From assembly GCA_009787405.1 (NCBI GenBank), contig WRGA01000110.1, positions 1-44,505 of the forward strand: a DNA stretch of 44,505 bases, in the 5' to 3' direction. This document shows, piece by piece, positions 1 to 44,505 of the stretch. The first letter of the stretch is position 1. Each line of letters begins with the position of its first letter. The translations under genes and the position numbers were made by a program. Below the pieces are notes generated by a model. It saw only the letters and a program-made list of their open reading frames with translations. It did no database searches and was not told the DNA's origin. Source of the stretch: Candidatus Azobacteroides sp. GTDB lineage: Bacteria; Bacteroidota; Bacteroidia; Bacteroidales; WRGA01.

Positions 1-96
1 AAAACAACATTTTTTAGAACGGATTTTTCAAAAAAACGAATAGTACATTTTTACATCCCACTTGGGGGATAGATAGGTGCAACATCCGATAATCAT
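1..96. repeat. Long palindromic repeat, copy A (right arm only)
   Basis: The segment matches the right arm of the ~341-bp palindromic element seen complete at 34562-34902 and 39873-40215. It includes the shared stretches ACATTTTTACATCCCACTTG and ACATCCGATAATCAT. The left arm lies outside the window. Bases 97-227, between this repeat and the end of the MBL hydrolase gene, hold nothing I can name. Confidence 0.85.
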
Positions 97-227
97 TTAA
101 AATTAACAATACCGAATAAAGACATAAAGATTTTTTTTGACAGATATTGAACGATCAATCAGCGAAATATTCGGTTTTTTACTTTATCGGAATCGGCACG
201 AACCGAAAAAGCAAAGGCACAATTTAT

Positions 228-983
228 TCAGCATTCGATTTCCAGACCGTCGTAGGGCAAAAAAACATTGTCGGGCAAAAGATGTTCCATTTCCCGGTGC
301 AAGCCGAAATGGTGGCTCATGTGGATGAAATAAGCCCGTTTCGGGCGGATCCGTTCTATTTGGGCAAGTGCCTGATTGATATTTTCATGAGAAATATGCT
401 CCTTTTTCCGCAAGGCATCTATTATCAGTACATCCAAGTTCTGCAATTTATCGTATTCTCCTTCGGGAATGATTTTAAAATCGGTCAGATAGGCAAAATT
501 TCCCGTCCGGTAACCGAAAACAGGCAATTTGTAATGCATCAGCCGAATCGGGACAAATAATATCCCGGCGGCAGCAAAAGGTTTGTTCTCTATTCCGACC
601 AATTCAAGTTGCGGCACGCCGGGATAAGAAACATCGACAAAGCAATACGGCATTCGTTCCCTGAGTTTTTGCACGGTGGAAGTTTCCGCATAAACCGGAA
701 GTTTGTTGCATTTACAAAAAGGGCGCAAATCATCGATTCCGCCGACGTGATCGTAATGTTCGTGCGTGAGCAGCAAAGCGTCCAAGGTATCCGTCCCGGC
801 GGTTAATACCTGTTGACGAAAATCGGGACCGCAATCCAGTAAAATATTTTTCCCCTCCGTCCGCAACAAAACAGATGAGCGAAGGCGCTTATCCCGAAAA
901 TCGGAAGAAGAACAAACTTCGCATTTACAACCTATTTCAGGAACACCTGTCGATGTTCCCGTTCCTAAAAAACGTATTTTCAT
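228..983 (-). CDS. MBL-fold metallo-hydrolase (PhnP-like phosphodiesterase family)
   Basis: A 251-residue cytoplasmic metallo-beta-lactamase-fold hydrolase. The metal-binding HxHxDH signature is visible as THEHYDHVGG about a third of the way in. The N-terminus MKIRFLGTGTSTGVPEIGC is typical of the PhnP/cyclic-phosphate phosphodiesterase-like branch, including the Cys-containing segment CKCEVC. A C-terminal MSHHFGLH segment supplies further metal-binding His. I chose the ATG at 983 because conserved sequence begins there; an upstream in-frame ATG would add 12 unconserved residues and overlap murB. It is the last gene of the pyrE-argH-murB operon, 32 bp after murB. The substrate cannot be read from sequence; Bacteroidota genomes commonly carry this protein without a phn operon. 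Confidence 0.85.
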   Translation of the reverse strand: MKIRFLGTGTSTGVPEIGCKCEVCSSSDFRDKRLRSSVLLRTEGKNILLDCGPDFRQQVLTAGTDTLDALLLTHEHYDHVGGIDDLRPFCKCNKLPVYAETSTVQKLRERMPYCFVDVSYPGVPQLELVGIENKPFAAAGILFVPIRLMHYKLPVFGYRTGNFAYLTDFKIIPEGEYDKLQNLDVLIIDALRKKEHISHENINQALAQIERIRPKRAYFIHMSHHFGLHREMEHLLPDNVFLPYDGLEIEC

Positions 984-1015
984 AAAATAAACCCACACCG
1001 TACACGATTCACGGT

Positions 1016-2026
1016 TCACATGACATTCACTTCCGGATCAAGATCTATTCCGAACCTCTCTTTCACCGAACGTTGAATCATTCGAGACAAATGCAACACC
1101 TCAAGTCCTGTCGCTCCTCCTTTATTTACGATCACCAATGCCTGTTTATGGTGTACCATAACATTTCCGACTTGTTTCCCTTTCCAGCCGCATTGCTCGA
1201 TCAACCAGCCGGCGGGAACTTTCACCCGTCCGGACGGTTGCGCATAAAAAGGCATCGACGGATAAACCTTCAACAAATCGCGACACAATTCTCCGGAAAT
1301 AATCGGATTCATAAAAAAACTGCCGGCATTTCCCGCGACATCCGGATCGGGAAGCTTACTTTCCCGCACCGCAACGACCGCTTTTCGCACATTCGCAATA
1401 TTAATTTCCCCGAACTTCAAGGTCTCCGCTTCTATTGTTCCGTAACTTATGTTAAACGGTATTTGTTTATATAACCGGAAATATACATTCGTAATAATGA
1501 CTCTATTTTTCAGTTCCCGTTTGAAAACACTGCTTCGATAAGCATAGCGGCAAGTTTTGTTTTCAACCGTTTTTTCTTGTCCGGATGCGATCTCCACGAC
1601 ATCCACCATCCGGATAAAATCCTTGACTTCCACTCCGTAAGCCCCGATGTTTTGAACCGCGCTTGCGCCGACTTCTCCGGGAATCAGCGATAAATTTTCG
1701 ATTCCGCGAAAATCATTTTCCACACAAAAAAGGACCAAATCATCCCAAACAACACCTGAACCGACCTTCAAATCAACATATTCATCGGTTTCATTTTCAA
1801 TGACGATATATTTGACAGCGGAATGTAAAATCGTTCCGTCAAAATCTTTCGTAAATAACAAGTTGCTTCCTCCGCCGATATGAAAAAGCGGATTCTTGAT
1901 CAAATTTCCGGACGAAAGAATCCGGCTCAATTCATTCAAATCGGAATATTCGATAAGCAATTTTGTTTTTACATCAATTCCGAAAGTATTATACCGGAAT
2001 AAAGAATGATTTTCAAAAATTTTCAT
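1016..2026 (-). CDS. murB: UDP-N-acetylenolpyruvoylglucosamine reductase
   Basis: MurB reduces UDP-GlcNAc-enolpyruvate to UDP-MurNAc with NADPH and FAD, the second committed step of peptidoglycan precursor synthesis in the cytoplasm. The 336-residue length fits the E. coli-type (type I) enzyme. Visible FAD-binding motifs are GGGSNLLFTKDFDG near residue 52 and LIPGEVGASAVQNIGAYGVE near residue 120. GNAGSFFMNP contains the Ser that acts as proton donor in the family, and the C-terminal PEVNVM carries the conserved Glu. It follows argH by 41 bp and precedes the MBL hydrolase by 32 bp, so all are probably co-transcribed. Confidence 0.95.
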   Translation of the reverse strand: MKIFENHSLFRYNTFGIDVKTKLLIEYSDLNELSRILSSGNLIKNPLFHIGGGSNLLFTKDFDGTILHSAVKYIVIENETDEYVDLKVGSGVVWDDLVLFCVENDFRGIENLSLIPGEVGASAVQNIGAYGVEVKDFIRMVDVVEIASGQEKTVENKTCRYAYRSSVFKRELKNRVIITNVYFRLYKQIPFNISYGTIEAETLKFGEINIANVRKAVVAVRESKLPDPDVAGNAGSFFMNPIISGELCRDLLKVYPSMPFYAQPSGRVKVPAGWLIEQCGWKGKQVGNVMVHHKQALVIVNKGGATGLEVLHLSRMIQRSVKERFGIDLDPEVNVM

Positions 2027-2067
2027 GAATGTATTCGATGTTCCCGGAATATAGCATGATCAACCTC

Positions 2068-3408
2068 TTACATCGCCAGCAAGTTATTCATCGCCGTCTC
2101 CGCTTTTTCAAACCGGAAATCGGAGATTATATCCTGCATCAACAATTGAATCCGGTCATTTTGCAGGTTGCCGATACTGCCTTCATGCGTATGAGAAACC
2201 TTTTTTTCGGGATGGAAAGAACCGGACTCGATATCCAATCCCACCTTTTTATACGCATCCCTGAAAGGCATACCTTCCAATGTCAGGCGGTTTGCTTCTT
2301 CCACACTGAAAACAACAAGATATTTATCGTCATCCAAAATATGTTCGTTCACCGAAATCTCTTTCATCATGCAGGTCGTCATGGTCAAACAATCTTTCAG
2401 TTCATCGAAAACCGGCAAAAAGAGTTCCTTGATGATTTGCAAGTCCCGGAAATATCCGGAAGGCAGATTATTGACAATCATCAAAATTTGTTGCGGCAAC
2501 GATTGGATCTTGTTGCATTTGGCCCGGATCAATTCAAACACATCCGGATTCTTCTTATGCGGCATGATGCTGGATCCGGTTGTAAATTCATCGGGAATTT
2601 TAAGAAAAGCGAAATTCCCGCTGTTGAACAAACAGGCATCGAAGGCCAATTTCGAAATCGTTCCGGCAACCGAAGCCAACGCAAAAGCAACGGAACGCTC
2701 CATTTTTCCGCGTCCCATCTGAGCATATACCACGTTGTAGTTCATGTTGTCGAAACCCAGTAATTCGGTTGTCATTTGCCGATTCAACGGAAAAGAGGAG
2801 CCATATCCGGCAGCCGAACCCAACGGATTCCGATTACAAATCTTGTATGCAGCGAGCATCAATTGCATATCATCGGCCAAACTTTCGGCATACGCGCCGA
2901 ACCACAATCCGAACGAAGAAGGCATCGCCACTTGCAAATGAGTGTATCCGGGCATCAAAACGTCTTTACATCGGTCGCTCTGGGCAATCAATACCTCAAA
3001 TAAATCGGATACACACCAAACAATTTCTTTGATTTTTTCCCGGGTAAACAATTTCAAATCCAGTAAAACCTGATCATTGCGGGAGCGTCCGCTGTGTATT
3101 TTCTTGCCGGTATCACCCAATTTACGGGTAAGCATCAATTCCACCTGAGAATGTACATCTTCGACATGTTCCTCGATCAAAAATTCTCCCGATTCGATCG
3201 ACCGGTAAATATTTCGCAGTTCGGGCAACAAAGAAGACAGCTCATCTTTTGTCAGCAATCCGATACTTTCCAGCATCACGGCATGCGCCATCGATCCGAT
3301 CACGTCATACTCAGCCAAGTACAGATCCATTTCCCGATCTTTCCCGATCGTAAAACGTTCCACCTCTTGATTGATTGCACTGTTTTTATCCCAGAGCTTC
3401 TTCATCAT
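2068..3408 (-). CDS. argH: Argininosuccinate lyase
   Basis: ArgH cleaves argininosuccinate to arginine and fumarate, the last step of arginine synthesis; it is a cytoplasmic homotetramer of the fumarase/aspartase superfamily. The superfamily signature is clear as GSSIMPHKKNP near residue 280. The segment SGRSRNDQVLLDLKLF near residue 105 and the TH of PGYTHLQVAMP near residue 160 are also typical. At 446 residues it is slightly shorter than the ~460 usual in other bacteria but lacks no conserved block. It starts 6 bp after the SRPBCC gene. Confidence 0.95.
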   Translation of the reverse strand: MMKKLWDKNSAINQEVERFTIGKDREMDLYLAEYDVIGSMAHAVMLESIGLLTKDELSSLLPELRNIYRSIESGEFLIEEHVEDVHSQVELMLTRKLGDTGKKIHSGRSRNDQVLLDLKLFTREKIKEIVWCVSDLFEVLIAQSDRCKDVLMPGYTHLQVAMPSSFGLWFGAYAESLADDMQLMLAAYKICNRNPLGSAAGYGSSFPLNRQMTTELLGFDNMNYNVVYAQMGRGKMERSVAFALASVAGTISKLAFDACLFNSGNFAFLKIPDEFTTGSSIMPHKKNPDVFELIRAKCNKIQSLPQQILMIVNNLPSGYFRDLQIIKELFLPVFDELKDCLTMTTCMMKEISVNEHILDDDKYLVVFSVEEANRLTLEGMPFRDAYKKVGLDIESGSFHPEKKVSHTHEGSIGNLQNDRIQLLMQDIISDFRFEKAETAMNNLLAM

Positions 3409-3414
3409 CCTTAT

Positions 3415-3825
3415 TTATTTAAACATAAGGGGTAATGATTCGGCAATTTTGTCGACGACTTCTTGTACCGGTTTTGCAACCATCGCTTTGATGAAAGGAT
3501 TCAAATCAGCTTCGGCAACAATTTGGCAAACGGTTTCGTTTTCCTGTTGTTTCAGCAAATCAATCCGAAAATCAATGTCGACAGGAGCATTTTCGGCCGC
3601 AAAACGAATCCGCTCGAAAGGAATGCGTTCCGTCACCCGAAATTCGACTTTTCCCACGGGAGAAATCGAAAACGAACACGTGTCGGCGGTATATTCCAAA
3701 TCCTGTATTTTATCGGCGGGAAGTTTGTGAAGCAAATGCTTTAAATTGGTTAAATCCGAAAAAAGATTATAAACTTCTTCCGGATTTCTGTGAATCAACG
3801 TCGGTTGACTTTCAAAATTTGTCAT
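3415..3825 (-). CDS. SRPBCC (START/Bet v1-like) family protein
   Basis: A 136-residue small soluble protein with no signal peptide. The opening MTNFESQPTLIHRNPEEVYN followed by alternating beta-strand-like segments (CSFSISPVGKVEFRVTER) and a hydrophobic C-terminal helix ending SLPLMFK fits the SRPBCC helix-grip fold that binds hydrophobic ligands. I chose the ATG at 3825; a longer reading from 3873 would overlap pyrE. It sits between pyrE and argH (11 bp and 6 bp gaps), an arrangement I recall as common in Bacteroidota. Its ligand and role are unknown. Confidence 0.75.
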   Translation of the reverse strand: MTNFESQPTLIHRNPEEVYNLFSDLTNLKHLLHKLPADKIQDLEYTADTCSFSISPVGKVEFRVTERIPFERIRFAAENAPVDIDFRIDLLKQQENETVCQIVAEADLNPFIKAMVAKPVQEVVDKIAESLPLMFK

Positions 3826-3836
3826 TTTATGTATAA

Positions 3837-4472
3837 TTAAATCTGTGCCCAAGTAGACGGACTTTTCCGCCATTCATTCAACGTTTGAAGATCACTTTCG
3901 GTAATATATTTGGTGGCAAGCGATTCTTCCAACACATCTTCATACCTGCATAAAGTCGTCAAAGTCACTTTCGCCGTTTTAAACGCTTTTTCGGCGGCAG
4001 GAATGCTGTAGGTGAAAATAGCCAACATCCCGACAACATCTCCTCCGTTATTGCGAATGGCCTCCACCGCTTTTAAACTGCTTCCGCCGGTGGAAATCAA
4101 ATCTTCGATCACGACAACTTTTTGGCCCGGCAATAAATCACCTTCCAACAAATTTTCCAATCCGTGGTCTTTGGGAGAAGAACGAACATACACAAAAGGC
4201 AACCCTAATTCTTCGGCAACCATGGCTCCCTGAGCAATGGCTCCTGTGGCAACTCCCGCAATAACCTCTGCATCCTGATATTTTTCCCTGATCAAACGAG
4301 ACAATTCCAGTTTGATGAAATTTCTCAGCGACGGATAAGACAACGTTTTTCGATTGTCGCAATATATGGGAGACTTCCAACCCGAAGCCCAAGTAAACGG
4401 ATTATTGGGTTGAAGTTTTACAGCTTTGATTTTAAGCAGCTTAGAGGCCATTAATTTTTCTAACGTTCTCAT
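3837..4472 (-). CDS. pyrE: Orotate phosphoribosyltransferase
   Basis: PyrE joins orotate and PRPP to give orotidine 5'-phosphate in pyrimidine synthesis. The PRPP-binding loop is visible as VVVIEDLISTGGSSLKAVEA near residue 120, and the catalytic-loop region around YVRSSPKDHG carries the expected Lys/His. The 211-residue length is normal. It is the first gene of the minus-strand operon running through argH and murB to the MBL hydrolase. Its promoter must lie in the 419-bp gap upstream, where a TACCTTTG box is present on the minus strand at 4519-4526. Confidence 0.95.
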   Translation of the reverse strand: MRTLEKLMASKLLKIKAVKLQPNNPFTWASGWKSPIYCDNRKTLSYPSLRNFIKLELSRLIREKYQDAEVIAGVATGAIAQGAMVAEELGLPFVYVRSSPKDHGLENLLEGDLLPGQKVVVIEDLISTGGSSLKAVEAIRNNGGDVVGMLAIFTYSIPAAEKAFKTAKVTLTTLCRYEDVLEESLATKYITESDLQTLNEWRKSPSTWAQI

Positions 4473-4518
4473 ATTTTATAATACATGGAATAATATAGAC
4501 CTTGAAAAAGAATATTCG

Positions 4519-4526
4519 CAAAGGTA
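4519..4526 (-). promoter_or_regulatory. Possible -7 box for the pyrE operon
   Basis: Minus-strand TACCTTTG fits the Bacteroidota -7 consensus TAnnTTTG and lies 47 bp upstream of the pyrE ATG. I see no convincing -33 TTG element at the usual ~20-bp distance, so this is tentative. Confidence 0.4.
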
Positions 4527-4688
4527 ATCAATGAGAACGAAACCGGAAAATAATGCGAATAAAAAACCATACCCGGAACATACAGTAAGATTTGTTTACG
4601 CACAAATTGCCGTGACTTTCCGCGTTGCCGGTGTATTTCGTATGTAGTTTTTCCCTGAATAAATCAAAAAAAGGAACGTCGAAATCTC

Positions 4689-4789
4689 TGATCCGGTAGC
4701 GTCATAAATCAGCTGACAGATTATCATAAAACGCTTGTTATCATTGTGTTTATATCTTAAATCAGTCAACCCACGACACTACCGGATCA
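4689..4789. repeat. Short element with 15-bp inverted terminal repeats (MITE-like)
   Basis: TGATCCGGTAGCGTC at 4689-4703 is the inverse of GACACTACCGGATCA at 4775-4789, matching at 14 of 15 positions. The 71 bp between them is AT-rich with no reading frame. The element lies in the 419-bp gap between the divergent pyrE and gcvH genes. It could be a non-autonomous transposable element or a stable transcript hairpin. The rest of the gap (4473-4688 and 4790-4891) shows only a possible promoter box. Confidence 0.5.
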
Positions 4790-4891
4790 AGATAGTTTGC
4801 CATGACTTTCGGTTTTTGCGGCATACTTATCCGATTTATGTGTAATTTTACGTGCTGAATATATTTATTAATCAATTAAAAGAATAAAAAC

Positions 4892-5272
4892 ATGCAGTTT
4901 CCGTCAGAATTGAAGTATACAAAGGAACATGAATGGATTCGTGTAGAAGGAGATAATGCTTATGTGGGCATTACGGATTTTGCTCAAAATGAATTGGGCG
5001 AGATCGTTTTCGTGGATATAACGACTGTTGGTGAAACCATCGCCAAAGATAAAGTATTCGGTACTGTTGAGGCTGTCAAAACCGTATCCGACTTGTTTAT
5101 GCCTGTATCGGGGAAGGTATTGGAAGTAAATGCCGATTTGGAAGATGAGCCTGAATCGGTGAATGAAGATCCTTACGGCAGAGGATGGATCATTAAGGTC
5201 AAATTGACGGATGCCGGAGAGATTGTAGATTTATTGTCTGCGGAAGAATATAAAGCTTTTATCAACGTATAA
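4892..5272 (+). CDS. gcvH: Glycine cleavage system H protein
   Basis: GcvH is the lipoyl-carrying shuttle of the glycine cleavage complex, passing the aminomethyl group between P and T proteins. The lipoylation site is Lys63 in [12 protein letters not shown]. The 126-residue length and the opening [20 protein letters not shown] are standard. Its stop overlaps the purE start in the junction TAATG, so the two are translationally coupled. The other gcv genes are not in this window, which is usual in Bacteroidota. A pairing with purE makes sense because glycine cleavage feeds one-carbon units to purine synthesis. Confidence 0.95.
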
Positions 5273-5778
5273 TGAATCCTTTAGTCAGTATTATCATGGG
5301 AAGTACTTCCGATCTTCCCGTCATGGAAAAAGCCGCAAAACTGTTGGATGAATTTGAAATTCCGTTCGAAATCAATGCTTTGTCTGCGCACAGAACACCG
5401 ACTGAAGTGGAACAATTTGCCCAAAAAGCCGCTTCAAGAGGAATAAAAGTGATCATTGCGGCGGCCGGAATGGCGGCTCATCTTCCCGGTGTGATTGCTT
5501 CGATGACGACGTTGCCGGTAATCGGGGTGCCGATTGATGCGTCATTGTCGGGATTAGACGCTTTGCTGGCAATTGTGCAAATGCCGCCCGGAATTCCTGT
5601 GGCAACAGTGGGGATTAACGGTGCCATGAATGCCGGCATCTTAGCCGTTCAAATCATTTCCACGGGTGATCCCGAATTATGCCGGAAATTAACGGTATAT
5701 AAAGAGAATTTGAAGAAAAAAATCGTTCAAGCCAATGAAGAATTGGCGAAAGTCAGTTTTAAATTTAAAACGAATTAG
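5272..5778 (+). CDS. purE: N5-carboxyaminoimidazole ribonucleotide mutase (PurE, class I)
   Basis: Class I PurE converts N5-CAIR to CAIR in purine synthesis. The substrate-binding loop IIMGSTSDLPVMEKA is at the N-terminus and the catalytic His lies in INALSAHRTPTEV near residue 44. The segment AAAGMAAHLPGVIASMTTLP is a family hallmark. At 168 residues it matches the usual length. It overlaps gcvH by one base and ends 108 bp before the converging cbpM, with a hairpin in between. Confidence 0.95.
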   Translation: MNPLVSIIMGSTSDLPVMEKAAKLLDEFEIPFEINALSAHRTPTEVEQFAQKAASRGIKVIIAAAGMAAHLPGVIASMTTLPVIGVPIDASLSGLDALLAIVQMPPGIPVATVGINGAMNAGILAVQIISTGDPELCRKLTVYKENLKKKIVQANEELAKVSFKFKTN

Positions 5779-5799
5779 GGTTCAAACAATAATGATCTG

Positions 5800-5868
5800 A
5801 TATGCTGATATATCCGTGTGTCGATGAAGGGTTCCTGTTCGTTACCGGCATACCGGTTATCAGCATAT
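5800..5868. terminator. Bidirectional hairpin between purE and cbpM
   Basis: ATATGCTGATA (5800-5810) pairs with TATCAGCATAT (5858-5868), and inside the loop ACCGGCATACCGGT (5844-5857) can form a second hairpin. It lies between two converging genes, where a shared terminator is expected. There is no long T run, so confidence is moderate. Confidence 0.5.
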
Positions 5869-5886
5869 TATTTTGAAGTTCCTTAT

Positions 5887-6180
5887 TTATTCCGGCAGAT
5901 ACAATCGGAGCTGATGTTTTAAATCGATAATTTCCTGCCGCATCACTTCCATTTTGTTCAACAGGTGGTTAATGACATCAATGCCTTCCATGTTTACCGA
6001 TAAATCGTAATATAAACGGGAAAATCGTTCCAAATCGGGTAATTGTTCGGAACGGAAATATTTTTCGCCGGCAATGACATTGATTTCGATTAATCCGACT
6101 TCTTCCAACAACAAAACAAAAGAGGGTTCTATTTGTGTTTTGAGGCAATATTCGCTTACAATTATTAAATCGGGATTCAT
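5887..6180 (-). CDS. cbpM: Chaperone modulator CbpM
   Basis: A 97-residue protein of the CbpM family, which binds the J-domain of CbpA and tunes its co-chaperone activity. The N-terminal ~60 residues look like a MerR-type winged helix (ISEYCLKTQIEPSFVLLLEE, then GLIEI) and the C-terminal part is a leucine-rich helix (VINHLLNKMEVMRQEIIDLK). It lies 32 bp downstream of cbpA on the same strand, the standard cbpA-cbpM arrangement, which strongly supports the call. Confidence 0.85.
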   Translation of the reverse strand: MNPDLIIVSEYCLKTQIEPSFVLLLEEVGLIEINVIAGEKYFRSEQLPDLERFSRLYYDLSVNMEGIDVINHLLNKMEVMRQEIIDLKHQLRLYLPE

Positions 6181-6212
6181 GATGAATGTTTTATATGAAT
6201 TAAGGATCGGTT

Positions 6213-7115
6213 TTAAGATTTAGACAACTCTTCGAATAATTTTTTCTGTTTTTCCGTTAATTTCGTCGGAATTTTGATGTCGAATGTTACGATCAGATCG
6301 CCGAATTCCCCTTCTTTTTTGTAAACGGGAAATCCTTTTCCTTTCAATCTGACTTTCGTTCCGTTTTGTGTTTCCGGTTTAATCTTTACTTTCACTTGCC
6401 CCGACAGCGTATTGATGGTTTGTTCTCCTCCCAATACAGCGGTATAAAGACTGAGCGGAACGGTGATATATAAGTCGTCTCCCAACCGTCTGAAGTCAGG
6501 ATCATCCGCAATGACAAACGTGATATAAAGATCTCCCGCCGGTCCGCCGTTAATGCCCGGTCCGCCTTGGCCTTTTATTTTTATGGTTTGTTCGTTGGTT
6601 ACACCGGCCGGGATGGTGATCCGGATGTTTTTGCCGTTTACATTCAATGTTTGTTTATGAGTCTGCATCGCCTCCCGTAACCCCAAATGTAATTCGGTGT
6701 TGTAGTCCTGTCCGCGGAACCCGCTTGTTTTTCCGGCGCTTTTTCCGCCGCCTCCGAATCCGAAAAGATTTTCAAAAAAATCCGAATATTCACCATTATC
6801 GTCCGAAAATCCTTGAAAATCCGTCCGGAAACCTCCGAAATTTCCTCCGTATGATTGTTGTTGTTGACGGGCTTGTTCGAACTGATCGGCATGTTTCCAG
6901 TTTTCGCCGTACTCGTCATATTTTTTGCGCTTTTCGGGATCACTCAATACTTCATTGGCTTCGTTGATTTCCTGAAATTTTTTATGTGCTTGCGCATCCT
7001 TCGGATTTACATCCGGATGATATTTGCGTGCCAGCTTGCGATATGCTTTTTTTATGTCGTCGGGCGAAGCGTTCTTATTCACTCCGAGTACGCCGTAATA
7101 GTCTATAAAAGCCAT
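6213..7115 (-). CDS. cbpA: DnaJ-class co-chaperone CbpA
   Basis: A 300-residue type II Hsp40 that stimulates the DnaK ATPase. The J-domain covers residues 1-70 with the HPD motif in [14 protein letters not shown] Gly/Phe-rich linker follows at about 90-130, then two C-terminal substrate-binding beta domains at about 140-300. There is no CxxCxGxG zinc finger, which separates it from true DnaJ. It is followed by cbpM. A minus-strand TACCTTTG box at 7163-7170 is a likely -7 promoter element, giving a leader of about 40 nt. Confidence 0.93.
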
Positions 7116-7162
7116 GGTTTTACACTGTAAAATGAACTGTTTTTATCGATTCAATCAAAATG

Positions 7163-7170
7163 CAAAGGTA
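7163..7170 (-). promoter_or_regulatory. Possible -7 box for cbpA-cbpM
   Basis: Minus-strand TACCTTTG matches TAnnTTTG and sits 48 bp upstream of the cbpA ATG. A -33 element at the expected spacing is not clear. Confidence 0.45.
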
Positions 7171-7247
7171 TAAAATCACATCAAATATATGACGTCATTT
7201 ATGAATGGTTTTTGTAACAAAAAAGATATTCCGGTTTCCGGACAATC

Positions 7248-7287
7248 ATAAAGGCGAAAAGTTTTATTTTTTACTTTTCGCCTTTAT
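7248..7287 (-). terminator. Hairpin downstream of the sigma factor gene
   Basis: A 15-bp perfect stem, ATAAAGGCGAAAAGT at 7248-7262 with its complement ACTTTTCGCCTTTAT at 7273-7287, is separated by a 10-base AT loop. It lies 60 bp after the sigma gene stop and before cbpA on the same strand, so it should separate the two transcripts. Confidence 0.65.
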
Positions 7288-7347
7288 TTCGGCGGAACGT
7301 TATTTTTTGATTTCAGATATGGAATAAATAATGGTGAGCTGTTTTTG

Positions 7348-7854
7348 TTATTTATAATCTTTCAGTATCGCTTGCAGTTGTTGGCGTGCAAAGAATATCC
7401 GGCTTTTCACCGTACCCAGGGGCAGGCTCATTCTTTCGGCGATTTCACTGTATTTGTATCCTGAAACATGCATGGAGAACGGGATTTTATACTCATTCGT
7501 GAATCCGGTGATTGCTTTGTTGATTTCTTGAATGGTATACGCCCCGTCGGGAGTTTCGAATCCCGAATCTTGCGGAAGATTCAAATGATACAAATCTTCG
7601 GATTGATCGATCATGGTTTGGTTTCGCACAACTTTCCGGTAATTATTGATGAAAATGTTGCGCATTATTGTAAATACCCATCCTTTGAAATTTACATTTT
7701 CAATGTATTTGTCCTGATTATCCAACGCTTTTAAGGTGGTATCTTGCAATAAATCCTTTGCTTCTTCTCTGTCGGAAGTCAGCGTATAAGCAAAACGCAG
7801 AAGGTTATCCTGCATGCCTAACAGGTCTTTTTCAAATTCTATATTCCTTTTCAT
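7348..7854 (-). CDS. RNA polymerase sigma-70 family (ECF-type) sigma factor
   Basis: A 168-residue sigma factor with only regions 2 and 4. Region 2 covers residues ~10-80 (DLLQDTTLKALDNQDKY, then NFKGWVFTIMRNIFINNYRK). Region 4 covers ~110-165, with a helix-turn-helix at YSEIAERMSLPLGTVKSRIF. No anti-sigma gene is adjacent, and the C-terminus stops soon after region 4. A closely similar orphan ECF factor is widespread in Bacteroidota, so this is likely the conserved housekeeping-associated one rather than a SusC/D-linked regulator. A strong hairpin follows the gene. Confidence 0.9.
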   Translation of the reverse strand: MKRNIEFEKDLLGMQDNLLRFAYTLTSDREEAKDLLQDTTLKALDNQDKYIENVNFKGWVFTIMRNIFINNYRKVVRNQTMIDQSEDLYHLNLPQDSGFETPDGAYTIQEINKAITGFTNEYKIPFSMHVSGYKYSEIAERMSLPLGTVKSRIFFARQQLQAILKDYK

Positions 7855-8158
7855 AAGAAAATCTTTTAAATGTATGAATCGGTATCACCTCTTGAATGTA
7901 ATACAAAGATACGAATTTTTTTGATTAAATAAGAAGATCTTTTTTTGATTCTTCTGCCTTAAAGTTAATTATCACAAATATGTTAAAATGACTTAATTAT
8001 CTGATAGAAAACTATATATATGCATTATTCCGTTTTATTTATGCAATATATACTATAAAATTATCTTATTTATGGTATATCAGACAATTTGAAAAAGTTT
8101 GTCATATATTTGTGAAAAAAAGTATTCGATTTTTTTTCAGTTAAATATACCCGGAAAT
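7855..8158. other. AT-rich divergent promoter region
   Basis: A 304-bp gap between the divergent sigma factor gene and the nfeD-like gene. It has two plausible -7 boxes: minus-strand TATCTTTG at 7904-7911 for the sigma gene, and plus-strand TATATTTG at 8105-8112 for the nfeD-like gene. I see no reading frame or repeat in the rest. Confidence 0.45.
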
Positions 8159-9568
8159 ATGAAAGCAAAACATCTTATTTCGATAATTATTATCGGATTG
8201 AACTTTTCATCTTTTTCAATATTTGGAGCGGATCATAAGCCTTTAATTTATCAAATAGATATTAAAAAGGAAATCGGGAGTACCACGTGGTTGTATGTTC
8301 AAAACGGATTCAAAGAGGCTCGCGGTTTAAAGGCCGATGTGGTCATTCTCCACATGAACACGTATGGAGGTGCGGTTTTGTATGCCGATTCGATACGCAG
8401 TACTATATTAAACAGTTCGATCCCTGTTCTTGTTTTCATTGATAATAATGCTGCTTCCGCCGGAGCATTGATTGCCATTGCCTGCGACAGTATTTATATG
8501 CGTAAAGGGGCTAATATCGGCGCTGCAACCGTTGTAAACGAATCGGGCGAAAAAATGCCGGATAAGTATCAATCGTATATGCGTGCCACGATTCGCGCCA
8601 CTGCCGAAGCCCACGGAATGGATACGATTGTCCTCCGGAATGGCGATACCCTCGTGAAATGGCGTCGGGATCCGAGAATTGCCGAGGCGATGGTGGATGA
8701 GAGAATCGTGGTGCCCGGCATTATCGATTCCACAAAAATATTGACATTTACGGCCGATGAAGCGGTGAAATACGGCTATTGTGAAGGGATTGCCGATAAT
8801 GTCGATGAAATTATAACCAAGTATTTGCATTATCCCGAATATACGTTGCATGAATATAAACCGACTGCTTTTGATGAAATAAAAGGGTTTCTTCTCAATC
8901 CGGTTTTTCAGGCGATTCTTATTATGCTGATTATCGGCGGAATATATTTCGAATTGCAATCTCCCGGTACAGGATTCCCGATCGTGGTGGCGGCAGTTGC
9001 AACCGTTTTGTATTTTACGCCGTTGTATATCGACGGATTGGCGCAATATTGGGAAATCATTATTTTTGTCGTCGGACTGGTGTTAATCGCTTTAGAAATT
9101 TTTGTCATTCCCGGATTCGGCGTCACGGGAATAACGGGCATTATTTGTGTGACGGGCGGATTGACTTTGGCTTTGATCAATAATGTAGACTTTGATTTTT
9201 CCGGTGTTTCGGCCGGAGAAGCGGGTACCGCATCCCTGAAGGTTTTTTCGGGGCTTGTTTTGGGTACCGGCGTTATTTTATATCTATCGGGAAAAATCGG
9301 ATCAAAAGGGATATTTCGAAAGCTGGCTCTGGAGACGAGTCAAAATGTTTCCGAAGGGTATATTTCCGTTTCTTTGGATCCGGCTAAATTGATCGGTCGT
9401 GAAGGAATTGCCAAAACCGTTTTGAGACCGGCCGGGAAAGTGATGATCGATGATGAGATTTATGATGCCGTATCGTATCCGGGTTTTATCGAAAGCGGAA
9501 CGAAGGTGAAGGTTGTCCGCTATGAGACCGGACAAATTTATGTGGAAGCTGTAACAGTTGATAAATAA
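8159..9568 (+). CDS. NfeD-family membrane serine protease (ClpP-like domain plus NfeD)
   Basis: A 469-residue envelope protein of the long NfeD (NfeD1b-like) family. It has an N-terminal signal segment (MKAKHLISIIIIGLNF), then a ClpP/SppA-like protease domain at about 25-230 with the nucleophile Ser in NAASAGALIAIA. Several transmembrane helices follow at about 245-390, and a C-terminal OB-fold NfeD domain at about 395-469 (KLIGREGIAKTVLRPAGKV). Family members often pair with a stomatin/flotillin-type partner, but none is adjacent here. I chose the ATG at 8159 because a signal peptide begins there; the in-frame ATG 60 bp upstream would bury it. The stop abuts the kdsB start directly. Confidence 0.9.
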   Translation: MKAKHLISIIIIGLNFSSFSIFGADHKPLIYQIDIKKEIGSTTWLYVQNGFKEARGLKADVVILHMNTYGGAVLYADSIRSTILNSSIPVLVFIDNNAASAGALIAIACDSIYMRKGANIGAATVVNESGEKMPDKYQSYMRATIRATAEAHGMDTIVLRNGDTLVKWRRDPRIAEAMVDERIVVPGIIDSTKILTFTADEAVKYGYCEGIADNVDEIITKYLHYPEYTLHEYKPTAFDEIKGFLLNPVFQAILIMLIIGGIYFELQSPGTGFPIVVAAVATVLYFTPLYIDGLAQYWEIIIFVVGLVLIALEIFVIPGFGVTGITGIICVTGGLTLALINNVDFDFSGVSAGEAGTASLKVFSGLVLGTGVILYLSGKIGSKGIFRKLALETSQNVSEGYISVSLDPAKLIGREGIAKTVLRPAGKVMIDDEIYDAVSYPGFIESGTKVKVVRYETGQIYVEAVTVDK

Positions 9569-10312
9569 ATGAAGCAATTTATAGGAATAATACCTGCGCG
9601 GTATGCCTCGACCCGTTTTCCCGGGAAACCGTTGGCCATGATCAATGGGATGACGATGATCGAACGGGTGTTCCGGCAGATTGAAAATGTGTTGGATAAT
9701 GTGATGGTGGCTACCGATGACCGGCGGATTTTTGATGTGGTAACCGGATTCGGAGGCAGGGTCGTTATGACTTCCGAAAATCATAAAAGCGGCACTGACC
9801 GGTGTTATGAGGCTTATTTGAAAACCGGAAAGGAATATGATGTCATTGTAAATGTTCAAGGGGATGAACCGTTTATCCAACCGGAGCAGATCGAAACGCT
9901 GAAAGCATGTTTTGAGGATAATTCGACTCAAATTGCCACATTGGTCAAACCGTTTAATGAAAATGACGGCCCGGATGCGCTTGAAAATCCTAATTCGCCT
10001 AAAGTGGTCGTCGACAAAAACAGGTATGCCCTGTATTTCAGCCGTTCCGTTATTCCGTATTTGCGGGGAATAGAAAAAAGCGACCGCCTCAAACATCATG
10101 TTTATTATAAACATATCGGGTTGTATGCCTATCGTCCGGATATTTTGAAAGAAATTACCGCTTTGCCCCAATCTTCATTGGAAATTGCGGAATCGCTCGA
10201 ACAATTGCGTTGGTTGGAAGCCGGATACCGGATCAAAGTCGGTGTTACCCGGATCGAAAGTATCGGAATTGATACGCCGGAAGACTTGGAAAAGTTAAGA
10301 GTTAAGAGTTAA
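9569..10312 (+). CDS. kdsB: 3-deoxy-manno-octulosonate cytidylyltransferase
   Basis: KdsB activates Kdo with CTP to CMP-Kdo for LPS inner-core assembly. The nucleotide-binding N-terminus IIPARYASTRFPGKPLAMI is diagnostic, with VNVQGDEPFI near residue 95 and SIGIDTPEDLEKL at the end. The 247-residue length is normal. It starts immediately after the nfeD-like stop. The last residues (LRVKS) are encoded by copies of a GTTAAGA heptamer that continues past the stop, so the natural end of the gene seems to have been rewritten by a tandem repeat. Confidence 0.95.
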   Translation: MKQFIGIIPARYASTRFPGKPLAMINGMTMIERVFRQIENVLDNVMVATDDRRIFDVVTGFGGRVVMTSENHKSGTDRCYEAYLKTGKEYDVIVNVQGDEPFIQPEQIETLKACFEDNSTQIATLVKPFNENDGPDALENPNSPKVVVDKNRYALYFSRSVIPYLRGIEKSDRLKHHVYYKHIGLYAYRPDILKEITALPQSSLEIAESLEQLRWLEAGYRIKVGVTRIESIGIDTPEDLEKLRVKS

Positions 10313-10395
10313 GAGTTGAAATTAAGGGCTGCCGAAAAAGTATGATTTTTAATCCTTAACTCTTAACTCTTAACTCTTAATTCTTAACTCTTAAA
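10294..10395. repeat. Inverted arrays of TTAAGAG heptamers between kdsB and the CPBP gene
   Basis: About three and a half direct copies of GTTAAGA (10294-10318) are followed, after about 35 bp, by five inverse copies (TTAACTC type, to 10395). The two arrays can pair as one hairpin. They overlap the 3' end of kdsB and supply the stop codon of the converging CPBP protease gene. More copies lie upstream of that gene at about 11306-11345, so it is bracketed by the same repeat. Confidence 0.85.
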
Positions 10396-11296
10396 GGTTT
10401 TTATGCTTGTTTTGGATCAAGGTATAACTTGAGAACAGAAATATGCCGAAAATGATGAAGGAAATCAAGGCAATGAGCGTATTGCTTTCCCCTACGGTTT
10501 CTATGTCGGATTCAACGACGCCGCGTTGTTCCAGATAACTGAGTATCACGGCCGTCGCATTGTTGGCGAAATGCGCCAGAACAGGCAGCCACAACGATTT
10601 ACTCCACCACAGCAGATAACCGAAATAAACCCCCAGCAACATGCGGGGCAAAAAACCGTAGAATTGCAGGTGTATGGCACTGAAAATGATCCCGGAGATC
10701 CAAATTCCGAGATGAATGTTTTTGCTTGCATCGGCGATAAGGCGTTGTATGATTCCTCTGAACAACAATTCTTCTCCCACAGCCGCCAAAAAACCGATCA
10801 GAAATATGTTGAACAGCAGGCTCGGAATCGAATCCATTTGCAACATGATTTTCATGATTTCCGCGGCGTTTGTTTCACTTTCCTGCATCCATTTCTCGAT
10901 TCCGTGTAAAGATGCAGGTAATTTCAGTTGTTGGTTCAGATAAGCCAGCCAATTGATAAACGGAATCAAAGCAATACTTGCCGCAATGACAAAGAACAGA
11001 ATGATTCCGTTGTTTTTTTGCTCTAAATATAAATATTCTTTCGGTTTCCGGCTGAAAAATATCGCGAGCAGCAATGCCGGCATGATGAATGCGAAAAGAG
11101 ACTGGCCGGTTTGTATGATTCTCAACTGTCCGGCATTTAATTCCGGCATTCGTCCGGCAAGAACCTCTTGCGGAGCTGAAATGAGTAATACGATCATCAT
11201 CAATAACATGGTGACACAAAATCCTGCGGCAACCGATGCGATACAAAGGACGGCTTTTACTGAAAATGATTTGTCTGAAAAAAATCCCGGCTTCAT
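10391..11296 (-). CDS. CPBP-family intramembrane protease (Abi/Rce1-like)
   Basis: A 301-residue polytopic membrane protein with about eight hydrophobic segments. The CPBP catalytic signature is clear: EELLFRG at residues 175-181, then FSAIHLQFYGFLPRM and a final VLAHFANNA, which provide the conserved Glu/Glu/Arg and His residues of this glutamic intramembrane protease family. In other bacteria members process or protect against bacteriocin-like peptides or act on prenylated substrates; no substrate is evident here and the gene is 10 kb from the RiPP locus. It is a single gene flanked by heptamer repeats on both sides. Confidence 0.85.
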   Translation of the reverse strand: MKPGFFSDKSFSVKAVLCIASVAAGFCVTMLLMMIVLLISAPQEVLAGRMPELNAGQLRIIQTGQSLFAFIMPALLLAIFFSRKPKEYLYLEQKNNGIILFFVIAASIALIPFINWLAYLNQQLKLPASLHGIEKWMQESETNAAEIMKIMLQMDSIPSLLFNIFLIGFLAAVGEELLFRGIIQRLIADASKNIHLGIWISGIIFSAIHLQFYGFLPRMLLGVYFGYLLWWSKSLWLPVLAHFANNATAVILSYLEQRGVVESDIETVGESNTLIALISFIIFGIFLFSSYTLIQNKHKNL

Positions 11297-11586
11297 CGGA
11301 GTTATAAGTTAAGAGTTAAGAGTTATAAAGTTAAAAGTTAATAAGTATGTCATAAAAACCGGTTTATATTTTAAACGCTAAAGCACAAAGTCGGAAAGAC
11401 GTGAAGTTTAAATTCTTTGTACCTTTGCATCTTCGCGTTTAAAATAGTAGATATTAAATGCTGCTATTAAAGGTTGAGAGTGGAAATCCGGTTGATGGGC
11501 CGGCTGTTCACTTCATCCTGACCGGTATAATCGGGAGGTCAAAGATACGGTTTATCTCGTTATTTCACCGGTTTTTTATTTTTTAC
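11297..11586. repeat. Gap with heptamer repeats and a dispersed intergenic repeat
   Basis: The stretch holds TTAAGAG-type copies at about 11306-11345. At 11361-11445 it holds an ~85-bp repeat whose reverse complement reappears at 26111-26190, sharing AAACGCGAAGATGCAAAG, a central CTTT-rich part and AGCGTTTAAAATATAAACC. The remainder to the DUF5606 promoter has no recognisable gene. Confidence 0.7.
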
Positions 11587-11617
11587 TTGTAATTTGTTTG
11601 CGGGTTGCTTATTTTTG
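11587..11617 (+). promoter_or_regulatory. Bacteroidota-type promoter for the DUF5606 gene
   Basis: A TTG at 11587-11589 is followed after 20 bp by TATTTTTG at 11610-11617. This fits the -33 TTG / -7 TAnnTTTG consensus with correct spacing. It predicts transcription from about 11624 and a leader of roughly 24 nt before the ATG at 11648. Confidence 0.6.
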
Positions 11618-11647
11618 TCGGCGGAAAAAATCATAAATGAATTTCGT

Positions 11648-12091
11648 ATGTTAAAAAAAGTCTTATCAATTTCAGGAAAACCGGGCTTGTATAAGTTAAT
11701 TTCGCAAAGTAAGGCCACATTAATTGCTGAAGCTTTATCGGATGGGAGGCGTTTACCTGTTCATTCAAGCGATAAAGTTGTTTCTTTGGGCGATGTTTCC
11801 ATGTTCACCAACGAAGGGGAAGCTCCGCTTCGGGAAGTTTTTAATGCGATTAAAGCGAAAGAAAACGGACAAAAATGTTCTGTCGATCCGAAAGCGAACC
11901 CCGAAGATTTGAAGAATTTTTTGGGAGAAATTTTGCCTGATTTTGATCGTGAAAAAGTTTATCCTTCAGACATCAAAAAATTAATTTCCTGGTACAACAT
12001 CCTGATCGAAGCCGGAATGACCGATTTCGAACCCGAAAAAGAAGAAGAAAAGGAAGAGGTTGAAGCTGAAACAAAGAAAGAAGAAGCTTAA
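11648..12091 (+). CDS. DUF5606 domain-containing protein
   Basis: A 147-residue cytoplasmic protein conserved across Bacteroidota and of unknown function. The N-terminal domain opens MLKKVLSISGKPGLYKLISQ and contains the conserved VVSLGDVSMFT stretch. The segment VYPSDIKKLISWYNIL near residue 105 resembles a second small conserved domain. The last 25 residues are almost only Glu, Lys and Ala, a disordered acidic tail. The ATG at 11648 is preferred over an in-frame one 54 bp upstream because conserved sequence begins there and the promoter fits. Confidence 0.85.
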   Translation: MLKKVLSISGKPGLYKLISQSKATLIAEALSDGRRLPVHSSDKVVSLGDVSMFTNEGEAPLREVFNAIKAKENGQKCSVDPKANPEDLKNFLGEILPDFDREKVYPSDIKKLISWYNILIEAGMTDFEPEKEEEKEEVEAETKKEEA

Positions 12092-12110
12092 TTTTTTTGA
12101 CAGCTGTATC

Positions 12111-12164
12111 ATAAAAACAAACGATCGATCCGAAAGTCATGATTTTCGGATCATTTGTTTTTAT
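12111..12164. terminator. Bidirectional terminator hairpin
   Basis: ATAAAAACAAA plus GATCCGAAA on the left pairs with TTTCGGATC plus TTTGTTTTTAT on the right, interrupted by a small bulge. The A/T-rich outer stem gives a T run on each strand. It lies between the converging DUF5606 gene and the secreted unknown gene. Confidence 0.8.
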
Positions 12165-12178
12165 GGCTTTTATGTCAC

Positions 12179-13492
12179 TCAGAAATACACATAATCATAA
12201 GTCAGCGTTACGGATTCCTTTTCATCCCGTCGTTTAAAAGTCGTGACGGAGATATTTCCTTTTTCGTTCAAGTAGATGTCTCTGATGTAATCGGCTTCGA
12301 GGTTTTTGTCGTTTGAATCTTGTTCTTCATCGATATCCATCGTCGTGACGCGATAATGATCCGGAGTTATTTTTTCGACAATGCTTTTCCGCCAATATTT
12401 ATCAGCGTTCGAATACTCCGTGACCCTCAGAGGAAATTGACCTTCAGTATTCGAAAAGCACTTTTTGTCGCAATCTTCACCGGTTACGGAATATATGCAT
12501 CCGTTTTTTGTTTCCGTACTTGTACTTGTTTTGTAAACTCGATATTCATATTCGGGGTAAAACGAAAAATCATACCCATCACGTTTAATTCCGTGATCCG
12601 ATAATGAGTAAAATTCATAACGAAGATCGCTTTGCTTGACGATCATGGTATCATTCCTATAAAAGAAATTAAACAAACGATCGGCTTCCATTTTTTCCGG
12701 GAGATTGTTGAGGTAGGATATGGTCGCTGTATTTGTTCTTCCGTCTTCATTGGTTATGCTGACTGATACCGGATTTTTATTCCGATCGAAAATAATTTTT
12801 CCGAAGCTGCTTTTTTTATCGCCGAGTTGCATGGATATATTGACTTGATTGACATTGTCAAAATTGTATTTTATCCCGTAATTTGAAATATCATCATGGA
12901 TAAACAGATTTTGAATCGCGTTCGATAAATATTTTTCCGCCAACCCGGGCGAATCTACGGAAGGTGCAAATACTCCGTCATAAATCGTGATTTGCTTGAG
13001 TAAATCGTTATACTCTTTGATATAACTTGACACTCGATTCATGTGCAGTTTGCTTGCAACAAATTCGGTATATCCGGTGTTTGAATTCAGAATTTCGACA
13101 TGGCTTTCTTTTTTGCCGTCCCAAAACGCCAGCGCCTCATATTCATTCTCCAAATCGTTCATATCGATCAATTCGTTGTAATCATTATCGAACCGGAGAG
13201 AGGAATGTAGTGTCAACAATTGTATTATCGGATCTATTTCTTTGAAATTGGCTTCAAGCTCTTTTTTCTCTCTGTTTGCATAAAAATAATCGGGATTCGC
13301 CAAAATCGGTGAAGAAACAGATGCGATGATAAAAACAGGTTTTCCCGATTGAAAAAACAACGTGTCGCAACATGGATGTCCAGATTGTTTCCTGGCAAAT
13401 TGCAGGTCTTCCACATATTCTTTCCGGCGGTCTTTTTGGGCCGCTATCGACAAAGATATTATGAAACACAGGAGGATTGTTGCTATTTTCAT
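12179..13492 (-). CDS. Secreted protein of unknown function
   Basis: A 437-residue protein beginning with a signal peptide (MKIATILLCFIISLSIAAQ). I chose the ATG at 13492 for that reason; a longer reading would run into the metH stop region. The mature part has no motif I recognise. It is rich in Asp, Asn, Tyr and Lys, has a Cys pair early (HPCCDT) and another near residue 350 (GEDCDKKCF), and ends in beta-strand-like segments (GNISVTTFKRRD, VTLTYDYVYF), so an extracytoplasmic beta-rich fold is likely. It lies 56 bp downstream of metH on the same strand but has no obvious link to methionine synthesis. Confidence 0.7.
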   Translation of the reverse strand: MKIATILLCFIISLSIAAQKDRRKEYVEDLQFARKQSGHPCCDTLFFQSGKPVFIIASVSSPILANPDYFYANREKKELEANFKEIDPIIQLLTLHSSLRFDNDYNELIDMNDLENEYEALAFWDGKKESHVEILNSNTGYTEFVASKLHMNRVSSYIKEYNDLLKQITIYDGVFAPSVDSPGLAEKYLSNAIQNLFIHDDISNYGIKYNFDNVNQVNISMQLGDKKSSFGKIIFDRNKNPVSVSITNEDGRTNTATISYLNNLPEKMEADRLFNFFYRNDTMIVKQSDLRYEFYSLSDHGIKRDGYDFSFYPEYEYRVYKTSTSTETKNGCIYSVTGEDCDKKCFSNTEGQFPLRVTEYSNADKYWRKSIVEKITPDHYRVTTMDIDEEQDSNDKNLEADYIRDIYLNEKGNISVTTFKRRDEKESVTLTYDYVYF

Positions 13493-13548
13493 TACAGTGA
13501 TTTCTTTGTCCGGAAATGCTTGAACTTTTTCCGATGTTTTGTTCATAA

Positions 13549-16500
13549 TTATAGTACTCCCTGCAGCCACTTTCTCGTTTCCTCCACCGTTTGCCCTTTC
13601 ATTTCGGCATATTCTTTCAATTGCTGATCGCTGATTTTTCCGATGGAAAAATACAACGATTGCGGATGTGCGAAAAATAACCCGCTCACGGTTGCACCGG
13701 GATACATGGCGCCGTTTTCGGTAAGTGTCACGCCGATTTTCGACATGTCGAGCAGTTTATCGATTTGAAAGTTCACCGATTGGTCGGGAATGGACGGGTA
13801 CCCTACTGCCGGGCGGATCCCTTGATAATTTGCTTTGAATTTATCTTCCATCTCCAAATTTTCGTCCGGTGCATATCCCCACAAATCTGTTCTGACCACT
13901 TCGTGCAGATACTCGATTGCCGCTTCAGCCAGCCGGTCGGCAAGAGATTTCAACAACAATGCCCGGTAATCGTCTCCTTCCTGTTCGTATTTTTTGATCA
14001 GCGGATCGATTCCCGCTCCCGCCGTGACGACAAAAGCGCCGAGGTAATCTTTTTTCCCGGAATCTTTGGGTGCAACAAAATCCGCCAATGAATAGTGCGG
14101 GACTTTTTCGTCCGGTTTTTTGGTTTGTTGCCGCAGCATGGGGATTCGTTCGTTGCCGATTACAATGGTTTCACCATCCGAATAACTCGGAAAAAATCCG
14201 ATCAGGGCTTTCACCGGTTCTATTTTTTCGTTTATTAATGTGGATAATAAATCATTGAAGTCTTTAAACAGTTGAACGGCTTCTTCGGCTTTTTCCCGTT
14301 CTTTTTCAGAAAATTTGTTCAGCCATTCGGCCTTTTTCTCTTCGTTGTCGACAATGTGTTCGATACCGTCGTAATGACCGCCCATTTTCCACGCGGTGAA
14401 AAAATAACGCCGGTTGATGTACGGAATCACCTTTTCCAACGGGATATGAAGGTATTCCCGGATTTCCGTTACATGAGGCGCCGGCGGATTGTAATTTGTC
14501 CGGTCGATGACGAGCCTGTTTTTTCGGGCATCTTCCGGTGAAATCAATTCGGGCGTTTTTTTCAGAGCAGTCCGTAATCGTTCTTGTTCCGCTTTTATTT
14601 CCTCGATGTATTCGTTTTTGGTGTCCGGATTCATCAATCGGGTTGCGGCGACCGGACATTGGGAGGCATCGTTTAGATGGAGAACGGTTCCGCTGTATTT
14701 CGGTGCGATTTTTACGGACGTGTGCAATTTGGAAGTTGTGGCTCCGCCGATCAGTAAGGGAATGGTAAATTTTGCTTTTTCCATTTCTTCGGCAACGACG
14801 CACATTTCTTCCAACGACGGTGTGATTAATCCGCTCAAGCCGATGAAATCGACATTTTCTTCTTCTGCTTTTTGAATAATGACTTCCGGCGGTGTCATGA
14901 CTCCGAGGTCGATCACTTCGTAGTTGTTACAGCCTAATATCGCTCCCACGATGTTTTTTCCGATGTCGTGAACATCTCCTTTTACCGTTGCCAGCAGGAT
15001 TTTCCCTTTGCTTGACAAATCGCCGGCGTCTTTTTCGGCTTCGATAGCCGGTTGAAGAATCGCCACCGCCTTTTTCATCGTGCGTGCGGTTTTTACGACT
15101 TGCGGGAGAAACATTTTGCCGGCGCCGAACAATTCGCCGACTTTATTCATGCCGCTCATCAATACTTTGTCGATGATGTCGATCGGCTTCGGATACTTTT
15201 TCAACGCTTCGACCAGATCTTCTTCCATAAAATCGCCGATGCCTTTTATCAAGGCGTGTTCCAATCGTTCTTCGACAGATTGTGTCCGCCATTCCTGTAT
15301 TTTACCCGGTTCTTCTTCTGTTGTCGATTCTTTTGTTCTTTGTGCGAACTCGATCAATCGTTCGGTCGCGTCATTTCTGCGATTCAGGATGACATCTTCC
15401 ACCAATTCCAACACATCTTTCGGAATTTCTTCGTAAATGACGGATGAAGCCGGATTGACAATCCCCATGTCCATTCCTTTGTTTGTCGCATGATACAGAA
15501 AAGCCGAATGCATGATTTCCCGGATATAATCGTTGCCTCTGAACGAAAAGGATAAGTTGCTGATTCCGCCGCTGATTTTCGCTCCCGGAAGATTCGCTTT
15601 TATCCATTCGACCGTGCGGATGAAATCCGATCCGTAAGTCACGTCGGTTTCCATTCCCGTGGCCAACGCCAAAACATTCGGATCGAAAATGATGTCGTTC
15701 GGATTGAAATTTATTTTATCGACCAATAACCGGTATGCTCTTTCGCAAATTTCGATTTTTCGTTTGAACACGTCGGCTTGACCGGTTTCATCGAATGCCA
15801 TCACAATTGCGGCTGCTCCGTATGATTTAATCAATTCCGCCCGACGTAAAAATTCTTCTTCGCCTTCTTTCAGACTGATGGAATTGACAATCGATTTTCC
15901 CTGCAGACATTTCAATCCGGCTTCGATAACACTCCATTTCGAGCTGTCGACCATCACCGGGACGCGGGCAATGTCCGGATCGGAAACCATCATGTTTAAG
16001 AAATACGTCATTTCCTTTTCGCCGTCCAACATCCCTTCATCCATGTTCACATCAATGATTTGGGCGCCGTCTTCCACTTGTTTTCGGGCGATTTCGAGTG
16101 CTTCCTCGTATTTTTGATCTTTAATCAGACGAAGAAATTTCCGGGATCCGGCCACATTACACCGTTCCCCGATATTCACGAAATTATTTTCGGGTTTTAT
16201 TTCCAATAATTCCAATCCCGACAACCATAATGAATCCGGTTTTTCGACGGGTATATGAGGTTTTGCGTTTTCCGTCAATTTCGAATATTGAGCAATATGG
16301 GCGGGAGTTGTTCCGCAACAGCCTCCGATAATGTTGACCAATCCTTCTTCGATATATTCTTTGATTTGTTCCGCCATTTTTTCCGGAGTTTCATCATATT
16401 CTCCGAAACGATTCGGCAATCCGGCATTCGGATAAGCGCTGATGTAATACGGCGCCTTTTTGCTTAATTCTTTCAAAAACGGTTTCATGTCCGACGCGCC

Positions 16501-17247
16501 GAAAGAACAATTCAAGCCGACCGACAACAGATCGACATGTTGAATGGATGCCAAGAATGCTTCCAATGTTTGCCCGGAAAGCAATCGTCCGCTTTTTCCG
16601 GATAAAGTGGCTGAAACCATGATCGGGATTTTCCGCTTTTTGCGTTTCATGACTTTTTCGGCGGCAAACAAACAGGCTTTCAGATTCAACGTGTCAAAAA
16701 CCGTTTCCGGCAATAATGCATCCACTCCGCCGTCTACCAGTGCATCGATTTGTTCATCGTAAGCATCGACCAATTCATCAAAAGTAATCGAACGAAAAGC
16801 GGGGTTATCGACATCCGCCGAAATGGAAGCCGTTTTGTTGGTCGGCCCTATCGAACCAGCGACAAAACGCGGCTTATCCGGATTTTTTCGCGTATACTCG
16901 TCTGCGACTTCTCTTGCCAAACGGGCAGCCGCCAGATTCAATTCGCGAACGTGTTTTTCCATGCCGTAATCAGCCATGGAAACAGCATTGGCATTGAGCG
17001 AATTTGTTTCGATAATATCGGCGCCCGCCTCCAAATACTCGGCGTGAATGCTTCGAATCACGTCCGGACGGGTAATGACAAGCAAATCGCTGTTCCCTTT
17101 CATTTGTCCCTCAACATGCGCAAATTCTTTTCCGCGATAATCTTCTTCCGACAAATTGAACCGCTGTATCATGGTTCCCATTGCTCCGTCGAGAATGAGA
17201 ATTTTTTCTTTCAGTAAATCTTGAAGGGTTGTCTTGTTCATTTGCAT
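13549..17247 (-). CDS. metH: Cobalamin-dependent methionine synthase
   Basis: MetH transfers a methyl group from methyl-tetrahydrofolate to homocysteine via methylcobalamin. At 1232 residues it has all four modules. The homocysteine-binding barrel (about 1-325) opens [16 protein letters not shown] and carries zinc Cys in GLNCSFGA and [10 protein letters not shown]. The pterin-binding barrel is at about 350-615. The cobalamin cap and Rossmann domain (about 640-880) have the base-off His in [11 protein letters not shown]. The AdoMet reactivation domain fills about 900-1232. No B12 riboswitch is evident in the ~280 bp upstream. The reading frame is uninterrupted. Confidence 0.97.
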
Positions 17248-17269
17248 GATGCTATATCCGTTAAAAACG

Positions 17270-17286
17270 TTCGACGAATCGTCGAA
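17270..17286. promoter_or_regulatory. Perfect 17-bp palindrome just upstream of metH
   Basis: TTCGACGA at 17270-17277 and TCGTCGAA at 17279-17286 form a perfect palindrome around one central base, ending 22 bp before the metH ATG on the minus strand. A near-consensus -7 box (TACCTTTA on minus, about 17295-17302) lies just upstream, so the palindrome would fall at the start of the transcript. It could be a repressor site or a short leader hairpin. Confidence 0.45.
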
Positions 17287-17396
17287 AAAGGACTGTAAAG
17301 GTAATGATTTTAAGTGAATAAACGGATGAAGATTTTGAAAGGGGAAATCGGTGCACCATTAATGACGCACGGAATTCTATGTATTGGAAAATTCTA

Positions 17397-17404
17397 TACC
17401 TTTG
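17397..17404 (+). promoter_or_regulatory. Possible -7 box for the retropepsin-like gene
   Basis: TACCTTTG matches TAnnTTTG about 125 bp upstream of the protease ATG. No clear -33 partner is present. The rest of 17304-17529 holds no gene I can support. Confidence 0.4.
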
Positions 17405-17529
17405 TAATGCCGGAATTATATCAAAGCGAGAAATCGTTGAATACCTCAATAATAATTCATAAGAAATGGAAGATGCCATGAACGAACTCATTGATGAATA
17501 TTTAATATATCGTTAAACATAAAACTATC

Positions 17530-18789
17530 ATGAAAAAAGCAATATCTTTACTCATTGTTTTTTTGTCTTTGTCTATAAATGCACAAGACGTACAAAAACT
17601 GTATGATCGCCGCGATTTTATTCAAATATCGAATTTGGATATCGAAAATTGGGAACCAGATAATTTTTCCGTTCCTTTTATAAAAGCAAATACATACAAT
17701 GCAATGGCCCGTTGCGAAGAATCGAACAAAGAAATCGAGTTTCTTTTGAAAACAAATGAAGCAAAAGAAAATCCATATCTAATGACTGAACTTTTGCGTT
17801 TGCAAGCCGACAATTATACCAAAATGTTTCAATACAAACAAGCTGCCGACAGTTATAAAAAAATATTGGATAACGATGGCAATTTGTTGGGAGAAACAGC
17901 GGTGTTATATCAAGATATTTTCCGGAGGTATGACATATTATCAACGGTAGAACCTTTACAGGTAAATATTCCACACAATACAATAATACAAACAAAGCCC
18001 GGTATAAAAGGCTTACCGCAAGTGCAAGTGCGTACGCCGAAGGATACAGTTTCGTTGGTTTTCGATACAGGTGCGGCATTGTCGGCTGTTACAAAAAGTG
18101 TTGCGAAAAGGTTAGGCATAAAGATTTTAGCAGATTCTCTTATTGCCGGTGGTACAACTGCCAATGCCGATTTTATGAGTATCGGCATTGCCGACACATT
18201 ATATTTAGGTGATATTTTATATAAAAATGTTGTTTTCGGGATATTTGAAGATGAAAAAATGACTTTTCCCGAACACGGTTTTGTACTGAACGGCACTCTT
18301 GGTTTACCTGAAATCAAAGCATTGTCTTCAATAAAAATCCATAAAGACAGCATTTTGGAAGTTTCCGTAAATGAGGAAAAGTACAAAAGTAATATGATGT
18401 TTTCCGGCACACAACAAATTATTATACAAGTAAATGATTCTTTATTATTTTGTTTAGATACAGGTGCCGCTTGGAGTAGTTTGTCGGTTAATTACTACGC
18501 TAAAAACAAAGAATATATTGATAAAACAGGAGAATTTACAACAAAAGTAGTGAACGGAATGGGTGGAAATAAAGAGTTTTCCGGTTATAAATTAAAAGAT
18601 TTTCCTGTAAAAATAAACACATCAGCAACCATTCAGCCTGAAATGATTACTTTTATTCAACCGATTTCTGTTATTTGGTATGAATATGACGGAACGCTCG
18701 GTCAAGACATTATTTCAAAATACGATTATATGTTGCTGGATTTTAGAAATATGTATTTTTCGTTGGAAAATATCAATCATTCGAATTAA
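17530..18789 (+). CDS. Secreted retropepsin-like aspartic protease
   Basis: A 419-residue protein with a signal peptide (MKKAISLLIVFLSLSINAQ). A helical TPR-like segment spans about 55-140. Two pepsin-like lobes follow: the first catalytic DTG is at residues 179-181 (LVFDTGAALSAVTKSVAKRLG) and the second at 310-312 (CLDTGAAWSSLSV). Each lobe has the expected following hydrophobic-Gly segment (LNGTLGLPEIK; YDGTLGQDIISKYD). This two-lobe single-chain layout matches the bacterial retropepsin-like families (gag-asp_proteas / Asp_protease_2). It acts outside the cytoplasm. It precedes the S41 protease gene by 19 bp, suggesting a two-protease operon. A role in RiPP processing or defence is possible only by position. 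Confidence 0.85.
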   Translation: MKKAISLLIVFLSLSINAQDVQKLYDRRDFIQISNLDIENWEPDNFSVPFIKANTYNAMARCEESNKEIEFLLKTNEAKENPYLMTELLRLQADNYTKMFQYKQAADSYKKILDNDGNLLGETAVLYQDIFRRYDILSTVEPLQVNIPHNTIIQTKPGIKGLPQVQVRTPKDTVSLVFDTGAALSAVTKSVAKRLGIKILADSLIAGGTTANADFMSIGIADTLYLGDILYKNVVFGIFEDEKMTFPEHGFVLNGTLGLPEIKALSSIKIHKDSILEVSVNEEKYKSNMMFSGTQQIIIQVNDSLLFCLDTGAAWSSLSVNYYAKNKEYIDKTGEFTTKVVNGMGGNKEFSGYKLKDFPVKINTSATIQPEMITFIQPISVIWYEYDGTLGQDIISKYDYMLLDFRNMYFSLENINHSN

Positions 18790-18808
18790 AAATTTTAAAT
18801 GATTAATT

Positions 18809-20254
18809 ATGCGTAAAATATATTTATTAGTAATTTTTTATCTGATATCTTCAACAGGATATTGTCAACCCATGTTGTCAAAACATGAAATGATGGAAGA
18901 TATGGATTCTCTTGAAGCTGTAATTCTTCATTATGATTTTTTGCTGCCACTGATGGAAGAACGCACAAACAGCTCATTCAAAAATAAATTCACTTCATTA
19001 AAACAGGAAATTTCTTCAATCTCTACCACTTTTGATTTTACCAACCTTGTCAGAAGAGGATTGAATATTCTAAATGATGGACATACCGGAATCACTAACA
19101 AATCATCGATAAAATGGTTTGTTGACAACAGTTATTTAAATTCTGTCGGAAATGTGTCATTGCGTGATACTTTATATGCCGATTATTACAACACATTAAT
19201 TACGGATAGCATTTTTCGGGAATGCAAAAGTGGAATACGGGCAGTATATATTGACGGGAAATATTATGTTGCCCGACCTTTTTCCGATCAAGGTGTTCCC
19301 ATTAAAATCGGAGAAGAGATTAAACGGATTGATGACCGGGATATTCATTCATTTGTCGGGGAAAATTATGATCAAATGTTCTTTTTGATGTGGGACAACA
19401 ATCATAAAAGGTGGTATTCCGATTTTTTCATGTTAGCCATGCCTTTGTTGCATAAACCTGTTTTTACATTGACCATAGGCGATAGAGATGTCATAATCAA
19501 TTCAGCCGTAATTGCGGACAATTTGGAGAAAGAAAAATATCAAGCCCCTTCTTCTCCCAAAGTCATGTTGTTGGATGATGATATGCTGTATATCTACATG
19601 CCTATGATGATGAATAAGCAATGGTATATGAATGAAATAAGGAAAACATACACTGCTGATGTTAAAAAAATCATTATTGACATACGAAATAACAGCGGCG
19701 GAGATGACAGCGTTTGGGCGGACATCTTATCGGCATTGATAGATAAACCTTTCACATATCGTTATTATGTGGGCATGTTTTATGATGCAAAGTTGAAAGA
19801 CGCCATTTCCTCCTTCGGCGATGTTAAAACGGACAATAACCGGATGACTGTATCACAGGAACGCATCATTTCTCCGGATAGCAATAGCGTACATTTTGCG
19901 GGTAAGATATTTATATTGCAGGACAAGTATACTTATTCGGCAGCTTCGGCCCTGGTGTCAGCGGCAAGGCAGGATAAAGACCGATTCACCGTCATCGGCG
20001 AAAAATCGGCTCTGATATCAGGCTATACTTTTCCACCCGTTTTATTCAAATTAAAAAATTCGGGCATCGTATTCAGATTGGCATTTTCCGGAGATATAAC
20101 AGGCGGAGAGCAAAATAAATACATGGATAAAATAGATGTTGAAATGCAAAATGACATCAGCACATATTTGGAAAAATTATATCAATACGATCGTCTCAGC
20201 AACGATTATTTATTGCAGCGTGATAAATTAATACAATACGTAAAAAGTCAATAA
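18809..20254 (+). CDS. Secreted S41-family (C-terminal processing type) peptidase
   Basis: A 481-residue protein with a signal peptide (MRKIYLLVIFYLISSTGYCQ). The S41 protease core occupies about 290-460: IIIDIRNNSGGDDSVWADIL is the family's conserved strand-loop, and DKYTYSAASALVSAARQ holds the likely nucleophile Ser, followed by VIGEKSALISG. The region before it (about 30-290) is long and helical with the LNDGHTGI motif typical of this family's N-terminal part. There is no clear PDZ domain. It lies 19 bp after the retropepsin gene. Downstream, the sequence breaks down into repeat and pseudogene material. Confidence 0.85.
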   Translation: MRKIYLLVIFYLISSTGYCQPMLSKHEMMEDMDSLEAVILHYDFLLPLMEERTNSSFKNKFTSLKQEISSISTTFDFTNLVRRGLNILNDGHTGITNKSSIKWFVDNSYLNSVGNVSLRDTLYADYYNTLITDSIFRECKSGIRAVYIDGKYYVARPFSDQGVPIKIGEEIKRIDDRDIHSFVGENYDQMFFLMWDNNHKRWYSDFFMLAMPLLHKPVFTLTIGDRDVIINSAVIADNLEKEKYQAPSSPKVMLLDDDMLYIYMPMMMNKQWYMNEIRKTYTADVKKIIIDIRNNSGGDDSVWADILSALIDKPFTYRYYVGMFYDAKLKDAISSFGDVKTDNNRMTVSQERIISPDSNSVHFAGKIFILQDKYTYSAASALVSAARQDKDRFTVIGEKSALISGYTFPPVLFKLKNSGIVFRLAFSGDITGGEQNKYMDKIDVEMQNDISTYLEKLYQYDRLSNDYLLQRDKLIQYVKSQ

Positions 20255-20580
20255 TAAGTATGAATACACAATCCAACGGTGGTATTATATTTGACCCGGA
20301 AAACTATTATTAAAAAATATTAATGAAATATTAATTTTTAGTTTCAATAAAAACAAATTATTCATTGATATGGGTAAATGATAAAATGGGATTTTGCGTT
20401 TACTTTTTTTGTGATAGGACGAACGAATGACAATAAGGAATATCCTGTAATTAATGAGAATTTGATAAGCAAAATATAATAATATACAAACGTTTCAAAC
20501 TATTGTCATAAAATCCAAACTTGCAGATATTAGTGTGAAAATAACCTATTTTATAAAAAGAAATTTCGTAAACGAGAAAA
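20255..20580. other. AT-rich non-coding stretch
   Basis: This 326-bp stretch between the S41 gene and the duplicated fragment is strongly AT-rich with stops in all frames. I see no gene, hairpin or repeat that I can support. Confidence 0.5.
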
Positions 20581-20675
20581 CCCGGCTATGATAAATGCCA
20601 TTGGGTACAGGTGATGAATGATTTTGTCGACTGGTTAAACAAGATAAATAATTTAAATCAGCAATAACATCAACA
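20581..20675 (+). pseudogene. Duplicated 3' end of the alpha/beta hydrolase gene
   Basis: This is near-identical to 24404-24496. It encodes the last ~27 residues of that hydrolase (YDKCHWVQVMNDFVDWLNK onward) and its TAA stop, with no body of the gene upstream. It is contiguous with the DUF6734-like remnant that follows, in the same order as the intact pair at 23436-25390. Confidence 0.85.
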
Positions 20676-20819
20676 ATGAAAATTGGTCAAAGCTATTGGA
20701 GCAAACCGAATTTAGTCTCAAAAAGTGAAAATAAATTTATGGGCGGATGGTCCAACTCTGTTTTTTTATATGAGTTGGGACTCCCGCTCGCGCCGATTTC
20801 GATAAATCGGAATAAATAG
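20676..20819 (+). pseudogene. Truncated, frameshifted DUF6734-like gene start
   Basis: The first ~33 residues (MKIGQSYWSKPNLVSKSENK, then FMGGWSNSVF) match the intact gene at 24497. A small deletion in the T-rich stretch then shifts the frame at YMSW, and homology ends near 20788, where unrelated repeat sequence begins. Reading through gives only 47 residues. Together with the preceding fragment it shows that a further copy of this gene pair once stood here. Confidence 0.85.
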
Positions 20820-20860
20820 TGTAACCGGTGCGTGGTTGATAATTATAATTTACAAAACAG

Positions 20861-21205
20861 CGCAAGCGTCTTTCGCCATAGCTGTCGGAGCCTGCCCCCA
20901 ATTTCGGGGTTAATTTTTATTCATTTGATAATCAAAAGTATAATGCTGATTAAAAAACCTTATTCTCAAAAGATTCCCTTAACAGCACGGGGATTCATCA
21001 ATACATCTTGCCCTTATCCGCTTATTTCCGGGGGTTTGTTTTATCATCATATATTGTCCTGAAAATAAGGAAATAAGGGTGAGGTTAGTTCATGCTATAT
21101 CGGCTACCAAGGGAACTTTTAAAAAATAAGGTTTTTTATCTGATTATAATTCAAATAGATATGTTCTTTATCCCGCGGCTATGCCGAAAGACGCTATCGC
21201 CGCGT
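20861..21205. repeat. Large imperfect palindromic element
   Basis: Nested inverted arms are visible: GCAAGCGTCTTTCGCCATAG (near 20862) against CTATGCCGAAAGACGCTATC (near 21179); an inner pair around AAAAAACCTTATTCTCAAAA (20952) and AAAAAATAAGGTTTTTTATC (21121); and a central pair CTTATTTCC (21021) with GGAAATAAGGG (21069). The arms differ at many places. A short reading of ~76 residues inside it has no family resemblance. Similar half-elements seem to lie at about 42960-43020 and 43815-43890. Confidence 0.65.
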
Positions 21206-21222
21206 GCGGGATGAAATAGGAA

Positions 21223-21587
21223 TCATTTCTTTTCCAAAAGGCTTCGCAGAAAAGTTATTTCTTCGTCTTTTATGGCAAGCATTTTCTCATAAGCCGATTT
21301 CAACTCTTCGAGCATCGTTTTACAGTCGTTGTTAATCGTTTCCACATACCCGTTGCCTTGATTGGTCTGGTTATTGAAAATATTTTTTTGCCAATATCAA
21401 GCAAAGAGGTAATGTCCTCCTCCAATATGTCGGCTATTTTAAACAACCTGTCCAATGTTACATTTGACATATCTCTTTCGAGTTTGCCGTATGTGCTTTG
21501 ATTTATACCCAATTTTTCAGCAATAAATTCCTGAGAAAAGCCTTTCTTTTCTCTTATTTTTCGAATATTAAAACCTATGTTATTCAT
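21223..21587 (-). pseudogene. XRE-family HTH regulator with a one-base deletion (cassette 1)
   Basis: Residues 1-65 form an intact XRE/Cro-type helix-turn-helix: IRKIREKKGFSQEFIAEKLG, then INQSTYGKLERDMSN, then LDRLFKIADILEEDITSLLD. After LDIGKK the frame is lost at a 7-base homopolymer (T7 on plus, 21383-21389). Adding one base lets the reading continue into a coiled-coil tail (MLEELKSAYEKMLAIKDEE, then ITFLRSLLEKK) that ends at 21223, the typical end of such Bacteroidota regulators. As read, the protein is 95 residues with a nonsense tail, though the DNA-binding part could still fold. It is divergent from the precursor gene, so it probably regulates this cassette. Confidence 0.8.
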
Positions 21588-21976
21588 ATTTTGACTTATT
21601 TTATGCTTGAGCAGCCTAATTATAGCAATATATGATTATTATTTTTGAAAAATTATCAAATATCTTTGTAATTGAAATATACAGCCGTACAATAACATAA
21701 TAACTGACACAAATTAACAAGGCCCGCCCCCTTGTATAAAATGGAAAGAAGCCTCCCTGCGAGGTTTACAACTAACTTAGCAGCAGAACCGTAAACTTAA
21801 ACCACAAGAAGGCGCCGTGAAGGTACAACATTCATTTGAATTTCCAAAAGTCTGATATGAATTACAGGCAGGTTGGACGTGTCCATCGGGCCAAATACCG
21901 ATTGGTTGCGTGAGAAAAAGAGCAGTTCCCGAAAAGCTTAAAAAGAGTAGGTCATCACAGTGTAATTAAAAGAATT
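21588..21976. promoter_or_regulatory. Divergent promoter and long structured leader of cassette 1
   Basis: A 389-bp gap between the HTH gene and the precursor peptide. A TATCTTTG box at 21661-21668 could be a -7 element, but its nearest TTTG (21644-21647) is closer than usual. From there a leader of ~300 nt would run to the precursor ATG. It holds a GC-rich hairpin ACAAGG-7-CCTTGT (21717-21735), a second stem CCTC/GAGG just after, and a stretch (21760-21960) less AT-rich than its surroundings. I see no reading frame of substance. It could be a regulatory leader or a degraded insertion. Confidence 0.4.
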
Positions 21977-22138
21977 ATGAAAAAGGTAAAAAAAATCAGT
22001 TTATCTAAAAAGGATTTGACAAATAATGAACAATTCATTAATGAATTTCTTTCTGCAAAAGGATTATCAACCATTAAAGGAGGATATGGAGAATGGGGAA
22101 ATTCAAATTATGCTGAAAGTACATATGTAAGGAGATGA
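21977..22138 (+). CDS. RiPP precursor peptide, probable cyclophane (triceptide) type
   Basis: A 53-residue peptide. The leader (MKKVKKISLSKKDLTNNEQF then INEFLSAKGLSTIKGG) ends in a double glycine, the usual C39-peptidase cut site. The predicted core is YGEWGNSNYAESTYVRR. It contains repeated aromatic-x-polar triplets: YGE, WGN, YAE and YVR. This is the pattern that three-residue-cyclophane radical SAM enzymes crosslink, between the aromatic ring and the third residue. A strong hairpin follows, then the radical SAM gene. The gene call rests on start, stop, leader type and neighbours; the crosslinks are inferred. Its leader end KGG-Y is shared with the cassette 2 precursor. Confidence 0.8.
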   Translation: MKKVKKISLSKKDLTNNEQFINEFLSAKGLSTIKGGYGEWGNSNYAESTYVRR

Positions 22139-22143
22139 TACAA

Positions 22144-22200
22144 ATAAAAAAGAAACAGAATGAATTTAATAAGATTATATTTATTCTGTTTCTTTTTTAT
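22144..22200 (+). terminator. Hairpin between precursor and radical SAM gene
   Basis: A ~20-bp stem, AAAAAAGAAACAGAAT on the left with ATTCTGTTTCTTTTTT on the right, ends in a T run. It starts 6 bp after the precursor stop. It should stop most transcripts, so that far more precursor than maturase is made. Confidence 0.8.
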
Positions 22201-22252
22201 CTAGAATTTATTATGCAAAAATCTGTATTTTTCAATCAAATACAATAAATAA

Positions 22253-23404
22253 ATGATAGTAAATGAATTGATATTAAAAGTATCCAGTATTTGCAATTTA
22301 AATTGCAAATACTGTTATGTATACAATAAAGGTGATAATTCTTATAAAGAACAGCCTAAATTAATGAATGAGAATATAATGATCCATACTATAGAGCGAA
22401 TCAAAGAACATTGCAATCGACATCAATTAAAAGATTTTCTTGTAATCTTTCATGGAGGAGAGCCATTATTAGCAAATAAGGATTTTTATGTAAATTTTGT
22501 CAATTATGTAAAAAGAAATATTACTGAAGTTAACATACAATTAGCCCTTCAAACAAATGGCACTTTGTTAACTCAAGAATGGTATTCTTTACTCAACAAT
22601 TTGAATATTTCAATCGGAGTAAGCTTAGATGGTACATATAAGGCTTCCGAGAATCGGATATATAAAGCAACGGGACAAAGCGCTTATAATGAAATAATCC
22701 GGGGAGTTGATTTATTACATAAAAATCAATATCCTGTTCGTGTATTAAACGTGATTAATATTCAAGAAACTCCTCAAAACATATACAACCATTTAAAGTC
22801 AAAATACATTTCTTATGTTGATTTTTTATTACCAGATATGACCTATAATAATATGAAAAAATATCCGGATGGGTTAATTGGTGATTGGCTAATTAATATG
22901 TTCGAATTATGGTACAACGATAATTCTTCCAACAAACCCATGATAAGGATATTTGATATAATAATTGGATTAATCATAGGAGTAGAAAGGGGAAATGAAC
23001 AATTAGGCCGAAGATTTAATCAATGTATATGCGTAAAACCAAACGGCGACATACAGCCGGTTGATAACATGATGGTCTGTGGAGACGGTTTTACAAAAAC
23101 AGAATTTAATGTAATTAATAATTCCTTGGATGAAGCAATAAACAATAACGAGATATTAAAAAAGTATTACAATTCACACCAAGATAGTGAATTGTGTGAA
23201 AAATGTAAAAAATGCATTATCAAACATATTTGTGGTGGAGGACATTTGGCTCATAGATATTCTTCTGCAAATGTTTTTGATAATCCATCAGTATATTGTA
23301 ATGATATTTCTACCCTTATAATGCATATACAAAATAAACTTGTTAAAGATTTAGCTATTCCTGATATTAATTTAGAAAAATTAACCTTACACGATTTTAA
23401 ATAA
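22253..23404 (+). CDS. Radical SAM/SPASM peptide maturase (FxsB/triceptide-like)
   Basis: A 383-residue enzyme with the radical SAM CxxxCxxC motif at Cys14, Cys18 and Cys21 (CNLNCKYC), and the family's FHGGEPLL (SAM-binding GGE) near residue 75. The C-terminal SPASM-type region carries Cys315, Cys318, Cys321, Cys327 and Cys349. Its pattern CGGGHLAHRYS, then NPSVYC, closely resembles the FxsB / GrrM / XyeB group of cyclophane-forming maturases. It should therefore install aromatic ring-to-side-chain crosslinks on the upstream 53-residue precursor. The GG-leader precursor and C39 peptidase sequences nearby support a RiPP role. The exact chemistry is inferred. Confidence 0.85.
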   Translation: MIVNELILKVSSICNLNCKYCYVYNKGDNSYKEQPKLMNENIMIHTIERIKEHCNRHQLKDFLVIFHGGEPLLANKDFYVNFVNYVKRNITEVNIQLALQTNGTLLTQEWYSLLNNLNISIGVSLDGTYKASENRIYKATGQSAYNEIIRGVDLLHKNQYPVRVLNVINIQETPQNIYNHLKSKYISYVDFLLPDMTYNNMKKYPDGLIGDWLINMFELWYNDNSSNKPMIRIFDIIIGLIIGVERGNEQLGRRFNQCICVKPNGDIQPVDNMMVCGDGFTKTEFNVINNSLDEAINNNEILKKYYNSHQDSELCEKCKKCIIKHICGGGHLAHRYSSANVFDNPSVYCNDISTLIMHIQNKLVKDLAIPDINLEKLTLHDFK

Positions 23405-23435
23405 ATATGTTTTTTAATAAATAAATTCACATCTT

Positions 23436-24488
23436 ATGATGAAAAACATAAAATACTATTCGATTTGTATTCTTTTATATACATTTCATTGCCTCAATGC
23501 TCAAGATCGGATTGACAGTTTGAATGTCTGTCGTTTCAGTATCATTCATGAAAAAGATACCATTCAATTCATCAAAATCAACAATGATTTGGAAACGCCG
23601 AAGCCGACGATCCTGTTCTGTCAAGGATCATTAGCGATCCCCTTGATCATAAAATCCGCCGAAGGCCGGTTATCCATCTCTATGATCGACAATTTCGATT
23701 ATAAGAAAATATCTGAAACTTACAATATTATTGTCATTTCTTCTCCTCATGTTCCTTTAATTGTAGATGAATCACAACTGAATCATCAATATGCCTATAT
23801 TACCGATAAAAACAATGAACATTCTTATCCGCAAGCCTATCTCGATGTAAATTATTTGGAGAAATATGTGGAACGGGGAAACGCCGTCATTGATTTTCTC
23901 CTCCGACAAAAATGGGTGGATAAAAATCATATCATTGTTGTCGGACATTCTCAAGGAGCTAAAGTTGCCGCAAAAATCACTGCGGAAAACAACCATATAG
24001 CAGCACTGGGTTTTTTCTCCGGAAATCCGATGGGACGTGCCGAGCAATATGTCAGACAAAGCCGGTTATCGGAACTGAAAGGGATTCTTTCTCCGGAAGA
24101 AGCACAGGCAGAAATTAATAAAACATATAGTTGGTGGAAATGGCAATGTGATCACATAAATGAACCTTCTCAACACGGAGAGGACAGCCCGCGAACAACG
24201 ATAAGTTTCTCAACTCCAATACTCCCCGACTTGTTAAAAATTATCATTCCGATTTATATTGCATATGGGACGAAAGATATTGGTTCATCCTATTGCGATT
24301 TATTGCCCATCGACTTTATACGGGCAGGAAAAACAAATTATAATTTAGTTCCATATTTAGGATTGGAACATAATTATTTTGAAGTTGATCCGACAGGAAA
24401 GCCCGACTATGATAAATGCCATTGGGTACAAGTGATGAATGATTTTGTCGACTGGTTAAACAAGATAAATAATTTAAATCAGCAATAA
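23436..24488 (+). CDS. Secreted alpha/beta hydrolase
   Basis: A 350-residue protein with a signal peptide (MMKNIKYYSICILLYTFHC then LNAQ). The alpha/beta hydrolase fold is indicated by the nucleophile elbow GHSQG in IIVVGHSQGAKVAAKI near residue 170. A likely acid residue follows in AYGTKDIGSS and a likely catalytic His in GLEHNYFEVD near residue 310. It lies between the radical SAM gene and the DUF6734-like gene, so it may act on the exported peptide or its target, or protect the producer. None of these is shown by sequence. A copy of its last ~27 codons survives at 20581. Confidence 0.8.
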   Translation: MMKNIKYYSICILLYTFHCLNAQDRIDSLNVCRFSIIHEKDTIQFIKINNDLETPKPTILFCQGSLAIPLIIKSAEGRLSISMIDNFDYKKISETYNIIVISSPHVPLIVDESQLNHQYAYITDKNNEHSYPQAYLDVNYLEKYVERGNAVIDFLLRQKWVDKNHIIVVGHSQGAKVAAKITAENNHIAALGFFSGNPMGRAEQYVRQSRLSELKGILSPEEAQAEINKTYSWWKWQCDHINEPSQHGEDSPRTTISFSTPILPDLLKIIIPIYIAYGTKDIGSSYCDLLPIDFIRAGKTNYNLVPYLGLEHNYFEVDPTGKPDYDKCHWVQVMNDFVDWLNKINNLNQQ

Positions 24489-24496
24489 CAACAATA

Positions 24497-25390
24497 ATGA
24501 AAATTGTTCAGAGTTATTGGAGCAAACCGAATTTAGCTTCAAAAAGTGAAAATAAATCTATGGGCGGATGGTCCGACTCTGTTTTTTTCTATATGAGTTG
24601 GGCCTTAAGTTGTCTGACGTTTAAAGAATTTTACGATCATATCGAGTTGGTTACCGATGAAAACGGGAAAAAGCTTCTGGTCGAAATGTTGGAACTTCCG
24701 TATGATCCGGTAAAAACATCATTGGAAGATATCAAAGGATACGATCATGACTTATGGGCCGTCGGTAAGATTTATGCCTATAGTATACAGACCGAACCCT
24801 TTATCCATGCCGATTATGATGTATACATTTGGAATCGGTTTCCCGACCGGATCGAAAACTCGGAATTAATCGGACAACATTTGGAAATATCGTATGACCA
24901 TAATCAATCATTTTATCAGGATGTCGAAAATAATTTGAGTTATATTCCGGAATCCATTCTGAATTTCAGAGAAAAAACAACAAAAGAGATCATCGAAGTC
25001 AATGCCGGAATTTTAGGGGGTTTCAATTTAAAATTTTTTAAAGAATATACAGCGGAAGCGTTTCATTTTGTCGATAAAAATTATGACCGGATCGGCAGAT
25101 TAACCTATAAAGGCATGTTCAACACTATTTTTGAACAATATCTTTTCTACTGTTTGGCACAAGAGAAACAAATCCCGATCGAATACCTGATAAAAGAGCA
25201 GATATCAAGTCGGTTTGAAGGCTTGGCCGACTTCACGGATATTCATTATAAAACCTCATATATTCATACCGTAGGAGATTATAAGAAATATTTCAGGATC
25301 GGAGAGCAAGTCGCTTATCGATTATGGCATCACTATCCCCAATATTATAATAAGATAATACAATTATATCAAGAGGGAATATTATTATGA
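24497..25390 (+). CDS. DUF6734-like (glycosyltransferase-like) protein
   Basis: A 297-residue cytoplasmic protein. From memory I associate it with DUF6734, a family found beside Bacteroidota RiPP maturases. Features include MGGWSDSVFFYMSWALSCLT, an acidic LVTDENG, and HADYDVYIWNRF near residue 104, which resembles the DxD-type metal/nucleotide-sugar site of GT-A glycosyltransferases; NAGILGGFNL near residue 170 also fits such folds. It overlaps the next gene by 4 bp. A second, longer copy closes cassette 2 (31835-33070), and a truncated third copy lies at 20676. The recurrence suggests a general cassette function, possibly precursor glycosylation; this is inference. Confidence 0.7.
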   Translation: MKIVQSYWSKPNLASKSENKSMGGWSDSVFFYMSWALSCLTFKEFYDHIELVTDENGKKLLVEMLELPYDPVKTSLEDIKGYDHDLWAVGKIYAYSIQTEPFIHADYDVYIWNRFPDRIENSELIGQHLEISYDHNQSFYQDVENNLSYIPESILNFREKTTKEIIEVNAGILGGFNLKFFKEYTAEAFHFVDKNYDRIGRLTYKGMFNTIFEQYLFYCLAQEKQIPIEYLIKEQISSRFEGLADFTDIHYKTSYIHTVGDYKKYFRIGEQVAYRLWHHYPQYYNKIIQLYQEGILL

Positions 25391-26043
25391 ACATGATTGA
25401 ATTTTTCCCGAAAACAAAATTCTTGCTGGAAAATGAAGAAAAAGGTTCTGTTGACAACTTCCATTCCTTTGATACTTTTGATGCTTTTAAACGGCATATA
25501 ACAAAACGAAACAATCAAAAAGCAGCAGACTGTTTCTTATTTGAAGAAAAAATATATCAATACGCCCTTGAGGTATCTTCTTTATTCCGGAATGAGAATT
25601 ATTTCTTTTTTGAGGGGAATAACATTAAAAATGCACTATCACTGTTAGACAAAAAAGATCCTGATCTCCTCATGGATACGGTTATAAAAGCGAATCCGTA
25701 CCTCTCCGTCATCCATGCAAACTGCAACTGGGATGCTTATATAACAGGAAACCAAACAACGGAATATTCTATCGATAATGAATACGATAAATGGAATGTG
25801 ATATTGTGTCCGGGCATGATCGGTACCGGAGCATTAAAAATTAAAACGTTCTATTCTCTAAGTTCCGAGAGCATTTTTACCGACATCCTATGTGTTGATG
25901 AGAGTTTTAGCGGAAATGACCTGTTGTTTACTTTAACAGACGATAACCCTGGGCTGAGTGACGAGAAAAAGTTAAATTTATATGAAAAAATCAATGAATT
26001 ATTACGGTTTTATCTCTGTAGTCATCTTTTGATAATCGAGTGA
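25387..26043 (+). CDS. Unknown protein in RiPP cassette 1
   Basis: A 218-residue soluble protein that I do not recognise. Its start overlaps the stop of the DUF6734-like gene (ATGA), so translation is coupled and it belongs to the operon. It has no signal peptide or membrane segment. It contains a run of acidic and aromatic residues (FFPKTKFLLENEEKGS, NENYFFFEGNN) and a C-terminal helical part with ELLRFYLCSHLLIIE. An accessory or recognition protein for the peptide pathway is possible. Confidence 0.65.
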   Translation: MNMIEFFPKTKFLLENEEKGSVDNFHSFDTFDAFKRHITKRNNQKAADCFLFEEKIYQYALEVSSLFRNENYFFFEGNNIKNALSLLDKKDPDLLMDTVIKANPYLSVIHANCNWDAYITGNQTTEYSIDNEYDKWNVILCPGMIGTGALKIKTFYSLSSESIFTDILCVDESFSGNDLLFTLTDDNPGLSDEKKLNLYEKINELLRFYLCSHLLIIE

Positions 26044-26110
26044 ATTGTCGGCAGGTTATCATAATAAAAAACAGGATCGGATATTTTTATTCCATGATTT
26101 ATATTCTTTC

Positions 26111-26190
26111 AAACGCGAAGATGCAAAGACAAGAATCCGAAAACTTCGTGTCCTTTCGTCTTTGCGGCATAGCGTTTAAAATATAAACCG
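26111..26190. repeat. Dispersed intergenic repeat, inverse of 11361-11445
   Basis: An ~80-bp segment with outer arms AAACGCGAAGATGCAAAG and TTTGCGGCATAGCGTTT that is the reverse complement, with mismatches, of the repeat upstream of the DUF5606 gene. Here it separates cassette 1 from the C39 peptidase fragment. Confidence 0.75.
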
Positions 26191-26207
26191 TTTTTTACGA
26201 CAGACTT

Positions 26208-26513
26208 ATGGCCAAAAGCTTCCCCTTTTACCGCCAACTCGACGCCATGGATTGCGGCCCGACGTGCCTGCGCATGATTGCCAAATATTACGGGCGCACC
26301 TATACGCTGCAAACTCTGCGGGAAAAGTGTTTCATCACCCGCGAGGGGGTTTCCATGCTCGGCATCAGCGATGCGGCCGAAGCAATCGGATTCCGCACTA
26401 TTGGCGTAAAAATCACTTTTGAACAATTGGTAAAAGATGCAAATTTTCCCTGTATCCTGCATTGGAATCAGAAACAGATGTTATTCGGAAGCTTTTTTCA
26501 AAAGTTCTTTTAG
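26208..26513 (+). pseudogene. Truncated C39 peptidase / ABC exporter gene start
   Basis: The first ~88 residues are a C39 bacteriocin-processing peptidase domain: QLDAMDCGPTCLRMIAKYYG has the catalytic Cys, and homology runs to PCILHWNQ, which stops before the catalytic His region. Homology to the copy at 33077 ends at about 26473; the last 13 residues are unrelated and run antisense over the end of the HTH gene. The peptidase His and Asp, the membrane domain and the ATPase are all missing, so it cannot work. The break falls exactly where cassette 2 begins. Confidence 0.85.
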
Positions 26514-26836
26514 ATAATGTATTTCTTGCTCCAAAACAGAGATGTGCTTTTTATATAGATTCAAAACATCCTGCGGTAACGAATAGTTTGTAACGATATT
26601 GCCATTGCCGGTGGAGTTGTCATTAAATACAAACGTCATATTCTCATCGGCTTCATAAATTTTTTCAAGGGGAACGTTCAAGATTTTCGCAATTTTTGCC
26701 ACTGTTCGGACGATATTTTTATCTGACCTTTTTCCCGCCTGCTGTAACACGAAACATCCATGTGAAGAGCTTCTGCTATTTTTTCCTGAGAAAAACCCAA
26801 ACACTTACGTGTTTCTATAAGTTTACTTTTATACAT
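26481..26836 (-). pseudogene. XRE-family HTH regulator with a one-base deletion (cassette 2)
   Basis: Starting from the ATG at 26836, the first ~50 residues are a helix-turn-helix: MYKSKLIETRKCLGFSQEKI, then AEALHMDVSCYSRREKGQIK. After SEQWQK the frame breaks at a 5-base homopolymer (T5 on plus, 26693-26697). One added base restores IAKILNVPLEKIYEADENMT, then a coiled-coil tail (LYKKHISVLEQEIHYLKELL) ending at 26481. The layout matches the cassette 1 regulator. As read, only a 53-residue HTH would be made from the natural start. Confidence 0.8.
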
Positions 26837-26891
26837 ATCTATTCATTTTTTGGCAAAACTTCACAAATTTGCTCAAAATTACAATAAAAAT

Positions 26892-26939
26892 GCCATAAAA
26901 TTTTGCTTTTGATTTATTTTTTTGCAATAATTTTATGCC
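26892..26939. promoter_or_regulatory. Inverted repeat between HTH gene and gws precursor
   Basis: CATAAAATTTTGC (26894-26906) is nearly the inverse of GCAATAATTTTATG (26924-26937) within the 170-bp divergent promoter region of cassette 2. Such a site would suit an XRE-family dimer. It could also be chance in AT-rich DNA. Confidence 0.35.
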
Positions 26940-27006
26940 GTGATTTTTAAGTGCACAAAAAATTACAAAAAATAAAATTAGGTCAATTATTAAAATTTTA
27001 AAAAAA

Positions 27007-27180
27007 ATGAAAAAATTAGTTTTTGAAAGTCTTAGTAAAGACATTTTTACTCCGATGGAAGTGGAAAAAATGAAACGAGTCAAAGGTGGTTATACTATGA
27101 ATACTTATACCATATATTCCAGCGGTGGCAGCGGTGATGATGGGGGCGGTTGTTCTTGTGATGGTGTATGCGGTGACTAA
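27007..27180 (+). CDS. Grasp-with-spasm precursor peptide (GwsA-like)
   Basis: A 57-residue peptide whose leader (MKKLVFESLSKDIFTPMEVE then KMKRVKGG) ends in a double glycine. The core starts YTMNTYTIYSSGG, is rich in Thr, Ser, Tyr and Gly, and ends with acidic and Cys residues (GDDGGG, then CSCDGVCGD). ATP-grasp maturases link Ser/Thr hydroxyls or Lys to acidic side chains; here several Thr/Ser lie in the first half and four Asp in the second, so esters across the peptide are plausible. It lies upstream of an ATP-grasp/SPASM pair, after which a hairpin attenuates. The gene is below usual size limits and easily missed. Confidence 0.8.
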   Translation: MKKLVFESLSKDIFTPMEVEKMKRVKGGYTMNTYTIYSSGGSGDDGGGCSCDGVCGD

Positions 27181-27188
27181 TTAGATTT

Positions 27189-27218
27189 AAAAATGGGAGA
27201 AAAGCAACTCCCATTTTT
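27189..27218 (+). terminator. Hairpin directly after the gws precursor
   Basis: A perfect 11-bp stem, AAAAATGGGAG and CTCCCATTTTT, with an 8-base loop, starts 8 bp after the precursor stop and ends in a T run. It probably separates abundant precursor mRNA from weaker read-through into the maturase genes. The rest of 27219-27435 is AT-rich and holds no gene I can support. Confidence 0.85.
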
Positions 27219-27435
27219 ATATTTTCCTATAATATTATTATTATCTAATGTTTTGCAGCACTAAAATCTTTGAAAAAGAAGAGAAAAGGAATAAAAAAGT
27301 TGTATATTTTTTGCTAATATCATTGAAAATAATTAGATTAGCGGTGAAAATCCAAATATAAAAATATGCTACGAAATAGAGGTGCAAAAAATATAGAAGA
27401 ACTCAAAAACGGATTTTAATTTGTGGGGGAAAATA

Positions 27436-27812
27436 GTGAGTATTTTCAAAGCGATAAAATTAACAAACAGTTTTTCTGAATTTAATTATCTCAAGCATAG
27501 CGGTTACAGTGTCAAAGGTGAGTTATAGTTGCTGTTGGTGATAATTTATACAGCGACAATATATTGGAGTTCAAGATATTTGGTAATGCTTTATTGAAAG
27601 AGGAAATCATCTATTCGTTGGATTTTTCGGTTCATCGGGAAAAAAGGAAACGGGAATCACATCCTTACGGAATGAAAAAGACAATACGCATCATTGCAGT
27701 AGTATTTGATGGAGGCACCGATGATTTATTGGAAAAAATATTGACAAATTCTAAAACTGAGCAACTATTGAATAATATGTTTAGTGAAAACAAACTGAAA
27801 GAAACCAGTTAA
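27436..27812 (+). pseudogene. Small unknown gene with an apparent one-base deletion
   Basis: A GTG-initiated frame at 27436 reads VSIFKAIKLTNSFSEFNYLK then HSGYSVKGEL and stops at 27528. Skipping one frame at that point gives a continuous reading, VIVAVGDNLYSDNILEFKIF then GNALLKEEIIYSLDFSVHRE, to 27812. Joined, it would be a ~124-residue protein that fits the gap before the ATP-grasp gene. If not joined, only the second part (82 residues from a TTG) is readable. I do not recognise the family. The GTG start is uncertain. Confidence 0.4.
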
Positions 27813-27925
27813 TGAAAATAGAAATGTTAGCTCTCTTATGTATAAATAAATACAATTTTAACTCTCTTTGTTGTGTATTGTTTATTAATGACTTATTAAA
27901 AAAATGCAAAACACTAATTATTATT

Positions 27926-28885
27926 ATGATATTATTATTAACTTGCGACGGAGATTTGAGTTGTGATTTGGTGATTGATTGGTTAAATTACTATCGACAC
28001 GAGTATATTCGGATAAATTCGTTCGAACTGTTTTCAAAAAATATTTGTTTTTCTCAAGAAAACGGAAAATTACGTTTGTTGTTAGACAATCAAAACATTC
28101 CGATAGAGACAATTAAAAGTATCTGGTATAGGAAATTCGGATTTTTTGAAGAGTCCGAATTTTACAAGAATTTATTAACTAATTTCAATTATGATATAAT
28201 AAAACATATAACGAAAGAATATTACAAAATTCTGAATTTATTTTTATTATCATTGAAAAACAAAAAATGGATTACAAATCCTTTTCATTCAAATTTAAAT
28301 AAATTTGCAGTATTGCAATTAGCTGGAAAATGTGGATTGAATATCCCGAATTCATATATTTCCAACAATTTTAATTTCATTGAGAACAATAAAAATTATA
28401 TCGTAAAATCTGTTGTTGATCCTATTATTGCAGAATATAAAGAAAATAAATGTATGATGTATACCACTCAATTGACATCTGATGATCAAAATTCTATACC
28501 AGATGTATTTTTTCCGTCATTGATACAGGAAAAAATAGAAAAAGAATATGAGATACGAATTTTCTACTTGATGGGAAAATGTTATTCAATGGCTATTTTT
28601 TCTCAAAACGATAAAAAAACAAAACTTGATTTTAGGCAATATAACTGGGAAAAACCGAACAGATATGTTCCATACAATCTCTCAAAAAATGATTTGTCTA
28701 AAATAAAATTACTGATGAACTCGCTAAAATTGAATTGCGGATCAATTGATTTGATAATGGGAATTGACAGTAAACTTTATTTTTTAGAGATTAATCCGAC
28801 GGGACAGTTTGGAATGGTTGATTTTCCGTGCAATTACGGATTACACAAAAAAATAGCTGAAACTCTAATTGAAATGGATGTATGA
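27926..28885 (+). CDS. gwsG: ATP-grasp peptide maturase of the grasp-with-spasm system
   Basis: A 319-residue ATP-grasp ligase related to graspetide (microviridin-type) maturases. It should use ATP to join side chains in the upstream precursor. The N-terminal domain opens MILLLTCDGDLSCDLVIDWL; the central domain has KFAVLQLAGKCGLNIPNSYI and IVKSVV for nucleotide binding; and the C-terminal part has LNCGSIDLIMG and YFLEINPTGQFGMVDFPCNY, whose EINPTGQ is the metal-binding signature of this group. I chose the ATG at 27926; a longer reading adds 38 unconserved residues. Its stop overlaps the next start (ATGA). Confidence 0.88.
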   Translation: MILLLTCDGDLSCDLVIDWLNYYRHEYIRINSFELFSKNICFSQENGKLRLLLDNQNIPIETIKSIWYRKFGFFEESEFYKNLLTNFNYDIIKHITKEYYKILNLFLLSLKNKKWITNPFHSNLNKFAVLQLAGKCGLNIPNSYISNNFNFIENNKNYIVKSVVDPIIAEYKENKCMMYTTQLTSDDQNSIPDVFFPSLIQEKIEKEYEIRIFYLMGKCYSMAIFSQNDKKTKLDFRQYNWEKPNRYVPYNLSKNDLSKIKLLMNSLKLNCGSIDLIMGIDSKLYFLEINPTGQFGMVDFPCNYGLHKKIAETLIEMDV

Positions 28886-29127
28886 AAAACGAAAAATTTT
28901 ACTCATATCTTAACACAGAACAACAAAAAATAGTATCTTTGAATTTTTTATTATCTGAAAAATTTATATCCGATTCTATTATTTCTCCAATAGATATAAA
29001 ATTCCAAGAAAGTCATGAAAAATCAATAAGGCATAAAAACGATTATTTTTTTGTATGCTGTATAATAAGCATATTTCGAGGTATATTGAAAACATTGAAA
29101 CATACAAATTTGAAAAAATATGATTGA
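28882..29127 (+). CDS. Small unknown protein between gwsG and gwsS
   Basis: An 81-residue basic protein with coupled start (ATGA overlap with gwsG) and an 8-bp overlap with gwsS. A short hydrophobic segment (YFFVCCIISIFRGIL) near residues 55-70 could insert in a membrane or bury in a complex. I do not recognise it. Tight overlaps on both sides argue that it is translated and functions with the two maturases. Confidence 0.6.
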   Translation: MKNEKFYSYLNTEQQKIVSLNFLLSEKFISDSIISPIDIKFQESHEKSIRHKNDYFFVCCIISIFRGILKTLKHTNLKKYD

Positions 29128-30139
29128 AAAAAAATCAAAATACTTTAACCTATACGCTTGTTGTATTCCTGTAAAAGGAGCAAAACGTTCAATAATTTGC
29201 GATTTGCAACGAGATAAATTTGATTTTATACCAAATGCACTTTATAAATTATTATTTAATTTTGCGCAAAATAGAAAAAGCATTGCAGAGATAAAAATAT
29301 TTTTCAAAAATAAAAATGACGCAATTATTGATGAATATTTTGATTTTTTGATAGAAAAAGAATATGGATTTTTCTCTGAACAATTTCTGAATTTGCCACG
29401 AATTGAGGTTGACAAATATAATGAGCCAAAAGAAATTACCAATTCCATTATTGATTTTGACAAAAATTCTATCCATTTTCAGACAGATATTTTTCAAAAT
29501 ATAATAAATCAACTTTCTGACTTGTGGTGCGAAGCTGTAGAATTACGCTTTTATGATTTTATTTCCGTCAAAAGACTTGCTGAAAAATTGAATTGTTTTG
29601 AAGGTTCGACTGTCAGAGATGTCGAAGTTTTGATGGAATATAATAGCAATTTCGGGCTTGAAAAAATAATAGAAATACGATTGCAAAATTCACGCCTGCG
29701 AAAAATAACATTTTATAACTCTGTATATAATAAAATCTTAGAACATGAGGAAATAACAATTATATATACAAAAGATTATATTAATTCAGAACAATGTTGT
29801 GGTATTATTTCTCCTTGGTACTTTGTTTCCAAAACAGAAACATTTTGTGAGTTTAAAAATTACAATTCTTGTTTAAACCGTAAAATTTCAATTAATAAAG
29901 AAGGTAATATAACAAATTGTCCGTCAATGCCCGAATCATATGGAAATATTATTGGGACAACTCTAAAAACAGCTTTGGAAAGTACTGATTTTAAAGCAGT
30001 TTGGAAAATAAAAAAAGATGATATTGATGTTTGCAGATTTTGTGAATTTCGCTACATTTGTATTGATTGTCGTGCATATATTACAGACAGTAAAAATCCC
30101 TATTCTAAACCTTTAAAATGCAAATATAATCCTTTATGA
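29120..30139 (+). CDS. gwsS: SPASM-domain peptide maturase of the grasp-with-spasm system
   Basis: A 339-residue protein with a C-terminal SPASM-like cysteine cluster (NCPSMPESYGNIIG, then CRFCEFRYICIDCRAY and CKYNPL) for auxiliary Fe-S clusters. No CxxxCxxC radical SAM motif is present, so it does not look like a normal radical SAM enzyme. The first ~90 residues (YACCIPVKGAKRSIICDLQR, then PNALYKLLF and IDEYFDFLIEKEYGFF) resemble a PqqD-like winged helix and may bind the precursor leader. It partners with the ATP-grasp protein in the named two-gene system; its biochemical role is not settled. It overlaps the next gene by 4 bp. Confidence 0.85.
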   Translation: MIEKKSKYFNLYACCIPVKGAKRSIICDLQRDKFDFIPNALYKLLFNFAQNRKSIAEIKIFFKNKNDAIIDEYFDFLIEKEYGFFSEQFLNLPRIEVDKYNEPKEITNSIIDFDKNSIHFQTDIFQNIINQLSDLWCEAVELRFYDFISVKRLAEKLNCFEGSTVRDVEVLMEYNSNFGLEKIIEIRLQNSRLRKITFYNSVYNKILEHEEITIIYTKDYINSEQCCGIISPWYFVSKTETFCEFKNYNSCLNRKISINKEGNITNCPSMPESYGNIIGTTLKTALESTDFKAVWKIKKDDIDVCRFCEFRYICIDCRAYITDSKNPYSKPLKCKYNPL

Positions 30140-31827
30140 AACAATATGAAGTTCTGAAATTTATAAAAATTTCAACAATTTTACTCTTATGTTTTTTCAT
30201 ATCTTGTTCTACAAAACATGTTGTAAATACAACGGGAGCTCGCATTGTTTCCGATGTACAAAACGTAATGTATTATACTAATGATATTTACAATTTTTAT
30301 ACTGAAATAAATACAATACAGGACAACAATCTTATTGATACGGTTGTTGATAAACGCAAAAATCGCATTTTGCATCTCGCTGATTTTAACAATCGGCGTG
30401 ATACAATATTATTCGCAGGGAAAAGTGATATCATTGTCTTGAAAAAGCAGGTAAAAGATTTAAGTAAATTCAGAGTTATAAATTTGTCGGATACCATATT
30501 ATCAAAATACCCGTTTGATTATTGGAAAGTAAATTTTTACAGACAAATAATCATAGACAAAAAACATAAAACATATATTATTAATGATATAATTCCTTAC
30601 AAAAATAGATTTCTGCAAATAATTCGATTCAATGAAACCGATTATAATGCAGAAGTCGACCCCACCGATTTGAATGACATTGTATCATATTATTACTTCT
30701 ACAAAGAAACAATTCCTCAAACAAAAGAAACATATATAAGTATTTTAGAAAACAAAAAACCAGCAGTTCCTGATATTTTTGAACTGTTAAATAATTTATT
30801 TACCAATGATAGTTTATTCAATTACCATACAGCTTATCTTGTTCAAAGTAAAGAGTATAATTATAATACTCCTGCAAATATCGGAATTTTTAAACAAATG
30901 CTTGCAACATATTATTCGTTTGCCGATGATGCCGTTAAATCAGATTCTGTTTGGAGGCAATGGTCGAACAGAAAAGATACCTGCAATTGTGCAGAAACGG
31001 GAACTATTTCTGATTTGATGAAAACTATTTCACAAAATCAAATTGTAATGTTTAATGAGGCTCATCATATTCCGATGCACAGGCTGTTGCTTGAAAATTT
31101 GCTTGATACGCTTTATATGCAGGGTTTCAGATACCTTGCATTGGAGTCATTTGCAAATGATTCCTTATTTGATAAAACAGGTTATATTTCTGGAGACAAC
31201 GGTATTTATCTTCGTGAACCGACTTTTGCAAATCTTGTTCGTAAAGCATACTCACTCGGTTTTAAAGTTTTCGGGTATGATGCAATGACTGCAAACAGAG
31301 AAAATGTACAGGCACAAAACATTTACGATCAGACAATTAAGCAAGATTCAACAGCAAAAACAGTCGTTTTGGCCGGTTGGGGGCATATCGACAAAAATGC
31401 GATGACGGGTGAATTTGAAAAAATCAGCGGAGTAAAGCCGTTAACAATTGACCAAACGGTCGGTTACAATTTTTGTGATAAAAATAATGCTCCTGACGTT
31501 CCATATCTTTTCAAACCGTCAGCCGATATGTTGGGCGTGAAAGTTGATTTGTATTTGTGTAATAATTTGAGGTTACTTTCCGAAAACAAAAATATGCTGA
31601 ATATTCCCGAAGAAATTAGAGCGGTTTGTAAAACGGTTTGTTTCTACAAACAAAATGAGTTTGATTTTTTACGTTCACAAAATAAAATTCCGTTACCTGT
31701 TGCGGTGATTTCGACAAATGATAATGCTTCTGTAAGTTTTAACTTAAAAAAAGGAGATTACGTTGTAATTTTTCAGGACAGTTTTGGCTATATATTGAAA
31801 AAATATCAATTAACTGTAGAAAAATAA
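30136..31827 (+). CDS. Lipoprotein with Tiki/TraB/EreA-like C-terminal domain
   Basis: A 563-residue protein with a lipoprotein signal peptide and likely lipidated Cys24 (LLLCFFISC). The N-terminal ~270 residues are unrecognised. From about residue 285 the sequence resembles the Tiki/TraB/erythromycin-esterase superfamily: MFNEAHHIPMHRLLLENLLD at 305-324 has the conserved E and paired His, followed by YLALESF, then TVVLAGWGHIDKNA near residue 410. A beta-rich tail follows. Members hydrolyse varied substrates and metal is often bound through these residues. It overlaps gwsS by 4 bp, so it belongs to the cassette. A role in immunity or peptide processing outside the cytoplasm is inference. Confidence 0.7.
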   Translation: MKQYEVLKFIKISTILLLCFFISCSTKHVVNTTGARIVSDVQNVMYYTNDIYNFYTEINTIQDNNLIDTVVDKRKNRILHLADFNNRRDTILFAGKSDIIVLKKQVKDLSKFRVINLSDTILSKYPFDYWKVNFYRQIIIDKKHKTYIINDIIPYKNRFLQIIRFNETDYNAEVDPTDLNDIVSYYYFYKETIPQTKETYISILENKKPAVPDIFELLNNLFTNDSLFNYHTAYLVQSKEYNYNTPANIGIFKQMLATYYSFADDAVKSDSVWRQWSNRKDTCNCAETGTISDLMKTISQNQIVMFNEAHHIPMHRLLLENLLDTLYMQGFRYLALESFANDSLFDKTGYISGDNGIYLREPTFANLVRKAYSLGFKVFGYDAMTANRENVQAQNIYDQTIKQDSTAKTVVLAGWGHIDKNAMTGEFEKISGVKPLTIDQTVGYNFCDKNNAPDVPYLFKPSADMLGVKVDLYLCNNLRLLSENKNMLNIPEEIRAVCKTVCFYKQNEFDFLRSQNKIPLPVAVISTNDNASVSFNLKKGDYVVIFQDSFGYILKKYQLTVEK

Positions 31828-31834
31828 TTTTAAA

Positions 31835-33070
31835 ATGAAAATAATACAAACCCTTTGGACGAAACCGAGTTTTTCCAAAAATTCCGAAAAACATATAGAA
31901 AACAGGTTGTCAGGTGGTTGGTTGAAATCAAAATATTACTACTTTGCAATGGCATATAGCTGTTTAACTTTACGAAAATATTACGATAATGTTGAATTAG
32001 TCACCGATGATTTTGGTATTGATTTGTTAATTAATAAATTAAAACTGCCTTATACTTCTGTCAAAGTTTTACCGAATTATTTTAATTCTGTTCCGGTTGG
32101 TTTATGGGCGTTACCAAAGATTTATTCGTATAGCATTCAAGATGAGCCTTTTTTGCACGTTGATAATGATATTTTTATCTGGGATAAATTATGTAATGAG
32201 AATGCAGCGTTACTTGTTCAAAATTTTGAAAAAATATCCGGAGTATATGATTTTGCAATAAAAAATATCCAAAAACACTGTAAAAAATGTCCTGATTTTT
32301 TAGACGGTTTAAATGTAAATGATTATCAATCAATAAATGCTGGTGTATTTGGCGGAAATGATATAAAATTTATAAAATATTATACGAACTTTGTTTTTAA
32401 TTTTGTAAATCTGAATTTGAAAAATTTAACATTTAATGACAGCGGGGTTACAAATGTAATTTATGAACAATTATTTTTTTACCAGCTAGCAAAACAGATG
32501 AAAAAAACAATTTCAACGGTTGTTTCCGAAAAATTTGCTAATAATATTACTAACTTTGTTAAATTTGAACAGATCCCGTTTTCTTCTAAATATATACATT
32601 GTTTAGGCGGTACAAAAGGAAATTATAAAATTTGCAAACAAATAGAGTTGCGTCTATGCGATGAATATCCGAAAGAGTATGAGCAAATTCTTAAATATTT
32701 AAAAATCAATAATAATACGTCTAAAACCATACAAATGGCTAATTACCAGAAAGCCAGTAAAATATTTTCCGGATGCAAACAAAAAGAAGATATTTTATAT
32801 ATTCCCTTGAAACTTTCTCCAAATATTGAAATTGTACAAAAAAACAACAAATATTATCTTATTGAGGGTCGTAAACAATACATATTAAAAAATTGGAATA
32901 AAATGCTCCTGTTTTTTTATGGGCAATTCAGAACTGCCGAAGATTTATTGAAGGATTTTGCCAATTCTGATTTGAGCAGTAATTTTGATTCTGAGGATTT
33001 AAAAGATAATATTATTTCTGTAATATCATATCATTCGTTGTATTACAATCGTTTTGTTTCGCAAACATAA
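31835..33070 (+). CDS. DUF6734-like protein with a PqqD-like C-terminal extension
   Basis: A 411-residue paralogue of the 24497 gene. Residues 1-290 align along its length (SGGWLKSKYYYFAMAYSCLT, LWALPKIYSYSIQDEPFLHV, then DNDIFIW with the DxD-like site). Residues ~305-411 have no counterpart there and look like a PqqD/RRE-type winged helix: LSPNIEIVQKNNKYYLIEGR, YILKNWNKMLLFFYGQFRTA, EDLLKDF. RREs bind RiPP leader peptides, so this would bring a glycosyltransferase-like domain to the gws precursor. It lies 7 bp downstream of the lipoprotein gene and 6 bp upstream of the C39 gene. Confidence 0.7.
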   Translation: MKIIQTLWTKPSFSKNSEKHIENRLSGGWLKSKYYYFAMAYSCLTLRKYYDNVELVTDDFGIDLLINKLKLPYTSVKVLPNYFNSVPVGLWALPKIYSYSIQDEPFLHVDNDIFIWDKLCNENAALLVQNFEKISGVYDFAIKNIQKHCKKCPDFLDGLNVNDYQSINAGVFGGNDIKFIKYYTNFVFNFVNLNLKNLTFNDSGVTNVIYEQLFFYQLAKQMKKTISTVVSEKFANNITNFVKFEQIPFSSKYIHCLGGTKGNYKICKQIELRLCDEYPKEYEQILKYLKINNNTSKTIQMANYQKASKIFSGCKQKEDILYIPLKLSPNIEIVQKNNKYYLIEGRKQYILKNWNKMLLFFYGQFRTAEDLLKDFANSDLSSNFDSEDLKDNIISVISYHSLYYNRFVSQT

Positions 33071-33076
33071 CCCTTA

Positions 33077-34487
33077 ATGTCCAACTTTCCTAAGTACACT
33101 CAACTCGACGCCATGGATTGCGGCCCGACCTGTTTGCGCATGATTGCCAAATATTACGGTCGCACCTACAGTTTGCAAACCTTGCGGGAAAAGTGTTTCA
33201 TCACCCGCGAGGGGGTTTCCATGCTCGGCATCAGCGATGCGGCCGAAGCTGTCGGGTTTCGCACCATCGGGGTGAAAATCAGCTTCGAACAACTGATAAA
33301 AGATGTCGCGCTTCCCTGCATTCTGCATTGGAATCAGAATCATTTTGTAGTGTTGTATAAAGTGGAAGGCGCGAAGGCACGAAAGTACGAAAGCGCGAAG
33401 GGTCGCTGCTTTCGCGCCTTCACACTTTCGCGCCTTCGCGCTTTTACAACTTCGCGCTTGCACATCGCCGACCCCGCAGCCGGGTTGAACGTATTTAATG
33501 AACCGGAATTTAAAAAATGTTGGCTCGGCACCACCGTAAACGGCGAACCGGTCGGTACGGCATTGCTGCTGGAACCCACGCCCGCCTTTTACGAAAACGA
33601 AGACGAAAAGGAAAAGGCTTCGCGCAACATCGGATTCTTTCTGCGTTATCTGTTTCCCTACAAAAAACAGATGGTGCAGTTGATTTTGGGCATGATTGTC
33701 GGAATGGTCTTGCAGCTTATTCTGCCGTTTCTCACCCAAAGTATGGTGGATGTAGGAATCGGCACGGGTAACCTGAGTTTTATTTCACTCGTGCTGATTG
33801 CCCAATTAATCCTCTTCACCACCCAATTGTCCGTGGATTTCATCCGCGGCTGGATTATGCTGCATGTCACCACACGGATTAATATTTCGCTGATTTCCGA
33901 TTATCTGGTCAAATTGATGAAACTGCCGATGAATTTCTTCGACAGTAAAAACGTGGGCGACATCATGCAACGGATCGGCGACCACAACCGCATTCAGTCG
34001 TTCCTCACCGGCTCGTCTCTCGATACGCTGTTTTCGTTGTTTAATTTCGTGATTTTCGCCCTGATACTGGCTTTTTTCAATCTGATAATATTGGGGATTT
34101 TCCTTCTGGGCAATGCCTTATATGTGGCGTGGGTGCTGTTTTTCATGAAATACCGCCGGGAGCTCGATCACCGGCGGTTTGCACAGGCTTCGGGAGAGCA
34201 GAGCAATCTGGTTCAACTCATTACCGGCATGCAGGAAATAAAGCTCAACAACTGCGAGAAACAAAAACGCCGGCAATGGGAACGCATACAGGTTAAATTA
34301 TTCAAAATCAGTGTCAAAGGGCTGGCGGTGGGGCAATACCAGCAAATTAAGCACGGTGCAAAATGCCGATAATATCGTGGTGCTGGAAAAAGGCAGGATT
34401 GTCGAGCAGGGTACGCACCGGGAATTGACGGCAAAGCGGAGAGCTTATTATACGCTGGTGAAGAATCAGTTGGAATTAGGGGGGTAA
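33077..34487 (+). pseudogene. C39-peptidase ABC exporter (PCAT) with ATPase deleted
   Basis: It encodes a C39 peptidase domain (DAMDCGPTCLRMIAKYYGRT, Cys nucleophile; HWNQNHFVVLYK with His; IADPAAG with Asp), then an ABC membrane domain from about 180 to 410 with TM helices (MVQLILGMIVGMVLQLILPF). At GLAVGQYQQI the sequence jumps to the last 46 residues of the ATPase (LSTVQNADNIVVLEKGRIVE, then QGTHREL), in another frame. Walker A, signature and Walker B are all missing, roughly 290 residues. A natural PCAT has about 730 residues. An in-frame palindromic insert of ~32 residues also splits the peptidase domain. ATP-driven export by this copy is not possible. Confidence 0.85.
33366..33462. repeat. 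Palindromic insert inside the C39 peptidase coding sequence
   Basis: GCGCGAAGGCACGAAAGTAC (33369) and AAGCGCGAAG face CTTTCGCGCCTTCACACTTT (33410), CGCGCCTTCGCGC and TTCGCGCTTG, forming long hairpins. It encodes GAKARKYESAKGRCFRAFTL then SRLRAFTTSR, between VVLYKVE and LHIADPAAG, where C39 domains have only a short loop. A related unit (GCGCGAAAGCACGAAGG) lies just after the gene at 34490-34510. The insert keeps the reading frame. Confidence 0.85.
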
Positions 34488-34561
34488 GGGCGCGAAAGCA
34501 CGAAGGTGAGAAAGTGAAATGTTTTTTGTAATTTTGCGGTTATTTTAACTTATTATATTTT

Positions 34562-34902
34562 ATGATTATCGGATGTTATGCCCGGATATTCCCACAGGTT
34601 GAATGTAAAAAATGTGTCAATGTTTCAAAAAAAATATTCGTTCTTTTTGTCCCGTCAGGGACAACATATCGGTAGAAAAGCACCACCCCTTCACCCCTGT
34701 CCCGTCAGGGACAAAATGTTTTCCTCTTCACATTGCGTCCCTGACGGGACAGGGGCTGACGGAGGAATTTTCCCTTCTACCAATATGTTGTCCCTGACGG
34801 GACAGTAAACAATATTTTTTAGCATGTAACTTTCAAAAAAAACGAATATTACATTTTTACATCCCACTTGGGGGATAGATAGGTGCAACATCCGATAATC
34901 AT
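34562..34902. repeat. Long palindromic repeat, copy B (complete)
   Basis: A 341-bp imperfect palindrome: ATGATTATCGGATGTTATGC at the left end is the inverse of the right end GTGCAACATCCGATAATCAT, except for a few bases. Inner arms consist of GTCCCGTCAGGGACAA and GTCCCTGACGGGACA, each present twice. It has no coding capacity. It lies between the exporter pseudogene and HlyD and ends 11 bp before the HlyD ATG, so it probably disrupted their co-transcription. Confidence 0.9.
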
Positions 34903-34913
34903 TTATATTAATT

Positions 34914-36199
34914 ATGGAGGACAACAAAAATATAGAACTCCGCAGCGAAGAAGTACAGGATGTACTCGGAGCTGTTCCGCCCCGGATTTTACGCCGGGGG
35001 ATTACTGTGCTTTTTCTCGTGGTGGTGATGCTGTTGGTCGGAAGTTGGTTTTTCAAATATCCCGATGTCATCTCCTCTTCCATGACTTTGACAAGCAATA
35101 CGCCTCCGGCAGGCATAACAGCCAAAGTCGGCGGAAAATTGACCGGTTGTATGTCCGGGATAAACAGACCGTCAAAAAAGGAGACTGTCTGGCAGTCATC
35201 GAAAATCCGGCATCCGTCGAAGACCTCTCGTTATTGAAAAAAAGTTTGGAAAAGCTGTTGCGGCACCCCGATGACATTGATTCGTTCCCGGTGCGGGAAA
35301 TGAATGCGGGGGAGGTTCAACCGGCTTATTCCGCATTTTACCGGTCACTTGTCAACTATAAGCGGTTCAGGGAATTGTCGTATTATCCGAAAAAAACGAC
35401 CGCCGTCGAAACCCGATTGGAACAGTACAAAAAGTATTACGGAAGCAACGCGAGACAAAAAACGATCGCGGAAGCCCAATTTCAATTGGCGGAAAAACAG
35501 TTCGGCAGAGATTCGCTGCTGAATGAAAAAGGCGTCATCTCGAAAGAGGACATGGACATTGCCCGGAAAGAATATCTGCAAAACCTGTCGTCGCTGGAAA
35601 ACGCCGATGCGGCTCTCTACAACATCGACATCCAAATCGCTCAGACCCGGGAACTATTATTGGACACCCGGCAACAATATTTTGAAACGAAAAGCAACTT
35701 GGAATCGGAATTATACGCCGACGCCGTACAATTGCTGAATGAGATCAATACCTGGGAAATGACGTATGTCCTGACTTCTCCTTTGGACGGAACCGTCGCT
35801 TTTACGGATTATTGGGCCGAAAATCAGAACGTCACGGCCGGGGAAGTTGTTTTCACCGTCATTCCGACGGAAGATTCGGGCTTTTTGGGGAAAGCCTTAT
35901 TGCCCGTGGAACGTTCCGGAAAGGTAAAACCCGGCCTGAAAGTCAACATTCGTTTCGCCAATTACCCGGACAGGGAATTCGGCATGGTCAGGGGCATCGT
36001 GAACAAAATATCGCTGATTCCCTCAAACGGATATTACCCGGTTGAAATCGGCCTCCCCGAGGGACTGACCACCACGTATCACAAGCAATTGCCGTTTTCA
36101 CAAGAAATGCAGGCACAAGCCGAAATCGTCACGGATGACCTCCGGCTGATCGAACGGGTACTGATGCCTGTAAAGAAAATAATTGCCGATAACAGGTAA
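34914..36199 (+). pseudogene. HlyD-family adaptor with a one-base deletion
   Basis: An HlyD/PCP-type periplasmic adaptor that normally links the C39 ABC exporter to the outer membrane. It starts MEDNKNIELRSEEVQDVLGA and has a membrane anchor at about residues 28-47 (ITVLFLVVVMLLVGSWFF). The biotinyl-lipoyl half-motif ITAKVGGK is at residue ~75. There the frame breaks in a 4-A run (35136-35139). With one base added it continues IDRLYVRDKQTVKKGDCLAV to the end. Coiled-coil hairpin, second lipoyl half (VLTSPLDGTVAFTDYWAENQ) and beta-barrel follow. About 428 residues if repaired. As it stands only ~107 residues would be made. Confidence 0.85.
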
Positions 36200-36211
36200 A
36201 TTATTTTACCT
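36194..36211. terminator. Hairpin over the converging stops of HlyD and the porW-like gene
   Basis: AGGTAAA and TTTACCT form a small hairpin that covers both stop codons, with only 6 bp between the two converging genes. It may serve as a compact bidirectional terminator; the stem is short. Confidence 0.4.
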
Positions 36212-39200
36212 CGTGTTTTTCACACTGCGCTGAGTCTGAGTATTCTGTTGAGGTTGTTTTCCTTTCCGGTTCTCTTCTTTTTTCTTTTGCGCTTCTTTGC
36301 GTTGCCGTTCTCTTTCCTTCAGCTTTTCTTCCCGTTCTTTTTCTTTTTGTTTCATTTCTTCTTTACGGGCTTTTTCCTTGACTTTGCGTTCAGTTTCTTT
36401 TTCTTTGCGTTGCCGTTCTTTATCCTTCAACGCATCTTTTTGCCGGTTTTCGTCCGCTTTTTGTGCGTCTGTTTTCGCTTGTTCCGTCGCCTTTTGGGTT
36501 CTTTGTTCTTCCTTTATTCGTTCCCGGTCAGCTTTTTGGGCCTCTTTGTCCTTTTCTTGTTGTGCTTTTTTCTCGGCTCTTGCTTGTTCTTCGGCTTGTT
36601 TTTTCAGCACTTTTTCTTCTTCTTTTTCTTTCTTGGTGATCGACTTGATTCGTTCGTCTTCGGCCTTTTCTTCCTCTGTCAGTTCGGGTTTTCCGTTAAT
36701 CAATTCGTTCCATTTTTCTTTAGCCTTTCGGGTAATATCTTCTTTTTGTTTGTTGATGACATTGTAAATATCTTCTATATCCTTATTGATTTGTTCCGCC
36801 GGGCCTTTGACGGACAGGGTATCCTTAGAGATTTTCGGCACCGGTATGATGACTGATCCGTTGTCGATTTCAGGCGCATTGACTTCCGACGTTACAGGCT
36901 CAAGTGCTTTAATCTCTTTTCCGGCTTCTTTTTCTTTTTCCGGAACGGCTTCCTCTCCAGCCAACTGCTCGTTTCTTTTTACGGGAACTTCTTTTCCGAA
37001 TTTACTGTCATAGAACTCCAGATATTCTGAAATGCTGTGTCCTGCCGTCAATTGATTGAAATTCGACTCGGAAACCAAAAGCGGTTGTGCGTATTGCAAA
37101 AGGGTCGAAATGGACGGATCCACGGAAAACATGCGGTAATATTGGCTTATTTCCTCGAAATTCACGAAATTTTTCACCAAAACCATGGATATATTATTGA
37201 ATGAGAACGTATCCAAATCGAAGTTTTTGGTCAAAATAGTGGCAAAATTGTAATTGGCCACGGCAAACAACAATTCGTTGGTATTGACTTGTCCGTTCGT
37301 CGGATATACGATTGCCATTAAATAAGGAACGTTCGGATCCGCATTAAATGCTTCGGGTTCGCTTTCTCCTTCGGAGAACGATATTTCGTTGCCCGTCCCC
37401 AAACGCATGTTCCAAAGCATACCGCGGGTCTTGCCGCCTGTTGCCGGTTGGCGTCCGCGTGCCAACCCTTTCAACATGTCCCCCGCCGGTTGGTTGACAT
37501 CGCTTTCGGGATATTTATCGACGATGTCCTTCAACGTATTTCTAAAAGTGCTTATATCACCGGTCGAAGCATACGTCAATGCGTCCAAGAACATGAATTT
37601 AGGCATTAATTTGGATAACGGATATTCTTTTTTGGCGACGGTATAATTGTTGCGCACCGTATAAACATCGTCGTTCAGGTAAGCCCGGTAAGTTGCCGCA
37701 TACAACGAATCCTGCATTTTATCCATCATCCGGATGTTATATTCGAAATTCGGATCGGCAATGGCAACAGCATAATCACTTTGGGGATACGCCTCAACCA
37801 GTTTGTTTTTATATACATCAGCCATGGCCCGGTCTCCTTGCTTCAGATACATCAGGAACATGTTGTAATAAGCCTCCAAACGGTATTCGTTACCGGGAAA
37901 GCGGGTATCCAGTTTGTTGAATGTTTCGATGGCGAGCGGATAATTTTCCAGCTTATTTTTGTAAATAAGGCCCATATTGAACAACCCGTCGGCAACAAGC
38001 GCATTCGATTTTTCCAATTGTTCGGGCAGCAACGGTATTTGCTGCAAATAATAATTGACATCTTTTACATCGGTACTCGGTTTCGGTTTGCCGGCATCCG
38101 ATCCGTCTTTGGGAGCGCCCTCCTGATTCTGCGTCCGGTCTTCATCTTCGGCATTTCCCGATTGAGCGACGTCGCCGTAAGAAGCGGATTTATCCCTTCT
38201 TCGCCAGTCATCTTCCAATTTACGCCGTCCCCATTTGTTTTGAAATTCGGTTTTTCCATTCGATAAGGCCGTCGGATTGTAGAAATAAAATGATCGGTCT
38301 CCACCCGGCATGGCCGGAGGAGATATATTTCCGCCCGGTCTCATGTTGTTGAGTGTCGCCATGGCTTGATTCTCTTCCAACCGCTTTTCTCTCTCCAATC
38401 GATTCTTTTCCTCTTTTTCTTTTTTTTCCACGTCCGCGATAATCTTCGTAATGACCGAAAGGCGGGCATCTTCGGGCAACCGGGCCAAATACTGCAAACT
38501 GTCCTGCAAATGAACTTCTTTGACATAATCGACCAAGCCGTCCAATGTTTCGGAAAGTTTGGCTATCCGTTCGTAATCTTTATAACTTTTTTGAATGATG
38601 GAAACAGCTTCGGAATAACAAGGTTGGGCTTCGACGTATTGGCTGCGTTTGAAATATAAATCTCCCAATGCAATTTGTAACACTGCTTTTTCCATCCCGT
38701 TTCGCGTACTTTTTTCCACTCCTTTTTTATAGTTGGAAATGGCTTTCAGGGTATCGCCTTGAGATAAATAAATATTTCCTTCCGCATAATAAACCTGATC
38801 CAAATAGTCTTGATTTTTACTGTTTTTGGCCATTTTATCCAGCATATTCAGGATTTTGGACGGATTATTTCCCGGATATACTTCGCTTTGTTTGATCCGG
38901 GCATTAAATTCCAATTCATACGGAGGGTTCATCCCGGCGACTTTTCCGTATGCATCGTATGCTTTTTCCTTGTCTTCCAATTCTGTATAGATTTGTCCCA
39001 ACAAAAATGTCATTCGCGCTTTCTGTATTTTGGTATCGGCGCTTTTGGCCGCGGAAATCAAGAAAGGCAGCGCTTCGCGGTATTTTTGTTGTTTGAGCAG
39101 GTAATCGGCATTAACAGACGAAAACCAGGCGTTCCGGCTTTTAGGCAATCCGGCGTTGTTTATTTTTCCCAGTACATCTTCTGCTTCGTAAAACCAGCCG

Positions 39201-39832
39201 AGTTCTTCGTAACATCTTGCAGCCCAAATGCTTGCTTCGGAGGCAATTTCTTTATTGCCCGAATAACTGCGGGCAATGTAATTAAATGTCGTGGAAGCGG
39301 TCAGGAATTGTCCTTTGTAGAATTGGGCTTTTCCCATCAACAACCAGGCATTGTGCAGAAACGGATTGTATTCGGTGCGGGACATCAATTCCTGATAAGC
39401 GGCATTTCCGCTTTGTCCTCTTTTTTTCGGCGGTTTTTCTGTGATGGAGTGCAGCTTGATCGCTTTTTGGCATTTTTCGATCGTATAATCCCAACTTCCC
39501 GGCGATGCGGTGGTTTGGTCTTTAATCGTGGTGTTCGTATTTGTTTCTATTTGTTTTTGCTCGGTTTCCAAGACTTTTTCTTTATCCTTGTAAACGTTGC
39601 TTACCGGAAACATCGGCAAAAATTCGGTGTAATTGTCTTTGTAGCTCTCGTTTAAATTTTTCAACGCTTTTTTATAATTTTCGTTTGCATTGAAATATAC
39701 ATTGTAATGAGTATTGAATGATTGAATAAAACGGTTAGTCGCCGTGTTTTTTCTGGAAGAACACGAAAACAATCCCGCCACGAAGATAATCGGGAGTATA
39801 AAGATGTAAATATTTTGTGGTTTTATCTTCAA
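36206..39832 (-). CDS. PorW/SprE-type TPR lipoprotein (type IX secretion)
   Basis: A 1208-residue lipoprotein with the signal IYIFILPIIFVAGLFSC (lipidated Cys24). The following SSRKNTATNRFIQSFNTHYN and VYFNANENYKKALKNLNES match the family's opening. Many TPR repeats span about 155-760 (for example LLMGKAQFYKGQFLTASTTF). A conserved domain is at about 800-960 (NEISFSEGESEPEAFNADPN, then YLMAIVYP). The last ~170 residues are an extremely charged Lys/Glu/Gln coiled coil. PorW (Porphyromonas) and SprE (Flavobacterium) are needed for type IX secretion and gliding. The length and domain order fit. No T9SS cargo is visible in this window. Confidence 0.75.
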   Translation of the reverse strand: MKIKPQNIYIFILPIIFVAGLFSCSSRKNTATNRFIQSFNTHYNVYFNANENYKKALKNLNESYKDNYTEFLPMFPVSNVYKDKEKVLETEQKQIETNTNTTIKDQTTASPGSWDYTIEKCQKAIKLHSITEKPPKKRGQSGNAAYQELMSRTEYNPFLHNAWLLMGKAQFYKGQFLTASTTFNYIARSYSGNKEIASEASIWAARCYEELGWFYEAEDVLGKINNAGLPKSRNAWFSSVNADYLLKQQKYREALPFLISAAKSADTKIQKARMTFLLGQIYTELEDKEKAYDAYGKVAGMNPPYELEFNARIKQSEVYPGNNPSKILNMLDKMAKNSKNQDYLDQVYYAEGNIYLSQGDTLKAISNYKKGVEKSTRNGMEKAVLQIALGDLYFKRSQYVEAQPCYSEAVSIIQKSYKDYERIAKLSETLDGLVDYVKEVHLQDSLQYLARLPEDARLSVITKIIADVEKKEKEEKNRLEREKRLEENQAMATLNNMRPGGNISPPAMPGGDRSFYFYNPTALSNGKTEFQNKWGRRKLEDDWRRRDKSASYGDVAQSGNAEDEDRTQNQEGAPKDGSDAGKPKPSTDVKDVNYYLQQIPLLPEQLEKSNALVADGLFNMGLIYKNKLENYPLAIETFNKLDTRFPGNEYRLEAYYNMFLMYLKQGDRAMADVYKNKLVEAYPQSDYAVAIADPNFEYNIRMMDKMQDSLYAATYRAYLNDDVYTVRNNYTVAKKEYPLSKLMPKFMFLDALTYASTGDISTFRNTLKDIVDKYPESDVNQPAGDMLKGLARGRQPATGGKTRGMLWNMRLGTGNEISFSEGESEPEAFNADPNVPYLMAIVYPTNGQVNTNELLFAVANYNFATILTKNFDLDTFSFNNISMVLVKNFVNFEEISQYYRMFSVDPSISTLLQYAQPLLVSESNFNQLTAGHSISEYLEFYDSKFGKEVPVKRNEQLAGEEAVPEKEKEAGKEIKALEPVTSEVNAPEIDNGSVIIPVPKISKDTLSVKGPAEQINKDIEDIYNVINKQKEDITRKAKEKWNELINGKPELTEEEKAEDERIKSITKKEKEEEKVLKKQAEEQARAEKKAQQEKDKEAQKADRERIKEEQRTQKATEQAKTDAQKADENRQKDALKDKERQRKEKETERKVKEKARKEEMKQKEKEREEKLKERERQRKEAQKKKEENRKGKQPQQNTQTQRSVKNTR

Positions 39833-39872
39833 AAATGTATATCGCTACAAGTATGTTTCTTAAAATGTTTTA

Positions 39873-40215
39873 ATGATCATCGGATATTATATCCGGTTAT
39901 TCCCGCAGGCGGAATGTAAAAAATGTATCAATGTTTCAAAAAAATATTCGTTCTTTTTTGTCCCGTCAGGGGCATTATATCGGTAGAAAAACACCACCCC
40001 TTCACTCCTTGTCCCCTCAGGGATAAAATATTTCCCTTTCCATATTACGTCCCTGACGGGACTTTGTTCAACGGAGGAATTTTTCTTTCTATCAATATGT
40101 TGTCCCTACACCCCGGAAAACACCATTTTCCGGATCGGATTTTTCAAAAATAACGAATATTACATTTTTTACATCCCACCGGCGAGAACAGGTAGGTATA
40201 ACATTCGATAATCAT
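39873..40215. repeat. Long palindromic repeat, copy C (complete, divergent)
   Basis: This 343-bp element has the same design as copy B, with outer ends ATGATCATCGGATATTATAT and ATTCGATAATCAT and inner GTCCCGTCAGGGGCA / GTCCCTGACGGGAC units. It differs from copy B at many positions. It lies directly upstream of the porW-like gene (41 bp before its ATG), so its promoter must lie in or beyond the element. The 113 bp from it to the znuB-like stop hold nothing I recognise. Confidence 0.88.
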
Positions 40216-40328
40216 TAATGTTTTTTATGCCGGTTTCGATTATTAATAACTCGATTTACAGTCGTTTATTGTGTTATCTTCGGGTTTGATGATTTGATTC
40301 ACGAATAAATACAGGATTGATACCGGGT

Positions 40329-41141
40329 TCATCCGTTTCTTTTCGTGATTGTTTTATATCCTTTAGCCGATAAATAAATAATAACCAAAACAAAAATAAT
40401 AAAAGCCCCCGAAGGTACATTCAAAAAAGAAGATAAAAATAGTCCGCATACGCATCCGACAAATCCGATACAGACAGACAAAAGTATGATTTTTTTGAAA
40501 TCGGAGGTAAATAAATTCGCCGTAATTTGTGGAATCGTCATCAACGACAACAACAAAATGATTCCGACCATGCGTGTCGTAAATACAATGGTCACGGCAA
40601 TGAAAAACATCATCCCGTATTCGATGAAACGCACCGGAAGTTTTTGGGAACGGGCAAATTCGTTGTCGAAAGCGACAAATAAGATCAAATGGTAAAATAA
40701 CCCGAAAAAAATCAGCAAGGCAACAACCAATCCGGCACTTAAAGCCAAATCTAAACCGGTGACGGTTAAAATGTTTCCGAAAAGGAAGGTCGACAAATTG
40801 GGCGTGAAGCCCGGCGTCAGAAATATAAATATCACTCCCACGGCCATTCCCAAGGCCCAGAAAACGGCAATGGCGGAATCTTCCCGCACGCCTTGTTTTT
40901 TACTCATCCATTCCACTCCCAACGCGGAGAGGATGGCGAAAATCAATGCGGAAAATATCGGATTGATTCCACAATAAAATCCTAATCCTAATCCTCCGAA
41001 CGATGCGTGTGTGATTCCTCCGCTGATGAATACCAATCGGCGCGAAACAACGTAAGTTCCTACCATCCCGCATGCGATACCCGTAAGCAATGCTCCGATC
41101 AGTGCATGCCGGAAAAATGTATAGGAGAGCAGATCAAACAC
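40329..41141 (-). CDS. Zinc/manganese-type ABC transporter permease (ZnuB/TroC family)
   Basis: A 270-residue inner-membrane permease of the ABC-3 family, with about eight transmembrane helices. Hallmarks are the N-terminal FFRHALIGALLTGIACGMVG, then RLVFISGGITHASFGGLGLG, and LLLSLMTIPQITANLF near residue 190. These fit permeases for Zn2+, Mn2+ or Fe2+; the metal cannot be told from sequence. No ATPase or binding protein is adjacent, so its partners must be encoded elsewhere. It may be co-transcribed with the two genes upstream (gap 63 bp). Confidence 0.88.
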   Translation of the reverse strand: MFDLLSYTFFRHALIGALLTGIACGMVGTYVVSRRLVFISGGITHASFGGLGLGFYCGINPIFSALIFAILSALGVEWMSKKQGVREDSAIAVFWALGMAVGVIFIFLTPGFTPNLSTFLFGNILTVTGLDLALSAGLVVALLIFFGLFYHLILFVAFDNEFARSQKLPVRFIEYGMMFFIAVTIVFTTRMVGIILLLSLMTIPQITANLFTSDFKKIILLSVCIGFVGCVCGLFLSSFLNVPSGAFIIFVLVIIYLSAKGYKTITKRNG

Positions 41142-41204
41142 TTTTTAATTTACAAATAGACAATTTACAATTTATTTTACGATTCATCATATGGCTGTTA
41201 CGGA

Positions 41205-41582
41205 TCAGGGAAGCATTTCTTTCAATGATTCGGGAAAATTGATTTCCCGGGCTTTTAAACTGCCGAGCCAACCGTTGATTTCTTCGGATCGGAGGGTTTG
41301 GTGAATTTCCCGAAATTCTTCGATTTCTTCCTCCGTATATTCGTCGGACGGTTTATTCCGGAAACGATCCAATTCTTCATCTTCGTAATAATCGATCGTT
41401 ATTTTTTCCGGCTTCTTTTTCCCGCTTTCACAAATCACATGCGCTCCGCAACAATATTCTCCTTGAGAACAGGCTCTGTTGACGATCTTTGTGTGAAGCT
41501 CTTTTTTTCGTTGTAATCTGTCAAGAATAAAAACGAAAATACCTGATGCCGATATGCTTATAAGTAAAATCCACGCGCTCAT
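41205..41582 (-). CDS. Small membrane-anchored protein of unknown function
   Basis: A 125-residue protein with one N-terminal membrane helix (MSAWILLISISASGIFVFIL). A basic stretch and a Cys-rich loop (ACSQGEYCCGAHVICE, near residues 38-53) follow, then a strongly acidic helical tail (YYEDEELDRF, DEYTEEEIEEFREI). The four-Cys loop could bind a metal or cluster. It lies 7 bp after aroA and 63 bp before the metal-permease gene; I recall a similar small gene near aroA in other Bacteroidales, but do not know its role. Confidence 0.65.
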   Translation of the reverse strand: MSAWILLISISASGIFVFILDRLQRKKELHTKIVNRACSQGEYCCGAHVICESGKKKPEKITIDYYEDEELDRFRNKPSDEYTEEEIEEFREIHQTLRSEEINGWLGSLKAREINFPESLKEMLP

Positions 41583-41589
41583 TTGAATC

Positions 41590-42807
41590 TTATCGGATGA
41601 TAAATCCGGCTGTTTTTAAATCATTCCAATACCCGGGATACGATTTTGACACCACGCCGGGATCGGCAATATGAATGCTTTTTGTTTTTAATGCGATCGG
41701 TGCGAAAGCCATGGCCATGCGGTGATCTTCATACGTCCGGATAACCGGATCGTTTTCCGGATCGCAGCGTTCGCCGTTCCATGATAATGTTCCGGGTTCA
41801 GAATCGTTCAATAGATACCCTGTTCTTTTCAATTCGGTTTTCAAGGCGGCAATGCGGTCCGTTTCTTTAATCCGGAGGCTTTGAAGTCCCGTAAATTTGA
41901 ACGGAATATTCAGAAATGCACACGTTATCGCTGCCGTTTGTGCCAAGTCGGGCTGTTCGACAAAGTTATATTCCGCTTCGGAGCAAATTTCCCCCGTTTT
42001 TTGCAACCGGACGCCTTCCGGCAGAAAAATAGTTTTTATACCCAAATTTTTGAAAATACGCGCGACTTCGGCATCTCCCTGACAGCTCCCCGAATGCAGC
42101 CCCGACAGTTCTATTTCGGCATTTTCCGATAATGCGGCGATTTCGTACCAATAAGATGCCGCCGACCAGTCAGACTCCACTTTAACCCGTTCGGGCCGGT
42201 AAGATTGCGCCGGAACGTCGATGGAATTGCCGGTACAGATCGATTTTATTCCGAATTTTTCCATCAGTTTCAGGGTCATCAGAATATACGGCTTTGAAAT
42301 CACGCTGCCTGTCAGATTGATTTTCAACCCTTTTTCCATCGTGGGGGCAATCATGAGTAAAGCGGAAATATATTGAGAACTGACGCTTCCGTCCAAATCG
42401 ATGCTGCCTCCCTGTAACGAACTTCCGTATATTTTCAGCGGAGGATATCCTTCTTTTTCCGCATATTCGATTTTTGCACCCAACGAATTTAGGGCATCGA
42501 CCAGTATTTTAATCGGTCGTTGTTTCATCCTTTCCGTACCGGTGATTTGCCATTCTCCCACAATTTTGGAAAGAAAAGCCGTTAAAAAACGCATGGCTGT
42601 TCCGGCTGCTTTGACGTCGAATATCCGGTTGTCGGACCTCAGTGCGGCCGCCATGACATTCGTATCGTCACAATCCGCCAAATTTTCGATTTCATAAGGG
42701 CTGTAACTCAATGCGTTGATAATCAGCATTCGATTGCTGATGCTTTTGGAAGCGGGAAGATGTATATTGGTTTTAATGGTATGATTCGGTGCGAAAACGG
42801 TTATCAT
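41590..42807 (-). CDS. aroA: 3-phosphoshikimate 1-carboxyvinyltransferase (EPSP synthase)
   Basis: AroA adds enolpyruvate from PEP to shikimate 3-phosphate in aromatic amino acid synthesis. Conserved sites include LPASKSISNRMLIINAL (substrate Lys and Ser), AGTAMRFLTAFLS, GSVSSQYISALLM, and near the end LRIKETDRIAALKTEL and DHRMAMAFAP. At 405 residues from the ATG at 42807 it is slightly short, as usual for the Bacteroidota form. The LPASKSISN opening falls at residue 16 from this start; an in-frame ATG 54 bp upstream would add an unconserved hydrophobic stretch. Confidence 0.93.
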   Translation of the reverse strand: MITVFAPNHTIKTNIHLPASKSISNRMLIINALSYSPYEIENLADCDDTNVMAAALRSDNRIFDVKAAGTAMRFLTAFLSKIVGEWQITGTERMKQRPIKILVDALNSLGAKIEYAEKEGYPPLKIYGSSLQGGSIDLDGSVSSQYISALLMIAPTMEKGLKINLTGSVISKPYILMTLKLMEKFGIKSICTGNSIDVPAQSYRPERVKVESDWSAASYWYEIAALSENAEIELSGLHSGSCQGDAEVARIFKNLGIKTIFLPEGVRLQKTGEICSEAEYNFVEQPDLAQTAAITCAFLNIPFKFTGLQSLRIKETDRIAALKTELKRTGYLLNDSEPGTLSWNGERCDPENDPVIRTYEDHRMAMAFAPIALKTKSIHIADPGVVSKSYPGYWNDLKTAGFIIR

Positions 42808-43151
42808 AAGTAAAAAATAAAATATTTTCGTATGAAAAGGACCGGTTGCAAAAATAGTCATAAACTTGATATTAGGCTACTTTTAGAACAGGAAAGTTAT
42901 ATCGCACGCAAGAGGTTGTTAAGAGTAGTTAAATAGTAAAAGCAGCCGGCTGCCCCCTGACTCTTAGCCCTTATTTTCAAAAGTACCCTTAGCAGCTCCG
43001 CCGTAGCGAATATCTATTTGTATATAAGAAAATTAACATTATCGTCTATTTTAAATGAATCATTTTCAATGATATTGACAAAAAAGGAATTAGTAAGTTG
43101 GTATAGATATTAAATCATTTCTTTTCGCCATTAATAAAAATAAAAAGTATT
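42808..43151. other. Gap with a hairpin and a half palindromic element
   Basis: Between aroA and the toxin gene lies a hairpin with outer arms TTAAGAGT / ACTCTTA and an inner perfect palindrome GCAGCCGGCTGC (42942-42953). Then follows a stretch (about 42965-43000, CCTTATTTTCAAAAGTACCC) resembling the left inner arm of the element at 20861-21205. The remainder is AT-rich with no gene. Confidence 0.45.
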
Positions 43152-43430
43152 CTATTTATCATTATAATGCCCTTCAACAGAAAGAATCACAACCGTCACC
43201 ACATGATCATGAATTTGATAAACAAGCCGATGTTTTACCGTAATCCTGCGCGAATAACAACCGGCAAGTTCACCGGTCAATTGTTCCGGCTTTCCGGTTC
43301 CCGTTTTCGGGTGCTCTTGTAATTCAATCAGCAGTTTGTACAATTTATTGATAACAACCTTGTCACCCGCTTTTATCAAAGCTTTTACATCTTGGTCGGC
43401 TTCGGGAGTATATTGTATTGTATATTTCAT
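43152..43430 (-). CDS. YoeB/Txe-family mRNA interferase toxin
   Basis: A 92-residue RelE-superfamily toxin of the Txe/YoeB branch, which cleaves mRNA on the ribosome. Typical marks are IQYTPEADQDVKALIKAGDK at the start, KTGTGKPEQLTGELAGCYSR and RITVKHRLVYQIHDHVVTVV with the conserved Arg/His residues, and the C-terminal VEGHYNDK, whose HY is a YoeB hallmark. I chose the ATG at 43430, which overlaps the antitoxin stop by 4 bp. The toxin follows the antitoxin, as is standard. Confidence 0.92.
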   Translation of the reverse strand: MKYTIQYTPEADQDVKALIKAGDKVVINKLYKLLIELQEHPKTGTGKPEQLTGELAGCYSRRITVKHRLVYQIHDHVVTVVILSVEGHYNDK

Positions 43431-43687
43431 AAACCAAGCCACTTCCTGATATCATCATTTGACTCCAGTGTCTTCACATTTCCTTCTTGTGCGCTTTTTA
43501 CGGATTTTTTAATTCGGGCGACGGCCGACTGAGAAAAATAGGTGTCGCCGGTTTCAAGCGGAGTAATGACAAAAGCGTCCGTCTTCCTGCGGATAACGAT
43601 TTGCATACCTTCTCTTGCCAAATCCAAAAATTCCTTCTGCCGGTCGCGGAACTGGCGGGTAGTTACTTCCAATATCGAGGTAGTCAT
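43427..43687 (-). CDS. YefM/Phd-family antitoxin
   Basis: An 86-residue antitoxin that neutralises the downstream YoeB-like toxin and represses its own promoter. The N-terminal Phd/YefM DNA-binding fold is visible as ILEVTTRQFRDRQKEFLDLA and GMQIVIRRKTDAFVITPLE. The C-terminal acidic/basic tail (VKSAQEGNVKTLESNDDIRK) should wrap the toxin. I chose the ATG at 43687 (an adjacent ATG lies at 43690); a perfect palindrome ends 12 bp upstream. Confidence 0.88.
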   Translation of the reverse strand: MTTSILEVTTRQFRDRQKEFLDLAREGMQIVIRRKTDAFVITPLETGDTYFSQSAVARIKKSVKSAQEGNVKTLESNDDIRKWLGL

Positions 43688-43698
43688 CATATTTCTTA

Positions 43699-43721
43699 TT
43701 TGGTACAAATTTTGTACCAAA
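43699..43721. promoter_or_regulatory. Palindromic operator of the toxin-antitoxin operon
   Basis: TTTGGTACAAA (43699-43709) and TTTGTACCAAA (43711-43721) are perfect inverse copies around a single T, just upstream of the antitoxin ATG. YefM antitoxins bind short palindromes at this place (known sites centre on TGTACA), and GTACAAA/TTTGTAC fits that kind of site. It probably overlaps the promoter. Confidence 0.75.
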
Positions 43722-44098
43722 AATACAACTAAATTCCGGGATAACAAAATAAGGCATTGTCTTTCTATCGATATTTTGTCCCCGGCGAGACTGTTTCATC
43801 TAGCAATGAAAAAATGAGGGAATGAGGTTGGTGTATGTGTTGTAATTTATTGCTACTAAGGTTATTATGTTTTAAAAATAAAGTTTCCGCCACAACGGAC
43901 ATGTTGTCCGTCTGCCTGTTTATTCAAAAGAACTTGCAGTCCGGCTTTTACAAAATACCTTATTTAAAAACAGATTTCTATTTTTAATTGAAACGTATTC
44001 TTTTTATCGGACAAAATTATCTGCTTCTCATGCCCCTCCCTCGTTCGCACGGTTTCCGATAAATCGGAATCAGTGCGAGCTAAAGACGGTTACGCAAA
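43722..44098. other. Repeat-derived non-coding region
   Basis: This holds a decayed piece of the long palindromic repeat (43755-43792, with CTATCGATATTTTGTCCCCG and GCGAGAC). Then comes a stretch (43815-43890) like the right inner arm of the element at 20861-21205, and near 44040-44075 a short CGATAAATCGGAAT sequence shared with 20800-20813. There is no gene. Confidence 0.5.
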
Positions 44099-44410
44099 TT
44101 ACTCTGTTTCTTTGATTAATTTTTCTATTTTAGTAATAAATTGATTGGCAGGCTCAAGAAGCGGTTTAATATCAGCTTCATCAATGCTAATCCAGTCCTC
44201 GTAATCTCCCGATTGACGCAAATTAAATAAATGATTGTACATTTTACCAAACGATTTTTCAATTTTACCATCTTTTATATAATGCAATCCCAACGATGTT
44301 TTCACGCCATTATGTGTATGAGTTTTACAGCCGTCATTTATAAGCAAAGCTGTTACCGCATAGTAACAAGCATAATACAATCTGTTAACCGCTGTTCTAT
44401 AAAATTTATT
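44099..44410 (-). pseudogene. HEPN-domain protein, 5' end cut off by a repeat
   Basis: The readable part starts NKFYRTAVNRLYYACYYAVT, the core helix of HEPN domains, followed by KTHTHNGVKTSLGLHYIKDG and LFNLRQSGDYEDW, which also match the family. HEPN proteins are often RNase toxins paired with a nucleotidyltransferase (MNT) antitoxin. About 30 N-terminal residues and any start codon are missing: at 44411 the sequence turns into the long palindromic repeat. No MNT partner is seen on the downstream side (below 44099). The gene is probably dead, or a short form starts at the TTG at 44380. Confidence 0.75.
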
Positions 44411-44505
44411 ATGATTATCGGATGTTATACCCGGATATTCCCACAGGTTGAATGTAAAAAATGTGTCAATGTTTCAAAAAAATATTCGTTCTTTTTGTCC
44501 CGCCG
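44411..44505. repeat. Long palindromic repeat, copy D (left arm only)
   Basis: ATGATTATCGGATGTTATAC and the following 75 bases match the left arm of copy B closely, up to the GTCCCG unit where the window ends. It has cut into the HEPN gene. Confidence 0.88.

Follow-up and report, generated by a model that had tools for sequence, protein, structure and literature searches.

The characterised enzymes of the cyclophane-forming radical SAM/SPASM group join the aromatic ring of residue i to the beta-carbon of residue i+2 (PMC11002830). The known rings include Tyr-Asp (YxdB) as well as Tyr-Arg and His-Arg (YhhB), and Glu is absent from the third residues listed in that review (PMC11002830). In the YhhA/YhhB system (NF041707), a small precursor is encoded directly before the enzyme and carries aromatic-x-Arg triplets (YDR, HHR, HNR) close to its C-terminus. 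The precursor also precedes the enzyme in the FxsB/HaaB systems of actinomycetes (TIGR04269), whose partners are a TPR protein, an N-acetyltransferase and a HEXXH protein. ChlB, called a multiple cyclophane synthase in the title of a paper cited by PMC12636437 (its reference 13), contributes a radical SAM domain from a protein in which this domain is fused to a HExxH beta-hydroxylase (PMC12636437). The bioactivities of triceptides have not been elucidated (PMC12257519).

We studied a locus that is likewise headed by a small precursor gene directly before a YhhB-like enzyme. It is located in the window, i.e., the whole analysed stretch of 44,505 nt from Candidatus Azobacteroides sp. (contig WRGA01000110.1). 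We consider it quite probable that the locus is a triceptide-type RiPP cassette, with predicted rings at the triplet YAE and probably at YVR, a possible ring at YGE, C39 export and a secreted hydrolase acting on or around the peptide. Its features are:

21300..21587, minus strand: divergent Cro/C1-type HTH gene (PF01381, 57 bits), possible regulator
21977..22138, plus strand: precursor gene, 53 aa with ATG start; nine homologous precursors
21977-22084, plus strand: precursor leader with GG at its end
22085-22135, plus strand: precursor core YGEWGNSNYAESTYVRR, followed by the stop codon (22136-22138)
22085..22102, plus strand: triplets YGE (possible third site) and WGN (unsupported)
22109..22117, plus strand: triplet YAE (Tyr45-Ala46-Glu47), predicted main cyclophane site
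22124..22132, plus strand: triplet YVR (Tyr50-Val51-Arg52), predicted second cyclophane site
22144..22200, plus strand: hairpin that separates the precursor from the enzyme gene (outer stem of 22 bp, followed by a U-rich part), probably an attenuator
22253..23404, plus strand: radical SAM/SPASM peptide maturase (PF04055), 383 aa, YhhB/FxsB-like, predicted to form cyclophanes
23436..24488, plus strand: alpha/beta-hydrolase that begins with a hydrophobic, signal-peptide-like stretch and constantly accompanies the enzyme clade
24497-25390: DUF6734 gene (PF20508), after the hydrolase
31835-33070: second DUF6734 gene (PF20508)
33077..36199, plus strand: remnant of a C39 peptidase-ABC transporter gene that has lost most of its ATPase domain, and a frame-shifted HlyD

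Gene order, enzyme motifs, conserved triplets, leader motif, hairpin and hydrolase triad are read directly from the sequence. The original prediction had placed a 53-residue reading frame upstream of a radical SAM enzyme. We can confirm this frame, which has an ATG start, a GG leader and a spacing of 114 nt to the radical SAM ORF. Also the triplets YGE, WGN, YAE and YVR are present in the 17-residue core as had been described. Beyond that prediction, we observed a hydrolase as constant partner, a hairpin separating the precursor from its enzyme and a broken exporter.

With regard to the enzyme, both the CxxxCxxC motif (positions 14-18-21) and the SPASM cysteines (276, 318, 321, 327, 349) are intact and invariant within its clade. 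The best NCBIfam matches are YhhB with 301 bits (NF041707; curated equivalog cut-off 445) and FxsB with 287 bits (TIGR04269; curated subfamily cut-off 370). Membership in either family was rejected based on these scores and on the separate position in the tree, and the enzyme scores below the cut-off of every named NCBIfam cyclophane family. Sulfatase maturases reach 175 bits, and the TIGR04148 maturase family, with 68 bits versus a cut-off of 300, does not include the enzyme. The nearest solved structure is the radical SAM domain of ChlB (PDB 9gm3, 9gmc; E 1.1e-49 over residues 7-367), while the window enzyme has no HExxH domain.

Relatives were collected from searches of 1,986 genomes, with the enzyme as the query in some of these searches. 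The nine relative enzymes are 41-46% identical to that of the window and form a clade with it (support 97/96), while YhhB, HaaB and FxsB are found in a separate clade (99/97). Using a profile of the ten enzymes on a phylum-wide sample, three members score 591-707 bits and the next enzyme 429, a gap that is partly by construction since these three are part of the profile itself. As 7/9 relatives come from one genus, the independent samples are the window, L021, L073 and that genus, i.e., a modest number. A scan of genome contigs with the enzyme revealed only one distant locus, and a search of plasmid DNA found no relatives. The best NCBIfam matches, the tree, the intact Cys clusters and ChlB as nearest solved structure support the placement of the window enzyme in the cyclophane-forming radical SAM/SPASM group. 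That is, the enzyme type proposed originally holds at the level of the group (YhhB/FxsB and ChlB matches) but not at that of a named family. By its sequence, the cassette thus shows the testable class features of triceptide systems with a predicted ring chemistry, but reaches the cut-off of no named enzyme family.

The described systems also differ in their surroundings. YVR of the window core corresponds to the aromatic-x-Arg triplets of YhhA (YDR, HHR, HNR). The YhhA precursors examined, however, have neither a GG leader nor a Y-x-E/D motif, in contrast to the window clade, and the respective YhhB loci lack an alpha/beta-hydrolase (one has a 2OG-Fe(II) oxygenase). FxsB/HaaB, although from the same enzyme superfamily, belong to a different clade and their precursors differ from that of the window. 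The ring of YxdB (WP_226048651.1), as described in PMC11002830, connects Tyr with the acidic residue at i+2, similar to the triplets YPD and YAD of L021 and L073. By this description, YxdB may belong to the clade of the window enzyme.

Some further cassettes are found outside the clade. L026 (7060-7320, minus strand) is related and comes with a hydrolase and a C39 domain. It was rejected as eleventh member and taken as a hint only, since its enzyme is placed outside the clade (weak support) and a stop codon interrupts the precursor frame immediately behind the GFG of the leader; past this stop, the frame continues with ...ITSWPESTFHDVLPPITK, where Trp occupies the ring position. Other enzyme relatives from Bacteroidota (L023, L045, L069, L072, L027, L046, L047, L050, L075) have quite different precursors, e.g., WGRSWGRSWGR, WTQHSSWTKHS, STWERSVEN or of SAAYDRVDQFLRA type, and probably represent further undescribed groups of cyclophane peptides.

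The full precursor reads MKKVKKISLSKKDLTNNEQFINEFLSAKGLSTIKGG-YGEWGNSNYAESTYVRR, where the junction of leader and core is ...STIKGG/YGEWGNSNYAESTYVRR. Upstream of each of the ten clade enzymes is a short ORF, the leader of which has GG or GS at its end; for one of the ten (L044), a clear ATG start was not seen. For C39 peptidase-transporters, positions -4, -7 and -12 of the leader must be hydrophobic (PMC10885120). The window precursor has I, L and L there, and 10/10 clade precursors have hydrophobic residues, such that, together with the GG-type end, the leader fits C39 cleavage. The window precursor thereby has the double-glycine leader of PCAT-exported RiPPs (GG/GS end with hydrophobic -4/-7/-12). 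The leader is also similar to those of TIGR04149, i.e., GG-type precursors of radical-SAM-modified RiPPs from Bacteroidota, but its 17.4 bits are below the curated cut-off of 25 and thus outside the family; weak matches to TIGR04149 are found for 4/10 clade precursors.

Five pairwise comparisons among the relatives' precursors, with that of the window left out, provide dN values of 0.08-0.24 and dS values of 0.98-1.54. The resulting dN/dS of about 0.05-0.2 is approximate, since dS is near or above 1 and thus saturated. As judged from these sequences, the relatives' precursors evolve under purifying selection. The hairpin following the precursor has an energy of -24.4 kcal/mol and a z of -6.6 (computed for the window hairpin only), and hairpins of unrelated sequence are found at the same place in 9/9 relatives. 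This arrangement is in keeping with attenuation that would yield more precursor than enzyme. That 21977-22138 is a real gene is supported by the precursor homologues occupying this place in nine other genomes, the relatives' dN/dS, the leader residues and the hairpin in ten loci. A divergent HTH gene similar to that of the window is also present in L042, L065, L066, L067 and L068 and is possibly a regulator of the cassette.

Taken alone, the triplets of the window core are weak evidence, barely above chance: at least four aromatic-x-polar triplets occur in 4% of shuffles of its 17 residues (P 0.04). The decision on the triplets therefore rests on the relatives. Their cores are TSLQPPKYDNVAYPDTTYVRK (L021), ...GYSNYADTVYVSRPR (L073), YSERTYAESTG... 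(L022, L067, L068), NLDRDPSNDRTYTESTYVRR (L065), DLLMRDPTKDRTHAESTYVRK (L066, with HAE where the window has YAE), TMEMRDPTPGRTYTESTYVKH (L042) and IMEDRDPPAGRTYTESTYVRR (L044). A motif aromatic-x-[E/D]-[S/T]-[T/V] at YAE is found in 10/10 clade cores versus 0/19 precursors from outside the clade, which identifies YAE as the conserved site. Since the motif was defined on the same ten, this contrast is a description of the clade and no independent test. The 19 outside sequences are precursors or probable precursors of non-clade enzymes, chosen by eye, and carry other triplets (YDR, WGR, WTQ, FLR). Across the ten cores, the first position of the YAE site is Tyr in nine and His in one (L066), and the third is Glu in eight and Asp in two, the latter being the YPD and YAD of L021 and L073.

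For YVR, the first position is Tyr in 7/10 cores, followed by Arg or Lys (six) or Ser (one) as third residue, while three relatives have Gly at this place, i.e., G-V/T-K/Q instead of YVR. YGE finds a counterpart in the YSE directly after the leader of L022, L067 and L068, which belong to one genus; for WGN there is none in the precursors of the nine relatives. The expectation that homologous precursors keep the triplets is thus borne out for YAE (as aromatic-x-Glu/Asp in 10/10) and mostly for YVR, but for YGE in three relatives only and for WGN in none. Similarly, of the Glu and Asn predicted as third residues, Glu (or Asp) is retained at the first conserved triplet, while the second has Arg, Lys or Ser and the Asn of WGN is without counterpart. 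From these patterns, one to three rings are likelier than four. Likely ring sites are found by conservation across relatives and not by triplet counts within a single sequence.

Downstream of the enzyme, the alpha/beta-hydrolase is found in the window and in 8/9 relatives, i.e., in every relative with downstream DNA available: the contig of L067 ends before the respective position, and in L044 the hydrolase is split by a frame change. The triad Ser172, Asp281 and His312 is invariant among the nine aligned members. Structural matches of the hydrolase model (pLDDT 81) include both esterases and S9 peptidases (best Z about 22), and the fold comparison provides neither a distinction between the two nor a substrate.

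The exporter of the window is broken. Within the C39-ABC gene, the membrane domain directly joins the last residues of the protein such that most of the ATPase domain is lost, and the functional C39-ABC that is expected in the cluster of a PCAT-exported RiPP is thus absent here. In L021 and L022, both C39-ABC and HlyD are intact and the clusters complete. The genome of the window holds three intact full-length C39-ABC genes on other contigs, one of which would be needed for export given the state of the nearby one. Partial copies of the hydrolase/DUF6734 junction (20576-20771, 93%) and of the C39 domain (26235-26476, 87%) remain from duplicated cassettes and show that the region was duplicated and eroded.

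For ring chemistry, number of rings and the role of the hydrolase, we infer the following course. At YAE, the radical SAM/SPASM enzyme would connect the aromatic side chain of Tyr45 with the Glu47 beta-carbon, forming a three-residue cyclophane with a loss of 2 Da. Tyr50 would probably be joined in the same way to the beta-carbon of Arg52 (YVR; again a three-residue cyclophane with a 2-Da loss), and YGE is a possible third site. The calculated mass of the core is 2050.91 Da without modification and 2048.90, 2046.88, 2044.87 and 2042.85 Da with one, two, three and four rings, respectively. A C39 peptidase-transporter would then cut after GG and export the 17-residue core, on or around which the secreted hydrolase would act, either finishing the peptide or protecting the producer. 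The known rings of YxdB and YhhB match the Tyr/His first and the Asp or Arg third residues of the window clade; a Tyr-Glu ring would extend the list of third residues and is apparently unreported. Against the proposed course count the enzyme scores below cut-offs, the absence of Glu from the listed third residues, the replacement of YVR in three relatives, the sampling largely from a single genus and the broken exporter. More tentatively, and just short of a balanced call, the clade may represent a Bacteroidota triceptide subfamily that combines a Tyr-to-Glu beta-carbon link with an exported peptide that is then completed or neutralised by an alpha/beta-hydrolase which is secreted and dedicated to this task. 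The literature covered, to which the 2022 triceptide survey does not belong, holds no description of such a two-compartment cyclophane pathway with a secreted hydrolase partner. A fixed two-triplet core with a constant secreted hydrolase constitutes a defined small substrate for which both structure and function are testable. The hydrolase is expected to act on the product or in its vicinity and thereby also gives a handle on triceptide function.

Up to four rings had been proposed originally, i.e., a product with YGE, WGN, YAE and YVR all cyclised. While all four are aromatic-x-polar and three relatives show YSE after the leader, this proposal is opposed by WGN, which occurs in no relative, by the restriction of the YGE counterpart to one genus and by the near-chance statistics of the core alone. 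Enzymes of the group can form several rings per peptide, as the title on ChlB as multiple cyclophane synthase indicates, but we regard a four-ring product as quite improbable. Alternatively, the conserved tyrosines could be modified in another way, e.g., by a crosslink other than i/i+2, by an ether bond, or by an oxidation or epimerisation that forms no ring. SPASM radical SAM enzymes catalyse many reactions, the sulfatase maturase score of the enzyme fits such a role, and the conserved stretch runs past the triplet (S-T-Y-V-R). On the other hand, tree and solved-structure match group the enzyme with cyclophane makers, and the exchanges of Tyr to His exactly at the ring position (L066) and of Glu to Asp at the third position fit the known chemistry. 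Since Cys is absent from the core, thioether chemistry (sactipeptide, ranthipeptide) was rejected. Altogether, we deem a different tyrosine modification improbable and keep cyclophanes at YAE and probably YVR as the preferred reading.

For the hydrolase, second-step processing of the exported peptide is a fair guess by analogy, because secreted serine proteases of lanthipeptide pathways cleave a second time once the transporter has acted (PMC10885120). It could instead serve self-protection, i.e., destroy re-entering peptide. The constant linkage to precursor and enzyme even without an adjacent transporter as well as the signal-peptide-like start point in this direction, but the lanthipeptide proteases make maturation equally plausible and the fold fits esterases as well as peptidases, such that self-protection is a sizeable possibility to which we give somewhat less than half of our belief. 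Finally, the cassette might be decaying in this strain and yield no exported product, as suggested by the C39-ABC without ATPase domain, the frame-shifted HlyD and the fragments of a second hydrolase/DUF6734 junction (20576-20771) and of a second C39 domain (26208-26513). We consider this rather unlikely: precursor, enzyme and hydrolase are intact with catalytic residues kept, intact C39-ABC genes exist elsewhere in the genome, and L042, L044, L065 and L066 also have the cassette with no adjoining transporter gene. Furthermore, the assembly consists of 125 contigs, and the transporter deletion may be real decay or an assembly fault.

Upstream of the precursor, positions 21919-21953 (plus strand) match the cis-regulatory Rfam DUF805b RNA (RF02914; 36.0 bits versus a gathering threshold of 35.6, E 1e-6), where the match ends 23 nt before the precursor's ATG. 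It was rejected as part of the cassette, since it was not found in loci from ten relatives. Likewise, DUF6734 was rejected as constant partner for lack of a match in the relatives' loci. DUF6734 genes are located beside RiPP clusters at three places of the genome (24497-25390, 31835-33070 and L096 6892-8415). The DUF6734 model is poor (pLDDT 67) with weak GT-A glycosyltransferase-like matches, none with E <0.001; going by this model, the proteins may be RiPP-linked glycosyltransferases.

A separate second RiPP cluster of the grasp-with-spasm graspetide type is encoded at 27007-30139 (plus strand). It comprises an ATP-grasp protein (TIGR04192, 301 bits), a SPASM protein (TIGR04193, 296 bits) and a GG precursor (MKKLVFESLSKDIF...RVKGGYTMNTYTIYSSGGSGDDGGGCSCDGVCGD). 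Small GG-leader peptides are also found near the intact C39-ABC genes (L096 5043-5225, L097 3167-3358 and L098 10364-10543). With these three further peptides, the genome seems to hold several RiPP clusters.
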